From assembly GCF_002135205.1 (NCBI RefSeq), contig NZ_NEFZ01000003.1, positions 124,001 through 188,000 on the forward strand: a stretch of 64,000 nt of DNA. Direction: 5' to 3'. The notes beneath the pieces are model-generated. The model was not told the origin of the DNA. It did no database searches and saw only the letters and a list, made by a program, of their open reading frames with translations. Shown here one piece after another: positions 1 through 64,000 of the stretch. This DNA comes from Acinetobacter sp. ANC 4204 (GTDB lineage: Bacteria > Pseudomonadota > Gammaproteobacteria > Pseudomonadales > Moraxellaceae). Position 1 is the first letter of the stretch; every line of letters starts with the position of its first letter. Both the position numbers and the translations under genes were made by a program.

Positions 1-116
1 CTAAAATAAGACGCAACATAAATCCCACCCAAAATTCATTATTTATCAGTCCATCATGCCTTTTTTAGGTCTATTACACTATTTAGTAAATGTAATTCAG
101 TCCCATCAACCATAAA

Positions 117-144
117 AAAAGCGCATCACGATGAATGCGCTTTT
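117..144 (-). terminator. Rho-independent terminator of the D-2-hydroxyglutarate dehydrogenase gene
   Basis: A 10-bp perfect stem (117-126 with 135-144, core GCGCAT/ATGCGC) closes an 8-nt loop. Read on the minus strand it is followed by a run of seven T (complement of 114-120). It lies 16 bp past the stop codon of the leftward gene. Bases 1-113 hold no open frame or structure that I can support. Confidence 0.85.
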
Positions 145-160
145 AAAACCCAATTCGAAC

Positions 161-1570
161 TTAAAGGTCGAATAATTTACCTGGATTCATAATGCCGTTT
201 GGATCGAAAACTTGCTTCAATGCCTTCATATATTCAATTTCTTCCGCTGAACGGGTGTAGTCAAGGTATGGCTTTTTGGTCATGCCGACACCATGTTCCG
301 CAGAAATTGAACCGTCGTATTTTTTCACGGTTTCGAAGACATATTTATTTACCACCTGACATTTGGCAAAGAACTCATCCTTGCTTAAGTCAGCCGGTTT
401 TAAAATATTTAAGTGTAAGTTCCCGTCACCAATATGACCGAACCAACAGATTTCAAAGTCTGGGTAGTTGCTTGCCACAATCGCATCAATTTCTTTAATA
501 AATGCAGGTACATGCGTAATCAACACTGAAATGTCATTTTTGTATGGTGTAAATGGTGCAATTGACTCAGAAATGTCTTCACGTAAACGCCATAAGCTTT
601 CCACTTGATCGAGGCTTTGGCTCAACACGCCATCCAGCACCCAGCCTTGTTCCATGCAGTGCTCAAAAATTTCCATCGCCTTGTCCATAATTGGCTCAAA
701 TGGCGCTTCAAATTCTAACAATACATAGAATGGACATTCGGTTTCAAATGGACGTTGCACATGACCATTTGCCAACACTTTTTGCATTGCCAGTTCACCA
801 AAGAACTCAAATGCAGTCAGGTCAATTTTGGCTTGGAAAGCATGCAGTACAGGCATTACAGCATCAAAATCAGGTACACCCAATACCATTACTTGAAGGT
901 CTTGCGGTTGGCGTTCCAGTTTGATTTCAGCTTCAGTCACTAAGCCCAGTGTGCCTTCACCACCAATGAACAAATGTTGTAGTGCATAACCCGTTGCGTT
1001 TTTGATCATGCCTTTGTTTAGACGCAGCACATCACCCTTACCTGTGACTACAGTTAAACCGAGTACCCAGTTACGCGTCATGCCGTATTTAATGACTTTG
1101 ATACCGCCAGCATTGGTGCCAATGTTTCCACCAATTTGACTCGAACCCGCAGAAGCAAAATCTACTGGGTAGTACATGCCTTGCTCTTCCGCATAGTTTT
1201 GTAGCTGTTCAGTCACCACACCTGCTTGGACACGAACCATACGGTCTGCTGGGAAGAATTCCAAGATTTGGTTCATCTTGTCCATGCTCACCACAATTTC
1301 ACCATTGGCAGCGACTGCACCGGCAGATAAGCCAGTACGACCACCCGATGGTGTAATTGCAACATTAAACTCATTTGCAAGTTTTACAACCGCTTGCACT
1401 TGTTCTGTGCTCGATGGAAAAACGATGACTGACGGGTTTGGATCAAAATGTTTGGTATGATCGCGTCCCCAATTTTCAAGGCTATCCGCATCGGTTTTAA
1501 TGCGGTTTTCACCTACAATTGCTGTCAATTGGGTCAATAACTCTGGGGTTAAAGCGACTGGAGCATTCAT
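161..1570 (-). CDS. FAD-linked D-2-hydroxyglutarate dehydrogenase (GlcD/D-lactate dehydrogenase-like family)
   Basis: 469-residue flavoprotein. The N-terminal half is a PCMH-type FAD-binding domain with the glycine-rich segment GGRTGLSAGAV at about residues 76-86. The C-terminal FAD-oxidase domain carries GHIGDGNLHLNIL and, near the end, AEHGVGMTKKPYL, both typical of the D-2-hydroxyglutarate dehydrogenase branch. The enzyme oxidises D-2-hydroxyglutarate to 2-oxoglutarate and passes electrons to an acceptor. I chose ATG 1570, preceded by AAGG, over an in-frame TTG 18 bp upstream. It is divergent from serA. In Pseudomonas the same pairing lets this enzyme remove the D-2-hydroxyglutarate made by SerA, so the neighbour favours this substrate over D-lactate or glycolate. 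The substrate is inferred from context. Confidence 0.85.
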   Translation of the reverse strand: MNAPVALTPELLTQLTAIVGENRIKTDADSLENWGRDHTKHFDPNPSVIVFPSSTEQVQAVVKLANEFNVAITPSGGRTGLSAGAVAANGEIVVSMDKMNQILEFFPADRMVRVQAGVVTEQLQNYAEEQGMYYPVDFASAGSSQIGGNIGTNAGGIKVIKYGMTRNWVLGLTVVTGKGDVLRLNKGMIKNATGYALQHLFIGGEGTLGLVTEAEIKLERQPQDLQVMVLGVPDFDAVMPVLHAFQAKIDLTAFEFFGELAMQKVLANGHVQRPFETECPFYVLLEFEAPFEPIMDKAMEIFEHCMEQGWVLDGVLSQSLDQVESLWRLREDISESIAPFTPYKNDISVLITHVPAFIKEIDAIVASNYPDFEICWFGHIGDGNLHLNILKPADLSKDEFFAKCQVVNKYVFETVKKYDGSISAEHGVGMTKKPYLDYTRSAEEIEYMKALKQVFDPNGIMNPGKLFDL

Positions 1571-1934
1571 CGTTTTCAGACCTTGCAAGAAGTAAACAAG
1601 TTGTTTGTGGCGCTAGGGTTCTATGCAGGGAAAGTGTTTGATTTCAGTCTTTGCATACCCTAAAGCTTAGGCAGTTCGTGAGGATTTCAGTAGCAGTGCG
1701 CAACTGAGTTATTTTCACGGAGTCATATTATAAGGCATTTTTTCTGTTTCCCGCAGAAAAAGCTGTTTTATTCAGGATACCTTTGAAATGATTAATTTAA
1801 TTAGACCAAAAAGCCTTTTTTACGCACTATAGCGACTAAAAATACCCAATAGAGTCTGTATAAAGGAAATGTATATCGAGCGCGGTACGTGCTATTATAT
1901 CGCCACTAAATTTGGCCTTTGTAGCGGAGCCGTA
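1571..1934. promoter_or_regulatory. Divergent intergenic region between the dehydrogenase gene and serA, with a hairpin
   Basis: This 364-bp gap must hold the promoters of both divergent genes. The only clear structure is an 8-bp perfect inverted repeat, TTTTTCTG (1739-1746) with CAGAAAAA (1754-1761), and a 7-nt loop. It could be an operator or a transcript hairpin. I found no convincing sigma-70 pair; TATAAA at 1859-1864 is a possible -10 for serA but lacks a good -35. Confidence 0.4.
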
Positions 1935-3167
1935 ATGAGCCAACATCTTTCACTTCCTAAAGATAAAATTCGTTTCTTGTTGTTAGAAGGCGTTCACCAA
2001 AACGCAATCGACACACTAAATGCTGCCGGATACACCAACATCGACTATCGTAAAACTGCGCTTGAGGGTGAAGCGTTGAAAGAAGCGGTTAAAGATGCAC
2101 ATTTCATTGGTATTCGTTCCCGTACACAACTCACTGAAGAAGTGTTTGAAGCTGCGAATAAATTAATCGCGGTCGGTTGTTTCTGTATTGGTACCAACCA
2201 AGTGAACTTAAATGCTGCGATGGTTCGTGGTATTCCAGTATTTAACGCACCTTACTCAAATACACGTTCAGTGGCTGAACTTGTACTTGCTGAAGCAATT
2301 CTTCTTCTTCGTCGTGTACCTGAAAAATCAACAGATACACATGCAGGCGGTTGGAACAAATCAGCTGTTGGTTCGTTTGAAACGCGTGGTAAAACTTTAG
2401 GGATCGTCGGTTACGGTTCAATCGGTTCACAACTTTCTGTGCTTGCTGAAAGCATGGGTATGAAAGTGATCTATTTCGACACAGTGACCAAGTTGCCTTT
2501 GGGTAATGCACGTCAAGTCGGTTCTATGGGTGAACTTCTTGCAAATGCTGACGTGGTTTCTTTACACGTACCAGACGTTCCGTCTACACGCAACTTCTTC
2601 GGTAAAGACCAATTTGCACAAATGAAAGAAGGTTCAATCTTCATCAATGCTGCACGTGGTACATGCGTACTTATCGAAGATTTAGCAGATGCCTTGAAAT
2701 CAGGTCATGTTGCTGGTGCTGCGGTTGACGTATTCCCGAAAGAACCAAAAGCCAATGGTGAAGAGTTCGTTTCTCCACTACGTAACATTCCAAACGTGAT
2801 CTTAACCCCTCACGTGGGTGGTTCAACCATGGAAGCGCAAGCGAACATTGGTTTAGAAGTGGCTGAGAAATTTGTTTCTTATTCAGATAAAGGCATGACT
2901 TTATCTGCGGTGAACTTCCCAGAAATCGCATTACCGTTGACTGAAGGCAAACACCGTTTACTTCACATCCACAAAAACGTGCCAGGCGTGTTGTCAAAAA
3001 TCAACAACTTGTTTGCTGAGCACGGCATCAACATCTCAGGTCAGTCTCTCATGACCAAAGGTGATGTCGGTTACTTGGTGATGGATGTAGACGCAACTGC
3101 ATCTCAAGAAGCGTTAGATACTCTACAAGACGTTGAAGGCACAATCCGCGTTCGCGTATTGTTCTAA
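1935..3167 (+). CDS. serA: D-3-phosphoglycerate dehydrogenase
   Basis: 410 residues, the same length as the E. coli enzyme. It catalyses the NAD-dependent first step of serine synthesis, 3-phosphoglycerate to 3-phosphohydroxypyruvate, in the cytoplasm. The nucleotide-binding motif GYGSIGSQ, the catalytic-region segments INAARGT and TPHVGGST, and a C-terminal ACT domain with HIHKNVPGVL are present. The ACT signature matches the serine-binding site of E. coli SerA, so feedback inhibition by serine is expected. The frame stays open 66 bp upstream, but ATG 1935 with GGAG before it gives the family length. Enzymes of this type also reduce 2-oxoglutarate to D-2-hydroxyglutarate, which fits the divergent dehydrogenase. 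A strong terminator follows, so serA is monocistronic. Confidence 0.97.
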   Translation: MSQHLSLPKDKIRFLLLEGVHQNAIDTLNAAGYTNIDYRKTALEGEALKEAVKDAHFIGIRSRTQLTEEVFEAANKLIAVGCFCIGTNQVNLNAAMVRGIPVFNAPYSNTRSVAELVLAEAILLLRRVPEKSTDTHAGGWNKSAVGSFETRGKTLGIVGYGSIGSQLSVLAESMGMKVIYFDTVTKLPLGNARQVGSMGELLANADVVSLHVPDVPSTRNFFGKDQFAQMKEGSIFINAARGTCVLIEDLADALKSGHVAGAAVDVFPKEPKANGEEFVSPLRNIPNVILTPHVGGSTMEAQANIGLEVAEKFVSYSDKGMTLSAVNFPEIALPLTEGKHRLLHIHKNVPGVLSKINNLFAEHGINISGQSLMTKGDVGYLVMDVDATASQEALDTLQDVEGTIRVRVLF

Positions 3168-3180
3168 TTCAACTGTATTT

Positions 3181-3215
3181 AAAAACCACAGCTGCCAAGC
3201 TGTGGTTTTTTTATT
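3181..3215 (+). terminator. Rho-independent terminator of serA
   Basis: A 13-bp stem (3181-3193 with 3198-3210, core ACCACAGCT/AGCTGTGGT) with GCCA loop is followed by a T-rich tract. It starts 13 bp after the serA stop codon. Confidence 0.93.
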
Positions 3216-3305
3216 TTTGAATACTTGTTAAAATTTTATGTGCGTTCCACGTACATTCTCCGCTCATTTTTTCAAGTATTCATACATCTACTTAGTCTTC
3301 TAATA

Positions 3306-4181
3306 ATGCCAAATCTAAAAAAATCCCCACCATTACAAGCGATTCTACTGTTACTCATCGCAATGCTGAGCTTACAAAGTAGTGGTTCATTGGCCAAAGT
3401 CTTGTTCGATCAATTTCCCATTTTAACTGTTTCCGCCATGCGCTTGCTGTTGGGCTCCATCATTTTGGCCGTACTGTTTAAAATTTGGCAGATTGACTTT
3501 AAGCAAGTTAAATACAAGGCCATCATCAGCTATGGTTTTGCTTTGGCAGGCATGAACCTATTGTTTTATTTATCCATTGCTCGCCTGCCGCTCGGCATTG
3601 CAGTGTCGTTTGAGTTTATTGGCCCACTCAGTGTCGCGCTGTTTTATGCCAAACAACGCTTTGACTTTGTTTGGGTCGGGCTAGCTATTTTAGGCTTGGT
3701 TTTACTGTTTCCTTTCGACCAAGCAGCTCAACCTTTAGACCTTCTTGGGATTGTATTTGCACTAGGTGCAGGTGCATGTTGGGCCTTGTATATCGTGGCG
3801 GGACAGCGCCCATCGGGTATTTCAGGCAACCATACCGTATGCTTAGGCATGTTTGTCGGTATGCTAATATTAATGCCGCTCGCCCTGTTCAGTGGTTTAC
3901 CTACAAATGTCTTTGAGCCCTCCAACCTGATCTATTTCGTGGCTTTGGCTGTTTTGGCCAGCGCTCTGCCTTTTAGTTTGGAAATGATTGCTCTACGTAA
4001 TTTAACCGCTTTAAGCTTTGGCACGCTCATGAGTCTTGAGCCTGCTATCGCAGCACTGTCTGGTTTTGTCTTTCTAGGCGAGCAACTATTGTGGTCACAG
4101 TGGCTTGCGCTCAGCGTGATTATCATGGCATCCATTGGTTGTACTTATACCGCGCAAAAAGCACGTCAAATCACACAGTGA
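3306..4181 (+). CDS. rhtA: RhtA-like threonine/homoserine exporter (DMT superfamily), paralog 1
   Basis: 291-residue membrane protein with two EamA repeats and about ten predicted helices. It follows E. coli RhtA closely: SLAKVLFDQFP near the start, NLLFYLSIARLPLGIAVSFE in the middle, GAGACWALYI, and SLEMIALRNLTALSFGTLMS near the end. RhtA exports threonine, homoserine and related amino acids from the cytoplasm. The frame is open 81 bp upstream. ATG 3306 matches the RhtA N-terminus but has no good Shine-Dalgarno. It sits directly after the serA terminator and just before a paralog in the same direction. Amino-acid efflux is secure as a family assignment; the exact substrate is not. Confidence 0.85.
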   Translation: MPNLKKSPPLQAILLLLIAMLSLQSSGSLAKVLFDQFPILTVSAMRLLLGSIILAVLFKIWQIDFKQVKYKAIISYGFALAGMNLLFYLSIARLPLGIAVSFEFIGPLSVALFYAKQRFDFVWVGLAILGLVLLFPFDQAAQPLDLLGIVFALGAGACWALYIVAGQRPSGISGNHTVCLGMFVGMLILMPLALFSGLPTNVFEPSNLIYFVALAVLASALPFSLEMIALRNLTALSFGTLMSLEPAIAALSGFVFLGEQLLWSQWLALSVIIMASIGCTYTAQKARQITQ

Positions 4182-4198
4182 AGATCTTTAGTGATATT

Positions 4199-4348
4199 TG
4201 AATTTAAAAATTAGCATCATGCCTGCTTGCACATTATTTTTAAATTCATGTTGTTGCATTTAAAAAAATTCAGCTGATTTCGCATCCCCATGCAGAGCGA
4301 AATCGCTATACTAATCCACCTTCTTAAAATAACAGGTCACCATGACCT
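4199..4348 (+). promoter_or_regulatory. Cluster of three inverted repeats upstream of the second RhtA-like gene
   Basis: Three dyads lie in this 176-bp gap. The first is TGAATTTAAAAAT (4199-4211) with ATTTTTAAATTCA (4236-4248), perfect 13-bp arms and a 24-bp spacer. The second is GATTTCGC (4276-4283) with GCGAAATC (4297-4304), a 13-bp spacer. The third is AGGTCA-CCA-TGACCT (4334-4348). TATACT at 4307-4312 is a candidate -10 element with no recognisable -35; the second dyad ends 2 bp before it, so it would cover the -35 region. The regulator is unknown. Confidence 0.5.
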
Positions 4349-4357
4349 GATGCATGC

Positions 4358-5233
4358 ATGATGCCTAATTCTCAACTGATGGCAGTGATGTTCATGGTCT
4401 TGTCCATGCTGTCCTATCAAATCAGTGCTTCTTTTGCCAAGCAGTTGATTGCAGTGCTGGATCCCCTCACCGTGGTGACCCTTAGACTGTGCTTTGCCGC
4501 AATTTTAATTGTGCTGATGTTCCGCTCATGGAGCATTATCAAACGCCTACCGCATTTAAAATGGAAAGATTTACTCAGCTATACAGCAGCTTTATGCCTC
4601 ATGAATATTTTATTTTACGCTTCGCTAGGTAGACTTCCTCAAGGTATTGCCGTCGGTTTAGAGTTCTTAGGTCCTCTGACTTTGGCACTACTGTCGATCA
4701 AGCAACAACGTGATTATATTTGGGTCGGATTGGCCATTTTAGGCATTGCACTCATGGTGCCGTGGCATCAGGCCAACGCCAGTAATTTTTCTTTCTTAGG
4801 TGCAGTATTTGCAGTGTCGGCAGGAGCCTGCTGGGCACTGTATATCTATTTTGGGCAAAAAGTCGTCCGTCAAAATATCGGCATGCATGCTCTCAGTATT
4901 GCAATTGTGATGTCAGCTTTATTGCTGTTACCCATCAGTGCCTCACATAATCCAACAGCCTTGATGCAAACCGAATATTGGCCCAAAGCCTTATTGATTG
5001 CCCTATTGGCAACCGCAATTCCCTACGCCCTAGACCTCATGGCCTTAAAACGCTTGAGTAAACTCAGCTACGGTACTCTTTCCAGTTTATCCCCTGCCTT
5101 AGCCGCTTTGGCTGGTTGGTTGTTACTCAAAGAACAAATTAGCCTGTGGCAAACCTTAGCGTTGCTTTGCATTATGGTGGCCTCTGTCGGCGTGACATTT
5201 AGAGCTAAATCTGACACAGATGAAAGCGTCTAA
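4358..5233 (+). CDS. RhtA-like amino-acid exporter (DMT superfamily), paralog 2
   Basis: 291-residue protein with two EamA repeats and about ten helices, clearly paralogous to the preceding gene. Shared landmarks are SASFAKQLI, NILFYASLGRLPQGIAVGLE, QQRDYIWVGLAILGIAL, GACWALYIYFGQ and LMALKRLSKLSYGTLSSL. It is expected to export threonine, homoserine or related compounds. Two ATG codons abut at 4358 and 4361 and neither has a strong ribosome site. The upstream gap carries several inverted repeats that the first paralog lacks, which suggests separate control. It converges on the hemerythrin gene with only 40 bp between stops, and I see no clear terminator there. Confidence 0.83.
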   Translation: MMPNSQLMAVMFMVLSMLSYQISASFAKQLIAVLDPLTVVTLRLCFAAILIVLMFRSWSIIKRLPHLKWKDLLSYTAALCLMNILFYASLGRLPQGIAVGLEFLGPLTLALLSIKQQRDYIWVGLAILGIALMVPWHQANASNFSFLGAVFAVSAGACWALYIYFGQKVVRQNIGMHALSIAIVMSALLLLPISASHNPTALMQTEYWPKALLIALLATAIPYALDLMALKRLSKLSYGTLSSLSPALAALAGWLLLKEQISLWQTLALLCIMVASVGVTFRAKSDTDESV

Positions 5234-5273
5234 ATCAGCAAAGATCACAATCGTGCTTTATTTGAAAACAACC

Positions 5274-5732
5274 TTAGACCAAGCTGTCTTTGTCGATTTT
5301 TTTATATTTTCTATATTCACGCTGATATTGCTCCGCAAGTGTTATCTTCTGCGTGTCAGCTAAAATTTTTCCGGCTTGCTGAAAGAAACCATGTTCCTCT
5401 TCTTGTAAGTGATGATGTACAGTTTCCGATAGTTTTTTTGCAATTGCCAACCAACTTGGATTTGAGAACGCTGTCTCGGTCAGTTGTTCCAATAGCTCAT
5501 CCATTTTATGGTGCTCTGCCAAAGCATGACGGGTAATGTTGAGGCCTGAATCGGTCATCATTAAAGGAATATAAAAATAACGATCTTCTGCAACAGCATG
5601 AGCAAATAATTCATTTTTGAGGCGCTCAAATAGCTCACGGCGTTCTGGCGTATCGCCCGAGGTACTTAACAATTGTTCTGCCAAATCGCGTTGTATGACA
5701 TGACTTTCTCTTAAAGCTTCAAATATATTCAT
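5274..5732 (-). CDS. Hemerythrin HHE-domain protein
   Basis: 152 residues, with the helical His/Glu pattern of hemerythrin-like HHE domains: His11, His45 with Glu49, His74/His75, His106-His108, Glu112 and His114. These could bind a di-iron centre and O2, NO or reactive species in the cytoplasm. The mainly acidic helical sequence lacks a signal peptide or membrane segment. ATG 5732 is preceded by GGAG. The upstream neighbour on the same strand is the TauE/SafE gene, 163 bp away, so it probably has its own promoter. No precise role can be given; some homologs act in oxidative or nitrosative stress or iron-sulfur repair. Confidence 0.8.
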   Translation of the reverse strand: MNIFEALRESHVIQRDLAEQLLSTSGDTPERRELFERLKNELFAHAVAEDRYFYIPLMMTDSGLNITRHALAEHHKMDELLEQLTETAFSNPSWLAIAKKLSETVHHHLQEEEHGFFQQAGKILADTQKITLAEQYQREYRKYKKIDKDSLV

Positions 5733-5895
5733 TCTATGCTCCAGTCCAATTCAAGCTAAAACATCTCTTTTTTTTTGCAAAGAATCTCTACACAGCGTTA
5801 AGCACGCTCTATTGATCTTAAACAAAAAAGATGAAAAGTCAGGTCATGGTCTGCACGCTTTTTGTAATAAAAGTTTGAATGAATCTGCTGTGTCT

Positions 5896-6663
5896 TTACA
5901 TAAAGAACATTTGATAGCTGAGCCTTAAAATCAGAATCGTAACTAAGATGAGGAATAAAATACGGATAAAGCCACTACCATATTTCAGCGCCATTTTTAC
6001 GCCACAAATTGATCCGATCATATTCGCCACCGCCATGAAGCCACCAACGACAAAGAGCACATGACCCGAGGGAATAAAGAAGCTCAAAGCAGCTAAATTG
6101 GTCATTACGTTGCCAATTTTAGCCAGTGCTGCTGCATGTAAAAAGTCGACCCGTAAATATCGGATAAAATAGAAAATAAAGAAGCTACCCGTACCAGGGC
6201 CAAACAGGCCATCATAAAAACCGATGGCTAGACTACCAACACCTGCTAAAAGCAAAATTTTCGGTGTAACCTGTTGTGCCATATGGACTTGTCCAAATTG
6301 CTTTTTCATGAGGGTATATACCGCCATCACAATCAGCATGACCAAGACAAAAGGCTGTAAAATTTCTTTCGGAATCATCGCAACACTGGCAGCACCACCA
6401 AATGAGCTGATCGCTGCACAAACTGCGACTACTGCTAAAAGTTTCCATTCAAAGCGGACTTTACGTGCAAAAGAGACTGCGGAAGTCGCTGTTCCCACGA
6501 CTGCCGCCAATTTGTTAGTACCAAATAAAGTTGCAGGCGCCATAGAAGGAAAAGCATTCATCAGGGCTGGAATTTGGATCAGCCCGCCACCACCAACAGC
6601 AGCATCAATTGCCCCTGCACAAAAGGCAAAAAAGATCAGACTGATAATAATGTCAATATCCAC
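5896..6663 (-). CDS. TSUP family permease (TauE/SafE, YfcA-like)
   Basis: 255-residue polytopic inner-membrane protein with about eight hydrophobic segments. It carries the family glycine motif GAIDAAVGGGGLIQIPAL near the N-terminus and the second-repeat motif GFYDGLFGPGTGSFF in the C-terminal half. TSUP proteins move sulfite, sulfoacetate or other small organosulfur anions, but YfcA-like members have no settled substrate. The start is GTG at 6663, supported by GGAAAGGG just upstream. It begins 33 bp after truB ends on the same strand and is probably cotranscribed with it, with no obvious functional link. Confidence 0.85.
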   Translation of the reverse strand: MDIDIIISLIFFAFCAGAIDAAVGGGGLIQIPALMNAFPSMAPATLFGTNKLAAVVGTATSAVSFARKVRFEWKLLAVVAVCAAISSFGGAASVAMIPKEILQPFVLVMLIVMAVYTLMKKQFGQVHMAQQVTPKILLLAGVGSLAIGFYDGLFGPGTGSFFIFYFIRYLRVDFLHAAALAKIGNVMTNLAALSFFIPSGHVLFVVGGFMAVANMIGSICGVKMALKYGSGFIRILFLILVTILILRLSYQMFFM

Positions 6664-6696
6664 ACCCTTTCCTTTTTACCAAGTGATATATTTTGA

Positions 6697-7602
6697 TTAT
6701 AGATTTAAAACACGTTTAGGAACCAATCTTTTCTTCTCGGTAATTTCAGCCAAACCTAAGCATTTTTCTCCATCGAAAACCAAGACCTGTGCTTCTGCTG
6801 TATGCTCAATATTACTTTCCATACCGCGACTGAAGTATTCACTGCGCCCTTCTGGAACTTGTACTTTCGGAAAATGATCTACAGGAGCATACACAGGTAA
6901 CAACAGTGCTTCACGCTCTTGTTCAGACAAACTTTCTAAATACTCGATGCTATAGCTTGGAATCAGATCAAAATGACCCGTTTTAATGCGGTGTAAATAA
7001 GTCAAATGACCATAAGTACCCAATGCTTTCGCAATATCTTCGCCTAAAACACGAATATATGTGCCTTTGGAACAAGTAATATCAAGGGTTAAGCTTTCTG
7101 CTGTGAATGAAAGCAACTCAATCGCATAAATCGTAATCGGGCGTGACTCACGCTCAATCTCAATTCCTTTACGAGCTAACTCATATAAAGGACGCCCATC
7201 TTTCTTCAAAGCGGAATACATCGGTGGTACTTGCTGAATATCGCCCATAAATTGAGCCAAAATGGCTTCAATCAGCTCTTCGCTTAACTCAGGTACAACC
7301 TGCTCTAACAGCCGTTCGCCCTCCACATCACCTGTGGTGGTACTGTGACCTAGTTGGATTGTAGTTTGATAGCGCTTCACAGAGTCCAACAAAAAGTGCG
7401 AAAACTTGGTTGCTTCACCCAAACAAATCGGCAACAGTCCCGACGCTAATGGATCAAGTGCTCCTGTATGCCCTGCCTTTTGCGCACGGTACAACCAACG
7501 TACTTTTTGCAGTGCCGCATTTGAACTCAGCCCCAGAGGTTTATTCAATAAAAATACCCCATTGACTGCACGGCGCTGGATTTTTGAAGTAGATGATTTC
7601 AT
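6697..7602 (-). CDS. truB: tRNA pseudouridine(55) synthase
   Basis: 301 residues. It isomerises U55 in the T-loop of tRNAs. The N-terminus [11 protein letters not shown], the catalytic segment [20 protein letters not shown] (catalytic Asp in GALDP), [14 protein letters not shown] and a C-terminal PUA-like region are all typical of TruB. The frame continues 30 bp upstream to another ATG, but starting at 7602 gives 13 residues before NGV, close to the E. coli protein. In many proteobacteria truB sits with rbfA and infB; here it is instead next to a TSUP permease gene and divergent from lipB. Confidence 0.95.
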
Positions 7603-7701
7603 AACATACACATGTCTTAAAGCTGTCGTCATACTATCAACCGTTCATCAGTTTTTACAACTTTTCTGTTGTTTATTTGCATTCTCATTGCAAAATAAAA
7701 C

Positions 7702-7736
7702 ATGTTCAGTCATATGAACATCATAAAAAATACAAT
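7702..7736 (+). promoter_or_regulatory. Candidate operator and -10 element upstream of lipB
   Basis: A perfect inverted repeat, ATGTTCA (7702-7708) and TGAACAT (7715-7721) with a 6-bp spacer, ends 9 bp before TACAAT (7731-7736), a good -10 hexamer without a recognisable -35. The dyad covers the -35 region, as expected for an activator-dependent or repressible promoter. The lipB start is 22 bp downstream of the -10. Confidence 0.45.
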
Positions 7737-7757
7737 ATGGACGTTTAGGCATAGGAT

Positions 7758-8792
7758 ATGCAAAAAAAGAAATTATGGTTGCTCTTCGCAGTCATCGTTA
7801 TTGTCGTGCTTGGCTTTTTAATTTGGCTTGCGCCAAATGCTACAGATGGCTCAAGCAACGAGCAAAGCACCATGCGCTCATCAGGACATGATATGAGTGC
7901 AGCATTGACCAAATCAGGATTACAATCCTCCACAGCACTCCCTTTTGTAAGCAATAGCCAGCAAGACACTGAAGTGAATTGCCAACTTGCACTCGATCCA
8001 AGTAATCATTTGATTGTGAATGAGCAAACACGAAATTGCTTTGAATATTTTATTACCCAGTACGGTGAAAAAAATATTGACCAAATTAAACAAGATTTTA
8101 AAGCCTATATAGAGCAAGGCTATAAAGAACCTGCTTTAAAACAGATCTTAGACCTTTGGAACCGCTATCTAGACTACCGTGTGCAACTGGGTAGCTTAAA
8201 AGAACCAAGTCTAAGTAAAGAAGACCCTGAATATTACCGTAAGATTTTTGGTCTCATGAAAAACTTGCGTAGCCAGTTTTTTTCAGACTATGAAATTGAA
8301 GGCTTATTTGGTGCTGAAAATATCTACCATGAGTATACCTTAAATCGCATGAGCATCATGGCAGATAAATCATTAAACGAAGTACAAAAAGCACAAAAAC
8401 TGAAGGAATTATTTGCTCAGCTGCCAGAAGATTGGAAAGAGAATTTAGAACAACTTTCTAAACTCGAAGATTTGCGCAAACTCACTTCAGAGATTAAAGC
8501 CCGTGGCGGGTCTGTAGAAGAGCTACGTCAAATGCGCATCAATCTGGTCGGTGTAGAAGCTACAGGACGGCTCGAGCAACTTGACCAAGATCGCGGTAAC
8601 TGGAAATCTCGGGTCAATAGTTACTTAGAAAAACGTGATGGTATTTTAAAAAGTAACATGAGCCAAAGTGCTCAACAGCAAGCCATCCAACAACTTCGAG
8701 ATCAACAATTTAGCAATTCCCAAGAACAACTTCGACTAGGAGCATTTGAAACCACTCATGATTCAGGGGGAAAACTCCCTTACGCAGAATAA
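7758..8792 (+). CDS. lipB: Lipase-specific foldase (steric chaperone)
   Basis: 344 residues. Foldases of this family are anchored in the inner membrane, face the periplasm and fold the secreted lipase before type II export. One N-terminal membrane helix (about residues 6-25) is followed by a variable linker and a long helical domain rich in Glu, Gln and Lys. The Lif signature is readable as R92-N-C-F95-E-Y97-F, then GE at 103-104, matching the family motif RxxFDY...GE. The gene precedes the lipase genes, as in Acinetobacter lipBA and the reverse of Pseudomonas. The 36-bp gap to the first lipase implies an operon, so one foldase probably serves both lipases. Confidence 0.93.
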   Translation: MQKKKLWLLFAVIVIVVLGFLIWLAPNATDGSSNEQSTMRSSGHDMSAALTKSGLQSSTALPFVSNSQQDTEVNCQLALDPSNHLIVNEQTRNCFEYFITQYGEKNIDQIKQDFKAYIEQGYKEPALKQILDLWNRYLDYRVQLGSLKEPSLSKEDPEYYRKIFGLMKNLRSQFFSDYEIEGLFGAENIYHEYTLNRMSIMADKSLNEVQKAQKLKELFAQLPEDWKENLEQLSKLEDLRKLTSEIKARGGSVEELRQMRINLVGVEATGRLEQLDQDRGNWKSRVNSYLEKRDGILKSNMSQSAQQQAIQQLRDQQFSNSQEQLRLGAFETTHDSGGKLPYAE

Positions 8793-8828
8793 ATCTGTAC
8801 GGCACGACTTTTTTCAGGATGAAAAAAA

Positions 8829-9812
8829 ATGTTTAAAACGAAAATAATGAAACAAACAATGACACTACTCAGCTTGGTTGCAGGTATTGGACTCGGCTCA
8901 ACAACAGCAAACGCAGGTCTACAAACGGTAACGGCAACCGTAAAAAGTACCTATGCACAAACAAAATATCCCCTCCTCTTTACTCACGGGATGTTTGGTT
9001 TTAGTCGTGTGGGCGTTGCAGAATTTGGGCTTGATTATTGGTATCAAATTTTACCCGATTTAGCTCGAAATGGCGCAACGACTTTTGCTGCACAAATTTC
9101 ACCGCTTGAATCGACTGAAGTACGTGGTGAACAACTGCTACAACAAGTTGAAGAAGTGATTGCCATTACTGGAAAAGACAAGGTTAATTTGATTGGGCAT
9201 AGTCATGGTGGGCCTACCATCCGCTATGTTGAGGCAGTCAAACCGCAATATGTAGCATCTCTTACAGGTGTTGGAGCAACTTTCCGTGGTTCGAAAGTAG
9301 CAGATAAACTTCTTGCCAATGAAGGTGGAACACAACTGCTCAGTCTTGCTGCGGATTATATTATTGGCCCATTAATTGCCTATGGTCAAAACAATCCATC
9401 ATTAAAAAGCAACTTAACCGCATCACTGACATCTATTAGTGAACAAGGGTCTAGTACTTTTAATCAAACATACCCAACCACAGCGCTTGCCTCAGACTGT
9501 AATAAGAGTGGTGCAACTTCAAGTAATGGCGTGTATTACTACTCTTGGACTGGTACTTCACAAGTCACCAATATTTTAGATGTCGCAGATAGTGCAATCT
9601 CACTATTAGGACCTTTAGCATATGGTAATTTAGACAATGATGGGCTGGTATCCCGTTGTAATACACACTTTGGTAAAGTCATTCGTGATGATTATGATTG
9701 GAATCATTTAGATGAAGTCAACCAAGTGATGGGTTTACGCGGTCTATTTAGCTCCGACCCTGTCGATGTTTACCGTCAACATGCCAATCGTTTAAAACTT
9801 CAAGGTCTTTAA
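8829..9812 (+). CDS. lipA: Secreted triacylglycerol lipase, family I (lipase 1)
   Basis: 327 residues with a signal peptide ending near TANAG (about residue 29). The alpha/beta hydrolase motifs are clear: oxyanion-side HGMFGF, nucleophile elbow GHSHGG with Ser125, catalytic Asp271 in NDGLVSRC and His293 in WNHLDEVNQ. Cys224 and Cys277 are placed to form the disulfide of Pseudomonas-type lipases. It hydrolyses acylglycerols outside the cell after foldase-dependent folding. AGGA sits 9 nt before ATG 8829. One odd point: the segment after the elbow reads GVGATFRGS where family members, including P. aeruginosa LipA, usually have G-A-P-H-K-G-S. Confidence 0.93.
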   Translation: MFKTKIMKQTMTLLSLVAGIGLGSTTANAGLQTVTATVKSTYAQTKYPLLFTHGMFGFSRVGVAEFGLDYWYQILPDLARNGATTFAAQISPLESTEVRGEQLLQQVEEVIAITGKDKVNLIGHSHGGPTIRYVEAVKPQYVASLTGVGATFRGSKVADKLLANEGGTQLLSLAADYIIGPLIAYGQNNPSLKSNLTASLTSISEQGSSTFNQTYPTTALASDCNKSGATSSNGVYYYSWTGTSQVTNILDVADSAISLLGPLAYGNLDNDGLVSRCNTHFGKVIRDDYDWNHLDEVNQVMGLRGLFSSDPVDVYRQHANRLKLQGL

Positions 9813-9818
9813 TTATAT

Positions 9819-9854
9819 GCTTCTCTTCAAACCCCATGCGTTTTGAAGAGAAGC
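9819..9854 (+). other. Strong hairpin between the two lipase genes
   Basis: A 13-bp perfect stem (GCTTCTCTTCAAA at 9819-9831 with its complement at 9842-9854) closes a 10-nt loop, 6 bp after the lipase 1 stop codon. No T-run follows, so it is more likely an mRNA 3' end protector or partial attenuator than a full intrinsic terminator. Confidence 0.6.
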
Positions 9855-9984
9855 GCTTTATGAATTATCCAGTTACAAATTGTACTTAATTTAATCGGAT
9901 TTCTTCCCGCTGTGACAGCGCACATTTTATACTCATCTTGACAACTTAAATTGTCGCCAAAAAAATAAAAAATGAGGATGATCA

Positions 9985-10956
9985 ATGAAATATGGACTAT
10001 TGATAGCTGGACTGCTATCGACCTACGCACTGACCGCAACACAAACTCATGCGGCTGCTTCGCAAATTAAATCAAGCTATGTTGCCTCTAGCTACGCAAA
10101 GACCAAATATCCTTTAGTCTTTGCACATGGCATGGGAGGTTGGATTCGTGCAGGTACGGATGAGCTGGGTGTGGATTATTGGTATCAAATCTTGCCTGAC
10201 CTAGCCCGTAACGGTGCAAATGTATGGGCAACACGGGTTTCTCCATTTAACACGTCTGAGGTTCGTGGCGAGCAACTACTACAACAAGTTGATGAAGTTT
10301 TAGCCATTACAGGCGCCGCTAAAGTTAATTTGCTTGGTCATAGCCATGGTGGGCATAGCATTGCCTATGTCTCCAATGTTGCTTCCAATAAAATTGCTTC
10401 AGCAACGGCTATTTCCAGCCCTTTAAAAGGCTCTCCTGTTGCAGATCTGATTATTTCTGCACAAGGAACCCCATTGGAACAGCCATTGGTGGCGCTGATT
10501 AATTTTGGATCTAAGGCGATTGTATGGGCACAGCAGCAAGACCCTAACTCTCTACCACATGACGCACTTGGTGCAGGAAAAAGTTTAAGTCAAGCAGGAT
10601 CAAAAGCATTTTCACAAAAATATGCTTTAGGTATGCCAAAAACAAGCTGTGGCGAAGGTACGGCCATGGAGAAAGGAATTTACTTCTATTCTTTCTCGGG
10701 GAACTCAACATTAACCAACATTCTTGATCCAGACTCATTATTAGGTGCAACAGGTTTACTCATGCAAGCACCAAATGATAACGATGGCTTGGTCTCACGC
10801 TGTAGTGCAAAGTATGGCAAAACAGTTCGCGATAACTATAACTGGAACCATTTAGATGTCATTAACCAGTTCTTTGGTTTACGTTCTATTTTTGCTCCAG
10901 ATCCTGTTGATGTCTATCGTCAACATGCTAATCGCTTAAAACTTCAAGGGCTGTAA
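9985..10956 (+). CDS. Secreted triacylglycerol lipase, family I (lipase 2)
   Basis: 323 residues, a paralog of lipase 1. The signal peptide ends near THAAA (about residue 24). It has HGMGGW, the elbow GHSHGG with Ser120, Asp267 in DNDGLVSRC, His289 in WNHLDVINQ and the Cys222/Cys273 pair. The last 17 residues match lipase 1 exactly at protein level, although many codons differ, so the duplication is not recent. GAGGAT precedes ATG 9985. It follows lipase 1 by 172 bp, with a hairpin between, and is likely served by the same upstream foldase. TTGACA at 9938-9943 could start an internal promoter, but I found no matching -10. Confidence 0.92.
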   Translation: MKYGLLIAGLLSTYALTATQTHAAASQIKSSYVASSYAKTKYPLVFAHGMGGWIRAGTDELGVDYWYQILPDLARNGANVWATRVSPFNTSEVRGEQLLQQVDEVLAITGAAKVNLLGHSHGGHSIAYVSNVASNKIASATAISSPLKGSPVADLIISAQGTPLEQPLVALINFGSKAIVWAQQQDPNSLPHDALGAGKSLSQAGSKAFSQKYALGMPKTSCGEGTAMEKGIYFYSFSGNSTLTNILDPDSLLGATGLLMQAPNDNDGLVSRCSAKYGKTVRDNYNWNHLDVINQFFGLRSIFAPDPVDVYRQHANRLKLQGL

Positions 10957-10967
10957 AACTTAAACAT

Positions 10968-10995
10968 AAAAAATGCGCCTAATGGCGCATTTTTT
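10968..10995. terminator. Bidirectional terminator between lipase 2 and rplS
   Basis: A 12-bp perfect stem (10968-10979 with 10984-10995, core ATGCGCC/GGCGCAT) with TAAT loop has A on the left and T on the right, so it can end transcription from both converging genes. Confidence 0.92.
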
Positions 10996-11016
10996 AGCAA
11001 ATAAGCAAAGTTAAAA

Positions 11017-11388
11017 TTAACCTTGTTTACGTGCTGGCAACTTTTCACGAATACGTGCAGCTTTACCAGACAACTCACGTAGGTAGTAAAGTTTAGCACG
11101 GCGAACGTCACCACGACGTTTCACTTCGATTTTAGCAACGATTGGAGAGTGAGTTTGGAATACACGCTCAACACCAACACCGCTTGAAATTTTACGTACT
11201 GTGAACGCAGAGTTCAAACCACGATTTTTCTTCGCAATTACAACACCTTCAAATGCCTGAAGACGCTCACGGTCACCCTCTTTTACTTTAACCTGAACGA
11301 TTACTGTATCGCCTGGTGCAAAAGCTGGGATGTCTTGTTTAAGCTGTGCATTTTCTACAGCTTGTACTAAAGGATGCTTACCGCTCAT
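11017..11388 (-). CDS. rplS: 50S ribosomal protein L19
   Basis: 123 residues. L19 lies at the 30S-50S interface. The sequence matches the family throughout, for example [20 protein letters not shown] and [20 protein letters not shown]. The frame is open further upstream, but ATG 11388 has GGAG before it and gives the usual N-terminus. It is the last gene of the rpsP-rimM-trmD-rplS operon and is separated from trmD by 136 bp holding a long hairpin, which may adjust its level separately from trmD. Confidence 0.97.
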
Positions 11389-11472
11389 GGGGTATCTCCA
11401 ATATGTGTGGGTCAGAAGAGGTCTGAGATCCACTGGGTATAGAGGCTAAAACGCATAGACCCGATTAGCTTT

Positions 11473-11506
11473 CTCTTTATGCCTGACCACTTCAATGCAT
11501 AAAGAG
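11473..11506 (-). other. Intercistronic hairpin between trmD and rplS
   Basis: CTCTTTATGC (11473-11482) is the exact inverted complement of GCATAAAGAG (11497-11506), with a 14-nt loop. It lies about 18 nt after the trmD stop in transcript terms. No T-run follows, so read-through to rplS is likely; it may be an mRNA processing or stability element. Confidence 0.55.
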
Positions 11507-11524
11507 CCTATTAAAAGGATACTT

Positions 11525-12268
11525 TTATTGAGTATCCAAATCTTTTAGCCATTTCTTTTGCTGCTTGCTCAACTCAACATTCTCCACCAACTCAGGTCGG
11601 CGTGCTTTGGTTCGTTGATAACGCTGCAAAAACCGCCATTTCTCAATATTGGCATGATGTCCCGACTTTAAGACTTCAGGGACATCCAAACCTTCAAAAT
11701 GGTCTGGCTTGGTATATTGTGGGCAATCCAAAAGACCATCCACAAATGAGTCTTGCACATGAGACTGTTCATCAGACATTGCACCCGGAAGTCTCCGAAT
11801 AATACTGTCCAATAAAACCATCGCAGGAAGCTCTCCACCTGACAAAACGTAATCCCCTATGGACCATTCCTGATCTACATATTTTTGGATCAGACGCTCA
11901 TCAACCCCTTCGTAACGACCACACAACACAATCAATCCATCATAGTCGACGAACTGTTGTACCGCATGCTCATTTAAGGTGTTTCCTTGCGGTGACATAT
12001 ACACCACAGGAACATGAACTGCACCTGCTTGCACTGCAAGCTCTTTGGCATGTTGAATCGCTTTTGCCAAAGGCTCAGCCATCATCACCATACCTGGACC
12101 ACCACCAAAGGGACGTTCATCCACTCGTTTGTAGTTGCCCTCAGCATAATCACGAGGATTAATACAAGTCACTTGTACTAAATCACTTTTTGCTGCACGC
12201 CCGCTAATACCGTAGGCTGTAATCGCTTCAAACATTTCAGGAAAAAGCGTAATGACTGCAAAAAACAT
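11525..12268 (-). CDS. trmD: tRNA (guanine(37)-N1)-methyltransferase
   Basis: 247 residues of the SPOUT methyltransferase family. It puts m1G at position 37 of tRNAs that read CNN-type codons, which prevents frameshifting. The deep-knot SAM-binding segments [12 protein letters not shown] and [14 protein letters not shown] are present, as are the N-terminal [12 protein letters not shown] and [12 protein letters not shown] 12268 with GGGGG before it is preferred to an upstream in-frame start. It is the third gene of the rpsP operon, 27 bp after rimM. Confidence 0.96.
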
Positions 12269-12295
12269 CGCAGACCCCCGTATTTCCAAAAATAG

Positions 12296-12844
12296 TTAGT
12301 AATCCACGCCCCAATTAACATAGATACGACCAGCTTCAAGATCAACGCGTTGTACCACATCTTTATGCCATGGGATCATGCGCTCTTCGCGATCAATGCT
12401 GTCTGGTGTTGCGTGAACCACCATGACATCATTCGCTCCAGTCTCAAACAGCTCATGGATTTTACCGAGATTTACTTCTTGTTCCTCATCATCCAAACCT
12501 AACACTGTTAGGCCTTTCAAATCAGACCAGTAAAACTCATCCACACCCGCTTGAGGTAATTGCGCTTTTGAAATCCATACATTTGCACCAACTAGGTTAT
12601 CTGCTGCAGTGCGATCAATCACACCTTTCAACGCAACAACCAAGCCTTTGCCATGTGGTTTCCAACGTTTTACATCAACTGTTTGCCAACCTTCTTTGGT
12701 CTCAATATACCAAGGAAGATAGTCAAAAATGTTGCTCATAGGTTCTGTATTGGAATAGATCCAGAGCCACCCATTTAATCCATATGCTGAACGCAACTGT
12801 CCAATCTGAATACGATCTTCAGGAACATTCTGTGTTGGTGTCAT
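12296..12844 (-). CDS. rimM: Ribosome maturation factor RimM
   Basis: 182 residues: an N-terminal RimM barrel (IQIGQLRSAYGLNGWLWIYS) and a C-terminal PRC-barrel (WSDLKGLTVL through MIPWHKDVV...GRIYVNWG). It helps the 30S head mature and binds S19. AGGTAG precedes ATG 12844. It lies between rpsP (25 bp) and trmD (27 bp) in the classical operon order. Confidence 0.95.
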   Translation of the reverse strand: MTPTQNVPEDRIQIGQLRSAYGLNGWLWIYSNTEPMSNIFDYLPWYIETKEGWQTVDVKRWKPHGKGLVVALKGVIDRTAADNLVGANVWISKAQLPQAGVDEFYWSDLKGLTVLGLDDEEQEVNLGKIHELFETGANDVMVVHATPDSIDREERMIPWHKDVVQRVDLEAGRIYVNWGVDY

Positions 12845-12869
12845 GGGCTACCTACTACTTAATCAAAAA

Positions 12870-13127
12870 TTATGCAGTAGCTGCAGCTTTCTTAGCTTGA
12901 GCAGCTAAAGAAGCAACACGTTCAGATGGTTGAGCACCTTGAGCAACCCAGTGCGCAAAACGGTCAGCATCTAAACGAAGTTTTTCTGCTTTACCTTGAG
13001 CTGTTGGGTTGAAGAAACCAATACGTTCGATGAAACGACCGTCACGTGCATTACGGCTATCAGTTACAATAACTTGATAGAACGGACGTTTTTTAGCACC
13101 ACCGCGTGCTAGGCGAATAACTACCAT
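12870..13127 (-). CDS. rpsP: 30S ribosomal protein S16
   Basis: 85 residues, close to the usual length. [20 protein letters not shown] and [14 protein letters not shown] are family hallmarks. It is a primary-binding protein of the 30S body. AAGG precedes ATG 13127. It is the first gene of the rpsP-rimM-trmD-rplS operon; its leader carries a short perfect inverted repeat. The promoter must lie between 13128 and 13272, next to the end of the pilin operon. Confidence 0.97.
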
Positions 13128-13159
13128 GATACAACCTTATAGTTTTTACGGATTATCCC

Positions 13160-13178
13160 TGTATCGACCACCGATACA
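13160..13178 (-). promoter_or_regulatory. Inverted repeat in the rpsP leader
   Basis: TGTATCG (13160-13166) and CGATACA (13172-13178) flank 5 bp, 32 bp upstream of the rpsP start codon. In RNA it forms a 7-bp stem. It could be a ribosomal protein autoregulation site or simply a leader hairpin. Confidence 0.4.
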
Positions 13179-13236
13179 TTTCAAACCCCTTTCATAGAGG
13201 GCAGTATTTTACGTTATCTTTAGAGCGAAAGAAAGA

Positions 13237-13263
13237 TCAAAATTTGTTTATCCACAATTTTGA
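13237..13263 (-). terminator. Possible terminator of the minor pilin operon
   Basis: TCAAAATT (13237-13244) pairs with AATTTTGA (13256-13263) around an 11-nt loop, 9 bp past the last pilin gene on the minus strand. The following minus-strand sequence is T-rich. The stem is A/T-rich and weak, so it may end transcription poorly. Confidence 0.4.
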
Positions 13264-13272
13264 ATTTGGATT

Positions 13273-13713
13273 TTATCTACCGTCCCAACTTGACGTTGAG
13301 GATAATGCACAAGCCGTCGCACCTTTCTCCCAGTATTTTTGGGTTTCTTGATTTAAACAAAGAACACCATTATCTGCTTGAATTGATGTTGCAATAGGAG
13401 TTGCGGTCAAAACGTAACCTAAATTATCACCATCTATTGCTAAATCAATCGCATATACTGCATCATCTGTAACTGGGTAAGTAGATGAACCGCCGATACC
13501 CGCTAAAGTTGCACCAGAATAAGTGTGATTGACCAATTGATATGCTTGCAAACGTTGTGCTATACGAATCAACTCTACTTGCAAATCTGCACGATTAGTC
13601 CGAATTTTATACTGTGTATAGGAAGGATAAGCTATCGCAGCTAATATAGCTATAATAGCAACCACAATCATGAGTTCGATTAAAGTAAAACCCTTATACT
13701 TTTGAATTACCAT
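13273..13713 (-). CDS. PilE-like type IV pilin (ComF-like position)
   Basis: 146 residues. A prepilin leader ends at Gly8 before [20 protein letters not shown], with Glu5 of the mature protein. The soluble domain contains TNRADLQVELIRIAQRLQAY, typical of the PilE minor pilin family, and two Cys near the C-terminus (GVLCLNQ and ATACAL) that may form a disulfide. It is cleaved by the prepilin peptidase (not in this window) and joins the pilus or its tip. Its start overlaps the stop of the preceding pilin by 7 bp (13707-13713), so translation is probably coupled. It is the last gene of the fimU-pilVWXY1 operon, where the naturally transformable Acinetobacter ADP1 has comF. Confidence 0.88.
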   Translation of the reverse strand: MVIQKYKGFTLIELMIVVAIIAILAAIAYPSYTQYKIRTNRADLQVELIRIAQRLQAYQLVNHTYSGATLAGIGGSSTYPVTDDAVYAIDLAIDGDNLGYVLTATPIATSIQADNGVLCLNQETQKYWEKGATACALSSTSSWDGR

Positions 13714-14180
13714 TCTTCAGATCCATTGTCTGTTGTGCTACAAGAATCAAATGTAACGACTGCTGATGTTTTGTTCTTACATTTAAGTCCAGTACTTGTC
13801 TGCAAGAAAGTATAATTTTTCGGGTCAGAAGTCTCAGCTTTAATCGCCCATCCTTGTCCTATTGCGGAGTTAGCATTCAATGCAGGATTACTCGTAGAAT
13901 TATCAACTATTGAAATGGTATATGGAAAACTAGAATCCTGAGCCACTGTTGTCGATGATATCGAAAAACCTCTGTAATTAAAATTACGCGCCTTATGACG
14001 ATCTAATAGCACAGCTAATCGCTGAATTTCTTGTTGTGCCTGAGACGCTGTCGCACGGCGCGCATACTCTAGATAGGAAGGAATTGCGATTGCTGCAAAA
14101 ATTGCAACAATCACAACAACAACCATAACCTCAATCAAAGTAAAACCTTGACTACTTTTTATTTTAGAAGAGTATTTCAT
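13707..14180 (-). CDS. PilE-like type IV pilin (ComE-like position)
   Basis: 157 residues. The prepilin leader ends at Gly12, before FTLIEVMVVVVIVAIFAAIA, with Glu5 conserved. The globular part has EIQRLAVLLDRHKARNFNY, then two Cys (GLKCKNK, DSCST) near the end that may form a disulfide. It is a minor pilin expected at the pilus tip or in the fibre, in the inner membrane before assembly. It starts 12 bp after pilY1 ends and overlaps the next pilin by 7 bp. Two consecutive PilE-type genes after pilY1 match the comE-comF arrangement required for transformation in ADP1. That functional link is drawn from position and family. Confidence 0.87.
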   Translation of the reverse strand: MKYSSKIKSSQGFTLIEVMVVVVIVAIFAAIAIPSYLEYARRATASQAQQEIQRLAVLLDRHKARNFNYRGFSISSTTVAQDSSFPYTISIVDNSTSNPALNANSAIGQGWAIKAETSDPKNYTFLQTSTGLKCKNKTSAVVTFDSCSTTDNGSEEW

Positions 14181-14192
14181 TATTTATCCCGT

Positions 14193-17100
14193 CTATTTTC
14201 CGGTCTCATACCAACGAATTGGAACAAGGGATAGCGGAGTTGAATAATCTTTTGATGCACCACCAGCTAAAGAACCTGTAGTTGAGATCAGTGCACGGTT
14301 TGAGCCATTGTTATTATTTGACCCTACCGCTGGTGAAACAATACCAGCACCTAAACCAGAACCATTTAAGAATGTTGATGCAGTAATTTGTGCTGCCGTA
14401 CATACACCATAAGGCATACAGAATTGATACACATAACTTTCGCCTTTCACACCCGCTCCACAATCTCCCGACAAACCATCTTTACTACCATCAAAAGTTG
14501 TCACGTACATGTCTGAATCTAGAACAATTGGCGTACTTAATACTTTTGCATCCTGAATCAGTTGTGAGGTGAAGTAATAGTACCAACCATTTGTTGTACT
14601 ATATGGCGCGACTGCAGTCGTATTTGCATTTGTTGTGAGCTGACCAAGGGTTGAGAGTGTTGCATTTTGAGTATTAAGAGCTGCCCCCTTACAATCAACA
14701 GTAGAGCCAGTATTCTGAGCTGCACAAACCTGATAGGTCGCATTAGTCATACTGTACAAATCTGAACGCGCTACATCTTTGTCATAAATATTATAAATAG
14801 CATCATTTTTATAACTTGTAGATGATGAATTAAAACGAGGTAAACTTCTATTACCACTACCAATAGAGGCTACACCAAAAGTGGTCCCGCTATTACTATA
14901 GGTTGAAAATGCTGGCATTTCATAAAAACGAGGACTATATATGCCATTATGCAAATTCAGTAGACGAACTGGAGTTTTAGAAAATAAATCCTTATCAAAA
15001 GATGACAGGTTATTGTTTAAATCTACTCGCCAAAATTGCCCACCTAAATCACCAAAGTAAAGATGATCAATTAAACCATCAGAGTTTCTATCTATTCCCT
15101 TAATTTGACTAGAGATACTAAATTGCATATTTGACGCTGTACTATAGCCTACACCACTTGTCGTATTTGCATTCGTCGCATTTGCACCGGTCCACCATAG
15201 CAAAGCACCTGTTTCAGCATTAAACATATATACGCCGGCCCCAATATTATTGGTTTGTGTATAACTGCTTCCTTCATAGCCACTAAAACCAGTTCTTTCG
15301 CCTGTTGTACTATCAAATGATCCGTCGCCATTAGTGCCACCAGCATCATAACCACCACCAACAAACATCACTCGCGTTTTTTTACCATTCCATTTAACAA
15401 AGCCAATCGTCGGTTTAGACCAACTTTGCCCCATATAGGATAATTCATTGTATGATGTAGAACTGCCATTATAGTAAACAGCACTTGTGTTTGGGTCGAT
15501 ACGGAATGCTAACTTAGGGGCATTCATATCTTGTAAATTCAAGGCATAATAACTCCGCCCCCCCATACGCAAACCACCATAGGCCATTTGCACACCCGTA
15601 GATGTTCCAATCCCAGAACCAACAGTCATAGTCCCATCAGATTGCACTACATATTCCGAGTATTGTGTCCAAGGTGCATCAACACCATAGTAGAAAGGTT
15701 GATATGTTGAGGTACTAAAACCACTTGTAGTCGTGTATTCAAGAAAAGCCTTTTTCTGCGAAGCAACCATTTCATTTGGTACAAAAGCAAATTTCTCTTT
15801 CCCCGTCGTAGCATCTACTACAGATAAAACCCCTTGAGTCGTACCAAACAAGATATAGTCATCGCGATTCGATGTCGTCACAGTACCATCAGAACTTCCA
15901 ATCGTTCCCGATTGTGTCAACAATACTGGACTTGAATGCATCACTGCACCAACTTGCCTTAATTCGTTTAATTGACCCAATGCTGTAGTTGTAGTCGGTA
16001 AACTTGTTGTATCTGCAGGCGTATTAATAATATAACCAAGTAAAGACAATAAGTAGCCACGACTACTATCAGTTGTATTCGTCACATAACTAGAACTAAT
16101 TTGGTTTAATTGAGTGGCTGTTGCTGCCCCGCTAGTGTCTCGATTCATCAACAGCTTACGATTCGCAACAAATGCTGTCGTCATTCCCATTGGTAAATTT
16201 GCTTTTACACCACCCACTAACTTTAAAGCAGCACTATTCGTTGCGCTACTTGAAACATACTGTGACCAATAATCATAATTATCTACAATTTTACCGCTAG
16301 AGTTGGTAATAGCATCACCGTTCACATCTTTAATATAACCATCTAAAACTTGATATTTTTTAAGGTTACCCGCCCACAGTTGATATGTCGCATCTGGTGT
16401 TGGCTGGAATTGTGATGAATAGGTATAATTTTGTACTACAGTCGGATTTAGTTGGTCATCAGGAATATAAGATGAACCCGTTGTGACAGAAGGAATATCT
16501 GTTGCCAGTGAACTAATAAAACTGTTCACACTCTCAACGACATCTGCAGAGCTTGAACCCGAGTACCAACCGCCTTGTCCATATACGCCCCACTTCGCAG
16601 CATTTTTAACATCGACACTTGCAGAAGATGAATCAATATTGGCTAAGTTTTGTGCCTGTGACAATGCGCTGTTATATGAAGTCAATCCATTAAAATCACT
16701 ACCAAACCCAACCACTGCTGTTTTAATGACTAAATTTTTAGGATTCAGCTGTGAGGTTGACGTCGTCCCATCAATACTTCTGTTAAGCAATAATTGAGAA
16801 AGATCACTAATACAGTTCCAGCCATTTCCTGTGTATCGTGCACCTGTACCATTAAATAAAGTGCCTGAACAAGTCAAATTACTACTATAACTACTCGTCA
16901 GCGCATTCTGCATCAAGGTTTGCACAACGGAATTACTCGCACCATTTGGCTCACCATCCGTTAAAAGATAGATGCCTTGCCCGCTACATTCAGCATTATC
17001 TGTCGTTAAAGGAGATGTATAGGCTGTTTGACTATCATTTTTAGAGGTACTTACCGAATAAGAAAAGCCACTGCCCGATGGTATAGTCGTTATTTGTTTT

Positions 17101-18182
17101 GTTTCATATACACATGCACCACTTGTACCACTAACCGTACATGAAGTTGAATAGCTGGATGTGGTTGGGTTGGTTGTACTTGCTGTTCCCCATGTTGTAC
17201 AGCCGCTTGCTGTGTATGCTGTACAACTCTTATAATTTGTTGTGCTTGTTGTGTTACTTTGATAGTAATATGTATTGTTTCCGCTAGTCTCGGCGGTATA
17301 ACCAGTTAATGTTGGAGCTGTACTTAATTTTGTAGCACAATTACTTGTAGATGCAGATGTTGTGCCAGCTGTACAACTATAGTATGTAGAACCATTCTTA
17401 CGATAAGAGTATGTTTTTGTCGTTGTTGATACTGAATATTTAAAATACATCGGGATATCTGCAGTAACAGTACTTGTGGTACTTGTTCCCAACATATAAG
17501 CAGCAACTTCTGCATAGGCTTCACCAGTTGGCGTACTATAGTTTCCCGTCCACGTACTCATCTCCTTCAGCAACAACGTCCGTTGGTCAGTAACACTAAT
17601 GGTAGCGTTGTTATAATATAGTCTACATGCACGACCATTTACATAAGGACAAGCTTCATAATAACTTGCACTACTTGACGGTTTTGTTGTTGTTGCGGCG
17701 CCCCATGTCGTACAAGTTCCATAGCTACTCCAAGCCGTACAAGAACTGTAGGATAAAGTACTGGTTGTACTATTCGCATAATAATATTTATAGACTGGCT
17801 TTTTAGCTGTGTAAGTCCCACCACCCGTAATCCCTGTGCTTAATGCTCGAGCAGGCACCATAACATAACCAGATGAGCTGTTATAAAAAGAGGATAAACC
17901 AATAATTTTATCATCACTGATCGCAGAAACACCGTTACCACCAGCCAAAACATCAATCATCCCACTTCGTACACGCTCTAAACGGGTGACACCAGTACTA
18001 TCGTAGCTTCCACTATTACTCATACTCCCTGAGTTATCTAGCATAAACATCAGGGTAATATTTCCAGTCTGTGCAGCACGATAAATACTAATATCACTGG
18101 CTTGAGTCACACTGGTACAAACTAGATTTGTCATCAGCAGGGAAGCTAAAAATACCAATTTTTGTGTTGTATTTCTTTTCAT
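14193..18182 (-). CDS. pilY1: PilY1/ComC-type pilus tip adhesin
   Basis: 1329 residues from ATG 18182, which has GAGGAT upstream (a GTG directly precedes it). A signal peptide ends near TQASD (about 29). A von Willebrand A domain follows with MIDAS residues D49-N-S51-G-S53 and LLTDGEPN at about 406-413. The domain is interrupted by Ser/Thr/Tyr/Cys-rich insertions at roughly 130-190 and 250-396, which contain a duplicated cysteine module. The C-terminal beta-propeller (about 745-1329) has HSSPVLL, FVPNEMV, DAPW, and a calcium loop D1031-R-N-S-D-G-L-I-D1039 followed by FGDLGGQFWRVDL, as in P. aeruginosa PilY1. PilY1 primes pilus assembly with the minor pilins and binds surfaces. It lies between pilX and two PilE-like genes. 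Confidence 0.94.
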   Translation of the reverse strand: MKRNTTQKLVFLASLLMTNLVCTSVTQASDISIYRAAQTGNITLMFMLDNSGSMSNSGSYDSTGVTRLERVRSGMIDVLAGGNGVSAISDDKIIGLSSFYNSSSGYVMVPARALSTGITGGGTYTAKKPVYKYYYANSTTSTLSYSSCTAWSSYGTCTTWGAATTTKPSSSASYYEACPYVNGRACRLYYNNATISVTDQRTLLLKEMSTWTGNYSTPTGEAYAEVAAYMLGTSTTSTVTADIPMYFKYSVSTTTKTYSYRKNGSTYYSCTAGTTSASTSNCATKLSTAPTLTGYTAETSGNNTYYYQSNTTSTTNYKSCTAYTASGCTTWGTASTTNPTTSSYSTSCTVSGTSGACVYETKQITTIPSGSGFSYSVSTSKNDSQTAYTSPLTTDNAECSGQGIYLLTDGEPNGASNSVVQTLMQNALTSSYSSNLTCSGTLFNGTGARYTGNGWNCISDLSQLLLNRSIDGTTSTSQLNPKNLVIKTAVVGFGSDFNGLTSYNSALSQAQNLANIDSSSASVDVKNAAKWGVYGQGGWYSGSSSADVVESVNSFISSLATDIPSVTTGSSYIPDDQLNPTVVQNYTYSSQFQPTPDATYQLWAGNLKKYQVLDGYIKDVNGDAITNSSGKIVDNYDYWSQYVSSSATNSAALKLVGGVKANLPMGMTTAFVANRKLLMNRDTSGAATATQLNQISSSYVTNTTDSSRGYLLSLLGYIINTPADTTSLPTTTTALGQLNELRQVGAVMHSSPVLLTQSGTIGSSDGTVTTSNRDDYILFGTTQGVLSVVDATTGKEKFAFVPNEMVASQKKAFLEYTTTSGFSTSTYQPFYYGVDAPWTQYSEYVVQSDGTMTVGSGIGTSTGVQMAYGGLRMGGRSYYALNLQDMNAPKLAFRIDPNTSAVYYNGSSTSYNELSYMGQSWSKPTIGFVKWNGKKTRVMFVGGGYDAGGTNGDGSFDSTTGERTGFSGYEGSSYTQTNNIGAGVYMFNAETGALLWWTGANATNANTTSGVGYSTASNMQFSISSQIKGIDRNSDGLIDHLYFGDLGGQFWRVDLNNNLSSFDKDLFSKTPVRLLNLHNGIYSPRFYEMPAFSTYSNSGTTFGVASIGSGNRSLPRFNSSSTSYKNDAIYNIYDKDVARSDLYSMTNATYQVCAAQNTGSTVDCKGAALNTQNATLSTLGQLTTNANTTAVAPYSTTNGWYYYFTSQLIQDAKVLSTPIVLDSDMYVTTFDGSKDGLSGDCGAGVKGESYVYQFCMPYGVCTAAQITASTFLNGSGLGAGIVSPAVGSNNNNGSNRALISTTGSLAGGASKDYSTPLSLVPIRWYETGK

Positions 18183-18199
18183 CACTTTATCCTCTATTT

Positions 18200-18994
18200 T
18201 TAGCTACCAACAACCGATTGCGTCAAGTTGTAAACGGTGACATAGGTTGTATAAGGCACATTTAGGCTAGATAAGCACTCAGACACACTTGCTCTGAAAG
18301 ATGTACTCGTAACACTATCCGTTGCAACTGTTACACCTGTTGGAATTGAAGCCGTTGGATTTGTCATGTGCGTTGATAAACATGAATTAATTTGTGCATT
18401 CGAAGCTGTTGATAATGTTGGCATTAACGACACAGCCGTAATAATTGCCATCTCAGGGCTAATGACTTTTGCCGCATCAACATCTGTACCTGTAACATAA
18501 CCAACAAAAGCCTCATCACTACTAGAGGACGACTCGACAAACTGGACTGTAACTTGGGTCATCACAGCACTTCGCCCACTGGTATAATCATTGCTATTAC
18601 TCAAAGAACAATACCCTGCGGTCCCTAACTCATTATTTGTAGGTTTCGTTTTACTATCTTCCCAGGTTGAAACACTTGCATTGTTTAAACTAAAGAAACT
18701 GGTATTCGCTCCTCTATAGCAAAAAACCAACTCTTTGCCTTTATTATTAGCGGTTCGAATATAACCAAACATACCATTTGCTGCTAACTGCACTGCAAGC
18801 TGATCCGCATCCTCTGCATTAAAGATTGCCGCATCAGAATTCTGATTCATTAACTGTTGTGCCTGAGCATTTGTTGCAATATTTAAAGACAAGACACCTT
18901 GACGTATAGCTAGAGTACTAATAACAATAAGTAGCAATACGACTACCAGAACAACGATTAAGGTTGCACCTTGTTGTGATTGTTTATTTATCAT
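18200..18994 (-). CDS. pilX: Type IV pilus minor pilin PilX
   Basis: 264 residues. The leader ends at Gly9 and the mature helix ATLIVVLVVVLLLIVIS lacks the usual Glu5 (Val there), as in PilX and GspK proteins that sit at the fibre tip. The PilX N-terminal domain continues with TLAIRQG and QAQQLMNQNSDAAIFNAEDA. It joins FimU, PilV, PilW and PilY1 to prime pilus assembly. Its start overlaps the pilW stop by 4 bp (ATGA), indicating coupled translation, and it ends 17 bp before pilY1. Confidence 0.92.
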   Translation of the reverse strand: MINKQSQQGATLIVVLVVVLLLIVISTLAIRQGVLSLNIATNAQAQQLMNQNSDAAIFNAEDADQLAVQLAANGMFGYIRTANNKGKELVFCYRGANTSFFSLNNASVSTWEDSKTKPTNNELGTAGYCSLSNSNDYTSGRSAVMTQVTVQFVESSSSSDEAFVGYVTGTDVDAAKVISPEMAIITAVSLMPTLSTASNAQINSCLSTHMTNPTASIPTGVTVATDSVTSTSFRASVSECLSSLNVPYTTYVTVYNLTQSVVGS

Positions 18995-19881
18995 GATGCG
19001 CGATCTCCAAGTGCATTACGAATCGCAACAGTTTGGGTAATCACTTCTCTCAGATTTCTTGATGAGGCACTTTGAATTGAACTTTTTAAAGAAACAGTTT
19101 TATCTAAAACATCAAATTCTCTTGAATTATCAATAATAGATTCTGGACCAACCGTTTGACTAGAACGAGCTAAAACCCCAATTTTAACACCCAATATTCT
19201 CGGCTCAGTTCCCGATGCTAAATAGTTGGCTATCGTCATATCTCGGAAATTCCCCGCACTATTCTCTGTCACTAACAAGACATGAAAATAGTCAACGCGT
19301 TTCATAATGATTTGACCATCATCGCCAAAATTAGTTGCCGTATCCCCACTATATCTACCCGCATCACAAGCCAATGCCAATGCCGTATTAGCGGTCTCTG
19401 AATCATTAAAGTTAGTATCTTTTCTCACAAAATACCGCTGTATCACATATTCAGAGGTACTGTTGATGGTATTCCCTTCACAATCAAAACCGCCTGTCGC
19501 TATGGGTAAATACTGAATAACCAATTGGTCACTCTCTATATCAACATTCGAACTTCCATCTACAGCACTTCTCGAAAAGTATTTTGTCTCAGTGCTATCT
19601 GTTGCCGATAGGTTAGTACTTGTAAGTACAATCCCACCATGTACAACACTGCCAGTCATAGCAGCCGTCGCATTTCCTAAATGGGCAAAGCGAATGTCTT
19701 TGGTAATATAATTGAGAGCAAAATTAGAATTATCCTGTAAATCTGATGCGCCTTGTTGTATAGCAACACTCTTTTGCCCCGCAAGGAATAATACGAGTGC
19801 TGCCGCAACAATAATCAAACCGATTACTAAGGAAATCATCAACTCGATTAAGGTAAAACCTGCTTGTTGAGAACTTTTCAT
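18991..19881 (-). CDS. pilW: Type IV pilus minor pilin PilW
   Basis: 296 residues. The leader ends at Gly8 before [20 protein letters not shown], and LFLAGQKSVAIQQGASDLQD follows, which is diagnostic of the PilW family. The large C-terminal globular region is Asp/Asn/Ser-rich. It belongs to the priming complex of minor pilins. GGAGG stands before ATG 19881. It begins 1 nt after the pilV stop codon and overlaps pilX by 4 bp. Confidence 0.93.
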   Translation of the reverse strand: MKSSQQAGFTLIELMISLVIGLIIVAAALVLFLAGQKSVAIQQGASDLQDNSNFALNYITKDIRFAHLGNATAAMTGSVVHGGIVLTSTNLSATDSTETKYFSRSAVDGSSNVDIESDQLVIQYLPIATGGFDCEGNTINSTSEYVIQRYFVRKDTNFNDSETANTALALACDAGRYSGDTATNFGDDGQIIMKRVDYFHVLLVTENSAGNFRDMTIANYLASGTEPRILGVKIGVLARSSQTVGPESIIDNSREFDVLDKTVSLKSSIQSASSRNLREVITQTVAIRNALGDRAS

Positions 19882-19882
19882 A

Positions 19883-20413
19883 TTAAAATGCCTCCATCAC
19901 TACACATGTGGAATTATCTTGATATGAAAAAGTCGAATTTTGGCTTTCAGTACATGCAATTTGTCCATCTTTAGAAGTAGTATTATCTGTTGCATCAGTC
20001 TTATTCCAAGCAACATAAATACACGTCCTACCATTTGCTGTACCTGGGCAGTCCATCATATTCAGAACCATACCTACACTTTGAGCCTTTAAATAAGCTT
20101 CATTTACATCAAAGGCAGCTTTAGTTGCAGGAGTACACGTACCACTATAACAACTTGAAACACTCGCTGACTGTTTATCTTCATCTGCCAAATTTGCTTG
20201 GTACACACTTAATGCTGCATTACTACTGTTCATTCTTATTTTTTCTGCCAAATCTCTGGCAATATTCATCGCTTGAATACGATTTCCACCTTCTGCCGTT
20301 GCTTCAACAGCACGTAATTGCAAAGCTGCAAAACCTAAGACAGCAAGAGACAGTAAAAGTAACGCGACTAATACTTCCATCATACCAACACCAGTTTGAT
20401 TCCTTATTCTCAT
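19883..20413 (-). CDS. pilV: Type IV pilus minor pilin PilV
   Basis: 176 residues from ATG 20413. The leader ends at Gly8; the mature N-terminus VGMMEVLVALLLLSLAVLG keeps Glu5. ALQLRAVEATAEGGNRIQAM and ARDLAEKIRMN are typical of PilV. It is an inner-membrane minor pilin of the tip complex. The start codon overlaps the fimU stop by 4 bp, and GGGGA lies upstream within fimU. Two TTG/TTC codons extend the frame upstream but the overlapping ATG is the better start. Confidence 0.92.
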   Translation of the reverse strand: MRIRNQTGVGMMEVLVALLLLSLAVLGFAALQLRAVEATAEGGNRIQAMNIARDLAEKIRMNSSNAALSVYQANLADEDKQSASVSSCYSGTCTPATKAAFDVNEAYLKAQSVGMVLNMMDCPGTANGRTCIYVAWNKTDATDNTTSKDGQIACTESQNSTFSYQDNSTCVVMEAF

Positions 20414-20856
20414 GAACAATCCCCATCATTTTGTGGTGTTACATAGGTATTTCCAACAACCGAAAGTGAAAATGTTTTCGTGGTAAGCGAACTAGAACTA
20501 CAAACAACAAATGATGTGTCGCTTGCAATACTACTCGTTGTCCCATCACTCCTAAAATTAATAGAACTGAGACTGGTCGGACTTGTCAAAGTCGTGTTTT
20601 CCGCAGGAGACCAGAAGTAAACAATTGAAGTATTCGTACCCGTTGTATTTAGATTGACTGTTGTTGTTGTTCTCAATAACACTGCCTGATTTCTAGCTTT
20701 CGTTAGGGTTTCCATTAATTCTTTTGTCGTAGAGTTTAATCTTTGTTTCGCAAGCATATCCGCAAAAGAAGGTGCAGCCATCATCGCGATAATTACCATA
20801 ATCGCAATTGTCACCATCAATTCAATTAAGGTGAACCCTTTATATCTCTTTTGCAT
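20410..20856 (-). CDS. fimU: Type IV pilus minor pilin FimU/FimT (GspH family)
   Basis: 148 residues. The leader ends at Gly7 before FTLIELMVTIAIMVIIAMMA, with Glu5, followed by APSFADMLAKQRLNSTTKEL, the GspH/FimT signature. The C-terminus has a Cys pair (VVCSSS and DGDCS) likely forming a disulfide. It is the first gene of the leftward minor pilin operon. GGAGGGAG is a strong ribosome site 2 bp before ATG 20856. A promoter must lie between 20857 and about 20945, since the ispH terminator is just beyond. Confidence 0.9.
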   Translation of the reverse strand: MQKRYKGFTLIELMVTIAIMVIIAMMAAPSFADMLAKQRLNSTTKELMETLTKARNQAVLLRTTTTVNLNTTGTNTSIVYFWSPAENTTLTSPTSLSSINFRSDGTTSSIASDTSFVVCSSSSLTTKTFSLSVVGNTYVTPQNDGDCS

Positions 20857-20944
20857 ACTCCCTCCCCAAGGCAACAAAACTTTACCCTATTTAAAATCAT
20901 ATTCTAATTCTTTACACAACCAACACAATACAGGATAAAAGGCA

Positions 20945-20981
20945 TAAAAAAACAGATGATTGCCAATTTACAATCATCTGT
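20945..20981 (-). terminator. Rho-independent terminator of ispH
   Basis: ACAGATGATTG (20952-20962) pairs with CAATCATCTGT (20971-20981) around an 8-nt loop, and on the minus strand seven T follow. It isolates the minor pilin operon from ispH. Confidence 0.92.
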
Positions 20982-21021
20982 CAATTTATCAATAAAATTA
21001 GAATGTTAACTAATACACCTT

Positions 21022-21972
21022 TTAAGCTTGAGTTACCGCAATACGTAACTCTTTTGGCAAACTAAAAGTAATATTTTCTTCACGTCCAGCCAACTCTTGC
21101 GGTGGGGTTGCACCCCAATCCTGTAACCGTTGGATGACTTGTTTAATTAAAATCTCAGGTGCGGATGCGCCCGCTGTAACCCCAACTTTAGCAATATTTT
21201 CAAACCATGCTTGTTGGAGTTCGTCTGCATTATCAACCAAATAAGCCGATTTACCCATACGCTCTGCAAGCTCACGCAGGCGGTTCGAGTTTGACGAATT
21301 TGGTGAGCCAACCACGAGTACCACATCACATTGGGTCGCTAAATCACGCACCGCATCTTGGCGATTTTGAGTCGCATAACAAATATCATCTTTACGTGGT
21401 CCTTGAATCTCAGGAAATTTTTTACGCAAAGCATCAATCACTTTAGCAGTATCATCAATCGACAGCGTGGTTTGTGTCACAAAAGCCACATGCTCAGGGT
21501 GTTTAACTTGAAGCTCAGCGACATCCTCTTCATCTTCCACCAAATAAATTGCACCACCATTTTTTAGGTCGTATTGACCCATGGTTCCCTCAACTTCAGG
21601 GTGACCTTCATGGCCGATTAAAATGGCCTCCACACCCTCACGGGCATATTTGGTCACCTCAATATGAACCTTGGTCACCAATGGGCACGTTGCATCAAAA
21701 ACTTTTAAACCCCGGCGCTCAGCTTCAATCTGTACTGCTTTCGAAACACCATGCGCACTAAAAATCACAATATTGTCGTCTGGTACTTCATCTAGCTCAT
21801 CAACAAAAATTGCACCACGTTGACGTAAATCATCCACAACGAATTTGTTATGAACCACTTCATGACGGACATAAATGGGCGGATTAAAGCATTCAAGTGC
21901 ACGATTGACGATGGCAATCGCACGGTCAACACCTGCACAAAAACCACGTGGATTGGCCAATACAATTTCCAT
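21022..21972 (-). CDS. ispH: 4-hydroxy-3-methylbut-2-enyl diphosphate reductase
   Basis: 316 residues, the same length as the E. coli enzyme. It is the last step of the MEP pathway, reducing HMBPP to IPP and DMAPP with an iron-sulfur cluster. The three cluster cysteines are seen in [10 protein letters not shown] (Cys12), [12 protein letters not shown] and ICYATQNRQ. Conserved [15 protein letters not shown]-like [11 protein letters not shown] and GASAPEIL are present. ATG 21972 has GAGGA upstream and is preferred to an earlier in-frame start. It is divergent from gmk and followed by its own terminator. Confidence 0.97.
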
Positions 21973-22106
21973 ATGTTCCTCGATACCACTTTTCAATCAG
22001 CGGAAACTAATAAAATAAATGCAAACAAAGTGACGCCTAGCTATTTCGTTTAAACCTTGTCTGCTCTAAAATAGAGAAGATATTTTATCATATCAGGAAA
22101 AATATC

Positions 22107-22730
22107 ATGTCGGGTCTCTTGTTTGTCGTTTCTGCAGCTTCAGGAACAGGCAAAACATCCCTCGTAAAAGCCCTCCTTGACCGTGTAACGAATCTTCACG
22201 TTTCTGTTTCTCATACTACACGTGGGCAACGTCCCGGCGAACTTGATGGTGTTCACTACCACTTTACCGAAAAAGACAACTTTTTAGCATTGGTTGAACA
22301 AGGTGGATTTATTGAATACGCTGAAGTCTTTGGTAATTACTACGGCACAGCACAAGCCACTGTGAAAGAACAATTGGCCAAAGGTCATGACGTCCTACTG
22401 GAAATTGACTGGCAAGGTGCACAGCAAGTTCGTAAACTTTTTCCTGAATCTAAACAAATTTTCATTTTACCACCAAGCCAATTTGACTTACGTCAACGCC
22501 TATCGAACCGTGGCACAGACTCGGTTGAAGTGATTGAGCGTCGTTTAGGCTGTGCGGTTGAAGATATGCAACAATATGTCAACTTCGACTATGTGATTAT
22601 TAATGATGACTTTAATAAAGCCTTGCACGATCTTGAGTCTGTGATTATTGCCAATCGTCTTGTTCTTTCTCAGCAAGCCAATCGTCATCAAAAAATGATT
22701 TCTGAACTGATCACCCCTGTAGAGAAGTGA
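22107..22730 (+). CDS. gmk: Guanylate kinase
   Basis: 207 residues. It phosphorylates GMP to GDP. The P-loop ASGTGKTSL is near residue 12, followed by VSHTTRGQRPGELDGVHYHF (GMP-binding region), GNYYGT and EIDWQGAQQVR. Length and order match E. coli Gmk. It is upstream of rpoZ and spoT, the same order as in E. coli, so the purine nucleotide and (p)ppGpp functions sit together. Confidence 0.96.
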   Translation: MSGLLFVVSAASGTGKTSLVKALLDRVTNLHVSVSHTTRGQRPGELDGVHYHFTEKDNFLALVEQGGFIEYAEVFGNYYGTAQATVKEQLAKGHDVLLEIDWQGAQQVRKLFPESKQIFILPPSQFDLRQRLSNRGTDSVEVIERRLGCAVEDMQQYVNFDYVIINDDFNKALHDLESVIIANRLVLSQQANRHQKMISELITPVEK

Positions 22731-22737
22731 TTAAAAC

Positions 22738-22766
22738 TTGAGTCTACAGACAAAGCGCCTTATACT
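22738..22766 (+). promoter_or_regulatory. Sigma-70 promoter of rpoZ
   Basis: TTGAGT (22738-22743) and TATACT (22761-22766) are separated by 17 bp, with a GC-rich stretch (AAGCGCC) in the spacer. The pair begins 8 bp after the gmk stop codon and the rpoZ start is 42 bp past the -10. Confidence 0.6.
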
Positions 22767-22807
22767 GCACAGTCTGTTTTATTTTCCCATTCATAACGAG
22801 AACTCTT

Positions 22808-23089
22808 ATGGCACGCGTAACCGTTGAAGATTGTTTAGACCATGTAGACAACCGCTTTGAGCTTGTACTAGTGGCAAGCAAACGCGCGCGTCAATTGGCA
22901 CGTCAAGGCATTGAACCTACTGTTGAGTGGGACAATGACAAACCGACTGTTGTTGCATTACGTGAAATCGCAGTAGGTCATGTTTCTAAAGATATTTTGA
23001 AACAACGTGAGCAAGACTACCAAACTTCGAGTCTTGATCTTGCCCTTTCTGCAAACAATTTGAATTTAGATGGTTTTTCTTTCCAATAA
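22808..23089 (+). CDS. rpoZ: RNA polymerase omega subunit
   Basis: 93 residues; E. coli omega has 91. [20 protein letters not shown] and [12 protein letters not shown] are family hallmarks. It binds beta-prime, helps RNA polymerase assemble and forms part of the ppGpp site 1. It has its own promoter-like sequence after gmk and a terminator just downstream, so it may be expressed separately from spoT. Confidence 0.96.
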
Positions 23090-23105
23090 GAAAAATTTAT
23101 CGTTT

Positions 23106-23135
23106 AAAAGCCTAGTTTTTAACTAGGCTTTTTTA
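23106..23135 (+). terminator. Rho-independent terminator of rpoZ
   Basis: A 12-bp stem (23106-23117 with 23121-23132, core GCCTAGTT/AACTAGGC) with a 3-nt loop runs into a T-tract. The rest of the gap to spoT (to 23312) shows TTGACA at 23235-23240 but no matching -10. Confidence 0.9.
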
Positions 23136-23312
23136 TTGGATAACTTTTATATTTCTGCAATACACGTTATAACTAGAAGATAAGATTCATCGTGGTTTAG
23201 GTGTATCTTTTTTGCTTTTATTCCAATGAAAAAATTGACAACTCATGCAATATGTTTTTCATTAGATGATCAGTAAAATTTTCTTGTAATTGCTACGTCT
23301 TAAAGGTGTTTT

Positions 23313-25412
23313 ATGCCAGGCCCAATGGTCAGCCAAGCTAAACAACAGCTCAAAACTATTATCGATGCTTACTTAACTGAAAGCGATGTCGAGCGTGTGC
23401 TTGCGGCCTGTGATTATGCGGATATTGCCCATGATGGTATTACCCGTAAAAGTGGCGAACCGTATATTTTACATCCGATAGCTGTAAGTTGTATTTTAGC
23501 GCATATGCGTCTAGACGCAGAGACACTCATGGCCGCACTTTTGCATGATGTCATTGAAGACACTGACTTTAGCAAAGAAGATATTGCTGAAAAATTCGGC
23601 AAAACCGTCTCAGAGCTTGTCGATGGCGTCACTAAGCTCAGCCAGTCGAGCGATAAAGAATATAATAAAGCAGCTTCATTCCGTAAAATTCTGCAAGCAA
23701 CACTACAAGATCCTCGTGTCATTATTATTAAACTGGCTGACCGTTATCATAACATGACCACCTTGGATGCACTGCGCCCCGACAAACGCGCACGTATTGC
23801 CCAAGAAACCTTTGATATTTTTGTTCCAATGGCACGTATTGTTGGTATGAATGAGATGGGCGATAACCTTGAACATTTGTGTTATCAAAACCTCGATCTC
23901 GATATGTATAACAATGTCCAAGAGGCTTTATTACAAACCAAACCCAAACGCTGTGAATATCAAAGTAAATGGGAACATAATCTAACCGAATTACTGAAAA
24001 CCCATCAAATTTCAGGTCGTATTAAAAAGAAAAATAACAATATTGAACTACTGCGCCACTTTGTCAAAAATGACATTGATCTACATGAACTCACCCACAG
24101 CCATGCCTTTGAAATCATTTTAAATAGCATTGCAGACTGTGACCGCTTAGCCGAGGTATTACGCGAGAGTTTTCAAGTTTTGCATTTTGCAGACCATATT
24201 CGCAAACCGCTCCCTGGTGGTAACCAATCATTACTACTACGTTTGAAAGGTGAAAATACGACACTATCAGTAACCATTCAAACAGAACTGATGCGTAAAG
24301 CTGCGCGTTTTGGCGTGGTGCTTGGTGACAGTGCACCACAAGCTTGCCGCTCTGCAATTCAAGCCTCAATGCAGAACTTAAATGTCTTAATTGATGGTGC
24401 CTGTGCCAAGACCACCTTTAGTGAATTACTCGACTATCTACATCAAGAGAAAATATGGGTCTACACTCCACAAGGTCATTTACATGAATTACCACAAGGA
24501 GCAACAGTAGTCGATTTTGCTTACTCTGCCAGCTTATTTTTAGGTAACCATGCAGTAGGTGCAAAAATTAATGGGGAAACCAAGCCCCTTTCTACACCAT
24601 TGCACAGTGGCCAGGTGATTGAAGTGATCACCGATGTCTTAGCCACCCCAAACCCTGACTGGCTGAGTTTTGTCAACACGCAAAAAGCCCGTCGTGCTTT
24701 GCAAAATATTTTGCGCGATCAAGATATCGAAGAACAACGCTTGGTGGGTCAACAAGCTTTAAATCGTGCCTTAAAGCTATTTAATGTCTCCATCAAAGAC
24801 TTAACTGAAGCCGACTGGTTAGAGCTTCTACAATGGCGTCATATCGAAACTAAAGACCAACTGTTTGAGCAAATTGCCGTAGGTGATTTATTACCACAAC
24901 TAGTTGCGAATCATTTATTTGCACATGATCAAGGGCAACAAGAGTCTGATCGACTGATCCAAGGTACTGAGGGAGTCGATGTTAAATATGCACATTGCTG
25001 CAATCCTGTACTCGGTGACCCAATTCAAGGACACTTATCCCGTCGTGGTCTGATTGTCCATCGAGCACGTTGCCACAACCTCTTACATGAACAACATCTG
25101 CACCCTGAAAACATCATGCCATTACAATGGACGAATGAAAACGAAGAAGAAATTAGTTTCACTGCATATTTACTCATTAATATGGCAATGGATGATGAGC
25201 AAATTTCCGATCTAATCTACCAATGTCGTAAAGAAAAAATCGGGGTAGAGATGGTTCGCAACCAAGATGATAAAACCTATGTCAATGTGGTCGTGCATAA
25301 CCGCAAGCAAATTGCCAAAATTATCCGCGATTTACGCATGCATTTTGGCTTCCCACGCATCAGTCGACTGGCTCAACCTGTCAGCCTTTCTGAAACCTCA
25401 GTTGCGAGTTAA
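23313..25412 (+). CDS. spoT: SpoT-type (p)ppGpp hydrolase with degenerate synthetase domain
   Basis: 699 residues. The N-terminal HD hydrolase domain is intact: ILHPIAV (His54), LLHDVIEDT (H78-D79, E82-D83), LVDGVTKL and KLADRYHNM. The following synthetase-like domain has lost its motifs. GNQSLLLRLK stands where active enzymes have GYQSLHT, and VTIQTELMRKAARFGVVLG stands for the EVQIRT...GVAAHW block. TGS (about 381-440, VYTPQGHLHELPQGATVVDF), a Cys/His-rich domain (YAHCCNPVLGDPIQG) and a C-terminal ACT domain follow. It should hydrolyse but not make (p)ppGpp, as shown for A. baumannii SpoT. RelA would supply synthesis. ATG 23313 has AAGGTG upstream. Confidence 0.95.
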   Translation: MPGPMVSQAKQQLKTIIDAYLTESDVERVLAACDYADIAHDGITRKSGEPYILHPIAVSCILAHMRLDAETLMAALLHDVIEDTDFSKEDIAEKFGKTVSELVDGVTKLSQSSDKEYNKAASFRKILQATLQDPRVIIIKLADRYHNMTTLDALRPDKRARIAQETFDIFVPMARIVGMNEMGDNLEHLCYQNLDLDMYNNVQEALLQTKPKRCEYQSKWEHNLTELLKTHQISGRIKKKNNNIELLRHFVKNDIDLHELTHSHAFEIILNSIADCDRLAEVLRESFQVLHFADHIRKPLPGGNQSLLLRLKGENTTLSVTIQTELMRKAARFGVVLGDSAPQACRSAIQASMQNLNVLIDGACAKTTFSELLDYLHQEKIWVYTPQGHLHELPQGATVVDFAYSASLFLGNHAVGAKINGETKPLSTPLHSGQVIEVITDVLATPNPDWLSFVNTQKARRALQNILRDQDIEEQRLVGQQALNRALKLFNVSIKDLTEADWLELLQWRHIETKDQLFEQIAVGDLLPQLVANHLFAHDQGQQESDRLIQGTEGVDVKYAHCCNPVLGDPIQGHLSRRGLIVHRARCHNLLHEQHLHPENIMPLQWTNENEEEISFTAYLLINMAMDDEQISDLIYQCRKEKIGVEMVRNQDDKTYVNVVVHNRKQIAKIIRDLRMHFGFPRISRLAQPVSLSETSVAS

Positions 25413-25482
25413 TTATTTAAATCTGCACATTTTAATGCCAATCTAAGCTATGATTGATGGTGAATGATAATAGGAGAACACG

Positions 25483-25866
25483 ATGTCCCGCCAAGTAATT
25501 CATACTGAAAATGCCCCTGCTGCAATCGGCACTTACTCACAAGCGATTCTAGTCGGCAATACACTTTATCTTTCTGGTCAGATTGGTTTAGATCCGTATA
25601 GTATGGAATTGGTTGAAGGCATTGAAGCGCAAATTCGTCGTGTTTTTGACAACCTAAAAGCCGTATGTGAAGCAGCAGGTGGAACTCTGGCTGATATCGC
25701 TAAATTAAATATTTTTTTAACAGATCTCTCTAACTTCCAACTCGTTAACCAAATTATGGGCGAATATTTTGCACAGCCCTATCCTGCACGTGCTGCACTC
25801 GGCGTGGCGAGCTTACCTAAAAATGCACTCGTTGAAATGGATGGCATTGTAATTATTAATCAATAA
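25483..25866 (+). CDS. ridA: RidA family enamine/imine deaminase
   Basis: 127 residues. It hydrolyses reactive 2-aminoacrylate and related enamines released by PLP enzymes. [36 protein letters not shown] and [21 protein letters not shown] are typical, with Arg103 and Glu118 in the active-site positions. It starts 70 bp after spoT, with AGGAGA before ATG 25483, and has its own terminator. RidA-type genes follow spoT in several gammaproteobacteria. Confidence 0.93.
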
Positions 25867-25877
25867 GTTATGATTTC

Positions 25878-25910
25878 AAAAAAAAGCCACCGATCAAGTG
25901 GCTTTTTTTT
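25878..25910 (+). terminator. Rho-independent terminator of ridA
   Basis: A 13-bp stem (25878-25890 with 25898-25910, core AAGCCAC/GTGGCTT) with a 7-nt loop and T-run begins 11 bp after the ridA stop. Confidence 0.93.
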
Positions 25911-25958
25911 ATCCAAAATCTCAATAAAAACGAATAGAATTCCAAATGATTTTTATTG

Positions 25959-25977
25959 ACAAACGATAAAAATTATC
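25959..25977 (+). promoter_or_regulatory. Candidate Fur box upstream of bfd
   Basis: The 19 bp at 25959-25977 match the classical Fur consensus (GATAATGATAATCATTATC) at 13 of 19 positions, with an internal GATAA/TTATC dyad. It is 42 bp before the bfd start, and bfd genes are commonly Fur-repressed. AT-rich background makes chance matches likely. Confidence 0.45.
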
Positions 25978-26019
25978 AATAATATCACTTATCTTATTTA
26001 TTTCATGTGGCTTGCTGAA

Positions 26020-26214
26020 ATGTACGTGTGCTTATGCCGTGGTATTACAGATCAAGATATTAAAGATGCCGTTGAAAATGGTGCGGGAAGCTATCGTGAA
26101 GTCCGCGAGATGCTAGACCTCGGCACATGCTGTGGGCGCTGTGCACCAGAAGCACGTTCGATCATTAGCGCTGAAGTATCTGCGATTGCCTCACGTTTGG
26201 CGATTGCGGCATAA
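26020..26214 (+). CDS. bfd: Bacterioferritin-associated ferredoxin
   Basis: 64 residues, the same length as E. coli Bfd. MYVCLCRGITDQDIKDAVEN and the later GTCCGRCAPEAR supply the four cysteines (C-x-C ... C-x2-C) that hold a [2Fe-2S] cluster. Bfd docks at the heme of bacterioferritin and reduces the core so iron can leave. The frame runs 15 bp upstream, but ATG 26020 gives the family start; the ribosome site is weak. It lies 261 bp upstream of bfr and has a Fur-box-like site, so low iron should raise it. Confidence 0.93.
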   Translation: MYVCLCRGITDQDIKDAVENGAGSYREVREMLDLGTCCGRCAPEARSIISAEVSAIASRLAIAA

Positions 26215-26257
26215 ATAAGTATTTGTTTCATATTTTAGAATAATCATAATTATAAAA

Positions 26258-26310
26258 TTACTCTTTATGAGTAACTCCTCCCCCGCTTATGACTCTAGGC
26301 GGGTTTTCTT
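26258..26310 (+). terminator. Weak hairpins after bfd, possible terminator
   Basis: Two small dyads follow bfd: TTACTC-TTTAT-GAGTAA (26258-26274) and CCCGC (26282-26286) with GCGGG (26299-26303), the latter followed by TTTTCTTTTC. The second resembles a weak terminator. The rest of the gap to bfr (26311-26475) shows nothing I can name beyond its ribosome site. Confidence 0.4.
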
Positions 26311-26475
26311 TTCTTAAAGTAACCAGAAAATTCAACTCTCATTCCGCATGCTTTTGATTGCGATTTTCATTTGCTGTTCTATAAATTACTCGCCAAAGAT
26401 CGCATTGTTGTTTAAGATATTTCTCATAAGTTATTGATATTATTTTTTTAGCAGCAGTTTGAATGGAGCTTCCTC

Positions 26476-26940
26476 ATGAAAGGCAATCGTGATGTAATTA
26501 ATCAGTTAAATCAGGTGCTTTATCATCATTTAACTGCAATTAACCAGTATTTTCTTCACTCGCGCATGTTTAATGACTGGGGTATTGAGCAACTTGGCTC
26601 TGCCGAATATAAAGAATCCATTCGTCAAATGAAACATGCCGATAAAATCATTGAGCGTATTCTTTTTTTAGAAGGCTTACCAAACCTACAACACTTAGGC
26701 AAACTTTATATCGGTCAACACACGATTGAAGTACTGAACTGTGATGTACGTAAGGTCAATGAGAACATTGAAGCCATTCAAGCTGCTGTGAAGCTCGCTG
26801 AAGAGCAGCTCGACTATGTCACTCGTGATCTTGTGCAAGAAATCTTAGAAAAAGAAGAAGAATGGTTAGACTGGACAACCACACAGCTTGATTTGGTTGA
26901 AACTGTGGGTATTGAGAATTATATTCAGAGCCAAATGTAA
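26476..26940 (+). CDS. bfr: Bacterioferritin subunit, heme-binding type lacking most ferroxidase ligands
   Basis: 154 residues, aligning without gaps to E. coli Bfr over at least residues 1-133 (shared AINQYFLH, MKHAD, IERILFLEGLPNLQ). The heme ligand Met52 is kept. Of the six di-iron ligands only His54 and Glu127 remain: position 18 is His, 51 is Gln, 94 is Val and 130 is Trp. It should therefore bind heme between subunits but not oxidise Fe(II) itself. In Pseudomonas and Neisseria such subunits co-assemble with a ferroxidase-competent partner. GGAG precedes ATG 26476, and the Bfd gene just upstream supplies the electron donor. I infer a mixed 24-mer with a second Bfr encoded elsewhere. Confidence 0.93.
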   Translation: MKGNRDVINQLNQVLYHHLTAINQYFLHSRMFNDWGIEQLGSAEYKESIRQMKHADKIIERILFLEGLPNLQHLGKLYIGQHTIEVLNCDVRKVNENIEAIQAAVKLAEEQLDYVTRDLVQEILEKEEEWLDWTTTQLDLVETVGIENYIQSQM

Positions 26941-26953
26941 ATTTTTATCAATA

Positions 26954-26980
26954 AAAAAACCTGCTTCACGCAGGTTTTTT
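26954..26980. terminator. Bidirectional terminator between bfr and the TfpX/TfpZ gene
   Basis: An 11-bp stem (26954-26964 with 26970-26980, core ACCTGC/GCAGGT) around TTCAC has A and T runs on either side and lies between converging genes. Confidence 0.92.
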
Positions 26981-26994
26981 ATTATTTTCAAAAT

Positions 26995-27729
26995 TTATTT
27001 CCAAGGGCGGAGATCAACAATTTTAACTACCTCACCTTTCTCTTTATTAATTAAAACAACCATATCAACAGCATTGGCTTTAAGCGGAACAAAACCCGTT
27101 GCTTCAGGATACTGAGCCAATATTTGCGTTACATCCATTTTTGCATTGTATTTATCCAATTCTTTTAACGCAATAACATGACTTTGTATCTGCTTTTTTG
27201 CTTGCCCTAAGTCCACATAAAGCTCAGGCCTTTGCGCAACATCCACACCTGAAAAAACAGCCTCAAAAGTAATCGCATTTCTTTCATTCACATTTTTAGG
27301 CGGAACTGCTGCAACCCAATTAGGAAATAAAAAACTTACATTTTGGTACTCAGGAAGAGCTTTTTCAACCTTACGCAAATCTATCTCATTAATACGCACA
27401 AGGTCAAAGCGATCCGCATTATAAACCAACCATGCAGGCTTTCCTTGATAGACTGTAAAAAGTCCATAAGTTAATGCGGCTAACTGTAATAAGCAAATAA
27501 TTGTTAAATCAAGCTTTAGGGTTTTTTTACCTGTTTTATAAACGAGTAATGTTAAAAGTGGACCTATTACCACATCTATACAGAGCATCAGAAGAAAGAT
27601 ATGCATTACACCTGTGGCCACCGCCAAAGGTGCTGGATACCAAATGAAATAAACCAAGCCCATAGATAATAAAGCAATAATGATTGAGACCAAACCATGA
27701 ACCAAAAATGCTTTTATACGTGCCGACAT
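26995..27729 (-). CDS. TfpX/TfpZ family type IV pilin accessory protein
   Basis: 244 residues. Two to four hydrophobic helices fill the first half (about 6-100: GLVSIIIALLSMGLVYFIWY, FLLMLCIDVVIGPLLTLLV, then LTIICLLQLAALTYGLFTVY), followed by a periplasmic domain with PAWLVYNADRFDLV. This is the pattern of TfpX/TfpZ proteins encoded next to pilA in Pseudomonas, which influence pilin levels and assembly. ATG 27729 has GGGAT upstream; an earlier start would overlap the pilin. It begins 41 bp after the second pilin gene on the same strand and is probably cotranscribed. The biochemical role is not known from sequence. Confidence 0.85.
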   Translation of the reverse strand: MSARIKAFLVHGLVSIIIALLSMGLVYFIWYPAPLAVATGVMHIFLLMLCIDVVIGPLLTLLVYKTGKKTLKLDLTIICLLQLAALTYGLFTVYQGKPAWLVYNADRFDLVRINEIDLRKVEKALPEYQNVSFLFPNWVAAVPPKNVNERNAITFEAVFSGVDVAQRPELYVDLGQAKKQIQSHVIALKELDKYNAKMDVTQILAQYPEATGFVPLKANAVDMVVLINKEKGEVVKIVDLRPWK

Positions 27730-27770
27730 ATGTATATCCCGCCCCCAATTAAGAGCGCCTATTTTATGCT

Positions 27771-28292
27771 TTAAAGCATATAACGGCAATTGCTAGGTAT
27801 GTACTTATAGGCTGCAGTTGATCTTACCCCACACCCCCACACTATAGGCTGTCCAGGAATTATGGCAGCACTTGGACGGGCTGAACTTACATCCCCAGAA
27901 CCCGGTGTTAGAACAATATTGGATTCTAATGCGGTATTAATTACACCATCATACTCAATTTCAATTTGCCCCTCATCCATAACTGGCGTAGCTAAATTCG
28001 CAATACCAGTAATACTCATACTGCTGACATTTTCAGTTGGGGTAAATTGGAAAGAATACGAACCAGCAACATTGGGACCTGTACCGTTATAGGGTGTAAT
28101 AGTTCCACTGATCATATAACCAAGCATTTCGACTACTGCCAACTTTGCTTCACTTGATAGAACGAGCCCTTCTGAAACCTTGCTTCGTATTGTGTAATTT
28201 TGATATGCAGGGATAGCAATGGCGGCTAAAACCCCAATGATTGCAACAACAATCATTAATTCAATCAAAGTAAAACCTTGCATTCTACGCAT
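27771..28292 (-). CDS. Type IV major-type pilin, second copy
   Basis: 173 residues. The leader MRRMQG is cleaved before [20 protein letters not shown], with Glu5. The next segment ([16 protein letters not shown]) resembles the adjacent PilA, the middle diverges, and the C-terminus has a disulfide-loop pattern with Cys in VWGCGV and SNCRYML. GGAG lies 8 nt before ATG 28292. It follows pilA, but a terminator separates them and its own upstream region has a sigma-54-like element with a defective -12. It may be an alternative major pilin, a remnant of pilin diversification or a low-level component. The TfpX/TfpZ gene follows it. Confidence 0.9.
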
Positions 28293-28330
28293 GATATTTC
28301 TCCCTTAGCTTCATATTCTTATTCTATTAC

Positions 28331-28346
28331 TACAATTTTAATGCCA
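28331..28346 (-). promoter_or_regulatory. Degenerate sigma-54-like promoter of the second pilin
   Basis: On the minus strand TGGCATTAAAATTGTA matches the -24 half of the sigma-54 consensus (TGGCA) with correct spacing, but the nearly invariant -12 GC is GT. It is about 38 bp upstream of the pilin start codon. Confidence 0.4.
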
Positions 28347-28457
28347 ATTATATTTTTTATATATAACAATAGCTTGAAATAAAACACAAAGTTTTAACTA
28401 ACATTTTTTGTCAACAATTCACAATTTATTGACTCAGCTTATAAAGCAGCAAGAAAT

Positions 28458-28485
28458 AAAAAACGCATCTAAAGATGCGTTTTTT
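28458..28485 (-). terminator. Rho-independent terminator of pilA
   Basis: A stem of up to 13 bp (28458-28470 with 28473-28485, core CGCATCT/AGATGCG) with a tight loop and T-run on the minus strand lies 16 bp past the pilA stop, separating it from the second pilin. Confidence 0.9.
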
Positions 28486-28501
28486 ATAATTGAACTATAT
28501 A

Positions 28502-29044
28502 TTAGTCATTAGCATAACGGCAGTTTGAAGGTACATATTTAAATGCAGCTTCAGCACCTGTTACTAATGTACAACCCCAAACCACTGGAGCACCTTGCGC
28601 AAGTGGATCCGCAGGTAAGCCTGTACCTGCACTATCAACCACACCACTACCTGGCACTAAACGAAGTGTTGAACCTAATGATGTTGCTAACTGACCATCA
28701 TAAGTAATTGTAATCGCCCCGTCACCTGCTGCAGGTGTCGTTACATCAGCAATCTCAGCAATCTCAATAGATGCTACATTTTCACCAGGCGTATATTCAT
28801 AGCCATAAGAACCTGCTACTGAATCACCTGTACCATCATATGCTTCAACCTTACCACTGTTACGTGTAGAGAAAGTTTCCGCTACCGCTGTTTTTGCAGC
28901 ATTGGCAAGTGTTAAACCTTCAGTAATTTTAGTACGTACTGTATAGCTTTGATACGCAGGAATCGCGATCGCAGCAAGAATACCGATAATCGCAACTACG
29001 ATCATTAATTCGATAAGGGTGAAACCCTTTTGAACTGATTTCAT
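28502..29044 (-). CDS. pilA: Type IV major pilin PilA
   Basis: 180 residues from ATG 29044 (GGAG upstream). The leader MKSVQKG is cleaved before [20 protein letters not shown] with Glu5, followed by [16 protein letters not shown]. The variable Gly/Thr-rich domain ends in a Cys loop (VVWGCTL to SNCRYAND). It is the main fibre subunit for twitching and DNA uptake, stored in the inner membrane and assembled by machinery partly encoded by pilMNOPQ in this window. A good sigma-54 promoter stands 60-75 bp upstream, in keeping with RpoN/PilR control in Pseudomonas. The pilSR regulators are not in the window. Confidence 0.93.
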
Positions 29045-29102
29045 AACATTCTCCACAAATGTTTTGTTAATTTCTTATAAGCTTTTAAGGCTACTTTGTA
29101 AT

Positions 29103-29119
29103 TAGCATGTATTATGCCA
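29103..29119 (-). promoter_or_regulatory. Sigma-54 promoter of pilA
   Basis: On the minus strand TGGCATAATACATGCTA matches the sigma-54 consensus TGGCACG-N4-TTGCW at 9 of 12 positions, including the GG at -24 and GC at -12 with the required 10-bp gap. It would start a leader of about 50 nt before pilA. The P. aeruginosa pilA promoter is of the same class. Confidence 0.7.
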
Positions 29120-29240
29120 ACTTTTATTATATTTATTTTCAAATAAAAAACAGCACTTTATTTCACTATTTAAAAAATTATTTTTTGTGCTTTGTTTTTT
29201 TATGTGACAAAGTGACAAAGAATGTCAACTTTATCACATT

Positions 29241-29801
29241 TTAGTTCAGCATGATTGGGGCGTTCTCAAGTTCATCGTTTTGGTCCTGTATTTTGTTGGC
29301 ATAAAACCGATCCAAAATTACCCCAATTTGAATTACACCATCAAGCAAAGCCTGTCGATACTGCTGTTGTGCCATTTTCGCAATAATGGACTGACAAACC
29401 TCATCCCATACCAGCTGTGTCGTGGCTTGTTGTATGCCACGATCTATAACAATTTCAACCTTACGCTCACACAAATTAAGGTATAACAAAATCCCACTGT
29501 TAAACTCAGTATCCCACACCCCAAGCTCAGCAAAAAGCTGTTTGGCACGTCCACGTGTGTCTAGATAATAAGCCTCTCGAGCAGGCATGTGCCCTTCGAT
29601 CACCACTTGGATCTCCCCAACATGGCCCTGTTCAGCATTTACCACGGCTTGTGCAATTGCATGTTGATCTTGCTGATTAAAAAAACGTTTACTCGCAGGC
29701 ATATGCAATAAATGCTTTAACCACCGTTTAAAACTAGGTTGTATTGCTTCATCTAACTTTGGTTCAGTGACGATTTCCATCGTTTCCGTTGTTGTTACCA
29801 T
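29241..29801 (-). CDS. TPM-domain protein without signal peptide
   Basis: 186 residues with one TPM domain (roughly 45-165). HAIAQAVVNAEQGHVGEIQV, LDTRGRAKQLFAELGVWDTE and NSGILLYLNLCERKVEIVID match the cytosolic TPM variant found beside YgcG-type proteins. There is no signal peptide or membrane helix, unlike its neighbour, so it would act in the cytoplasm or at the inner face of the membrane. Its ATG overlaps the upstream gene's stop by 7 bp, so translation is probably coupled. TPM domains of other families act as phosphatases or in photosystem II repair; no activity can be assigned here. Confidence 0.82.
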   Translation of the reverse strand: MVTTTETMEIVTEPKLDEAIQPSFKRWLKHLLHMPASKRFFNQQDQHAIAQAVVNAEQGHVGEIQVVIEGHMPAREAYYLDTRGRAKQLFAELGVWDTEFNSGILLYLNLCERKVEIVIDRGIQQATTQLVWDEVCQSIIAKMAQQQYRQALLDGVIQIGVILDRFYANKIQDQNDELENAPIMLN

Positions 29802-30868
29802 GACCCTGATGCTCCTCCACCGCCGAAGCCGCCGCCCCCGCCACTATATCCACCTCCGCCAAAACCACCGCCACCACGACCTCCACGCCCACCTCCACCG
29901 CCAGAGGAGAGAAAAAGCTGAAAAATTGTTTGGGCTAAGGTGGTGATGAGTAGAAAGAAAATCCCTCCACCAATCAGTAAGCTGGTGATTAAGCCTGCTC
30001 CATTCACCAAACCTGCAACTATTCCTGCAACTGCAGCAGTTGACGCACTTAAAAGCTTCCCCACCACCAAAGATCCAATTGCCCCTGCAATGAGAATAAA
30101 TAAAGCAGTACTCAACGTTTTACTTTTGGCTTCTTGTTCCCGATTGGCTTGGTCTTGACGTTGTTGTAGCTCTTGCGCTGCTTGAGCCGCAACTTCAGGG
30201 TCAAGATTTAAAATACGTTCAATTTCAGTCAGTCCTGCGTTAATCCCTTGGGCATACTGACCTTGTTTAAAATAGGGGGTGATTTGTTGGTTAATAATAC
30301 GGTTCGCAATAATGTCAGGAATGACCCCTTCCAAGCCATAGCCTGTAAGAATCTGAATGCGCCGATCATTAATAGCAATTGCAATCAATAAACCATTGTC
30401 CTGCTTAGCCGAACCAAGTTGCCATTGGTCTGCAATACGCATGGCAAAACTGAAAATATCCTCTTGCCCTGTGCTCGGAACTATCACCACGCCTATTTGT
30501 GCCTTTCCTGTATCATGTAAAGCACGAATTTTTTGACCAATCGCTTGTTGTTCTTCAACACTGAGGACGTGAGCTTGGTCGATTACTGGCGCATTTAAAG
30601 TCGGTAAGGCCCGTATCGACTCGCCCTCTGCCATATCATTCGCAACAAGCGGTTGAGATACAGCATCAGCGCTTTTAGAAGTCACGTTATTGGAGGTCTC
30701 TGCTTGCTGATCTTGGATCATCTTTCCAGCGATGACTGTTTCAGTCGCACTATCTGTTGCAGTCGCAACCTCCGCCCACGTTAATGAACTTAGACACAAC
30801 AGTCCTGATAAAATGAATGCAACCATCCATTGATACGGAAACCGTTTCCCCTGTTGTGCTCCCTTCAT
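29795..30868 (-). CDS. YgcG family TPM-domain membrane protein
   Basis: 357 residues. A signal peptide or anchor (about 15-32) precedes a periplasmic TPM domain (about 90-215: APVIDQAHVLSVEEQQAIGQ, GVVIVPSTGQEDIFSFAMRI, ILTGYGLEGVIPD). After that come a Gln/Glu-rich helix, two membrane helices (about 250-320) and a Gly-rich tail of repeated GGGG and GFGGGG units ending ASGSW. The architecture matches YgcG proteins that co-occur with LemA. It is the middle gene of lemA-ygcG-TPM, 37 bp after lemA. The Gly-rich tail may be disordered and sit in the cytoplasm. Function in the family is unsettled, though membrane and envelope stress roles are discussed. Confidence 0.87.
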   Translation of the reverse strand: MKGAQQGKRFPYQWMVAFILSGLLCLSSLTWAEVATATDSATETVIAGKMIQDQQAETSNNVTSKSADAVSQPLVANDMAEGESIRALPTLNAPVIDQAHVLSVEEQQAIGQKIRALHDTGKAQIGVVIVPSTGQEDIFSFAMRIADQWQLGSAKQDNGLLIAIAINDRRIQILTGYGLEGVIPDIIANRIINQQITPYFKQGQYAQGINAGLTEIERILNLDPEVAAQAAQELQQRQDQANREQEAKSKTLSTALFILIAGAIGSLVVGKLLSASTAAVAGIVAGLVNGAGLITSLLIGGGIFFLLITTLAQTIFQLFLSSGGGGGRGGRGGGGFGGGGYSGGGGGFGGGGASGSW

Positions 30869-30905
30869 TCATTCACCCTCTATTCATAACGACAAGAAAC
30901 CCGAC

Positions 30906-31496
30906 TTAGTTAAATGATACCGTTGGTGCTTTTTGTGCACTTTGCTCCGCACTAAAGTTCGGTTTGGTGTCCATACCAATCACCTTCGCGGTCATGACTT
31001 GTGGGAACTGGCGTGAATAGGAGTTAAAGTCTTGTACCGTAGTAATATAGCGATTACGCGCGACAGCAATACGGTTTTCGGTACCTTCGAGTTGAACCTG
31101 TAAATCACGGAATTGCTCATTGGCTTTTAAGTCAGGATAGTTTTCTGAGACTGCAATTAAACGCGACAATGCTCCTGTCATTTGCGCCTGCGCTTCTTGA
31201 TATTTTTGGAATAATGCAGGGTCTTCTAATACTTCTTTATCGACTTTTAAACCCGCGACATTGGCACGAGCCTGCGTGACTTCGGTTAGGACTTGCTCTT
31301 CATGTTTGGCATATCCCTTTACCACATTCACCAAGTTCGGCACCAAATCAGCACGGCGTTGATATTGGTTTTGTACTTCTGACCATGCGGCTGTAACTGC
31401 CTCATCTTTGACCTGCAAGGTATTATAACCACAGCCCGATAGGGTTAAGGTGCTCGCAAGGGCAACAACGACAGCAGTTTTTTTCATAAAATTCAT
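30906..31496 (-). CDS. lemA: LemA family lipoprotein
   Basis: 196 residues. The signal peptide carries a lipobox LSGC with lipidated Cys23, so the protein is anchored in a membrane facing the periplasm. The LemA domain follows: VTAAWSEVQNQYQRRADLVP NL-type start, EKANxG-like QAQMTGALSRLIAVSENYPD and RIAVARNRYITTVQDFNSY, all helical. GAGGAT lies 8 nt before ATG 31496. It heads a three-gene operon with two TPM-domain proteins, a pairing widespread in bacteria but without defined function. Confidence 0.9.
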   Translation of the reverse strand: MNFMKKTAVVVALASTLTLSGCGYNTLQVKDEAVTAAWSEVQNQYQRRADLVPNLVNVVKGYAKHEEQVLTEVTQARANVAGLKVDKEVLEDPALFQKYQEAQAQMTGALSRLIAVSENYPDLKANEQFRDLQVQLEGTENRIAVARNRYITTVQDFNSYSRQFPQVMTAKVIGMDTKPNFSAEQSAQKAPTVSFN

Positions 31497-31593
31497 TTAG
31501 CTATCCTCTTTCTTTTGTATTTATTGCAATAACCTGATTGTAAACACATTTGATTATCCTTTTGTTGCTTTTAGTTAAAGCTTTTAAAAATGA

Positions 31594-31620
31594 AAAACCG
31601 AGTGATCTTGACTCGGTTTT
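31594..31620 (-). terminator. Rho-independent terminator of the PF10118 gene
   Basis: A 10-bp stem (31594-31603 with 31611-31620, core CCGAGT/ACTCGG) with a 7-nt loop and T-rich minus-strand tail isolates lemA from the gene upstream. Confidence 0.85.
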
Positions 31621-31644
31621 GATTATTCGTTTTTTATGCTTAAA

Positions 31645-32523
31645 CTAAACAACCGCGTGCAACTCCTGCTGAAAACCTTCTAGTTGATAGTCTTCTGCCA
31701 AACGGGTTTTCCAGTATTTCAACAGTTCGGCGTAATCAATCTCTGAGGGATGAAAGTTGCTTTTGTAATAGGACAAATATTCAGGCAGCAATTGCACAAA
31801 CATCTTGGCCAGTAAATACAATCCAAAGAGATTCCCACCCAATTTCGGTACACTCTTTTTAAGGTCTTGTAAAAATAAACAGCTGGCTGAATAAAAAGTT
31901 AAACTGGCGAAACCGGTCGTTACACTGCGCATAATTAAACGACGAATCTTGTCATCACCATAGATATCCTGATAGACATCAAACGCCACCGAGCGATGCT
32001 CAATTTCTTCAATAGCATGCCAGACCCAAAGTTTAACGGCATCATCATCCAAGGTACTCAATACCTCAGGATGCCTTAAAATATAGCCACCTAAAAGTGC
32101 GGTAAAATGCTCAAAAGCGCAGGTGATTGCGAGCTGAATTTTAGGATGCAGGTTTTTCACATAATCATCTTTACGCGCCAACCACGCCTGAAAACGGTCA
32201 AGATTATAATCATCACGGCGCCAAGCAGCGTTAAATGCCGTGTGTGCTTGAGAATGCATCGCCTCTTGACCAATAAATGCCGCAATCTGCGCTTGCAGAT
32301 TTTCATCCTTCACTTGATCACGGACATTGCGCACACTATGCACAAAGAACTGCTCACCGATGGGAAAGGTCGAAGACAATGCTGTCAGCAAATGCGACAT
32401 GACTGGTGAATTGGCAAAATAATGTCGGCGAATGGCTTTGGGGTTGAATTGCAAACGTCGAATTGTAATACCCTGAGCTTTTGGACGATGTTGATATAAT
32501 TTTTCTGTCGTCACTTGAGTCAT
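31645..32523 (-). CDS. Predicted metal-dependent hydrolase (PF10118 family)
   Basis: 292 residues. The helical sequence has the conserved pattern of PF10118: RRHYFANSPVMSHLLTALSS, FPIGEQFFVHSVR, FIGQEAMHSQAHTAFN, CAFEHFTALLGGY and WHAIEEIEHRSVAFDVYQ. The repeated Glu and His in helices resemble a di-iron four-helix bundle more than a classical hydrolase, so the family name may mislead. A hydrophobic stretch near 218-245 may touch the membrane. GGAAAGAGA precedes ATG 32523. It is monocistronic, with a terminator behind and gltD's terminator in front. No substrate is known. Confidence 0.75.
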   Translation of the reverse strand: MTQVTTEKLYQHRPKAQGITIRRLQFNPKAIRRHYFANSPVMSHLLTALSSTFPIGEQFFVHSVRNVRDQVKDENLQAQIAAFIGQEAMHSQAHTAFNAAWRRDDYNLDRFQAWLARKDDYVKNLHPKIQLAITCAFEHFTALLGGYILRHPEVLSTLDDDAVKLWVWHAIEEIEHRSVAFDVYQDIYGDDKIRRLIMRSVTTGFASLTFYSASCLFLQDLKKSVPKLGGNLFGLYLLAKMFVQLLPEYLSYYKSNFHPSEIDYAELLKYWKTRLAEDYQLEGFQQELHAVV

Positions 32524-32705
32524 GTCTCTTTCCTAACATTTAACCGAGCGATCTTCAGTATCTGAATTTATCAATGCGACACATATGGCAAAAATGCTTA
32601 GTACATTTGCAAATTCATCCATTTTTATCGGACTCTCCACCAGATCTTTTTCGATTTATCCCGAACCACCTCATTCATATCATCTCAGGCAAATAGCGAT
32701 CATAA

Positions 32706-32729
32706 AAAAACCCGCCGTAGCGGGTTTTT
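32706..32729 (-). terminator. Rho-independent terminator of gltBD
   Basis: A 10-bp stem (32706-32715 with 32720-32729, core ACCCGC/GCGGGT) with CGTA loop and minus-strand T-run begins 17 bp after the gltD stop. Confidence 0.92.
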
Positions 32730-32746
32730 ATGTTGAACGATTTAGA

Positions 32747-34225
<1,479 letters not shown>

Positions 34226-34240
34226 TCAGCAGTAGTGGAA

Positions 34241-37200
34241 TTATTGTGGATCAGCTTGAGTCGTTTTCAACAACGTCTGTAAGTTGGCAGCTTTTGGTTT
34301 CACCAACCAGAATTTACGACTGTAGAAATCAAACTCGTTACGGATCTTGTACGCCCAAGCACTACCAGTCTCAGCAATGTGTTCATCTAAGATACGGCTT
34401 AAGAACTCTTTATGTTCTTCCATCGACTCAGTCGAGATACGATTCAGCTCAATCAGTTCGTGGTTGTAATGATCAACGAAGTCATTATCAAGGTCAAGAA
34501 CGTAAGCAAAACCACCTGTCATCCCTGCACCGAAGTTGTGACCTACTTTACCAAGTACAGTCACGATACCACCTGTCATATATTCACAGCAGTGATCGCC
34601 CGCACCTTCAATCACAGCAAAGGCACCTGAGTTACGCACTGCGAAACGTTCACCTGCCGTACCCGCCGCGAACAACTTACCACCCGTTGCACCATACAAA
34701 CAGGTATTACCAATGATTGCGGTTTCTTGGGTTTGGAAAGGTGAACCTTTTGGTGGGAAAATCGACACACGACCACCCGCCATGCCTTTGCCCACGTAGT
34801 CGTTCGCATCACCCTCTAAACGAATGTGCAAACCACCCGCATTCCAAACGCCAAGAGATTGGCCCGCAGTACCCACTAAATTCAGCTTAACAGGATGTGC
34901 TTCCATGCTGAGGTTGCCATAACGACGCGCAATCTCACCTGAAATACGTGCTCCAATTGAACGATCACAGTTACCAATGCTGAAGTGATATTCACCTGTG
35001 GTTCCTGCTTCAATGGCTGGCAACATTTCAGCAATCATTTGCTCAGCCAACAAACCTTTGTCAAACGGTGCATTACCTTCAACTTCACAGTACTGAGCCT
35101 TACCTTGTGCAGAAGGATGCGATTCAAGTAATGCGCTCAAATCAAGGTGTGCATGCTTTTCAGTTTCACCTGGAAGCATTTCAAGCAAATCTGTACGACC
35201 AATCAAGTCTTTAAGGCTTGAAACACCCAACGCTGCCAACCACTCACGTGTTTCTTCAGCAATAAACGTGAAGAAATTAATGAGCATTTGTGGCTCACCA
35301 ATATAATGTTCTTGGCGTAAATGATCTTGTTGAGTTGCAACACCCGTTGCACAGTTATTTAGGTGACAAATACGCAGGTATTTACAACCTAAAGCAATCA
35401 TTGGCGTTGAACCAAAACCAAAGCTTTCTGCACCTAAAATAGCTGCTTTCACCACATCTAGACCTGTTTTCAAACCGCCGTCGGTTTGAACACGAACTTT
35501 ACCGCGCAGGTCATTGACACGAAGTGCTTGATGCGCTTCAGAAAGACCCAACTCCCAAGGAGAACCCGCATGGTGAATTGAAGACAATGGCGATGCTGCT
35601 GTACCACCGTCATAACCTGAAATAGTAATGAAGTCGGCATAAGCTTTTGCCACACCTGCCGCAATAGTACCCACACCCGGCTCAGATACTAATTTCACTG
35701 AGACCATCGCTTGAGGATTGACTTGTTTTAAGTCAAAGATCAATTGCGACAAATCTTCAATTGAATAAATATCATGGTGCGGTGGAGGAGAAATTAAGGT
35801 CACACCCGGTACTGAATAACGTAAACGTGCAATTAAGCCATTCACTTTACCCCCTGGTAATTGACCACCTTCACCCGGTTTAGCCCCTTGCGCTACCTTA
35901 ATCTGCAAGACTTCAGCAGAGGTTAAATACGCAGGCGTTACACCAAAACGACCTGAAGCAATCTGTTTGATTTTCGAGTTACGAATGGTGCCATAACGCG
36001 CTGGATCTTCACCGCCCTCACCAGAGTTTGAACGACCACCAATGGTGTTCATCGCTATCGCTATCGCTTCGTGTGCTTCTGGAGACAATGCCCCCAAAGA
36101 CATGCCAGCAGAGTCAAAGCGCGGTAAAATCGCTTCTACAGACTCGACTTGATCTAGAGCAATCGAGTTGTCTGTTTTTAACTTTAACAAATCGCGAATT
36201 GTCGCCACTGGGCGGTTATTCACCAGTTCAGCATATTCTTTAAAATCGGCATATTGACCAGAACGCACTGATTTATGCAGAGCATTGATCACATCTGGGT
36301 TGAATGCATGGTATTCCTTGTCAAAGACAAATTTCAGCAAACCACCTTGATCAATTGGTTTACGTGTTTTCCATGCAGTTTCAGCCAATTTCTTCTGATC
36401 ATTTTCCAGATCAACAAAGGTTGCACCTTTGATACGGCTCGGTACACCAGTGAAGCATTTTGAAACCACTTCTTCAGACAGACCCACCGCTTCAAATAGT
36501 TGACCACCACGGTAAGAGGCAACCGTAGAAATCCCCATTTTTGAAAGCACTTTTAACAAGCCCTTTTCAATGCCTTTACGGAAATTCACTTGTGCTTGGA
36601 TTGGGTCACCCAATAGCTCACCTTTTGCAACCAAGTCATTGATCACATCATAAGCAAGGTAAGGATAAATTGCTGTCGCACCAAAGCCTAGAATAACCGC
36701 AAATTGATGCGGATCACGTGCCAATGCTGTTTCGACAATAATATTGGCATCCGTACGCAAACCGACATTAATTAAGTAGTGATGCACAGCACCTGTTGCC
36801 ATTAACGCATTTGCAGGTAAGAAACCTTGGCGGATTTTCTTGTCAGACAACACCAATAAGGTTTTACCGTCACGAATTGCCTGTGCTGCTTCTTCACAGA
36901 TACGCGCAATCGCTGCTTCTAGACCTTCAGATTCAGCATAATTTAAATCAATATCTGCAATTTCATAGCCTGTACGACCTAACGTACGGATTTGATGCAT
37001 TTTTGAATTTGACAACACTGGACTTGAAATAATCAAACGATCTGCATGCTCAGGACCTTGTTCAAAGACGTTCTGTTCACGCCCCAAACAAGTTTCCAAT
37101 GACATCACAATTGATTCACGCAATGGGTCGATTGGTGGGTTGGTGACCTGAGCAAACTGTTGACGGAAGTAGTCCGACACATGACGTACTTGGCGAGACA

Positions 37201-38722
37201 AAACTGCCATTGGCGTATCATCACCCATTGAACCTACTGCTTCCTGACCGCTTTCAGCGATTGGACGAAGCAATTGATCACGCTCTTCAAAGGTCACCAT
37301 AAACATTTTTTGTGATGCTTTCAGGTCATCACCTTTTAAGCCTTGATCACATAAATATTCTTCTAGCTCTGGACTACCTTGTACACGAACTGAGTTTTCA
37401 CGTAACCATTCCCGATATGGACGCATTTTTTTCAAATGCGTGCTGACATCTTTAGTATCGAGCATTTTACCTGTGAAGGTATCAATCACTAAGATTTGAC
37501 CTGGACCAACACGACCTTTAGAAATCACATCTTCAGGCTCGTAACCCCATACACCAATTTCAGATGCCAGTGTGATGTAACCATTTTTGGTAATCACCCA
37601 ACGTGCTGGACGTAAACCATTACGGTCCAACATACAAATTGCATGACGACCATCTTGGATCACGAGACCAGCAGGACCATCCCACGCTTCCATGTGCTTC
37701 GAGTTAAACTCATAGAATGCACGTAAATCGGCATCTAAAGTTTCAACGTTCTGCCATGCTGGCGGAACCAACATACGCAATGCACGGAACAAATCCATAC
37801 CGCCACCCACAAGAATTTCAAGCATGTTATCTAAGCTTGAAGAATCTGAACCAGTACGGTTCACAATTGGGTTGAGTTCAGTTAAACCTGGCAATAATGG
37901 GTTTTCAAACTTCGGCGTACGCGCCATCGCCCAGTTACGGTTCGCAGTAATGGTATTAATTTCACCATTATGCGCCAGATAACGGAATGGCTGAGCCAGA
38001 GGCCAACGCGGTAAAGTATTGGTCGAGAAACGTTGGTGGAACACCACAATATGCGACTCAAGACGTGGATCTGCCAAATCTGTATAGAAGTCAGCAATCG
38101 CTTCAGGCATCATCAAGCCTTTATAGCTAATCACTGTTGAACATAATGTAGTCACATAAAATGATGAGTCATTGCTGAGCTGCTGTTCTGCACGGCGACG
38201 TGCCAAGAAGAGTTTACGGTTAAACTCAACTTCAGAGACACCCATTGGGCAGTTCACAATAATTTGTTCAAATGCAGGAAGTGACTGCATCGCAATCGAA
38301 CCCAAAGCATCGTTATTGGTCGGGACTACACGCCACGCCAAGACTCGACAGCCTTCAGATTCAATTTCTTTATTTAGAATTTGTTTCGCATGTGCTGCAA
38401 TTGCTGGATCGAGGCTTAAAAACACCGTACCGACAGCAAAAACTTCACTGAGTGTAATATCACTGAGTTTTTTCGCTTCTTCGCGGAAAAACTGTTTTGG
38501 CATTGCTAAGAGTAAACCGCAACCATCCCCTGTCTTACCATCTGCAGCAATACCACCACGGTGGGTCATACAGCTCAGACTATGCATAGCAGTCTTCACA
38601 AGGTCATGGCTTGCATCACCCTGCATATGGGCAATTAAACCAAAACCACAGTTATCTTTAAACTCATCCGGTTGGTATAAACCTTGAGCGGGAGCTACAG
38701 TATTAGGCGATGGCATGTGCAT
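34241..38722 (-). CDS. gltB: Glutamate synthase (NADPH) large subunit
   Basis: 1493 residues. It transfers the glutamine amide to 2-oxoglutarate, giving two glutamates. A propeptide of 24 residues precedes Cys25 ([14 protein letters not shown]), the nucleophile of the class II amidotransferase domain. The central domain is followed by the FMN-binding synthase barrel ([56 protein letters not shown]). The [3Fe-4S] cysteines are in [20 protein letters not shown]. The GXGXG beta-helix fills the C-terminus ([23 protein letters not shown]). ATG 38722 has GAAGGG upstream. It starts the gltBD operon and lies downstream of the pil-aro cluster, the order seen in Pseudomonas. Confidence 0.98.
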
Positions 38723-39163
38723 AGCGTACCCTTCTTTCTACAGGCCCTGTCGGGCGTCTAACAATCTAATTACTTCTTGCCGATTCGTTCAATTGACTCA
38801 TATTCAGATTCTGATTGAAGTACAGCATTTTTTCCTCATACCCAAGATAGACTGATTTTCATCTTTATGCATGTCTTAATTGAAAAAATGTATGCAACAG
38901 TCACGCACTTTTTTAAGGCGCCTGATCGCTACTATTTCGCTCATAAATCGAATCTTTTTTGCGCCAAAACAGTGACATCAACTCAATTCATGCACCATTA
39001 AAGCAAATTTTATGCCAATAATTTAATACAAGCATTAAACACCTTAGTTTTCTTAGGTTTATGTTTTTTACTGTAAATTAAGCTCAAGATTTGGCTAATT
39101 AATCGCACCAAATTAATGCAATATAAGGGTTGCGAAACTTTTTTGCTCCATAATGACCCAATT
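38723..39163 (-). promoter_or_regulatory. Intergenic region upstream of gltB
   Basis: 441 bp, AT-rich, between the SPOR-like gene and gltB. It must hold the gltB promoter and any nitrogen-control sites. The only dyad near the gene is GCCC-TGTC-GGGC at 38744-38755, which is short. I see no open frame of note, no strong promoter pair and no clear terminator for the upstream pil-aro operon. Confidence 0.4.
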
Positions 39164-40000
39164 TTAATTAAATGGATCGGTCACTTCTGGCTCAATTATT
39201 TTATTTTGCGACGCACCATCCACCGCACTTTGCGACTTCTGCACATCAACCACATTGCCTTCTGCATCTCGACGAGTAACCGTCGTTGTGGTAGTAGACT
39301 GGTTATTTTGCGTAGCAACACGTGCTGCCTGTTGACGTGCTGCTATGGTTGCTTCATCAATTACAGGTACAGCGGCTGGTTTCAATTGTACTGCATAGAG
39401 TTTATTACTCAATCCAAGCTCATCAGCCCCCATGTCATTGACATACCCTGCATAGCTTTCAATTTTTTCGACTTTGGGTTGTACCGATTTTGGTAAAATT
39501 AGCTTTAATTCACTCAGCGCATTTTTCGCTTCGCTCACATTTTTATAAACCCCATAGAGCAGAACATATTGTTCGATCTGGTTTTCACCCGTCAACCTTA
39601 AGTAACTAAAAGCTTGACGATCAGATTGCCTTTGCAAAAAACGCTTAATAATCGCTTCTTCTGATACTCGAAACAGTTCAATTGTGCTGTTCTTTTTATT
39701 TTCCTGAATGAATTTGCTGCCACGAAATTCAGCCTCATGTTGTGCAACTACGGCTACACGGGTGGTCATATCCAAAGGCTTTACTTCATCAATGAATGAG
39801 CCTAAATGTGCGGTTGTCGCGACTTTCTCTGGTTGAATTTGCAGCTCAACTTCTGATTCTGCTTTCTTCTCCACCTCAACCACAGTTTTTTGATCTGTGA
39901 TTGCCCAAAAAACCAAAGCGCCAAACAAGCACGCTCCTCCGAATGCAAGCCAAATATAATTTTGCTTTGTCTGCCACTTGGTTCGAAGGGTTGTTGCCAT
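39164..40000 (-). CDS. SPOR-like membrane protein (PA5037/DamX-like position)
   Basis: 278 residues. One membrane helix (about 17-34, WLAFGGACLFGALVFWAI) follows a short basic N-terminus. The periplasmic part has a linker and a region, YVLLYGVYKNVSEAKNALSE, resembling the SPOR fold that binds glycan strands at the division site, then a Gln/Thr/Arg-rich tail. The similarity is weak and I rest mainly on position: in Pseudomonas a DamX-like gene (PA5037) lies between aroB and gltB, as here. It begins 7 bp after aroB. Its role may be in cell division, but this is inference. Confidence 0.65.
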   Translation of the reverse strand: MATTLRTKWQTKQNYIWLAFGGACLFGALVFWAITDQKTVVEVEKKAESEVELQIQPEKVATTAHLGSFIDEVKPLDMTTRVAVVAQHEAEFRGSKFIQENKKNSTIELFRVSEEAIIKRFLQRQSDRQAFSYLRLTGENQIEQYVLLYGVYKNVSEAKNALSELKLILPKSVQPKVEKIESYAGYVNDMGADELGLSNKLYAVQLKPAAVPVIDEATIAARQQAARVATQNNQSTTTTTVTRRDAEGNVVDVQKSQSAVDGASQNKIIEPEVTDPFN

Positions 40001-40007
40001 AGTAAGG

Positions 40008-41093
40008 TTATGCCTGTTCTTGGTTGGCTAAAATCGCCTGTTTCATCAATTCTACATCAAACGCTCTCGTAATGATGGCCTGTCCAACAGCTTGCATCAA
40101 GACTAAGCGAAGTTGCCCATTAAGTACTTTTTTGTCATGTGCCATATATGCCAAGAAGTCATCAAGGGGAATCTGCGGACATACTATCGGTAAATTTGCA
40201 CGTTGAATGATATTTTTTGTACGTAGTACATCTTCGGCACTGATCCAACCCATACGCTGAGAGAGATCCGCCGCCATCACCATACCTGTCGCAACCGCCT
40301 CACCATGTAACCATTCACCATAGCCCAGATAAGATTCAATCGCATGACCAAAGGTGTGCCCTAGGTTCAATAAAGCTCTTTCGCCTTGCTCTTTTTCATC
40401 ATTTGCAACGATACGGGCTTTATGTGCGCAAGAACGATACACAGCTTCTGCCAGTGCAGCTTCATCGCCCTGCACCAACGCATCCATATGCTGTTCTAGC
40501 CAGATGAGAAAATCAGCATCCCCTAAAAGCGCATACTTAATGACTTCAGCCAAACCCGCAGATAGCTCACGTGGTGGTAATGTTTTAAGCTGAGACATAT
40601 CTGCCAAAACCACTTGGGGCTGTTGGAAAGCCCCAATCATGTTTTTACCGAGTGGATGATTAATCCCTGTTTTTCCACCTACACTGGAATCGACTTGCGA
40701 AAGAAGTGTGGTTGGCACCTGAATAAAGTAAACTCCGCGCTGAAAACATGCCGACGCAAAACCAGCCATATCCCCGATCACACCGCCACCCAAAGCTAAA
40801 ACCGTACAATCACGATTAAAGCCTGACTCTAGTAATGCATCAAAAATCAGGTTCAAGTGCTCAATGTTCTTATATTTTTCACCATCAGGCAAAATACAGG
40901 TTGCTACTGTTTTTCCCAACGCTTCAATCGCTGTAACATAACGGTCTAAATATAACGGCGCAACAGTCTCATTACTCACAATCATCACTTGTCGACCGTG
41001 AATATAAGGCTCAAGCAAGGCTTTCGGATCTAGATCACTACCAATAAAAATCGGATAACGGCGTTCGCCAAGTTCAACATATAAGGTTTGCAT
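40008..41093 (-). CDS. aroB: 3-dehydroquinate synthase
   Basis: 361 residues. It converts DAHP to 3-dehydroquinate with NAD and a metal ion, in the shikimate pathway. [65 protein letters not shown] and [14 protein letters not shown] are the conserved family segments with metal-binding Glu and His. It starts 30 bp after aroK and ends 7 bp before the SPOR-like gene, so all are one leftward transcription unit with pilMNOPQ. Confidence 0.96.
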
Positions 41094-41123
41094 GGATCAA
41101 ATCACTTCAAAACTGAATCAAAA

Positions 41124-41657
41124 TTACTTTACAAGAATCAAGCTTAAAATACGCTGCGCAAGATCACGAGCAGCCCCTTGATTAGTCTCTATAATATAGT
41201 GTGCAACTTCACGGTATAAAGGATCACGAACGTTCAACAAGTCACGTAACTTTTGTTCTGGATTCTCCACTTGAAGCAGTGGGCGATTTTTATCACGATA
41301 GGTTCGCTGCAGTTGAATTTCTACAGGAGTATAAAGATAAACAACAATACCACGTTGTTTTAAAAATGCGCGATTGGAAGCCTGAGTTACTGCCCCACCC
41401 CCTGTGGCCAAGACCAAATTAGGTCGAGACGTTAACTCATCTATAACAACTGTTTCACGACTACGAAAACCCAGTTCACCTTCTTTTTCAAAGATCCATG
41501 GAATCGTTGCCCCTGTTTTGCGTTCAATCTCATGATCACTATCAAGAAACTCTCGCCCTAACAGTTCAGCTAAATGTCGTCCTACAGTTGTTTTTCCTGC
41601 CCCCATAGGCCCTACCAAATAAATATTTGGTAGGGTTTCAAACTCTTTGCTTGGCAA
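41124..41657 (-). CDS. aroK: Shikimate kinase
   Basis: 177 residues. It phosphorylates shikimate at O3. The Walker A motif GPMGAGKTTVGRHLAELLG is near residue 16, the shikimate-binding FLDSDHEIE and RSRETVVIDEL follow, then LATGGGAV and the lid R-D-K-N-R-P-L-L. The start appears to be TTG at 41657 with AAGGTG 5 nt upstream; the next in-frame ATG lies inside the P-loop and would destroy the enzyme. It is 37 bp after pilQ, a linkage kept in Pseudomonas and E. coli relatives. Confidence 0.95.
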   Translation of the reverse strand: MPSKEFETLPNIYLVGPMGAGKTTVGRHLAELLGREFLDSDHEIERKTGATIPWIFEKEGELGFRSRETVVIDELTSRPNLVLATGGGAVTQASNRAFLKQRGIVVYLYTPVEIQLQRTYRDKNRPLLQVENPEQKLRDLLNVRDPLYREVAHYIIETNQGAARDLAQRILSLILVK

Positions 41658-41694
41658 GGAGTCACCTTTTAGATTTGTTCAAATTGAAAATATA

Positions 41695-43770
41695 TTAATG
41701 ATTTCTTGAAACAGTGTCATTAACAATTCGTGGTGTCACAAAAATCAATAGCTCAGTTTGTATCGTGGTTTTAGTACTACTCTTGAATAAATTACCCACT
41801 ACTGGTAAATCCCCAAAGAATGGCACTTTTTGATAGTCACTACGCTTTGTGTCATCAAAAATACCACCAAGCACCACAGTTTCGCCATCATCTACAAGTA
41901 CGTTAGTTTGCAATTCACTGGTGTCAATTGCAAGACCGTCGTTGGTAATATCACCAACCGAGTCTTTTTCCACCAACAATGCCATCTGAACTTTACCATC
42001 AGGGGTAATACTTGGCGTAACTTCTAATTTTAAATTAGCTGCGCGGAACTCAGTTACCAATCCTTCCGTTGCACTCCACGTTTGATATGGAATTTCTGTA
42101 CCCCTTAAAATATAGGCTTTTTGTTTATCCCCTGTCAGTACTTTCGGTGCAGACAAAACCTCACCATGTCCATCTGCCTGTAGTGCCGTTAATTCGAGAT
42201 TCAACATATAATCAGAAATTTTTAATAGACCAAAGCTAAAAGTTCCAGCTGTTGATGTTGTTAAATCTACACCTAAATCAAAACTTGGCTGATAATCTCC
42301 GCCCCAAGTTGTAGTACCAAGCTTCTCTGCACTCCACTTAATCCCCAACTCACGAGAAAAATCTGTAGTCGCAGTCACAATACGGGCTTCCACCATCACC
42401 TGCTTTACCGCCACATCAAGCAAATCAATCATACGGCGAATTTTATCAATATTCTGTTGCGTATCATTGATAATTAAAGTGTTGGTACGAGAATCAGAAA
42501 CAGCACTACCACGAGCACTTAACAAACTTTCCAACGCCAAAGAATCTGTACCTGCCGTACGGTTTGCTACGCTTCCTTTGCCATCACGAGAATCTTCTAA
42601 CAGTTTCAACACATCTGCTGCTTTTGCATAGCTTAGTTGAATATAATCTGTTTGAATCGGTGCAAGTTTAAGGTTCTGTGCAATGGCTTTCGCTTCATCT
42701 TCCTCAGATTTAATCAATTCGGCTACAGGCGCAATCCAAATTACATTACCATTACGTCGCTTATCCAAATTCTTGGTTTTCATAATGATGTCAAGTGCCT
42801 GATCCCAAGGTACATCCTTCAGGCGTAAGGTAATATTGCCTTGTACCGTATCCGAGGCCACCATATTAATGCCCGTAAAATCAGCCAATAGCTGTAGCAC
42901 ACGTCGCACTTCAATATCTTGAAAATCTAAAGAGATCTTTTTACCTGTATATGCACTTGGCGCTTTCGGTTTCAGAGGGTTCTTATCTTCAGGACGCTTC
43001 AAACTAATCGTAAGCTTATCTTCTGCTTGATAAGCCATATATTCAAAACTGCCATTAGATTGAATCGTAATCAATCCATTTGAACCATCATTTTGAGCAT
43101 CAATCGTTGAGACAGGCGTTGCAAAATCGTTCACATTCAAACGACGTGATAAATGCGCAGGAATTTTATTCCCCAAAACGCGCACCACAATTTTACTGCC
43201 TTGTTGCTTCACATCGACAGGAGTGTTATTACCTTTTAAATCAATAACAACTTGACCTTCACCGTCTGAACCGCGTTGAAAGCCAATATTTGAAATCCCT
43301 TGTTCATAGCGTGGTGCTGCTATAGGCGTTGCTGCAGTCGGATTTGCCGAATTAATCTTTAAAATAAAAGTATTACCTTCAACTCGTGTCGTAAATGCAC
43401 CCGCATCTGCCAAGTTCACTGTTAAACGCGAACGTTGCGCATCTGAAGTTACATCTACTGAACTTGCCTCAGTCGTTGCAACTGCAATGCTACCTTGCTT
43501 CAAATTTTGTTGTGCTTTATCAAAGTCTAATACCAGTCGAGATGGCTGTTCTAGTTGATATGCTTGTGGTTGGGGTGGCAATCCGTTAAACATGACACGA
43601 ATTTCGGTTCCCTGTCCTGGAATTTGCATCGGGACAATATTGGTAATACTCACTTGCGCATTTGCAACCTGCATGACCGCTATTGCAATTGCACCCATTG
43701 AAAACTGACGGAACATATGGTTCATCGTATTGCCATCCCCAAATATAGAATCTCTAACACTATTTTTCAT
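41695..43770 (-). CDS. pilQ: Type IV pilus secretin PilQ
   Basis: 691 residues from ATG 43770 (AAGGA 6 nt upstream). A signal peptide ends near QVANA, about residue 38; a shorter start at 43725 would give a more usual signal. AMIN domains (about 40-260) bind peptidoglycan. The STN/N0 domain (ISLDFQDIEVRRVLQLLADF) and N1 domain lead to the secretin core, with VMVEARIVTATTDFSRELGI, VLSAPKVLTGDKQKAYI-like GEVLSAPKVL, VDDGETVVLGGIFD and PFFGDLPVVGNLFKSS. It forms the outer-membrane ring through which the pilus passes. It is the last gene of pilMNOPQ. Confidence 0.96.
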   Translation of the reverse strand: MKNSVRDSIFGDGNTMNHMFRQFSMGAIAIAVMQVANAQVSITNIVPMQIPGQGTEIRVMFNGLPPQPQAYQLEQPSRLVLDFDKAQQNLKQGSIAVATTEASSVDVTSDAQRSRLTVNLADAGAFTTRVEGNTFILKINSANPTAATPIAAPRYEQGISNIGFQRGSDGEGQVVIDLKGNNTPVDVKQQGSKIVVRVLGNKIPAHLSRRLNVNDFATPVSTIDAQNDGSNGLITIQSNGSFEYMAYQAEDKLTISLKRPEDKNPLKPKAPSAYTGKKISLDFQDIEVRRVLQLLADFTGINMVASDTVQGNITLRLKDVPWDQALDIIMKTKNLDKRRNGNVIWIAPVAELIKSEEDEAKAIAQNLKLAPIQTDYIQLSYAKAADVLKLLEDSRDGKGSVANRTAGTDSLALESLLSARGSAVSDSRTNTLIINDTQQNIDKIRRMIDLLDVAVKQVMVEARIVTATTDFSRELGIKWSAEKLGTTTWGGDYQPSFDLGVDLTTSTAGTFSFGLLKISDYMLNLELTALQADGHGEVLSAPKVLTGDKQKAYILRGTEIPYQTWSATEGLVTEFRAANLKLEVTPSITPDGKVQMALLVEKDSVGDITNDGLAIDTSELQTNVLVDDGETVVLGGIFDDTKRSDYQKVPFFGDLPVVGNLFKSSTKTTIQTELLIFVTPRIVNDTVSRNH

Positions 43771-43789
43771 TTTTATTCCTTTTCCTTTT

Positions 43790-44317
43790 TTAAGGCGTCG
43801 GCCCAATTAACACTAGGCTTCTTGGGCGCTCGACATAACCCTCACGCCCATCTGGAATAATTTCAACCAAATCAATCTGCGTTGCGGTGATATTGATCAC
43901 GCGACCATGATTCATCCCCAAATAACTTCCACGTTGTACACGCTCAATTTCCCCATCTGGCGTTTGAATCAGCGCCAAAATTTGTCCATTTTGACCACGC
44001 ATACTTCCCTTCATATTGAGCGTTTCAATCGCATAACTTTCTAAAGGCTGTAATTGACGAGACAAATTTGGATAAACCCGCTTTCCAGCCATAATTTTCA
44101 ATTCAGCAGCCAAAGAGCTTGGCATAAATGGACTCTTTAATTGATGTGCAGCATAATTAAACGTAGGCACTGGAGGAAAGCTTGGCGCAGGATCAATCGC
44201 TAAAGGAGGTTGATTGCGAATTTCTGCCATTTGCATATTGACCGCATCGATACGTGAGTCACAACCAACAACAAATAGCCCTATGCAGAGACTCAGGAAG
44301 AGTTTTTGATATTTCAT
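43790..44317 (-). CDS. pilP: Type IV pilus inner-membrane lipoprotein PilP
   Basis: 175 residues. The signal peptide ends in a lipobox, VVGC, with Cys19 as lipid site. A proline-rich linker leads to the HR domain (LQPLESYAIETLNMKGSMRG, ALIQTPDGEIERVQRGSYLG, GRVINITATQIDLVEIIPDG), which contacts the N0 domain of PilQ. It joins the PilMNO platform to the secretin. Its ATG overlaps the pilO stop (TAATG), so they are translated in tandem. Confidence 0.95.
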   Translation of the reverse strand: MKYQKLFLSLCIGLFVVGCDSRIDAVNMQMAEIRNQPPLAIDPAPSFPPVPTFNYAAHQLKSPFMPSSLAAELKIMAGKRVYPNLSRQLQPLESYAIETLNMKGSMRGQNGQILALIQTPDGEIERVQRGSYLGMNHGRVINITATQIDLVEIIPDGREGYVERPRSLVLIGPTP

Positions 44318-45075
44318 TACTTAGTACCTCCTGCGTCAGCTTTCGCATCATTCTTTGCTACTTTCTTATCATTTTTTTTAGCCTTTACATCTACATCTGT
44401 AGTTTCTGTCGCTCCTACATAACGATAGGTTTTAGCTTTTACACTATATGAAATTTGCGGAATATCGGTCTTTTTATCATTAACACTTGATGCCGAGATA
44501 TCAAAATCATGCAAAGTCACAATACGAGGTAAAGCAGCGATCCCACTAACAAATGAGCCAAAGGAATGATAATCACCCGTCGCTTCAATTGAGATCGGTT
44601 GTTCTATAAAGAATTCTTGGCGAACTTCAGGCTCTAAACGAATATTTTTAAATTTAAGACCTGAATTTACACCACTGACATTAATATCTTCGACCAAACC
44701 TGGGATTTCGGTTTCTTTCGGCAGTTGTTCTAACTGCTGATTGAAATTCGCTTCCATCTCCTGAAGCTGTGCTTGATATTGTTGTAAATTACGTAATTTT
44801 GAATCTTTTTCGCGAAATTCATTCAGTAAATTTTGCTCTTGTGCTCGCGCATTAGATATTGCATCAAGTTTAGGCTTGATCGCAACAAAATAACCAAAAG
44901 CACAAATCAGTAAAATAATAAAAATCCAGCAAGTCAGCTTGACTGAGAATGGCCAACTTCCATAATTATTCGGATCCAGCGTGTTAAACTGCTGAAAAAA
45001 CTTATCAACAGTCATCTTTTTCTTTGGCGCAGCATGGCTTTCTGGTGTTAATTCTTCAAATTCATCGCGACTCAT
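44317..45075 (-). CDS. pilO: Type IV pilus alignment protein PilO
   Basis: 252 residues. A cytoplasmic N-terminus with a basic KKK patch leads to a membrane helix (about 47-66), a coiled coil rich in Gln and Glu (NLLNEFREKDSKLRNLQQYQ), and a ferredoxin-like periplasmic domain (FEVTGDYHSFGS-like EATGDYHSFGSFVSGIAALP). It pairs with PilN and binds PilP. The Lys/Asp/Ala-rich tail is longer than usual. It overlaps pilN by 4 bp (ATGA). Confidence 0.94.
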   Translation of the reverse strand: MSRDEFEELTPESHAAPKKKMTVDKFFQQFNTLDPNNYGSWPFSVKLTCWIFIILLICAFGYFVAIKPKLDAISNARAQEQNLLNEFREKDSKLRNLQQYQAQLQEMEANFNQQLEQLPKETEIPGLVEDINVSGVNSGLKFKNIRLEPEVRQEFFIEQPISIEATGDYHSFGSFVSGIAALPRIVTLHDFDISASSVNDKKTDIPQISYSVKAKTYRYVGATETTDVDVKAKKNDKKVAKNDAKADAGGTK

Positions 45076-45728
45076 TGTGCTGCCCCCGCTGTTGAATTAT
45101 TCACTGCATTTGCCTGTTCTGGTGCGGTTTCATCGGTTGCAACTGGCTGAGCAATCTCACCCAAATCTGCTGTAACCACAAATGTGCCATACCCCTCTTC
45201 CACACGTGGCACAATTGAACTTGGCGCCTTATCTTTCTTCTCATCAACAGCCAAGAACGAATTCATGAATGCATTTCGATACCAAGCAGACGCCTCTAGG
45301 TTACGTAAGAATTCAGCCACCGTATTTGGACTTTCAGCCTTGCCCTCAATGGTGAATTTATCCCCAGTACGAGAAAATTTAGTAATATACATATTACTTG
45401 GGGTGACACGTACCATTTCATCGACTAAGCGAACTGCTACAGGGCGTTGACCTTGTAAACCTTGAATCAACTTCATTCGCTCTACAATTGCATTACGCTG
45501 TTCTTGTAGACCTTCCAATGACTTTAATTGCACATCTAAGTTTTGATTAGTACTCATCACCAACTGATTGGCTTGCTCTTGGTCTTCAAGTTTTTGACCA
45601 TAATAAAACCAAGCTAAGGCAACGGCTAAAACCCCAACAAATGCGGCCCCAATACAGTAAGCAATAAATTCTTTTTTTCGTTTCTCTCTTAACGCATCAC
45701 GCCAAGGGAGTAAATTTATTTTTGCCAT
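45072..45728 (-). CDS. pilN: Type IV pilus alignment protein PilN
   Basis: 218 residues. The N-terminal INLLPWRDALREKRKKEF binds PilM in the cytoplasm, as the family motif INLLPWR does. A membrane helix (about 25-44), a coiled coil and a periplasmic domain (MYITKFSRTGDKFTIEGKAE, VAEFLRNLEASAWYRN) follow. It heterodimerises with PilO. Its ATG overlaps the pilM stop (TAATG). Confidence 0.95.
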   Translation of the reverse strand: MAKINLLPWRDALREKRKKEFIAYCIGAAFVGVLAVALAWFYYGQKLEDQEQANQLVMSTNQNLDVQLKSLEGLQEQRNAIVERMKLIQGLQGQRPVAVRLVDEMVRVTPSNMYITKFSRTGDKFTIEGKAESPNTVAEFLRNLEASAWYRNAFMNSFLAVDEKKDKAPSSIVPRVEEGYGTFVVTADLGEIAQPVATDETAPEQANAVNNSTAGAAQ

Positions 45729-46786
45729 TAATCAAAACTCCTCAATGCCAATCCACATGCCACCATGAGTGATGAAGCATCATTTTCAATTTTTTTAATG
45801 TCGATTTGTGGAGAAAAGCCCATCTGTAAAAATGGGTTGGCAATGGTGACCCGATAACCTAATTTTTGTTGTAATAATTTCGCCAGTCCTGGGATATTGG
45901 CATTCCCCCCTGCCAATAAAATATGGTCGATCTCATTGAATTGAGAAGATGAAAAGAAGAACTGTAAAGAACGTGCAGCTTGCTGTACCACAGCCTCAAG
46001 AAAAGGCTCAAGTACTTCAATGTCATAATCATCAGGTAATGTACGACTTTTTTTGGCGCGCCCAGCTTCTTCAAAAGACAAACCATAACGGTTTTGAATT
46101 TCTTGGGTCAATTGTTTCCCCCCGAAGACCTGCTCACGCGTATAAATCACTTTATTGTTTCGCATGACAGAGAGAGTGGTCATGGTATGACCAATATCTA
46201 AAATACCAACTGTATTCACACCCATCGGTAGAGTGTCAGAAAAGACCTTAAATGCATTTTCTATGGCAAAACTTTCAACATCGGCAATCTTCGGTGTCAA
46301 ACCCGCAAGCTCTAATGCTTCAGCACGTGCTTCAACATTCTCAATGCGTGTTGCAACAAGGAGTACATTGACACGATTGGGATTGGCCAAACGGTCTGGA
46401 AGGACTTCAAAGTCCAAACTCGCTTCATCTAATGGGAATGGAATATATTGCTCAGCATCATCACGAATCTGAATTTCACGTTCGTCATCGTTCATATCGG
46501 CATCCATTTCAATGATTTTAGTAATCACCATGGAAGTCGGAACTGCCAGTGCTACATCTGTCGATTGAACATTGGCCAAATTTACCGCACGCTCAAGGGC
46601 ATCACCAACTGCTTCTGGATTCAATATATTTTTTTCGACCACACTTCCTTCTGGTAAAGGGACAAGTGCATAGCTCTCCACCCAATACCGATTGTTCTTA
46701 ACAGAAAGTTCCAATACCTTAACAGAAGTCGAACTAATATCTACTCCTATTAACCCCTTACTTGGCTTACGATATAACCTGAGCAC
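45728..46786 (-). CDS. pilM: Type IV pilus actin-like ATPase PilM
   Basis: 352 residues. The actin-like fold is shown by LIGVDISSTSVKVLELS, DIGHTMTTLSVM, GGKQLTQEIQNRYGLSFEEA and LLAGGNANIPGLAKLL. It is cytoplasmic, binds the PilN tail and links the alignment complex to the motor. It is the first gene of the pilMNOPQ-aroKB unit, divergent from ponA across a 165-bp gap containing a repeated palindrome. Confidence 0.96.
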   Translation of the reverse strand: MLRLYRKPSKGLIGVDISSTSVKVLELSVKNNRYWVESYALVPLPEGSVVEKNILNPEAVGDALERAVNLANVQSTDVALAVPTSMVITKIIEMDADMNDDEREIQIRDDAEQYIPFPLDEASLDFEVLPDRLANPNRVNVLLVATRIENVEARAEALELAGLTPKIADVESFAIENAFKVFSDTLPMGVNTVGILDIGHTMTTLSVMRNNKVIYTREQVFGGKQLTQEIQNRYGLSFEEAGRAKKSRTLPDDYDIEVLEPFLEAVVQQAARSLQFFFSSSQFNEIDHILLAGGNANIPGLAKLLQQKLGYRVTIANPFLQMGFSPQIDIKKIENDASSLMVACGLALRSFD

Positions 46787-46827
46787 AGTATCATTCCTAT
46801 TATTTTTTTATCCCCAAAAAAAGTAAC

Positions 46828-46922
46828 CCACTAATTAGTCTGCGTCTATAATTTTATACGGATACAATAACTCATCTAACATTCCGTATGTGTACAGGAT
46901 ATACTGACCGCTAATTAGTTTG
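46828..46922. repeat. Pair of palindrome-containing direct repeats between pilM and ponA
   Basis: CCACTAATTAGTCTG (46828-46842) and CCGCTAATTAGTTTG (46908-46922) match at 13 of 15 positions and share the palindrome CTAATTAG. The centres are 80 bp apart, about seven and a half helical turns. A TATACT -10-like hexamer (46899-46904) lies just before the second copy. The layout suits a regulator binding at two sites in the divergent promoter region. Confidence 0.55.
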
Positions 46923-46951
46923 CCATTAGCTCTTATTAAAACTTACTTGTT

Positions 46952-49483
46952 ATGAAAAAGCTATCTTGTTCGGGCCGTGTTCATCCATTTTTTTTGATCA
47001 TTATTATAATGTTGGTCTCAATTCCAATGGGTTTTTATGGCATGTATCTCTATATTGCCCCATCTTTGCCGCAAATGACAACTCTAAAAAAGGCGCCATT
47101 ACTAAAACCTTTACAAGTTTATAGTGCGGATAACCAACTCATTTCGGAATACGGTGGCAAGCTCTCTGTACCCGTAGATTACGATCAGATCCCGCAAAGT
47201 TTTATTCATGCCTTTTTAGCGGCGGAAGATTCTTCTTTTTTTGAGCATAGTGGTATCAGTTTTAAAGGTTTAGGACGTGCAGTCAGTGAAAGTATTACTG
47301 GCTCAAACGTCCAAACGGGTGGCTCGACCATCACCATGCAAGTGGCCAAAAACTATTATCTCAGTCCCGAGCGTACATTAAAACGTAAATTGACTGAGGT
47401 TTTTCTAGCCCGAAAAATTGAACAAAATTTGACGAAAGAGGAAATCTTAACCCTCTATGTCAACAAGATTTTCTTGGGTAAAAATGCCTACGGTATCGCT
47501 GCCGCAGCTAAAATTTACTACAACAAAAGCTTAGACCAACTCAGCATTGCACAAATGGCGATGATTGCAGGCCTGCCTAAAGCGCCCTCGAAATACAATC
47601 CAGTGGTCAACCCCGAACGTGCGTTAGAACGTCGTAACTGGATTTTGGGTCGCATGCTCCAGCTCGGCTACATCAATCAAAGCCAATATGAAAAAGGCAT
47701 TGCAGAACCGATTAACCTCGATATGCCTGATCGTGGGGTAAGCAATCGATTTCCCTACATCGGTGAAATGGTCCGCAGCGAACTGATTGAAAAGTTCGGC
47801 GAGCATGCCATTGACTCTGGTTATAAGGTCTACACCACCATCAACAGTGAACGCCAAGCCTATGCTGAACAAGCGGTACAAGATGGTTTAGAAGCCTATG
47901 ACCGTCGTCATGGCTGGCGTGGTGCAGAAGCTCATGACAAACCCTTAAGTAGTTTTAGTGCGTTTGCCAACACCTTCCCTGCTGAAGTCACCCGTGTCAA
48001 TCAAAATAGTTTTGATGCCTTAATGCAAGATGGCTCAACGGTGACCGTGCCATGGTCTGGCATGTCTTGGACACGCCCTTATCGCAATGCGAATGCGGTA
48101 GGCGGTGCACCATCAAGAGCATCCCAAATTGTTAAAGTGAAAGACATTGTACGTCTGCGCCCCAATGACAACAAAACCTCATGGGCTTTGGTACAACTAC
48201 CTAAAGTTCAGGGCCAGCTGATTGCACTTAATCCAAATAATGGTGCTGTAGAAGCACTGGTTGGTGGTTATAATTTTTATCAATCTAAATTTAATCGAAC
48301 CACACAAGGTTGGCGCCAACCAGGTTCAATTATTAAACCCTTTGTTTACGCACTCGCTTTAGAACGCGGTATGACACCGTATAGCATGGTCAATGACAGT
48401 CCGATCACTATCGGGAAATGGTCACCGCGCAATGCCGATGGTCGCTATTTAGGCATGATTCCACTGCGTCGTGCACTATATTTATCGCGTAACACTGTGT
48501 CTGTTCGACTCCTGCAAACTGTGGGCATTGAAAGAACACGCCAATTGTTCATGGACTTCGGCTTAACCGATGAACAGATTCCGCGTAACTACACCATTGC
48601 GCTCGGAACACCTCAAGTTTTACCAATTCAAATGGCCACTGGATACTCTGCCTTTGCCAATGGCGGCTATCGCATTCAACCACACTTTATCAACCGTATT
48701 GAAGATGCGTATGGCAACATCATTTATCAGAACAATCCTGAATATGCATGTATCAGTTGTATTTCTCAACAAGAATCAAAGCCTCAATCTGCTGACACCA
48801 TCACACCTGATGATGAAGTGATTGAAGTCACCAACCAAGAGCTGAACCCTGTTGAAAAATCAGCGAATCCAGTGGAGATCAATAGTGACTATCGCCAAGC
48901 ACAACGTATTTTAAAATCCAGCTCTGCTTATGATATGGCCAATATTTTAAAAGACGTGATTCAACATGGTACAGGTCGTGCTGCTCTACGCATTGGGCGG
49001 GATGATTTAGGGGGGAAAACAGGAACCACCAATGATGCGAAAGATGCTTGGTTTGCAGGCTTTAATAGTAAATTGGTAACTGTGGCATGGGTCGGTTTCG
49101 ATCAACCGACGACTTTAGGACGCCGTGAATACGGTGGTGTAGCTGCCTTGCCAATTTGGACAGACTTTATGGCTAAAGCCTTACAAGGTACACCTTCTTC
49201 TTGGGTTCAACTGGACGCCAAAGCCAAAGCACCAGTTCAGCGCCATCAAAAAGGAGCTGTTCAAAGTAATTTAGGCCCGACCCCGCCTTTAGCACAGCCC
49301 TTGTATCGACCTGCACCAGTGGTGGTGCCGCGTTCTCCTGAACGAGACTTTGATGATTTACCGGGTGAAGAGGAAACACTGGTTCCACAGAACAGTGCTC
49401 CGCCAACCATGCAAACGCCACCCAAAGAACAACCCAAACCGAAAGCCGATGCACTCGATCATTTGATTGATCAAGTCCAATAA
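46952..49483 (+). CDS. ponA: Penicillin-binding protein 1a (bifunctional transglycosylase/transpeptidase)
   Basis: 843 residues. It polymerises lipid II and crosslinks glycan strands at the outer face of the inner membrane. A membrane anchor (about 13-35) is followed by the GT51 domain with catalytic Glu92 (AAEDSSFFEHSGISFKG), GGSTITMQVAKNYYL and RKLTEVFLARKIE, then an OB-like domain. The transpeptidase domain has Ser459-I-I-Lys462 (QPGSIIKPF), SRN and GGKTGTTNDAKDAWF. The C-terminal tail is Pro-rich. The ribosome site at ATG 46952 is weak. The gene is divergent from pilM, as in Pseudomonas. Confidence 0.96.
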   Translation: MKKLSCSGRVHPFFLIIIIMLVSIPMGFYGMYLYIAPSLPQMTTLKKAPLLKPLQVYSADNQLISEYGGKLSVPVDYDQIPQSFIHAFLAAEDSSFFEHSGISFKGLGRAVSESITGSNVQTGGSTITMQVAKNYYLSPERTLKRKLTEVFLARKIEQNLTKEEILTLYVNKIFLGKNAYGIAAAAKIYYNKSLDQLSIAQMAMIAGLPKAPSKYNPVVNPERALERRNWILGRMLQLGYINQSQYEKGIAEPINLDMPDRGVSNRFPYIGEMVRSELIEKFGEHAIDSGYKVYTTINSERQAYAEQAVQDGLEAYDRRHGWRGAEAHDKPLSSFSAFANTFPAEVTRVNQNSFDALMQDGSTVTVPWSGMSWTRPYRNANAVGGAPSRASQIVKVKDIVRLRPNDNKTSWALVQLPKVQGQLIALNPNNGAVEALVGGYNFYQSKFNRTTQGWRQPGSIIKPFVYALALERGMTPYSMVNDSPITIGKWSPRNADGRYLGMIPLRRALYLSRNTVSVRLLQTVGIERTRQLFMDFGLTDEQIPRNYTIALGTPQVLPIQMATGYSAFANGGYRIQPHFINRIEDAYGNIIYQNNPEYACISCISQQESKPQSADTITPDDEVIEVTNQELNPVEKSANPVEINSDYRQAQRILKSSSAYDMANILKDVIQHGTGRAALRIGRDDLGGKTGTTNDAKDAWFAGFNSKLVTVAWVGFDQPTTLGRREYGGVAALPIWTDFMAKALQGTPSSWVQLDAKAKAPVQRHQKGAVQSNLGPTPPLAQPLYRPAPVVVPRSPERDFDDLPGEEETLVPQNSAPPTMQTPPKEQPKPKADALDHLIDQVQ

Positions 49484-49490
49484 TAAAAAT

Positions 49491-49518
49491 GCCCGCAGAT
49501 TAGATTGCGGGCTTTTTT
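49491..49518. terminator. Terminator between ponA and rlmA
   Basis: GCCCGCA (49491-49497) and TGCGGGC (49506-49512) with an 8-nt loop and T6 downstream lie between convergent genes. A-rich sequence to the left may let it act on rlmA also. Confidence 0.85.
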
Positions 49519-49522
49519 ATAC

Positions 49523-50329
49523 TCATGCTTTTTTCTGAAACAGTAAAATTTGATACTGGGCGTGTAACTCAAAAGCTGTTTGCGCCTCCAAAGCTTCACG
49601 GCGCTCTGATTTTGCCTTATAGGCATAAGGCGTCATCGCAATCAGGTTTTTTAAGTCCTGCTGATTAAGCTTAAATTCAGCATCAACCACATCATCACTC
49701 ACCAAGTCAAACACATCACTCAACTGTTCTACAAATTTGCTTGGTTCATGCGGCTTGACCTCTTCAAACAAGGCCTCACGCATTGCATATAGATGCTGAG
49801 ACGCAGGCGTCACCACCAACAAGTATCCTTGTGGCTTGAGCACCCTTAAAATTTCCTGTTTTGGAATCGGACTAAATAAACTGCTACATAAATCAATTGA
49901 CTGATCCAGTACAGGTAAGGTCGCCCCAGTACCCACCACCCACGTGATATTTTTATTGATTTTCGCAGCCACTTGCACTGCATTTTTCGCAATATCAACA
50001 CCAACACATTGCAGCACTTCTGCCTGCATCGCGTCTGTGTAATAACCTTCACCACAACCAATATCCAGTAAGTTTTCAATCCGAAGCTCGCGTACTTTGT
50101 TCACCACGGCTTGCTGTAAAGGTGCATAATACCCTGCACTTAAAAATGCACGGCGTGCTTGTACAGACGCTGGTGTATCCCCCGGGTTCTTACTGTGCTT
50201 GTGTTGTACGACATGCAGATTGACGTAGCCTTGTTTTGCCACATCATAACTATGTGAATTCGCACAGCGCCATGTTCTTTCGTTTAAAGTTAAAGCCTCA
50301 CGACACACAGGACACATGAGCAGATTCAT
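49523..50329 (-). CDS. rlmA: 23S rRNA (guanine(745)-N1)-methyltransferase
   Basis: 268 residues. An N-terminal zinc finger has LMCPVCREAL and WRCANSHSYDVAKQGYVNL, with the Cys and His residues of RlmA. The Rossmann methyltransferase domain follows with SAM motif LLDIGCGEGYYTDAM and VGVDIAKNAV. It methylates G745 of 23S rRNA. HSKNPGDTPASVQARRAFLS is a family signature. ATG 50329 with GGAG is preferred to a TTG 12 bp upstream. It follows the mraY terminator and is not part of the dcw transcript. Confidence 0.9.
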   Translation of the reverse strand: MNLLMCPVCREALTLNERTWRCANSHSYDVAKQGYVNLHVVQHKHSKNPGDTPASVQARRAFLSAGYYAPLQQAVVNKVRELRIENLLDIGCGEGYYTDAMQAEVLQCVGVDIAKNAVQVAAKINKNITWVVGTGATLPVLDQSIDLCSSLFSPIPKQEILRVLKPQGYLLVVTPASQHLYAMREALFEEVKPHEPSKFVEQLSDVFDLVSDDVVDAEFKLNQQDLKNLIAMTPYAYKAKSERREALEAQTAFELHAQYQILLFQKKA

Positions 50330-50357
50330 TATTTTCTCCAAGACATTACCTCAGGCA

Positions 50358-50382
50358 TAAAAAAAGCCGGCAAATGCCGACT
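50358..50382 (-). terminator. Terminator ending the dcw transcript after mraY
   Basis: AGCCGGC (50365-50371) pairs with GCCGACT (50376-50382) with one G-U pair and an AAAT loop; seven T follow on the minus strand. It is 17 bp past the mraY stop. Confidence 0.85.
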
Positions 50383-50398
50383 GTTTTCATCCTTTTGC

Positions 50399-51517
50399 TT
50401 AGCGCAATTTTAAGGTCATTAGCCCTAAAACTACCAGCATAATTGTGATAATCCAGAAGCGAATCACCACTTGAGTTTCACGCCAGCCTTTTTTCTCATA
50501 ATGATGGTGTAAAGGTGCCATCAGAAATACCCGCTTATTGCGCATTCTGAGTGAACCAATTTGTAAGAAGACTGAAATGGCTTCCACCAAGAACACACCA
50601 GCCATAATGGCAAAGACAATTTCCTGACGAACCATTACAGCGATTGTACCGAGCATTGCACCCAATGATAATGCACCCACATCACCCATGAAGACCTGTG
50701 CAGGATGTGCATTAAACCAAAGGAAAGCTAAACCTGCACCAATCATCGCAGCACAAATCACTACCAACTCTGAAGCAAAGCGCACATAAGGAATATGTAA
50801 ATAATTGGCAAACCGCACATCGCCAGCCAAATAAGCAAATACCCCCAGACCCGCAGCAACCAACACCACGGGCATAATTGCTAAACCGTCCAAACCATCA
50901 GTGAGGTTTACAGCATTAGAAGCACCATTAATCACCAAATAGGTGAAAATGATGAAACCAATCCCCAGTGGAATCACCGACAAAGGAATACTTAAATCTT
51001 TAAAAAACGGGATCAGCAAATCCAGCATATTTGCAGTATGCACAGGATTGGTCTGTTGCTGTGCAATCACATACAGTGCAATACCTGCCCCTAATGACGC
51101 AACTGATGTCCAAAAGAATTTTTTACGTGCAGGTAAACCCGCATTGTCTTTATAGCGAATCTTGATCCAGTCATCAGCCCAACCCACGGCACCAAAAATC
51201 ACCATCACTGCCAAGACGATCCACACATACGGATTGGATAAATCTGCCCACAACAGTGTTGAAATACCAATCGACATTAAAATCAACACACCACCCATAG
51301 TTGGTGTGCCCATTTTTTTGGCATGATTTTCAGGAGCATATGAACTCACGGCTTGACCATATTTGAGTGCTTGCAACTTGCGAATCATCACAGGACCGAG
51401 CACTAGACCAATGGTCAGTGCGGTTAAAACACTGAGCAAAGAACGCAATGTCAAATAACGAACCACCTGAAACGAGCTATGGTAGCCCGCCAGTTGTTCA
51501 AATAACCATAACAACAT
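50399..51517 (-). CDS. mraY: Phospho-N-acetylmuramoyl-pentapeptide transferase
   Basis: 372 residues with ten hydrophobic helices. It joins UDP-MurNAc-pentapeptide to undecaprenyl phosphate, giving lipid I. Conserved [33 protein letters not shown] (with catalytic Asp), [13 protein letters not shown] and HHHYEKKGW are present. Its ATG directly abuts the murF stop codon. It is the last dcw gene here; murD, ftsW and murG do not follow. Confidence 0.97.
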
Positions 51518-52927
51518 TTAGAGTTTCTCCATCAAATCAGCCATCAACGTTTCCATATGGGTATAACGAGAACCTTTAAAGAGGAAACTCATTGACTGGG
51601 GTTGATGTGTTTCAATTAAACTATGTAAAAAAGGCAATGCCTGCTCTTGAGTTAAAAAAGCCTGCATTTTTTTACCATATTGAGTGCTGCGTGCACCTTC
51701 TTGTGCAGCAGGTGCAAACTCACCTACAGCAACGACGAAATTCAGCCCTTTCACCGAAACCAAATCACGTCCCAACATATAGTGTTGCTGTGCCGCAGCA
51801 CTGCCTAGCTCACCGATATCACCCGTCACCATCACACGAATACCATCTTGCTGTGCAAGTACTTCGGCAGCGGCACGCATAGAGGTTGGATTGGCATTAT
51901 AGGTATCATCAATAAACAGATGCGCACCCTGTTGAATAAAGTTTAAACGCCCCTTCGCCCCGACCGCTTGCTCTAAACCCAGTACAATATCATCTAAAGC
52001 AATACCAATTGCCAAGGCAAAAGCGGCCGCAGCAGTTGCATTTTGAACATTATGTTCCCCAGCAAACGGTAAATCTACCTGACGCACCCCTTGAGGTGTG
52101 TTTAGGCTAAAGGTTGCCGATTGTGCATGTAATTCAATCTCAGTGGCAAAAATGTCACCACCTTGACCAAAACTGAGCACCTGTTCAGTTTGTACAGCTT
52201 GGCGAATGCTATCGGCAAAGTCATCGGCCGCAGGAACAATCGCTGTACCATTTGCAGTAATATGCGCATAAATCTCAGACTTGGCACGGCAGATACCATC
52301 GCGTCCACCGAATTCACCCAAGTGTGCTGTACCAATATTGATAATGCCTGCAACCAAAGGTTGGACCAAGTTCGAAGTATAATCAATTTCACCTTGATGA
52401 CTTGCCCCTAGCTCCATCACCGCATATTGATGTTCAGGACGAAGCTCAAGCAACATGACTGGTACACCCAAGTCATTATTCAGATTGCCTCGTGTCACCA
52501 AAGTGGGTGCTATACGTGACAAAATACTGCCTAGCATTTCTTTGGTGGTGGTCTTACCACTACTGCCCGTCAGCGCAATCACTTTTAACTGTGGATACTG
52601 TGCACGGCGGTAAGCTCCTAGCTGCCCCAGTGCCAAACGCGTATCAGGTACCACCAACTGGCAAATCTCTGCATCAATAGGCTGGCTCACAATGGCAACT
52701 TGGCAACCTTGTTCAGTAACATGTGCAATAAAAGTATGCGCATCAAAACGCTCACCTTTGAGTGCCAAAAATGCATCACCCGCTTCTGCATGACGTGAAT
52801 CCGTCAAAATGCGCTTAATCTCCGTATTGGGTGCTTTGTCGTTCAACCAATAACCTTGGGTTGCTTCGACCAATTGTGCTGCTGTCCATGGCATTAAAGG
52901 CACTGTGCTTGTTGTAGAGGTATGCAT
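51518..52927 (-). CDS. murF: UDP-N-acetylmuramoyl-tripeptide--D-alanyl-D-alanine ligase
   Basis: 469 residues. It adds D-Ala-D-Ala to the cytoplasmic peptidoglycan precursor. The Mur ligase ATP loop TGSSGKTTTKEML, the second-domain NLNNDLGVP and MELGASHQGEIDYTSNL, and the C-terminal FIDDTYNANPTSMRAA and VMVTGDIGELG are typical of MurF. AAGGAAG precedes ATG 52927. It lies between murE and mraY with minimal gaps. Confidence 0.96.
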   Translation of the reverse strand: MHTSTTSTVPLMPWTAAQLVEATQGYWLNDKAPNTEIKRILTDSRHAEAGDAFLALKGERFDAHTFIAHVTEQGCQVAIVSQPIDAEICQLVVPDTRLALGQLGAYRRAQYPQLKVIALTGSSGKTTTKEMLGSILSRIAPTLVTRGNLNNDLGVPVMLLELRPEHQYAVMELGASHQGEIDYTSNLVQPLVAGIINIGTAHLGEFGGRDGICRAKSEIYAHITANGTAIVPAADDFADSIRQAVQTEQVLSFGQGGDIFATEIELHAQSATFSLNTPQGVRQVDLPFAGEHNVQNATAAAAFALAIGIALDDIVLGLEQAVGAKGRLNFIQQGAHLFIDDTYNANPTSMRAAAEVLAQQDGIRVMVTGDIGELGSAAAQQHYMLGRDLVSVKGLNFVVAVGEFAPAAQEGARSTQYGKKMQAFLTQEQALPFLHSLIETHQPQSMSFLFKGSRYTHMETLMADLMEKL

Positions 52928-52936
52928 ACGACTTCC

Positions 52937-54433
52937 TTAGTGTGCAGGGTAAGCAGAATCTGTAGTGTGGGTTTGGGTATCAATGGCTGACTGGACTTCA
53001 ACGACATCATCAAACCAATGGCGTACCCCCTCTATTTCTTGATAATTTTCATGACCCTTGCCTGCAATAACCACAATATCACCCGCTTTGGCATGCTGAA
53101 CGGCAAATTTAATTGCCTCACGACGATCACGGATTTCATGCACCACGCAATCTGCAAAATCAATGCCTGCTTTCATATCTGAAAAAATTTGCTCAGGATC
53201 TTCGGTACGTGGATTATCTGAAGTTAACATCACCACATCTGCCCCATTTAATGCAGCTTGGGTCATGAGTGGGCGTTTACCGCGATCACGGTCTCCACCA
53301 CAGCCAAATACTGCCCAAAGCTGGTGTTCTACATGACGCTTCAACGTGCTTAAAACTTGCACCAGAGCATCAGGCGTATGTGCATAATCAACTACAAACA
53401 AGCGCGCATCATCACGAATCACTTGCATACGGCCTGGTGCACCTTTGAGCTGTGCTGTTGTTGCAACAACAGTGGTCAGATCGAACCCTGCTTGTTCCAC
53501 CACAATTAAACTTGCGACCAAATTTTCAATATTAAAATGACCGAGTAATGGGTTTTGTATGTGATATTCAGCATATTCCGTACACAAGCTAAAATTTGCA
53601 CCTGTCAGGCTATATTGAATATTCTTCACCTGATAATCGGCAGGCTGGGTAGTTGAGTAAGTCAATATTTTTGGTTGAGCTGGATTATTTTGCGCGGCTT
53701 GCATCATGACCCCAGCGTGCTCATCATCCAGATTGATCACAGCGACCTTCAATGACGGAAATTGAAACAAGCGAGATTTGGCTTCGGCATAAGCCTCAAG
53801 TGTGCCGTGATAGTCCAAATGATCACGACTTAAATTGCTATAGGCTGCAATTTCAATTTCACAACCCGCTAAACGGCCTTGCTCTAAACCATGTGAAGAA
53901 GCCTCAATAGAAGCAAATTCCGCACCTTGAGTCGCATAGGTATATAGCGCATTTTGTAAATGCACAGCATCTAATGTGGTATGTGAAGAGGCTTCTAGAT
54001 TCGGCAAAATACCATTGCCTGTGGTTCCCATCACCGCACATGATTTACCTTGGAGCATCAACAGTTCTGCAACCAAACGAGAAATCGTGGTTTTACCATT
54101 GGTTCCCGTGACCGCTAAAATCCGCGCAGGCGTAAAAGGATGACACGTCAACAAATATCGTTTCTGCCACTCTCCCATGAGGTGACGCACATTCGGCACT
54201 ACAATGCTGTTTTCAAGCCCGAGTTCAATTTCACTCACCACCGCCAAGGCACCTTTGTCTAAGGCCGTTTGTGCAAATTGAGCTGTCTTTTCAGGTTGTG
54301 AGAACGAGGTCAGGGCAATAAAGATTTGTCCTGCCTGTACTTTACGACTATCAAGAACAAAACCCTGAAATGGCTGTGTCATCCATTCAGCAGTTAAGTT
54401 AACGGTATAGAGTTGTTGAAATGTAATAGACAT
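52937..54433 (-). CDS. murE: UDP-N-acetylmuramoyl-L-alanyl-D-glutamate--meso-diaminopimelate ligase
   Basis: 498 residues. It adds the third amino acid of the stem peptide. GTNGKTTISRLVAELL is the ATP loop; EASSHGLEQGRLAG and SNLSRDHLDYHGTLEAYAEA follow. The motif DNPRTEDP marks enzymes specific for meso-diaminopimelate rather than lysine. AGGTGA precedes ATG 54433. It follows ftsI by 7 bp. Confidence 0.96.
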   Translation of the reverse strand: MSITFQQLYTVNLTAEWMTQPFQGFVLDSRKVQAGQIFIALTSFSQPEKTAQFAQTALDKGALAVVSEIELGLENSIVVPNVRHLMGEWQKRYLLTCHPFTPARILAVTGTNGKTTISRLVAELLMLQGKSCAVMGTTGNGILPNLEASSHTTLDAVHLQNALYTYATQGAEFASIEASSHGLEQGRLAGCEIEIAAYSNLSRDHLDYHGTLEAYAEAKSRLFQFPSLKVAVINLDDEHAGVMMQAAQNNPAQPKILTYSTTQPADYQVKNIQYSLTGANFSLCTEYAEYHIQNPLLGHFNIENLVASLIVVEQAGFDLTTVVATTAQLKGAPGRMQVIRDDARLFVVDYAHTPDALVQVLSTLKRHVEHQLWAVFGCGGDRDRGKRPLMTQAALNGADVVMLTSDNPRTEDPEQIFSDMKAGIDFADCVVHEIRDRREAIKFAVQHAKAGDIVVIAGKGHENYQEIEGVRHWFDDVVEVQSAIDTQTHTTDSAYPAH

Positions 54434-54440
54434 TCATCAC

Positions 54441-56264
54441 CTATCTCTTGATTTCGGGAGAATCTAAGGGTTTATCTAAAGGAACGTTCATTAAACGCAA
54501 GGATTCTTGCATAACACGGGCAAACACAGGTGCCGATACAGTACCACCATAGTAAGTGCCTTGTGGGTTTTCAACCACGACCACCATCGCCAAACGCGGA
54601 TCACTCACAGGTGCAACGCCAGCAAAAAGCGCACGATATTCGTTGGTTGAGTAACCTTTACGGTCAGCACGTAATTTATGTGCTGTACCTGTTTTACCAC
54701 CTACACGGTAGCCCGGAATGGTCGCACGAGTCGCTGTACCACCTGGCAAGGTTGCAGTTTCCATCATCAGCAAGACTTGATCCGCAATTTTTGGATCAAT
54801 CATTTGCTCACCTTGAGGTGGTGCATCCAACTTATACAAACTCAAAGGCATTTTTACCCCTTTGTTTGCCAACATGGCATAAGCATCCACCATTTGCAGC
54901 ACAGTGGCATTCAAGCCATAGCCATAAGCCATTGTTGCAACTTCGGAAACATTCCATTTACTTGGTGGTAAGATTAGACCACCACTTTCACCCGGAAATT
55001 TCACTGCCGAACGTTGACCAAAGCCCAAACGCTTATAAAACGTTGGCAAAGTTGAATAAGGGAGTGAAAGCGCAATTTTTGCCACACCGACGTTCGAGGA
55101 CTTTTGAATAATGCCACCCAAAGTCAATGGGCCATAGTTATGCGTATCACGAATGGTATGGTTGCCGACCCGCATCGAACCTGGAGTAGTATTCACCACG
55201 GTATTAGGTTGATATTTTCCACTTTCCAAAGCCATAGAAATGGTTAAAGGTTTCATGGTTGAACCTGGTTCAAAAGAGTCAACCGCTCCACGGTTACGCA
55301 TGGCATCTTTATTCGATAAACTATTTTTATCATTCGGGTTATACGATGGCCATGACGTCATCGCTAAAATTTCACCCGTTTTTACATCCACCGCGATGGC
55401 TGTTGCAGAACGGGCATTGTTCGCTACACCCGCAGCAGTCAACTCACGGTACATGATGTACTGCAAACGCGAATCTATACTGAGGGTAATATTTTCCCCT
55501 GGCTCAACTTCTTTGATTACTTCTGGATCTTTAAAGCGATTGCCTTTTTTGTCACGAACGACTTGCTGTTCACCATCAATACCTGAAAGACGTTGGTTGA
55601 GCTGCATTTCCAGACCTTCAATGCCTGAACCTTCACTGTTGGTCAAACCAATAATCTGTGCATTCGGCTGGGGCTGAGGATAATAGCGCTTGTAGTTCTT
55701 TTCGGTGTACACCCCTTGGAAGCCTCGCTTCATAATCAGCTCTGCCTGCTGTGGCGGGACTTCTTTTTGCAAAACCAAATACCGTGAGCGAGGGCGCTCG
55801 TTCAACTTTTGCTTTAACTCGGCCCGATCCATGCCAACAGCATCAGCCAACTCATCTAAATTTAAATTTTTATCAGGCAATTGACGTTTCAATTTACGAT
55901 TATGCGGATCATTGGCTAATTCAGCGGTGATTTCATCAAATAACTTTTTATTATCAAAATAATCACGAGGATCAATCACCACTTTCATAATTGGTGTACT
56001 GATCGCCAAAGGTACACCATGACGGTCATAAATTACGCCACGCATGGCCTTAATTTTTTCAGTTCTTAAAATATTGGCATTGGCTTTGTTTTGTAAAAAT
56101 TCAGTATTAATCACCTGAACATAAAAAGCACGTCCGACCAAAGCAAAGAAGCAGGCTAAAACCACTGCCCACATCAGATAAAAACGCCACATCTCAACCT
56201 GTAACGCTGATTTTTCAGTCACCGCTTGCTGTTTTTTACGGGTGGGTTTACGCTTTTCTACCAT
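54441..56264 (-). CDS. ftsI: Penicillin-binding protein 3 (septal transpeptidase)
   Basis: 607 residues. One membrane helix (about 26-48) is followed by a pedestal domain (MRGVIYDRHGVPLAIS) and the transpeptidase domain with Ser335-T-M-Lys338 (FEPGSTMKPL), the SSN motif at about 389-391 and GGKTGTAHK. It crosslinks septal peptidoglycan with FtsW and FtsQLB. It is the main target of several beta-lactams. It lies 12 bp after ftsL and 7 bp before murE. Confidence 0.97.
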   Translation of the reverse strand: MVEKRKPTRKKQQAVTEKSALQVEMWRFYLMWAVVLACFFALVGRAFYVQVINTEFLQNKANANILRTEKIKAMRGVIYDRHGVPLAISTPIMKVVIDPRDYFDNKKLFDEITAELANDPHNRKLKRQLPDKNLNLDELADAVGMDRAELKQKLNERPRSRYLVLQKEVPPQQAELIMKRGFQGVYTEKNYKRYYPQPQPNAQIIGLTNSEGSGIEGLEMQLNQRLSGIDGEQQVVRDKKGNRFKDPEVIKEVEPGENITLSIDSRLQYIMYRELTAAGVANNARSATAIAVDVKTGEILAMTSWPSYNPNDKNSLSNKDAMRNRGAVDSFEPGSTMKPLTISMALESGKYQPNTVVNTTPGSMRVGNHTIRDTHNYGPLTLGGIIQKSSNVGVAKIALSLPYSTLPTFYKRLGFGQRSAVKFPGESGGLILPPSKWNVSEVATMAYGYGLNATVLQMVDAYAMLANKGVKMPLSLYKLDAPPQGEQMIDPKIADQVLLMMETATLPGGTATRATIPGYRVGGKTGTAHKLRADRKGYSTNEYRALFAGVAPVSDPRLAMVVVVENPQGTYYGGTVSAPVFARVMQESLRLMNVPLDKPLDSPEIKR

Positions 56265-56276
56265 GTTGCAGCGGCC

Positions 56277-56609
56277 TTATTTTTTATTTTCTGAAGTCGT
56301 GGGTAAAGAAATTACTACGGTTTGTGCCGCAGGAGGTGAATACATTCGAAGTTGTGTCACTGCGCGCGTTCCAATTTGTGCAGTTGCGCCAAAGGTTTGC
56401 TGTTCAATCAACAAACGCCCCCATTCTGCATTCAGGTCATCGCGCTCTCGCATAAAAGAGCTCATTTCACGATAGTCATGTCGATATTCAAAAACTTGTA
56501 AGACCACCATCATGGCACTGATAAACACCAGCACCAATAAAATGGCATAAGCAATGAACTTCTTAAACTTTAACTTTGTTGGAGTTTTTTCAACGACTTC
56601 AGTTTTCAT
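56277..56609 (-). CDS. ftsL: Cell division protein FtsL
   Basis: 110 residues. A short cytoplasmic basic N-terminus, one membrane helix (about 18-38, AYAILLVLVFISAMMVVLQV) and a periplasmic coiled-coil region (MSSFMRERDDLNAEWGRLLI) make up the FtsL pattern. It forms a complex with FtsB and FtsQ that activates FtsWI. Its ATG overlaps the rsmH stop by 1 bp, with AAGGCG upstream. Identification rests on topology and position, as FtsL sequences vary. Confidence 0.92.
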   Translation of the reverse strand: MKTEVVEKTPTKLKFKKFIAYAILLVLVFISAMMVVLQVFEYRHDYREMSSFMRERDDLNAEWGRLLIEQQTFGATAQIGTRAVTQLRMYSPPAAQTVVISLPTTSENKK

Positions 56610-57532
56610 TATTCGCCTTTTGCTACTAAGCGTTCTGCAACTCTAAGCCATGCACTACGTGAACGTGGGTTGGCTTTCACTTCGGCATCACTTGCTTTCA
56701 CACGTGATACTTTCTTTAAACGACGCGTATCTACGCGTTGTTGTGGCATGCCCCAGCCCAAATCTTCTTCAAGTGTCGACTCTTTTTGAATAAATTGTTT
56801 AATTAAGCGATCTTCTAGTGAATGGAAGCTAATGACCGCCAAACGACCATTCGGCTTTAACACATCTACCGCCTGCGGTAGAAAAACTTCAATATCTTCT
56901 AATTCTTTATTAATGGCAATACGAATGGCCTGAAAAGTTCGGGTTGCAGCATGTTTATTTTTTTCCCATTTCGGGTGTGCCACTTTCACAATCTCGGCCA
57001 GTTGAGCTGTAGTTTCAATCAACCCTGCAGCCTTGATAGCTTTCGCAATACGTCGGCTATAACGCTCTTCGCCATATTGGAAAATAACATTGGCTAAGGC
57101 TTCTTCTTCAATATTCACCAACCACTGCGCTGCCGTTGGACCTTGCGAGTTGTCCATACGCATATCAAGCGGACCATCTTTCATAAAACTAAAGCCACGC
57201 TCCGCCTGATCAAGCTGCGGTGAAGACACACCCAAATCTGCCATGACTCCATCAACCAAGCCAATCCCACGTGCTTCGAGCTCATATTTCAGGTCAGCAA
57301 AGCTGGCATGAATAATTTTAAAACGTGGATCTTCTTGTTCTAAAATAGCCGCTGTTTCCAGTGCTTGTGGGTCTTTATCAAAGCCATAGACACGCGCATT
57401 TTCATCCAGTTTAGATAACAATAAACGGGTATGTCCGCCACGACCAAACGTGCCATCAATGAAAATTCCTGTATTGCGATCTGCTACCAAAGCATCAACA
57501 GTTTCGTGAAGTAATACAGAAATATGCGACAT
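56609..57532 (-). CDS. rsmH: 16S rRNA (cytosine(1402)-N4)-methyltransferase
   Basis: 307 residues. It methylates C1402 in the ribosomal P site. HISVLLHETVDALV, the SAM loop DGTFGRGGHTRLLL, DGVMADLGVSSPQLDQAERG and the C-terminal VISFHSLEDRLIKQFI are typical. It is the first dcw gene present; mraZ is absent upstream. The ribosome site before ATG 57532 is weak. Confidence 0.96.
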   Translation of the reverse strand: MSHISVLLHETVDALVADRNTGIFIDGTFGRGGHTRLLLSKLDENARVYGFDKDPQALETAAILEQEDPRFKIIHASFADLKYELEARGIGLVDGVMADLGVSSPQLDQAERGFSFMKDGPLDMRMDNSQGPTAAQWLVNIEEEALANVIFQYGEERYSRRIAKAIKAAGLIETTAQLAEIVKVAHPKWEKNKHAATRTFQAIRIAINKELEDIEVFLPQAVDVLKPNGRLAVISFHSLEDRLIKQFIQKESTLEEDLGWGMPQQRVDTRRLKKVSRVKASDAEVKANPRSRSAWLRVAERLVAKGE

Positions 57533-57657
57533 AAAGACTCAATACGATCGGAAGGAAAAATGTAACTGCACATTATTACCTTGTTTTAACAAAGCTCCAA
57601 ACGACTTTTTGTACGGAAATATTACTTTTCATAGACAAAACCGTTTCAAAACAGCCA

Positions 57658-57688
57658 CCGTCATAAAAAAAGCCTCCCGTAGGAGACT
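57658..57688 (-). terminator. Terminator of the first sulfate-binding protein gene
   Basis: AGCCTCC (57671-57677) pairs with GGAGACT (57682-57688), one G-U pair, CGTA loop; T-run on the minus strand from 57671 down to 57665. It lies between this gene and rsmH. Confidence 0.88.
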
Positions 57689-57719
57689 TTTTAAACATCA
57701 TCGGCAAAGCGAGCCTAAC

Positions 57720-58739
57720 TCATTTACGGTTATTTGAGATCTGATCGTAAATTGCCCCATTCACAAAGTGAGTCTGTTGCGCTTTCGCCCAGCCCCCAAA
57801 AACCTCATCAATGGTGAAAGTTTGTAAGGGTGGGAATTGCGCTTTATATTTTTCTAAAATCGCAGCATTACGCGGACGGTAAAAATATTTCGCAGCCATT
57901 TCCTGACCGATCGGTGAATATAAATAGTTAATATAACCTTTGGCTAACCACTTATTGCCATTTTTCTCAACGGTCTTATCTACGATTGCGACAGAAGGCT
58001 CAGTTAAAATCGAGATCGAAGGATAAATAATCTCGAATTGGTCTTTACCTAATGTTTTTTGTGTCACTAAGGCTTCATTTTCCCACGTCAATAACACATC
58101 ACCTATGCGACGTTCCGCAAATGTCGTCATTGAAGCACGTGCTGCAGAATCCATGACTTTTACATTACGGTACATTTTACTGACAAACTCTTTCGCTTTG
58201 GTGTCATTACCACCAGGTTGTTTCAATGCATAACCCCAAGCGGACAAATACACCCACCGTGGCAATCCGCCTGTTTTTGGATTTGGCGTAATAATTTGTA
58301 CACCAGGCTTGGTTAAATCCGACCAGTCTTTAATTTTTTTCGGGTTACCTTTACGCACCATAAATACAATGGTCGATGTATAAGGTGCCGAGTTATTTGG
58401 AAACTCTTTTTGCCAGCCTGGTTGAATTTGACCAGACTTCACGATTTCATCAATATCATTGGCCAAAGCCAAAGTCACTACATCGCCTTTTAAACCATCC
58501 ACCACCGAACGTGCTTGCTTACCTGAACCACCATGTGACTGTTTAAACTCGACCGTTTGTCCTGTACGACTTTGCCAGTAAGCAGCAAAAGACTGATTAA
58601 ATTCATCATAAAACTCACGTGTTGCATCATAAGATACATTGAGCATAGTACGATCCGCAGCTTGTGCTGAAGTAACACTCAATGTCAGGCCTGATGCGAA
58701 TAAGGCAGCAGTCAGAATAAATTTTAAATGGGTTTTCAT
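57720..58739 (-). CDS. sbp: Sulfate ABC transporter substrate-binding protein, paralog 1
   Basis: 339 residues. The signal peptide ends near SAQAAD (about 27). The mature protein has the Sbp/CysP signature [41 protein letters not shown] and [12 protein letters not shown]. It binds sulfate (or thiosulfate) in the periplasm for a CysTWA importer, which is not in this window. No ribosome site is obvious at ATG 58739. It lies 252 bp downstream of a close paralog, with a hairpin between them, so both may have their own promoters. Confidence 0.93.
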   Translation of the reverse strand: MKTHLKFILTAALFASGLTLSVTSAQAADRTMLNVSYDATREFYDEFNQSFAAYWQSRTGQTVEFKQSHGGSGKQARSVVDGLKGDVVTLALANDIDEIVKSGQIQPGWQKEFPNNSAPYTSTIVFMVRKGNPKKIKDWSDLTKPGVQIITPNPKTGGLPRWVYLSAWGYALKQPGGNDTKAKEFVSKMYRNVKVMDSAARASMTTFAERRIGDVLLTWENEALVTQKTLGKDQFEIIYPSISILTEPSVAIVDKTVEKNGNKWLAKGYINYLYSPIGQEMAAKYFYRPRNAAILEKYKAQFPPLQTFTIDEVFGGWAKAQQTHFVNGAIYDQISNNRK

Positions 58740-58930
58740 AGCAGCATTAAATTAAATATCTAAAATTATGCTAAATATATGAAACAAAATCACAAACCAC
58801 AATTCGTGTTTAATGATTAAATTGTTGCGACCTTTAATTTAAACAGGGTTAATCCACTGTTTTTATTCAAAATAATAATCCACTCTTTATTTCTTCTAAT
58901 TAAATAGATTTTTATGCTTTAAATATGCAG

Positions 58931-58956
58931 AAAGTGAATATATAGCTATTCACTTT
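58931..58956 (-). terminator. Hairpin after the second sulfate-binding protein gene
   Basis: AAAGTGAATA (58931-58940) and TATTCACTTT (58947-58956) form a 10-bp perfect stem with a 6-nt loop, 35 bp past the stop codon. The minus-strand tail is only mildly T-rich, so termination may be partial. Confidence 0.55.
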
Positions 58957-58991
58957 CACTGATCAAACATTCATTTATTAAGCTAAACTAC

Positions 58992-59990
58992 TTATTTTTC
59001 AGTATAAATTTGATCAAAAATCGCACCATTCACAAAATGGGTCTTTTGCGCTTTAGCCCATCCACCAAAGACATCATTAATATTAAATGTTTTTTGTTTT
59101 GGAAATTGTGCAATATATTTATTCGCGACCTGTTTATTTCGCGGGCGGAAAAAATGCTTCGCAGCCAACTCTTGCCCTTTAGGCGAATACAAATAATTTA
59201 AATAGCCTTTGGCCAAATTCCGATTGCCATTTTTGTCGACGGTTTTGTCCACAATCGCAACTGATGGCTCAGCAAGAATCGAAATAGACGGGTAAACAAT
59301 ATCGTATTTGTCTTTACCCAAACCTTGCGTTGCCAGTAAAGCCTCATTTTCCCAAGACAAAAGCACATCGCCAATCCCCCGCTCAGCGAATGTGGTTAAT
59401 GAACCGCGTGCGCCTGAATCCAGTACTTTGACATTTTGATACAGCTTTTTGACCAACTCTTTGGCTTTGGCATCATTTCCACCTGGCTGTTTCAATGCAT
59501 AACCCCAAGCTGATAAATAAATCCAGCGTGGAGCCCCTCCCGTTTTGGGATTAGGGGTAATAATTTCAACATCTGGCTTGGTTAAATCATTCCAATCTTT
59601 AATGTGCTTTGGATTACCTTTACGTACCAAAAACACAATGGTTGAAGTATAAGGAGCAGAGTTATTTGGAAATTCTTTTTGCCAGTTTTTATCAATTTGT
59701 CCCGTATTGACGATTTCATCAATATCATTGGCCAATGCTAAAGTCACTACATCAGCTTGTAGCCCGGTTGCAACCGCCCGTGCTTGCTTGCCAGAACCAC
59801 CATGCGACTGCTTAAAGTTTACCTCCTGACCTGTTCGGGTTTTCCAATATTGCCCAAAAGCTTGGTTATATTCTTGATAGAACTCACGAGTCGGATCATA
59901 AGACACATTTAAGAAATCTTTTGCTGCATACGTCGTTGCAGCCCAGCCCCCCAGTAACACAAAAACAGATGTCGCTAATATTTTTTTCAT
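58992..59990 (-). CDS. sbp: Sulfate ABC transporter substrate-binding protein, paralog 2
   Basis: 332 residues. A signal peptide ends near TYAAKD (about 23). It shares long blocks with paralog 1, such as [44 protein letters not shown] and [12 protein letters not shown]. It binds sulfate or a related anion in the periplasm. The changes cluster in the N-terminal linker and in surface positions, so the ligand pocket may be equal. AAGAG precedes ATG 59990. The gap upstream (59991-60392) probably holds its sulfur-controlled promoter. Confidence 0.92.
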
Positions 59991-60392
59991 TGCTTTATAC
60001 TCTTAGTGAATTTTCCCACTATATAAACAACAAAAAATCAATACAATCATCTAGTTATAATTAATTATGACTTCAAAATCGAATAAAAAGATATCTTTTG
60101 AATGACTAAGCTCTATACTTTTTCTCATAATCATCGCGGAGCAAACACTGATTTACGCACTTAAAATTTTGAAATCTTCATGTTATCTCCACACTTGTTT
60201 GGTACAAAAAGCCAAACGATTTGTATTTTCTATTTAGAAATGTCAATTTAACCAAACTTTCTTTATATTTTTGTAAATTTTGTGACACAGTTACACTTTT
60301 TTATTGGTAAAACTGGTTAAATTGAAACTAGATTGAAAAAGACTTTTAATAAAAATCTGTTCTAATACCATGTTGAGAGGGGGAATAAGGAC
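59991..60392. promoter_or_regulatory. Divergent intergenic region with palindromes and a candidate promoter
   Basis: This 402-bp AT-rich gap separates the sbp paralog from a small secreted-protein gene. It contains AAAAGATATCTTTT (60086-60099, perfect palindrome) and GTTTGG (60197-60202) with CCAAAC (60212-60217). A rightward promoter pair TTGAAA (60322-60327) and TTTAAT (60345-60350) with 17-bp spacing precedes the small gene. No CysB site could be named from sequence alone. Confidence 0.4.
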
Positions 60393-60677
60393 ATGAAAGC
60401 AACATTTTTACACAGCGTTACTTTAAGTATCGGCTTGGCATGTATGAGCCAAATAGGACACAGTGCCGCAATTCAAAACAACGATAAAGTTGCAATGCCT
60501 GCTGAAAAAACATCGTTGATTGAGAAAGCGCTCAGCCAACAAAAAAGTGGTGAAAAAAACACATTGACGGATACTGATTTAAAAATCATGACCTCAATTA
60601 AAGTTGCACCGACACAAAATTTCTTTGCTACACAAAACCAACGCTTCAGTCGTTTTGTGCAATCGCTCTTCCTCTAA
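60393..60677 (+). CDS. Small secreted protein of unknown function
   Basis: 94 residues. A signal peptide of about 25 residues (ending GHSAA) leaves a mature part of about 69 residues. This is polar, rich in Lys, Gln, Ser and Thr, with no cysteine, ending in NQRFSRFVQSLFL, which could be an amphipathic helix. AAGG precedes ATG 60393 and a good promoter pair lies 40 bp upstream, so it looks like a real gene. I recognise no family. It stands alone, 402 bp from sbp and 144 bp from gltX. Confidence 0.7.
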   Translation: MKATFLHSVTLSIGLACMSQIGHSAAIQNNDKVAMPAEKTSLIEKALSQQKSGEKNTLTDTDLKIMTSIKVAPTQNFFATQNQRFSRFVQSLFL

Positions 60678-60821
60678 ATAAAAAAGCATCACATCAGCGC
60701 CTCTCTCAAGCGATGATCTTGCCGATTAAAAGTCTGATCACGGAATGTTGAATTAAGCATTAAGTGGTCGGGCTTTTTCGTTATAATAGACCTCAATTTA
60801 CATTCTGAATCATTATTGGCC

Positions 60822-62330
60822 ATGACTGTTCGTACTCGTATTGCTCCCTCTCCAACAGGCTTCCCACATGTGGGCACAGCGTATATCGCATTATTTAACT
60901 TATGCTATGCCAAGCAACACGGTGGTGAATTTATTCTACGTATCGAAGATACCGACCAACTGCGTTCAACACCTGAATCTGAAAAAATGATTTTAGACTC
61001 TCTTCGTTGGTTAGGCCTGAATTGGTCAGAAGGTCCAGACATCGGTGGTCCACATGCACCATATCGCCAGTCTGAGCGAATGCATATCTATAAACAATAT
61101 GCTCTTGATTTGGTTGAGAAAGGTCATGCATTTTACTGCTTTGCAACAAGCGAAGAACTTGATCAAATGCGTGCTGAACAGCAAGCCCGTGGTGAAACAC
61201 CAAAGTATGATGGTCGTGGTTTAAAACTATCTGCCGAAGAAGTTCAAAGCAGACTTGCTGCAGGTGAGCCACATGTGATTCGAATGAAAGTACCTGAAGA
61301 AGGGATTTGTACAGTCAATGACTTGCTACGTGGTGAAGTAGAAATTCCTTGGGCACAAGTGGACATGCAAGTTTTATTGAAAACAGATGGCTTGCCAACC
61401 TATCACCTTGCCAATGTGGTCGATGACCATCTCATGCAAATTACTCACGTGTTCCGCGGTGAAGAATGGTTGCCTTCTGCACCGAAACACCAGCTCCTTT
61501 ACCAATATTTTGGCTGGGAAATGCCTGTACTGGGTCATATGCCTTTGCTACGTAACCCAGACAAGTCAAAATTGTCAAAACGTAAAAATCCAACATCAAT
61601 CACGTACTATAAAAACATTGGTGTCTTGCCAGAAGCCCTATTGAACTATTTAGGTCGTATGGGCTGGTCAATGCCAGATGAACGTGAAAAGTTCAATCTG
61701 GCTGAGATGATTGAGCATTTTGATATTCACCGTGTTTCTTTAGGTGGCCCAATTTTTGATGTAGAAAAACTCAATTGGCTCAATGGTCAATGGATCAAAG
61801 GCTTAAGCCCAGCTGAACTATTAGATACACTACTGGCATGGAAATCTGACCGCAAGATGCTCGAAGACATCGCAGCAGCGATTCAACCGCGGATCAACTT
61901 ACTTTCAGAAGCCGTAAACTGGTCTGCGCACTACTTTAATCAGTTCCCCGCACTGAGCAAAGAACAGTTTGAAAGCAAAAAGTTGACCGAAGAGCAAGTT
62001 CGTCAGAGCCTTCAATTTGCGATTTGGCGCTTAGAAAGCATGTTTACGTGGAACAATGATACAGTAAGCCAAACATTGATGGACTTAGCCACCCAGATGG
62101 AGATTAAGCTGCGTGACTTTATGCCAGCGTTCTTTATTGCGATTGCAGGTTCGACTGCTTCAACCCCTGTGATGCAAACCATGGTCACCATCGGTCCTGA
62201 CTTAACCTTCGCGCGCTTACGTCATGCGCTTGAAATTGTAGGCGGTCCAAGCAAAAAAGAAGCAAAAGTATGGGAAAAACTGAATGAAAGCTTAAAATTG
62301 CCGAAAAATGATGCAGTTGATAACGCTTAA
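60822..62330 (+). CDS. gltX: Glutamyl-tRNA synthetase
   Basis: 502 residues. It charges tRNA-Glu with glutamate. The class I signature is present as [11 protein letters not shown] (HIGH motif, His16) and KLSKRKN (KMSKS motif). [20 protein letters not shown] and the helical anticodon-binding C-terminal domain follow. I chose ATG 60822 over an in-frame TTG 6 bp upstream; the ribosome site is weak. A tRNA-Glu gene follows 92 bp downstream. Confidence 0.97.
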
Positions 62331-62342
62331 TTGATTTTTTAG

Positions 62343-62371
62343 TTGACGCATGAACGTTATATCCCTAATAT
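62343..62371 (+). promoter_or_regulatory. Promoter of the tRNA-Glu gene
   Basis: TTGACG (62343-62348) and TAATAT (62366-62371) are separated by 17 bp, followed by a GCGC discriminator typical of stringently controlled stable-RNA promoters. It begins 13 bp after the gltX stop. Confidence 0.7.
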
Positions 62372-62422
62372 AGCGCTCACACAGAGAGACGGTGTTAACC
62401 ACTCAACGTGATGCCTCAATAA

Positions 62423-62498
62423 GTCCCTATCGTCTAGAGGCCTAGGACATCGCCCTTTCACGGCGGTAACCGGGGTTCGAATCCCCGTAGGGACGCCA
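62423..62498 (+). tRNA. tRNA-Glu (anticodon TTC)
   Basis: A 76-nt gene with encoded CCA. It follows E. coli tRNA-Glu nearly base for base: acceptor GTCCCTA pairs with TAGGGAC, T-arm CGGGGTTCGAATCCCCG, and anticodon loop CTTTCAC with TTC at 62457-62459. It reads GAA and GAG. A terminator follows. Confidence 0.98.
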
Positions 62499-62521
62499 TA
62501 TTTAAGATGGCAACATCTGAT

Positions 62522-62557
62522 AAAAAACCCAAGCATAATGACTTGGGTTTTTTATTG
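62522..62557 (+). terminator. Rho-independent terminator of tRNA-Glu
   Basis: A 12-bp stem (62522-62533 with 62542-62553, core CCCAAG/CTTGGG), 8-nt loop and T-run, 24 bp after the tRNA. Confidence 0.92.
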
Positions 62558-62651
62558 CCTGAAATTTCTTAGCCATCCATTCCAACGCTTTTTTTGGCTT
62601 TCTGTACTAATCCGATTAGAATACAACATAGATTAGAATTTCGGAGTCGTC

Positions 62652-62993
62652 ATGCAATACCGCTGTCCTCAATGCCAAAGTCCAAAAATTATGCCTGTTG
62701 CTCAAGCAGGCGCTCCAGCAGCACGTCCAGTTGTGCCTAAAAGTTTAGTTTTTCTAATCCCTGCTATCTTTGTGTTATTACTTCTGGTGTTAATTAGCAT
62801 TGCAATGTGGATCTTTGGGGATGGTGCGGGCTCAACACTTCAAATTGCAACGGTTGTCGTGTTTATCGTATGTGTAGTTGCGGGTTTCTTGTTTTACCGA
62901 GATCTTCCAGATTTTAAAATTTCGATGCAAGGCTTTATGCAATCCCAAAAAAAATGGAAATGCCGCGAATGCGACCATGAGTGGGAAATTTAA
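62652..62993 (+). CDS. Zinc-ribbon membrane protein, unknown function
   Basis: 113 residues. A first Cys pair (YRCPQCQSPK) near the N-terminus and a second (WKCRECDHEW) at the C-terminus suit a zinc ribbon split around the membrane part. Between are two membrane helices (about 32-55 and 62-83). Both termini should face the cytoplasm, so the halves can meet. GGAG precedes ATG 62652 and a terminator follows, so it is monocistronic. I cannot assign a role. Confidence 0.8.
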   Translation: MQYRCPQCQSPKIMPVAQAGAPAARPVVPKSLVFLIPAIFVLLLLVLISIAMWIFGDGAGSTLQIATVVVFIVCVVAGFLFYRDLPDFKISMQGFMQSQKKWKCRECDHEWEI

Positions 62994-63017
62994 ATCCCCT
63001 CTTAATATCAGCAGATC

Positions 63018-63042
63018 AAGGAGAGGCCAAGCTCTCCTTTTT
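63018..63042 (+). terminator. Rho-independent terminator of the zinc-ribbon gene
   Basis: AAGGAGAG (63018-63025) with CTCTCCTT (63032-63039), 6-nt loop, T5 run starting 63038. Confidence 0.88.
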
Positions 63043-63055
63043 CTTCAGGCAAATT

Positions 63056-63074
63056 ATAAATAATAATTATTATC
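63056..63074 (+). promoter_or_regulatory. Candidate Fur box upstream of the DUF4198 gene
   Basis: The 19 bp at 63056-63074 match the Fur consensus at 14 of 19 positions and include the dyad AATAATTATT. The site is 62 bp before ATG 63137. DUF4198 proteins are often encoded near iron or other metal uptake genes. The local AT content weakens the case. Confidence 0.45.
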
Positions 63075-63136
63075 AAATGGTATTTTTTCTCGATATAATC
63101 AACCCACTTTTTGATTTTATTCGGAACTTTATTGCC

Positions 63137-63940
63137 ATGAGAAATATGCTCTTTTGTGCGCTTGCTCTAAGCACTGCGACTCAAGCCCATGAACCCTATG
63201 TCGCACCCTTAGCCTATCTCACAGAGAATACCCAAGTTCCTGTTCTCAGTGCTTATGCAGAACAAGCTTTTCATCCTGAATACGCTTTAAAAGATACATC
63301 CTTCACTGTTTTTCAGCCCAACCAAACTCAAAGTACCGTTCAACCCGTAAAAAATTTAGACTCAGCAGCAACGTTTGATCTCAAACTTCCTGAAAAGGGT
63401 ACCTATACCATTTTCGCAAAGACTTCGTATCCAATTGATTACGTACAGCACAATCGTCAGTGGAAAATTTTTGCCGATGTAGCAGCAGACAAAGTTCCTG
63501 CTCTGAGTGAGCGTGACTATGTCATTCCAAGTGACTTTAAAGGTAAAGTGCCAAGCAAGGTCTCTACGGTTCGTGAATGGAGCATTCAAAGCTATGTCAG
63601 CAAGGACAGCACCTCACCTGTCGCTGTAACACCAGCCCCAATTCAAGTCAGCTTTAAAATCCATCCCAACCAAATCAATGTACAGCAACCTGTACAACTG
63701 CAAATTACGCAAGCAGGCAAAGCTCTTGCGCATGCAGAGCTTATGGTTCGCGCTCAAGGTGAGCTTGAACAGCAAGCAAAAAGCACACCTGTTGATGCAC
63801 AAGGCAATGCCACGCTCACTTTTGAACAGGCTGGACAATACTTGATTGAAGTGAGCGAAAAGGTCGATGCCAAAGCAAAACCTAAAAATCAGTATTACAG
63901 CATTATCAGCTTACAAGTGAATGCCTCTAAAACACCTTAG
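63137..63940 (+). CDS. DUF4198 family periplasmic protein
   Basis: 267 residues from ATG 63137. A signal peptide ends near TQAHEP (about 17), giving a mature N-terminus HEPYVAPLAYLTENTQVPVL, the typical start of DUF4198. Two beta-sandwich regions follow: one near 20-120 (TFDLKLPEKGTYTIFAKTSY) and a second with INVQQPVQLQITQAGKALAH and NATLTFEQAGQYLIEV. The frame stays open 156 bp upstream, running back over the end of the preceding gene, so I prefer the internal ATG with the signal peptide. Related proteins occur in nickel, cobalt or iron uptake loci. The next gene is outside the window. Confidence 0.82.
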   Translation: MRNMLFCALALSTATQAHEPYVAPLAYLTENTQVPVLSAYAEQAFHPEYALKDTSFTVFQPNQTQSTVQPVKNLDSAATFDLKLPEKGTYTIFAKTSYPIDYVQHNRQWKIFADVAADKVPALSERDYVIPSDFKGKVPSKVSTVREWSIQSYVSKDSTSPVAVTPAPIQVSFKIHPNQINVQQPVQLQITQAGKALAHAELMVRAQGELEQQAKSTPVDAQGNATLTFEQAGQYLIEVSEKVDAKAKPKNQYYSIISLQVNASKTP

Positions 63941-63958
63941 AAAACAATTAACAAACAT

Positions 63959-63990
63959 AAAAAAACCAGCCCGAAGGCTGGTTTTTTTTA
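63959..63990 (+). terminator. Rho-independent terminator of the DUF4198 gene
   Basis: A stem of up to 13 bp (63959-63971 with 63976-63988, core CCAGCC/GGCTGG) with CGAA tetraloop and T-run. So the DUF4198 gene is probably monocistronic. Confidence 0.93.
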
Positions 63991-64000
63991 TTGGCTAACG

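Follow-up and report, generated by a model that had tools for sequence, protein, structure and literature searches.

A heme subunit of bacterioferritin without a complete ferroxidase centre in Acinetobacter sp. ANC 4204, and its probable heme-free partner encoded elsewhere in the genome

The bfr locus and its altered ferroxidase site

We analyzed a stretch of 64,000 nucleotides from Acinetobacter sp. ANC 4204 (the window). It contains a bacterioferritin gene (bfr) and, on the same strand and ending 261 bases before the start of bfr, a gene for a bacterioferritin-associated ferredoxin (bfd). Table 1 lists these features and a second subunit gene that lies elsewhere in the genome.

Table 1. Features of the bacterioferritin system. 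Positions are those of the window, except for the partner, which is given by genome (G000, the same genome), contig and position.
Feature	Position	Strand	Evidence
bfr, heme-binding bacterioferritin subunit without a complete ferroxidase centre	26476..26940	+	residues, TIGR00754, PF00210, PDB 9bts_A
bfd, bacterioferritin-associated [2Fe-2S] ferredoxin	26020..26214	+	PF04324, 57.9 bits over 26005-26211
Fur-box-like block upstream of bfd (tentative)	25959..25977	+	13/19 consensus matches
Partner, heme-free Ftn-type subunit, ligands EEHEEH, Ala52	G000:C12:622164-622625	-	genome search, translation, multiple alignment

The bfr frame is open from its ATG to the end of its stop codon and encodes 154 amino acids. 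The product scores 201.1 bits against the bacterioferritin model TIGR00754 (NCBIfam), for which the curated cut-off is 125.55, and its Pfam match is PF00210 (Ferritin). It aligns without gaps to Bfr of E. coli K-12 (NC_000913 bfr) over residues 1-154, with 52% identity. In this alignment, the heme ligand Met52 is present, and positions 18, 51, 54, 94, 127 and 130 are H, Q, H, V, E and W, where E. coli has E, E, H, E, E and H. An earlier note on this DNA had read Met52 and the six ligand positions in just this way, and its readings are exact. The six-residue intrasubunit di-iron ferroxidase centre of homopolymeric, E. coli-type bacterioferritin is absent from this protein. Two other positions that the note did not mention, 46 and 50, are Lys and Arg; in E. 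coli Bfr these are the inner-surface iron residues His46 and Asp50.

These unusual residues are not a sequencing slip: the reading frame is intact, the E. coli ligand set occurs in none of the 93 distinct Acinetobacter heme subunits that we read, and dN/dS is 0.02-0.05. The ratios were obtained for 6 of 10 pairs and are rough, since dS was 1.0-2.0; the other 4 pairs were saturated. Purifying selection on the heme subunit is strong. In one set of 80 related loci, all are from Acinetobacter, and the nearest (from A. gandensis, A. amyesii and one further strain) are 96% identical.

The longest open frame for bfd begins at 26005, and its second ATG gives a product that begins with MYVCLCRG. The second ATG is probably the true start; it gives the contact residues M1, Y2 and L5 that are reported for Bfd of P. 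aeruginosa and A. baumannii (excerpt of PMC12261321). Of 139 loci that encode the heme subunit (135 from Acinetobacter and 4 from another genus of the family, g10; some species are represented more than once), 137 have bfd on the strand of bfr. In 133 of these 137 loci, the product begins with MYVCLCRG. For the other two loci, L091 and L153, there was no match to bfd in the locus DNA that was searched. The remaining matches to PF04324 in the ANC 4204 genome are parts of ORFs that are 856 and 937 residues long.

A block that resembles a Fur box, scored against a Fur consensus, lies about 61 bases ahead of bfd. It is not significant in the window alone, as 62 of 500 shuffles score as well. In each of the 137 loci that have bfd, the top-scoring 19-mer in the 120 bases upstream agrees with the consensus at 13-15 of 19 positions, at an offset that varies; this count is without a shuffle or phylogenetic control. 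A Fur box upstream of bfr itself is unsupported (the best 19-mer has 12 matches, which 90 of 500 shuffles equal). If the block upstream of bfd is real, it may mean that bfd is regulated by iron apart from bfr.

On the other side of bfr, two adjoining ORFs on the minus strand (27771-29056) lie beside an ORF at 26995-27789 whose product resembles a membrane protein. The N-termini of the two ORFs resemble those of type IV pilin subunits.

A probable heme-free partner in the same genome and across the genus

The earlier note had predicted that a second Bfr, with intact ligands and without Met52, would be encoded elsewhere in the genome, and had named the lack of any second Bfr, together with full ferroxidase activity of this subunit, as a result that would count against its reading. 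The genome assembly (3.9 Mb in 19 contigs, estimated to be 100% complete) contains one further match to the bfr product, at 41% identity, and it is the predicted gene. In a gapped multiple alignment, this partner has all six ferroxidase ligands and Ala at position 52. A local BLAST alignment had placed Tyr at ligand position 94; this reading was superseded by the multiple alignment, which has Glu there (Glu93 in the partner's own numbering) because of a one-residue gap before this position and a one-residue insertion after it. Three loci in the genome pass the cut-off for PF00210 (bfr, the partner and a third), and a fourth match is below it. The product of the third locus resembles Dps, as far as we can judge.

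In this draft assembly, the bfr gene of the window is on contig C13 and the partner gene is on C12, so the arrangement is dispersed. A second, heme-free subunit gene elsewhere in the genome, ferroxidase ligands in the partner, and bfd near one bfr are features of the dispersed (DSD) heteromeric type, as given in an excerpt of PMC12120770, and all three are present here.

Both subunits are a trait of the genus. A close homolog of the heme subunit is present in 148 of 149 Acinetobacter genomes (75-100% identity), and the exception, G030, is 65% complete. A close homolog of the partner is present in all 149 (79-100% identity). In one genome, the partner gene (G090:C71:66213-66674) has one internal TAA, which may reflect either a sequencing error or a disrupted gene. 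All 20 of the distinct Acinetobacter partners whose residues we read have the ligands EEHEEH, with Ala (18) or Ser (2) at position 52.

For the heme subunit, we read 93 distinct Acinetobacter sequences, a sample that favours near relatives. Met52, Gln51 and the positions of the Bfd site (68, 69, 70, 72 and 78-81) are invariant in all 93, and Glu51, Glu94 and His130 are each kept in none. At position 18, 83 sequences have H, 9 have Q and one has E; at position 54, 86 have H and 7 have D; at position 94, 90 have V, 2 have A and one has T; at position 127, 92 have E and one has D; and at position 130, 80 have Y, 9 have W and 4 have F. Positions 18, 54 and 130 are more variable than the median column.

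Proposed division of labour between the subunits

The closest protein of known structure to the bfr product is chain A of PDB 9BTS, "Bacterioferritin (Bfr)" from A. baumannii (9bts_A, E = 2.8e-87), and the closest to the partner is another chain of the same entry, "Ferritin (Ftn)" (9bts_a, E = 6.6e-90). This structure of the native protein is reportedly due to Yao et al. 2024 (Sci Rep 14:18242). The bfr product is identical to 9bts_A at 136 of 154 residues (88%), and none of the 18 differences falls within residues 1-83. The A. baumannii heme subunit has Met52, H18, Q51, H54, V94 and E127, and it is identical to the bfr product at Bfd-site positions 68, 69, 70, 72 and 78-81. It differs at position 130, which is Tyr instead of Trp. 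As described in an excerpt of PMC13136788, the native 24-mer of A. baumannii (9BTS) is a mixed cage of both chains, and its heme dimers are without ferroxidase centres. Furthermore, A. baumannii Bfd binds the bacterioferritin cage with a Kd of 5.6 uM (excerpt of PMC12261321).

With these orthologues in view, we consider it highly probable that the bfr product is the heme subunit of a heteromeric, 24-mer bacterioferritin, in which iron is oxidised by the heme-free, Ftn-type partner that is encoded elsewhere. The bfr product very probably relies on this partner. For strain ANC 4204 itself, co-assembly, heme content and the lack of ferroxidase activity in the heme subunit would follow by analogy with the A. 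baumannii orthologue. The earlier note had proposed much the same: a subunit that cannot form the normal di-iron site, acts as the heme-only member of a mixed 24-mer and offers Bfd a place to dock. The partner gene, the co-assembly of the orthologues in 9BTS and the binding of Bfd to the A. baumannii cage support this interpretation.

The proposed mechanism is as follows. Each pair of heme subunits would bind a single heme b, placed between the two Met52 side chains, and these dimers would also carry the docking site for Bfd. With heme and docking site both on these dimers, electrons would flow from the [2Fe-2S] cluster of Bfd to the heme and on to the ferric core, and iron would be released. 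The heme subunit would be unable to build a normal di-iron site, and dimers of the heme-free partner (with six ligands and without Met52) would oxidise iron instead. Conservation in the genus fits this mechanism: the heme ligand and the Bfd surface do not change, none of the sequences retains Glu51, Glu94 or His130, and variation is seen at positions 18, 54 and 130.

The Bfd site of A. baumannii Bfr is called identical to that of P. aeruginosa Bfr in the excerpt of PMC12261321. L68, P69, N70, Q72, I79 and G80 of the bfr product are indeed the residues of P. aeruginosa BfrB. Positions 78 and 81, however, are Tyr and Gln in both the bfr product and 9BTS and Leu and Glu in BfrB, so "identical" does not hold letter for letter.

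A different explanation for the altered site is that it holds a mononuclear 2-His-1-carboxylate metal site, made up of His18, His54 and Glu127 together with Gln51, that replaces one iron of the di-iron centre and has a different role. His18, Gln51 and His54 are shared with 9BTS, Glu127 is not among the 18 listed differences, and in the genus these residues are common (Gln51 in 93, Glu127 in 92, His54 in 86 and His18 in 83 of the 93 sequences). Two of the putative ligands are nevertheless less conserved than the median column: conservation is 0.89 at position 18 and 0.92 at position 54, versus 0.99 for that column. Seven sequences combine Q18 with D54, two others have Q18, and one has E18. Gln is also found at position 18 in all 4 sequences from g10, the nearest genus in the gene tree, and the excerpt of PMC13136788 mentions no such metal for A. 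baumannii bacterioferritin. We consider a replacement metal site to be very unlikely. Still, Gln51 (93/93) and Glu127 (92/93) are well kept, so the old pocket is not simply free to drift, and it might retain some structural or metal role.

Alternatively, the heme subunit could form a homopolymer that stores heme or carries electrons separately, with the partner forming its own iron-storing cage. The two genes are on different draft contigs, so no shared operon obliges them to be expressed together. In native A. baumannii bacterioferritin, as excerpted from PMC13136788, both chains belong to one mixed cage, and we view separate cages as extremely unlikely. There is virtually no chance that bfr is a decaying duplicate without function, which the loss of four of the six catalytic ligands might suggest, as this is already contradicted by conservation (the low dN/dS in 6 pairs, the presence of the gene in nearly every genome of the genus, and the invariance of Met52 and the Bfd-site residues).

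The preferred reading, a heme subunit working with a ferroxidase partner, has already been published for the A. baumannii orthologue, in which five of the six old-site residues are identical; our finding is correct and is not new. Related systems are known from other bacteria, and the comparisons below rest on excerpts of the papers cited. In the FtnA/BfrB heteropolymer of P. aeruginosa, the partner is also a heme-free FtnA-type subunit and Bfd docks on the heme dimers (PMC8945002, PMC12261321). Unlike the bfr product, BfrB keeps all six ferroxidase ligands (PMC13136788), and it differs at the two Bfd-site positions noted above. Bfr1/Bfr2 of Magnetospirillum gryphiswaldense (PMC6529640) and SoBfr1/SoBfr2 of Shewanella oneidensis (PMC12120770) each combine a heme-free ferroxidase subunit with a heme subunit whose centre is impaired or missing, in one 24-mer. 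In contrast to the dispersed genes of Acinetobacter, the two genes of each of these pairs are adjacent (an operon or tandem), and the residues replaced in Bfr2 of M. gryphiswaldense are different (E18Q, H54A and H131M; PMC6529640).

Loss of the centre beyond Acinetobacter

To see how the altered site is distributed, we searched genomes of the family and the class. In the family, 103 of 119 genomes had a match (26 within the genus and 77 outside it), and we read the residues for 39 of those 77. Sixteen of the 39 have a single match, with ligands EEHEEH (14) or EEHETH (2). Among the other 23, which have at least two matches, the heme subunit is degenerate (at least two ligands lost) in 22 and intact in one (G159); the 23 distinct partners have EEHEEH and no Met52. 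In the class, 35 of 87 genomes matched, and loci were obtained for 30, including the window's. In the 29 others, each of the 9 adjacent pairs combines a degenerate heme subunit with a partner that has EEHEEH. Both of the dispersed pairs have an intact heme subunit (this reading covers the heme subunit only), and all 18 single genes keep six ligands (16) or five (2). The heme subunit has an intact centre in three of the sampled partnered genomes (L201, L212 and L226), so having a partner does not force the loss of the ferroxidase site.

A few loci do not follow the usual patterns. In the adjacent pair of L236 (class genome G281), Met52 is present in the six-ligand subunit as well, so heme might be bound by either member of the pair. 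Four single-gene Bfrs (L172 and L173 from genus g2 of the family, L231 and L237) have Thr127 (EEHETH) and are without a detected partner.

We compared 80 hand-picked rows: 11 Acinetobacter heme subunits (out of the 93 distinct sequences), 39 genomes from elsewhere in the family, 29 from the class, and E. coli Bfr, which was taken to be partnerless. "No partner" means that there was no second match to the window protein at a cut-off of 0.001 (family) or 1e-10 (class). In this hand-picked sample, the heme subunit is degenerate in 42 of the 45 rows with a partner gene versus 0 of the 35 rows without a detected partner. On the tree, this association amounts to about two evolutionary events and is not significant. 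We dropped the statistical argument that a degenerate heme subunit requires a partner, as supported branches offer just 2 independent pairs (sign test, P = 1). L239, one of the rows without a detected partner, is on a long branch; it has Met52, although its sequence lies nearer to the partner than to the bfr product of the window.

The tree was built from 85 rows with the ligand columns left out. On this tree, two changes are required to explain the degenerate state: one for Acinetobacter and g10 (support 100/95) and another for the clade of adjacent pairs (90/94, which is below the mark). Deep supports are weak, the bootstrap is unsettled, and the data do not reject one clade of all 44 degenerate rows, which would mean a single loss (p-AU = 0.255). 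We are evenly divided on whether the centre was lost at least twice independently in the Gammaproteobacteria, once in the dispersed pair of Acinetobacter and g10 and once in the tandem pairs of other genera of the family (g7, g9, g11 and g15) and of further lineages, always with a heme-free partner encoded. In an excerpt of PMC12120770, heteromeric bacterioferritins are argued to arise by both tandem and dispersed routes. If the repeated losses are real, bacteria would have arrived more than once at an equivalent of the division of labour between the H and L ferritins of animals.

The principle of two kinds of subunit is older than the work on Acinetobacter, as it was described for Bfr1/Bfr2 of M. 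gryphiswaldense along with a case from N. gonorrhoeae (excerpt of PMC6529640). For A. baumannii, the point is already made in the structural and inhibitor work on Bfr-Bfd (excerpts of PMC12261321 and PMC13136788). More broadly, the annotation "bacterioferritin" hides two kinds of subunit, and residue 52 together with the six ligand positions tells which kind a protein is.
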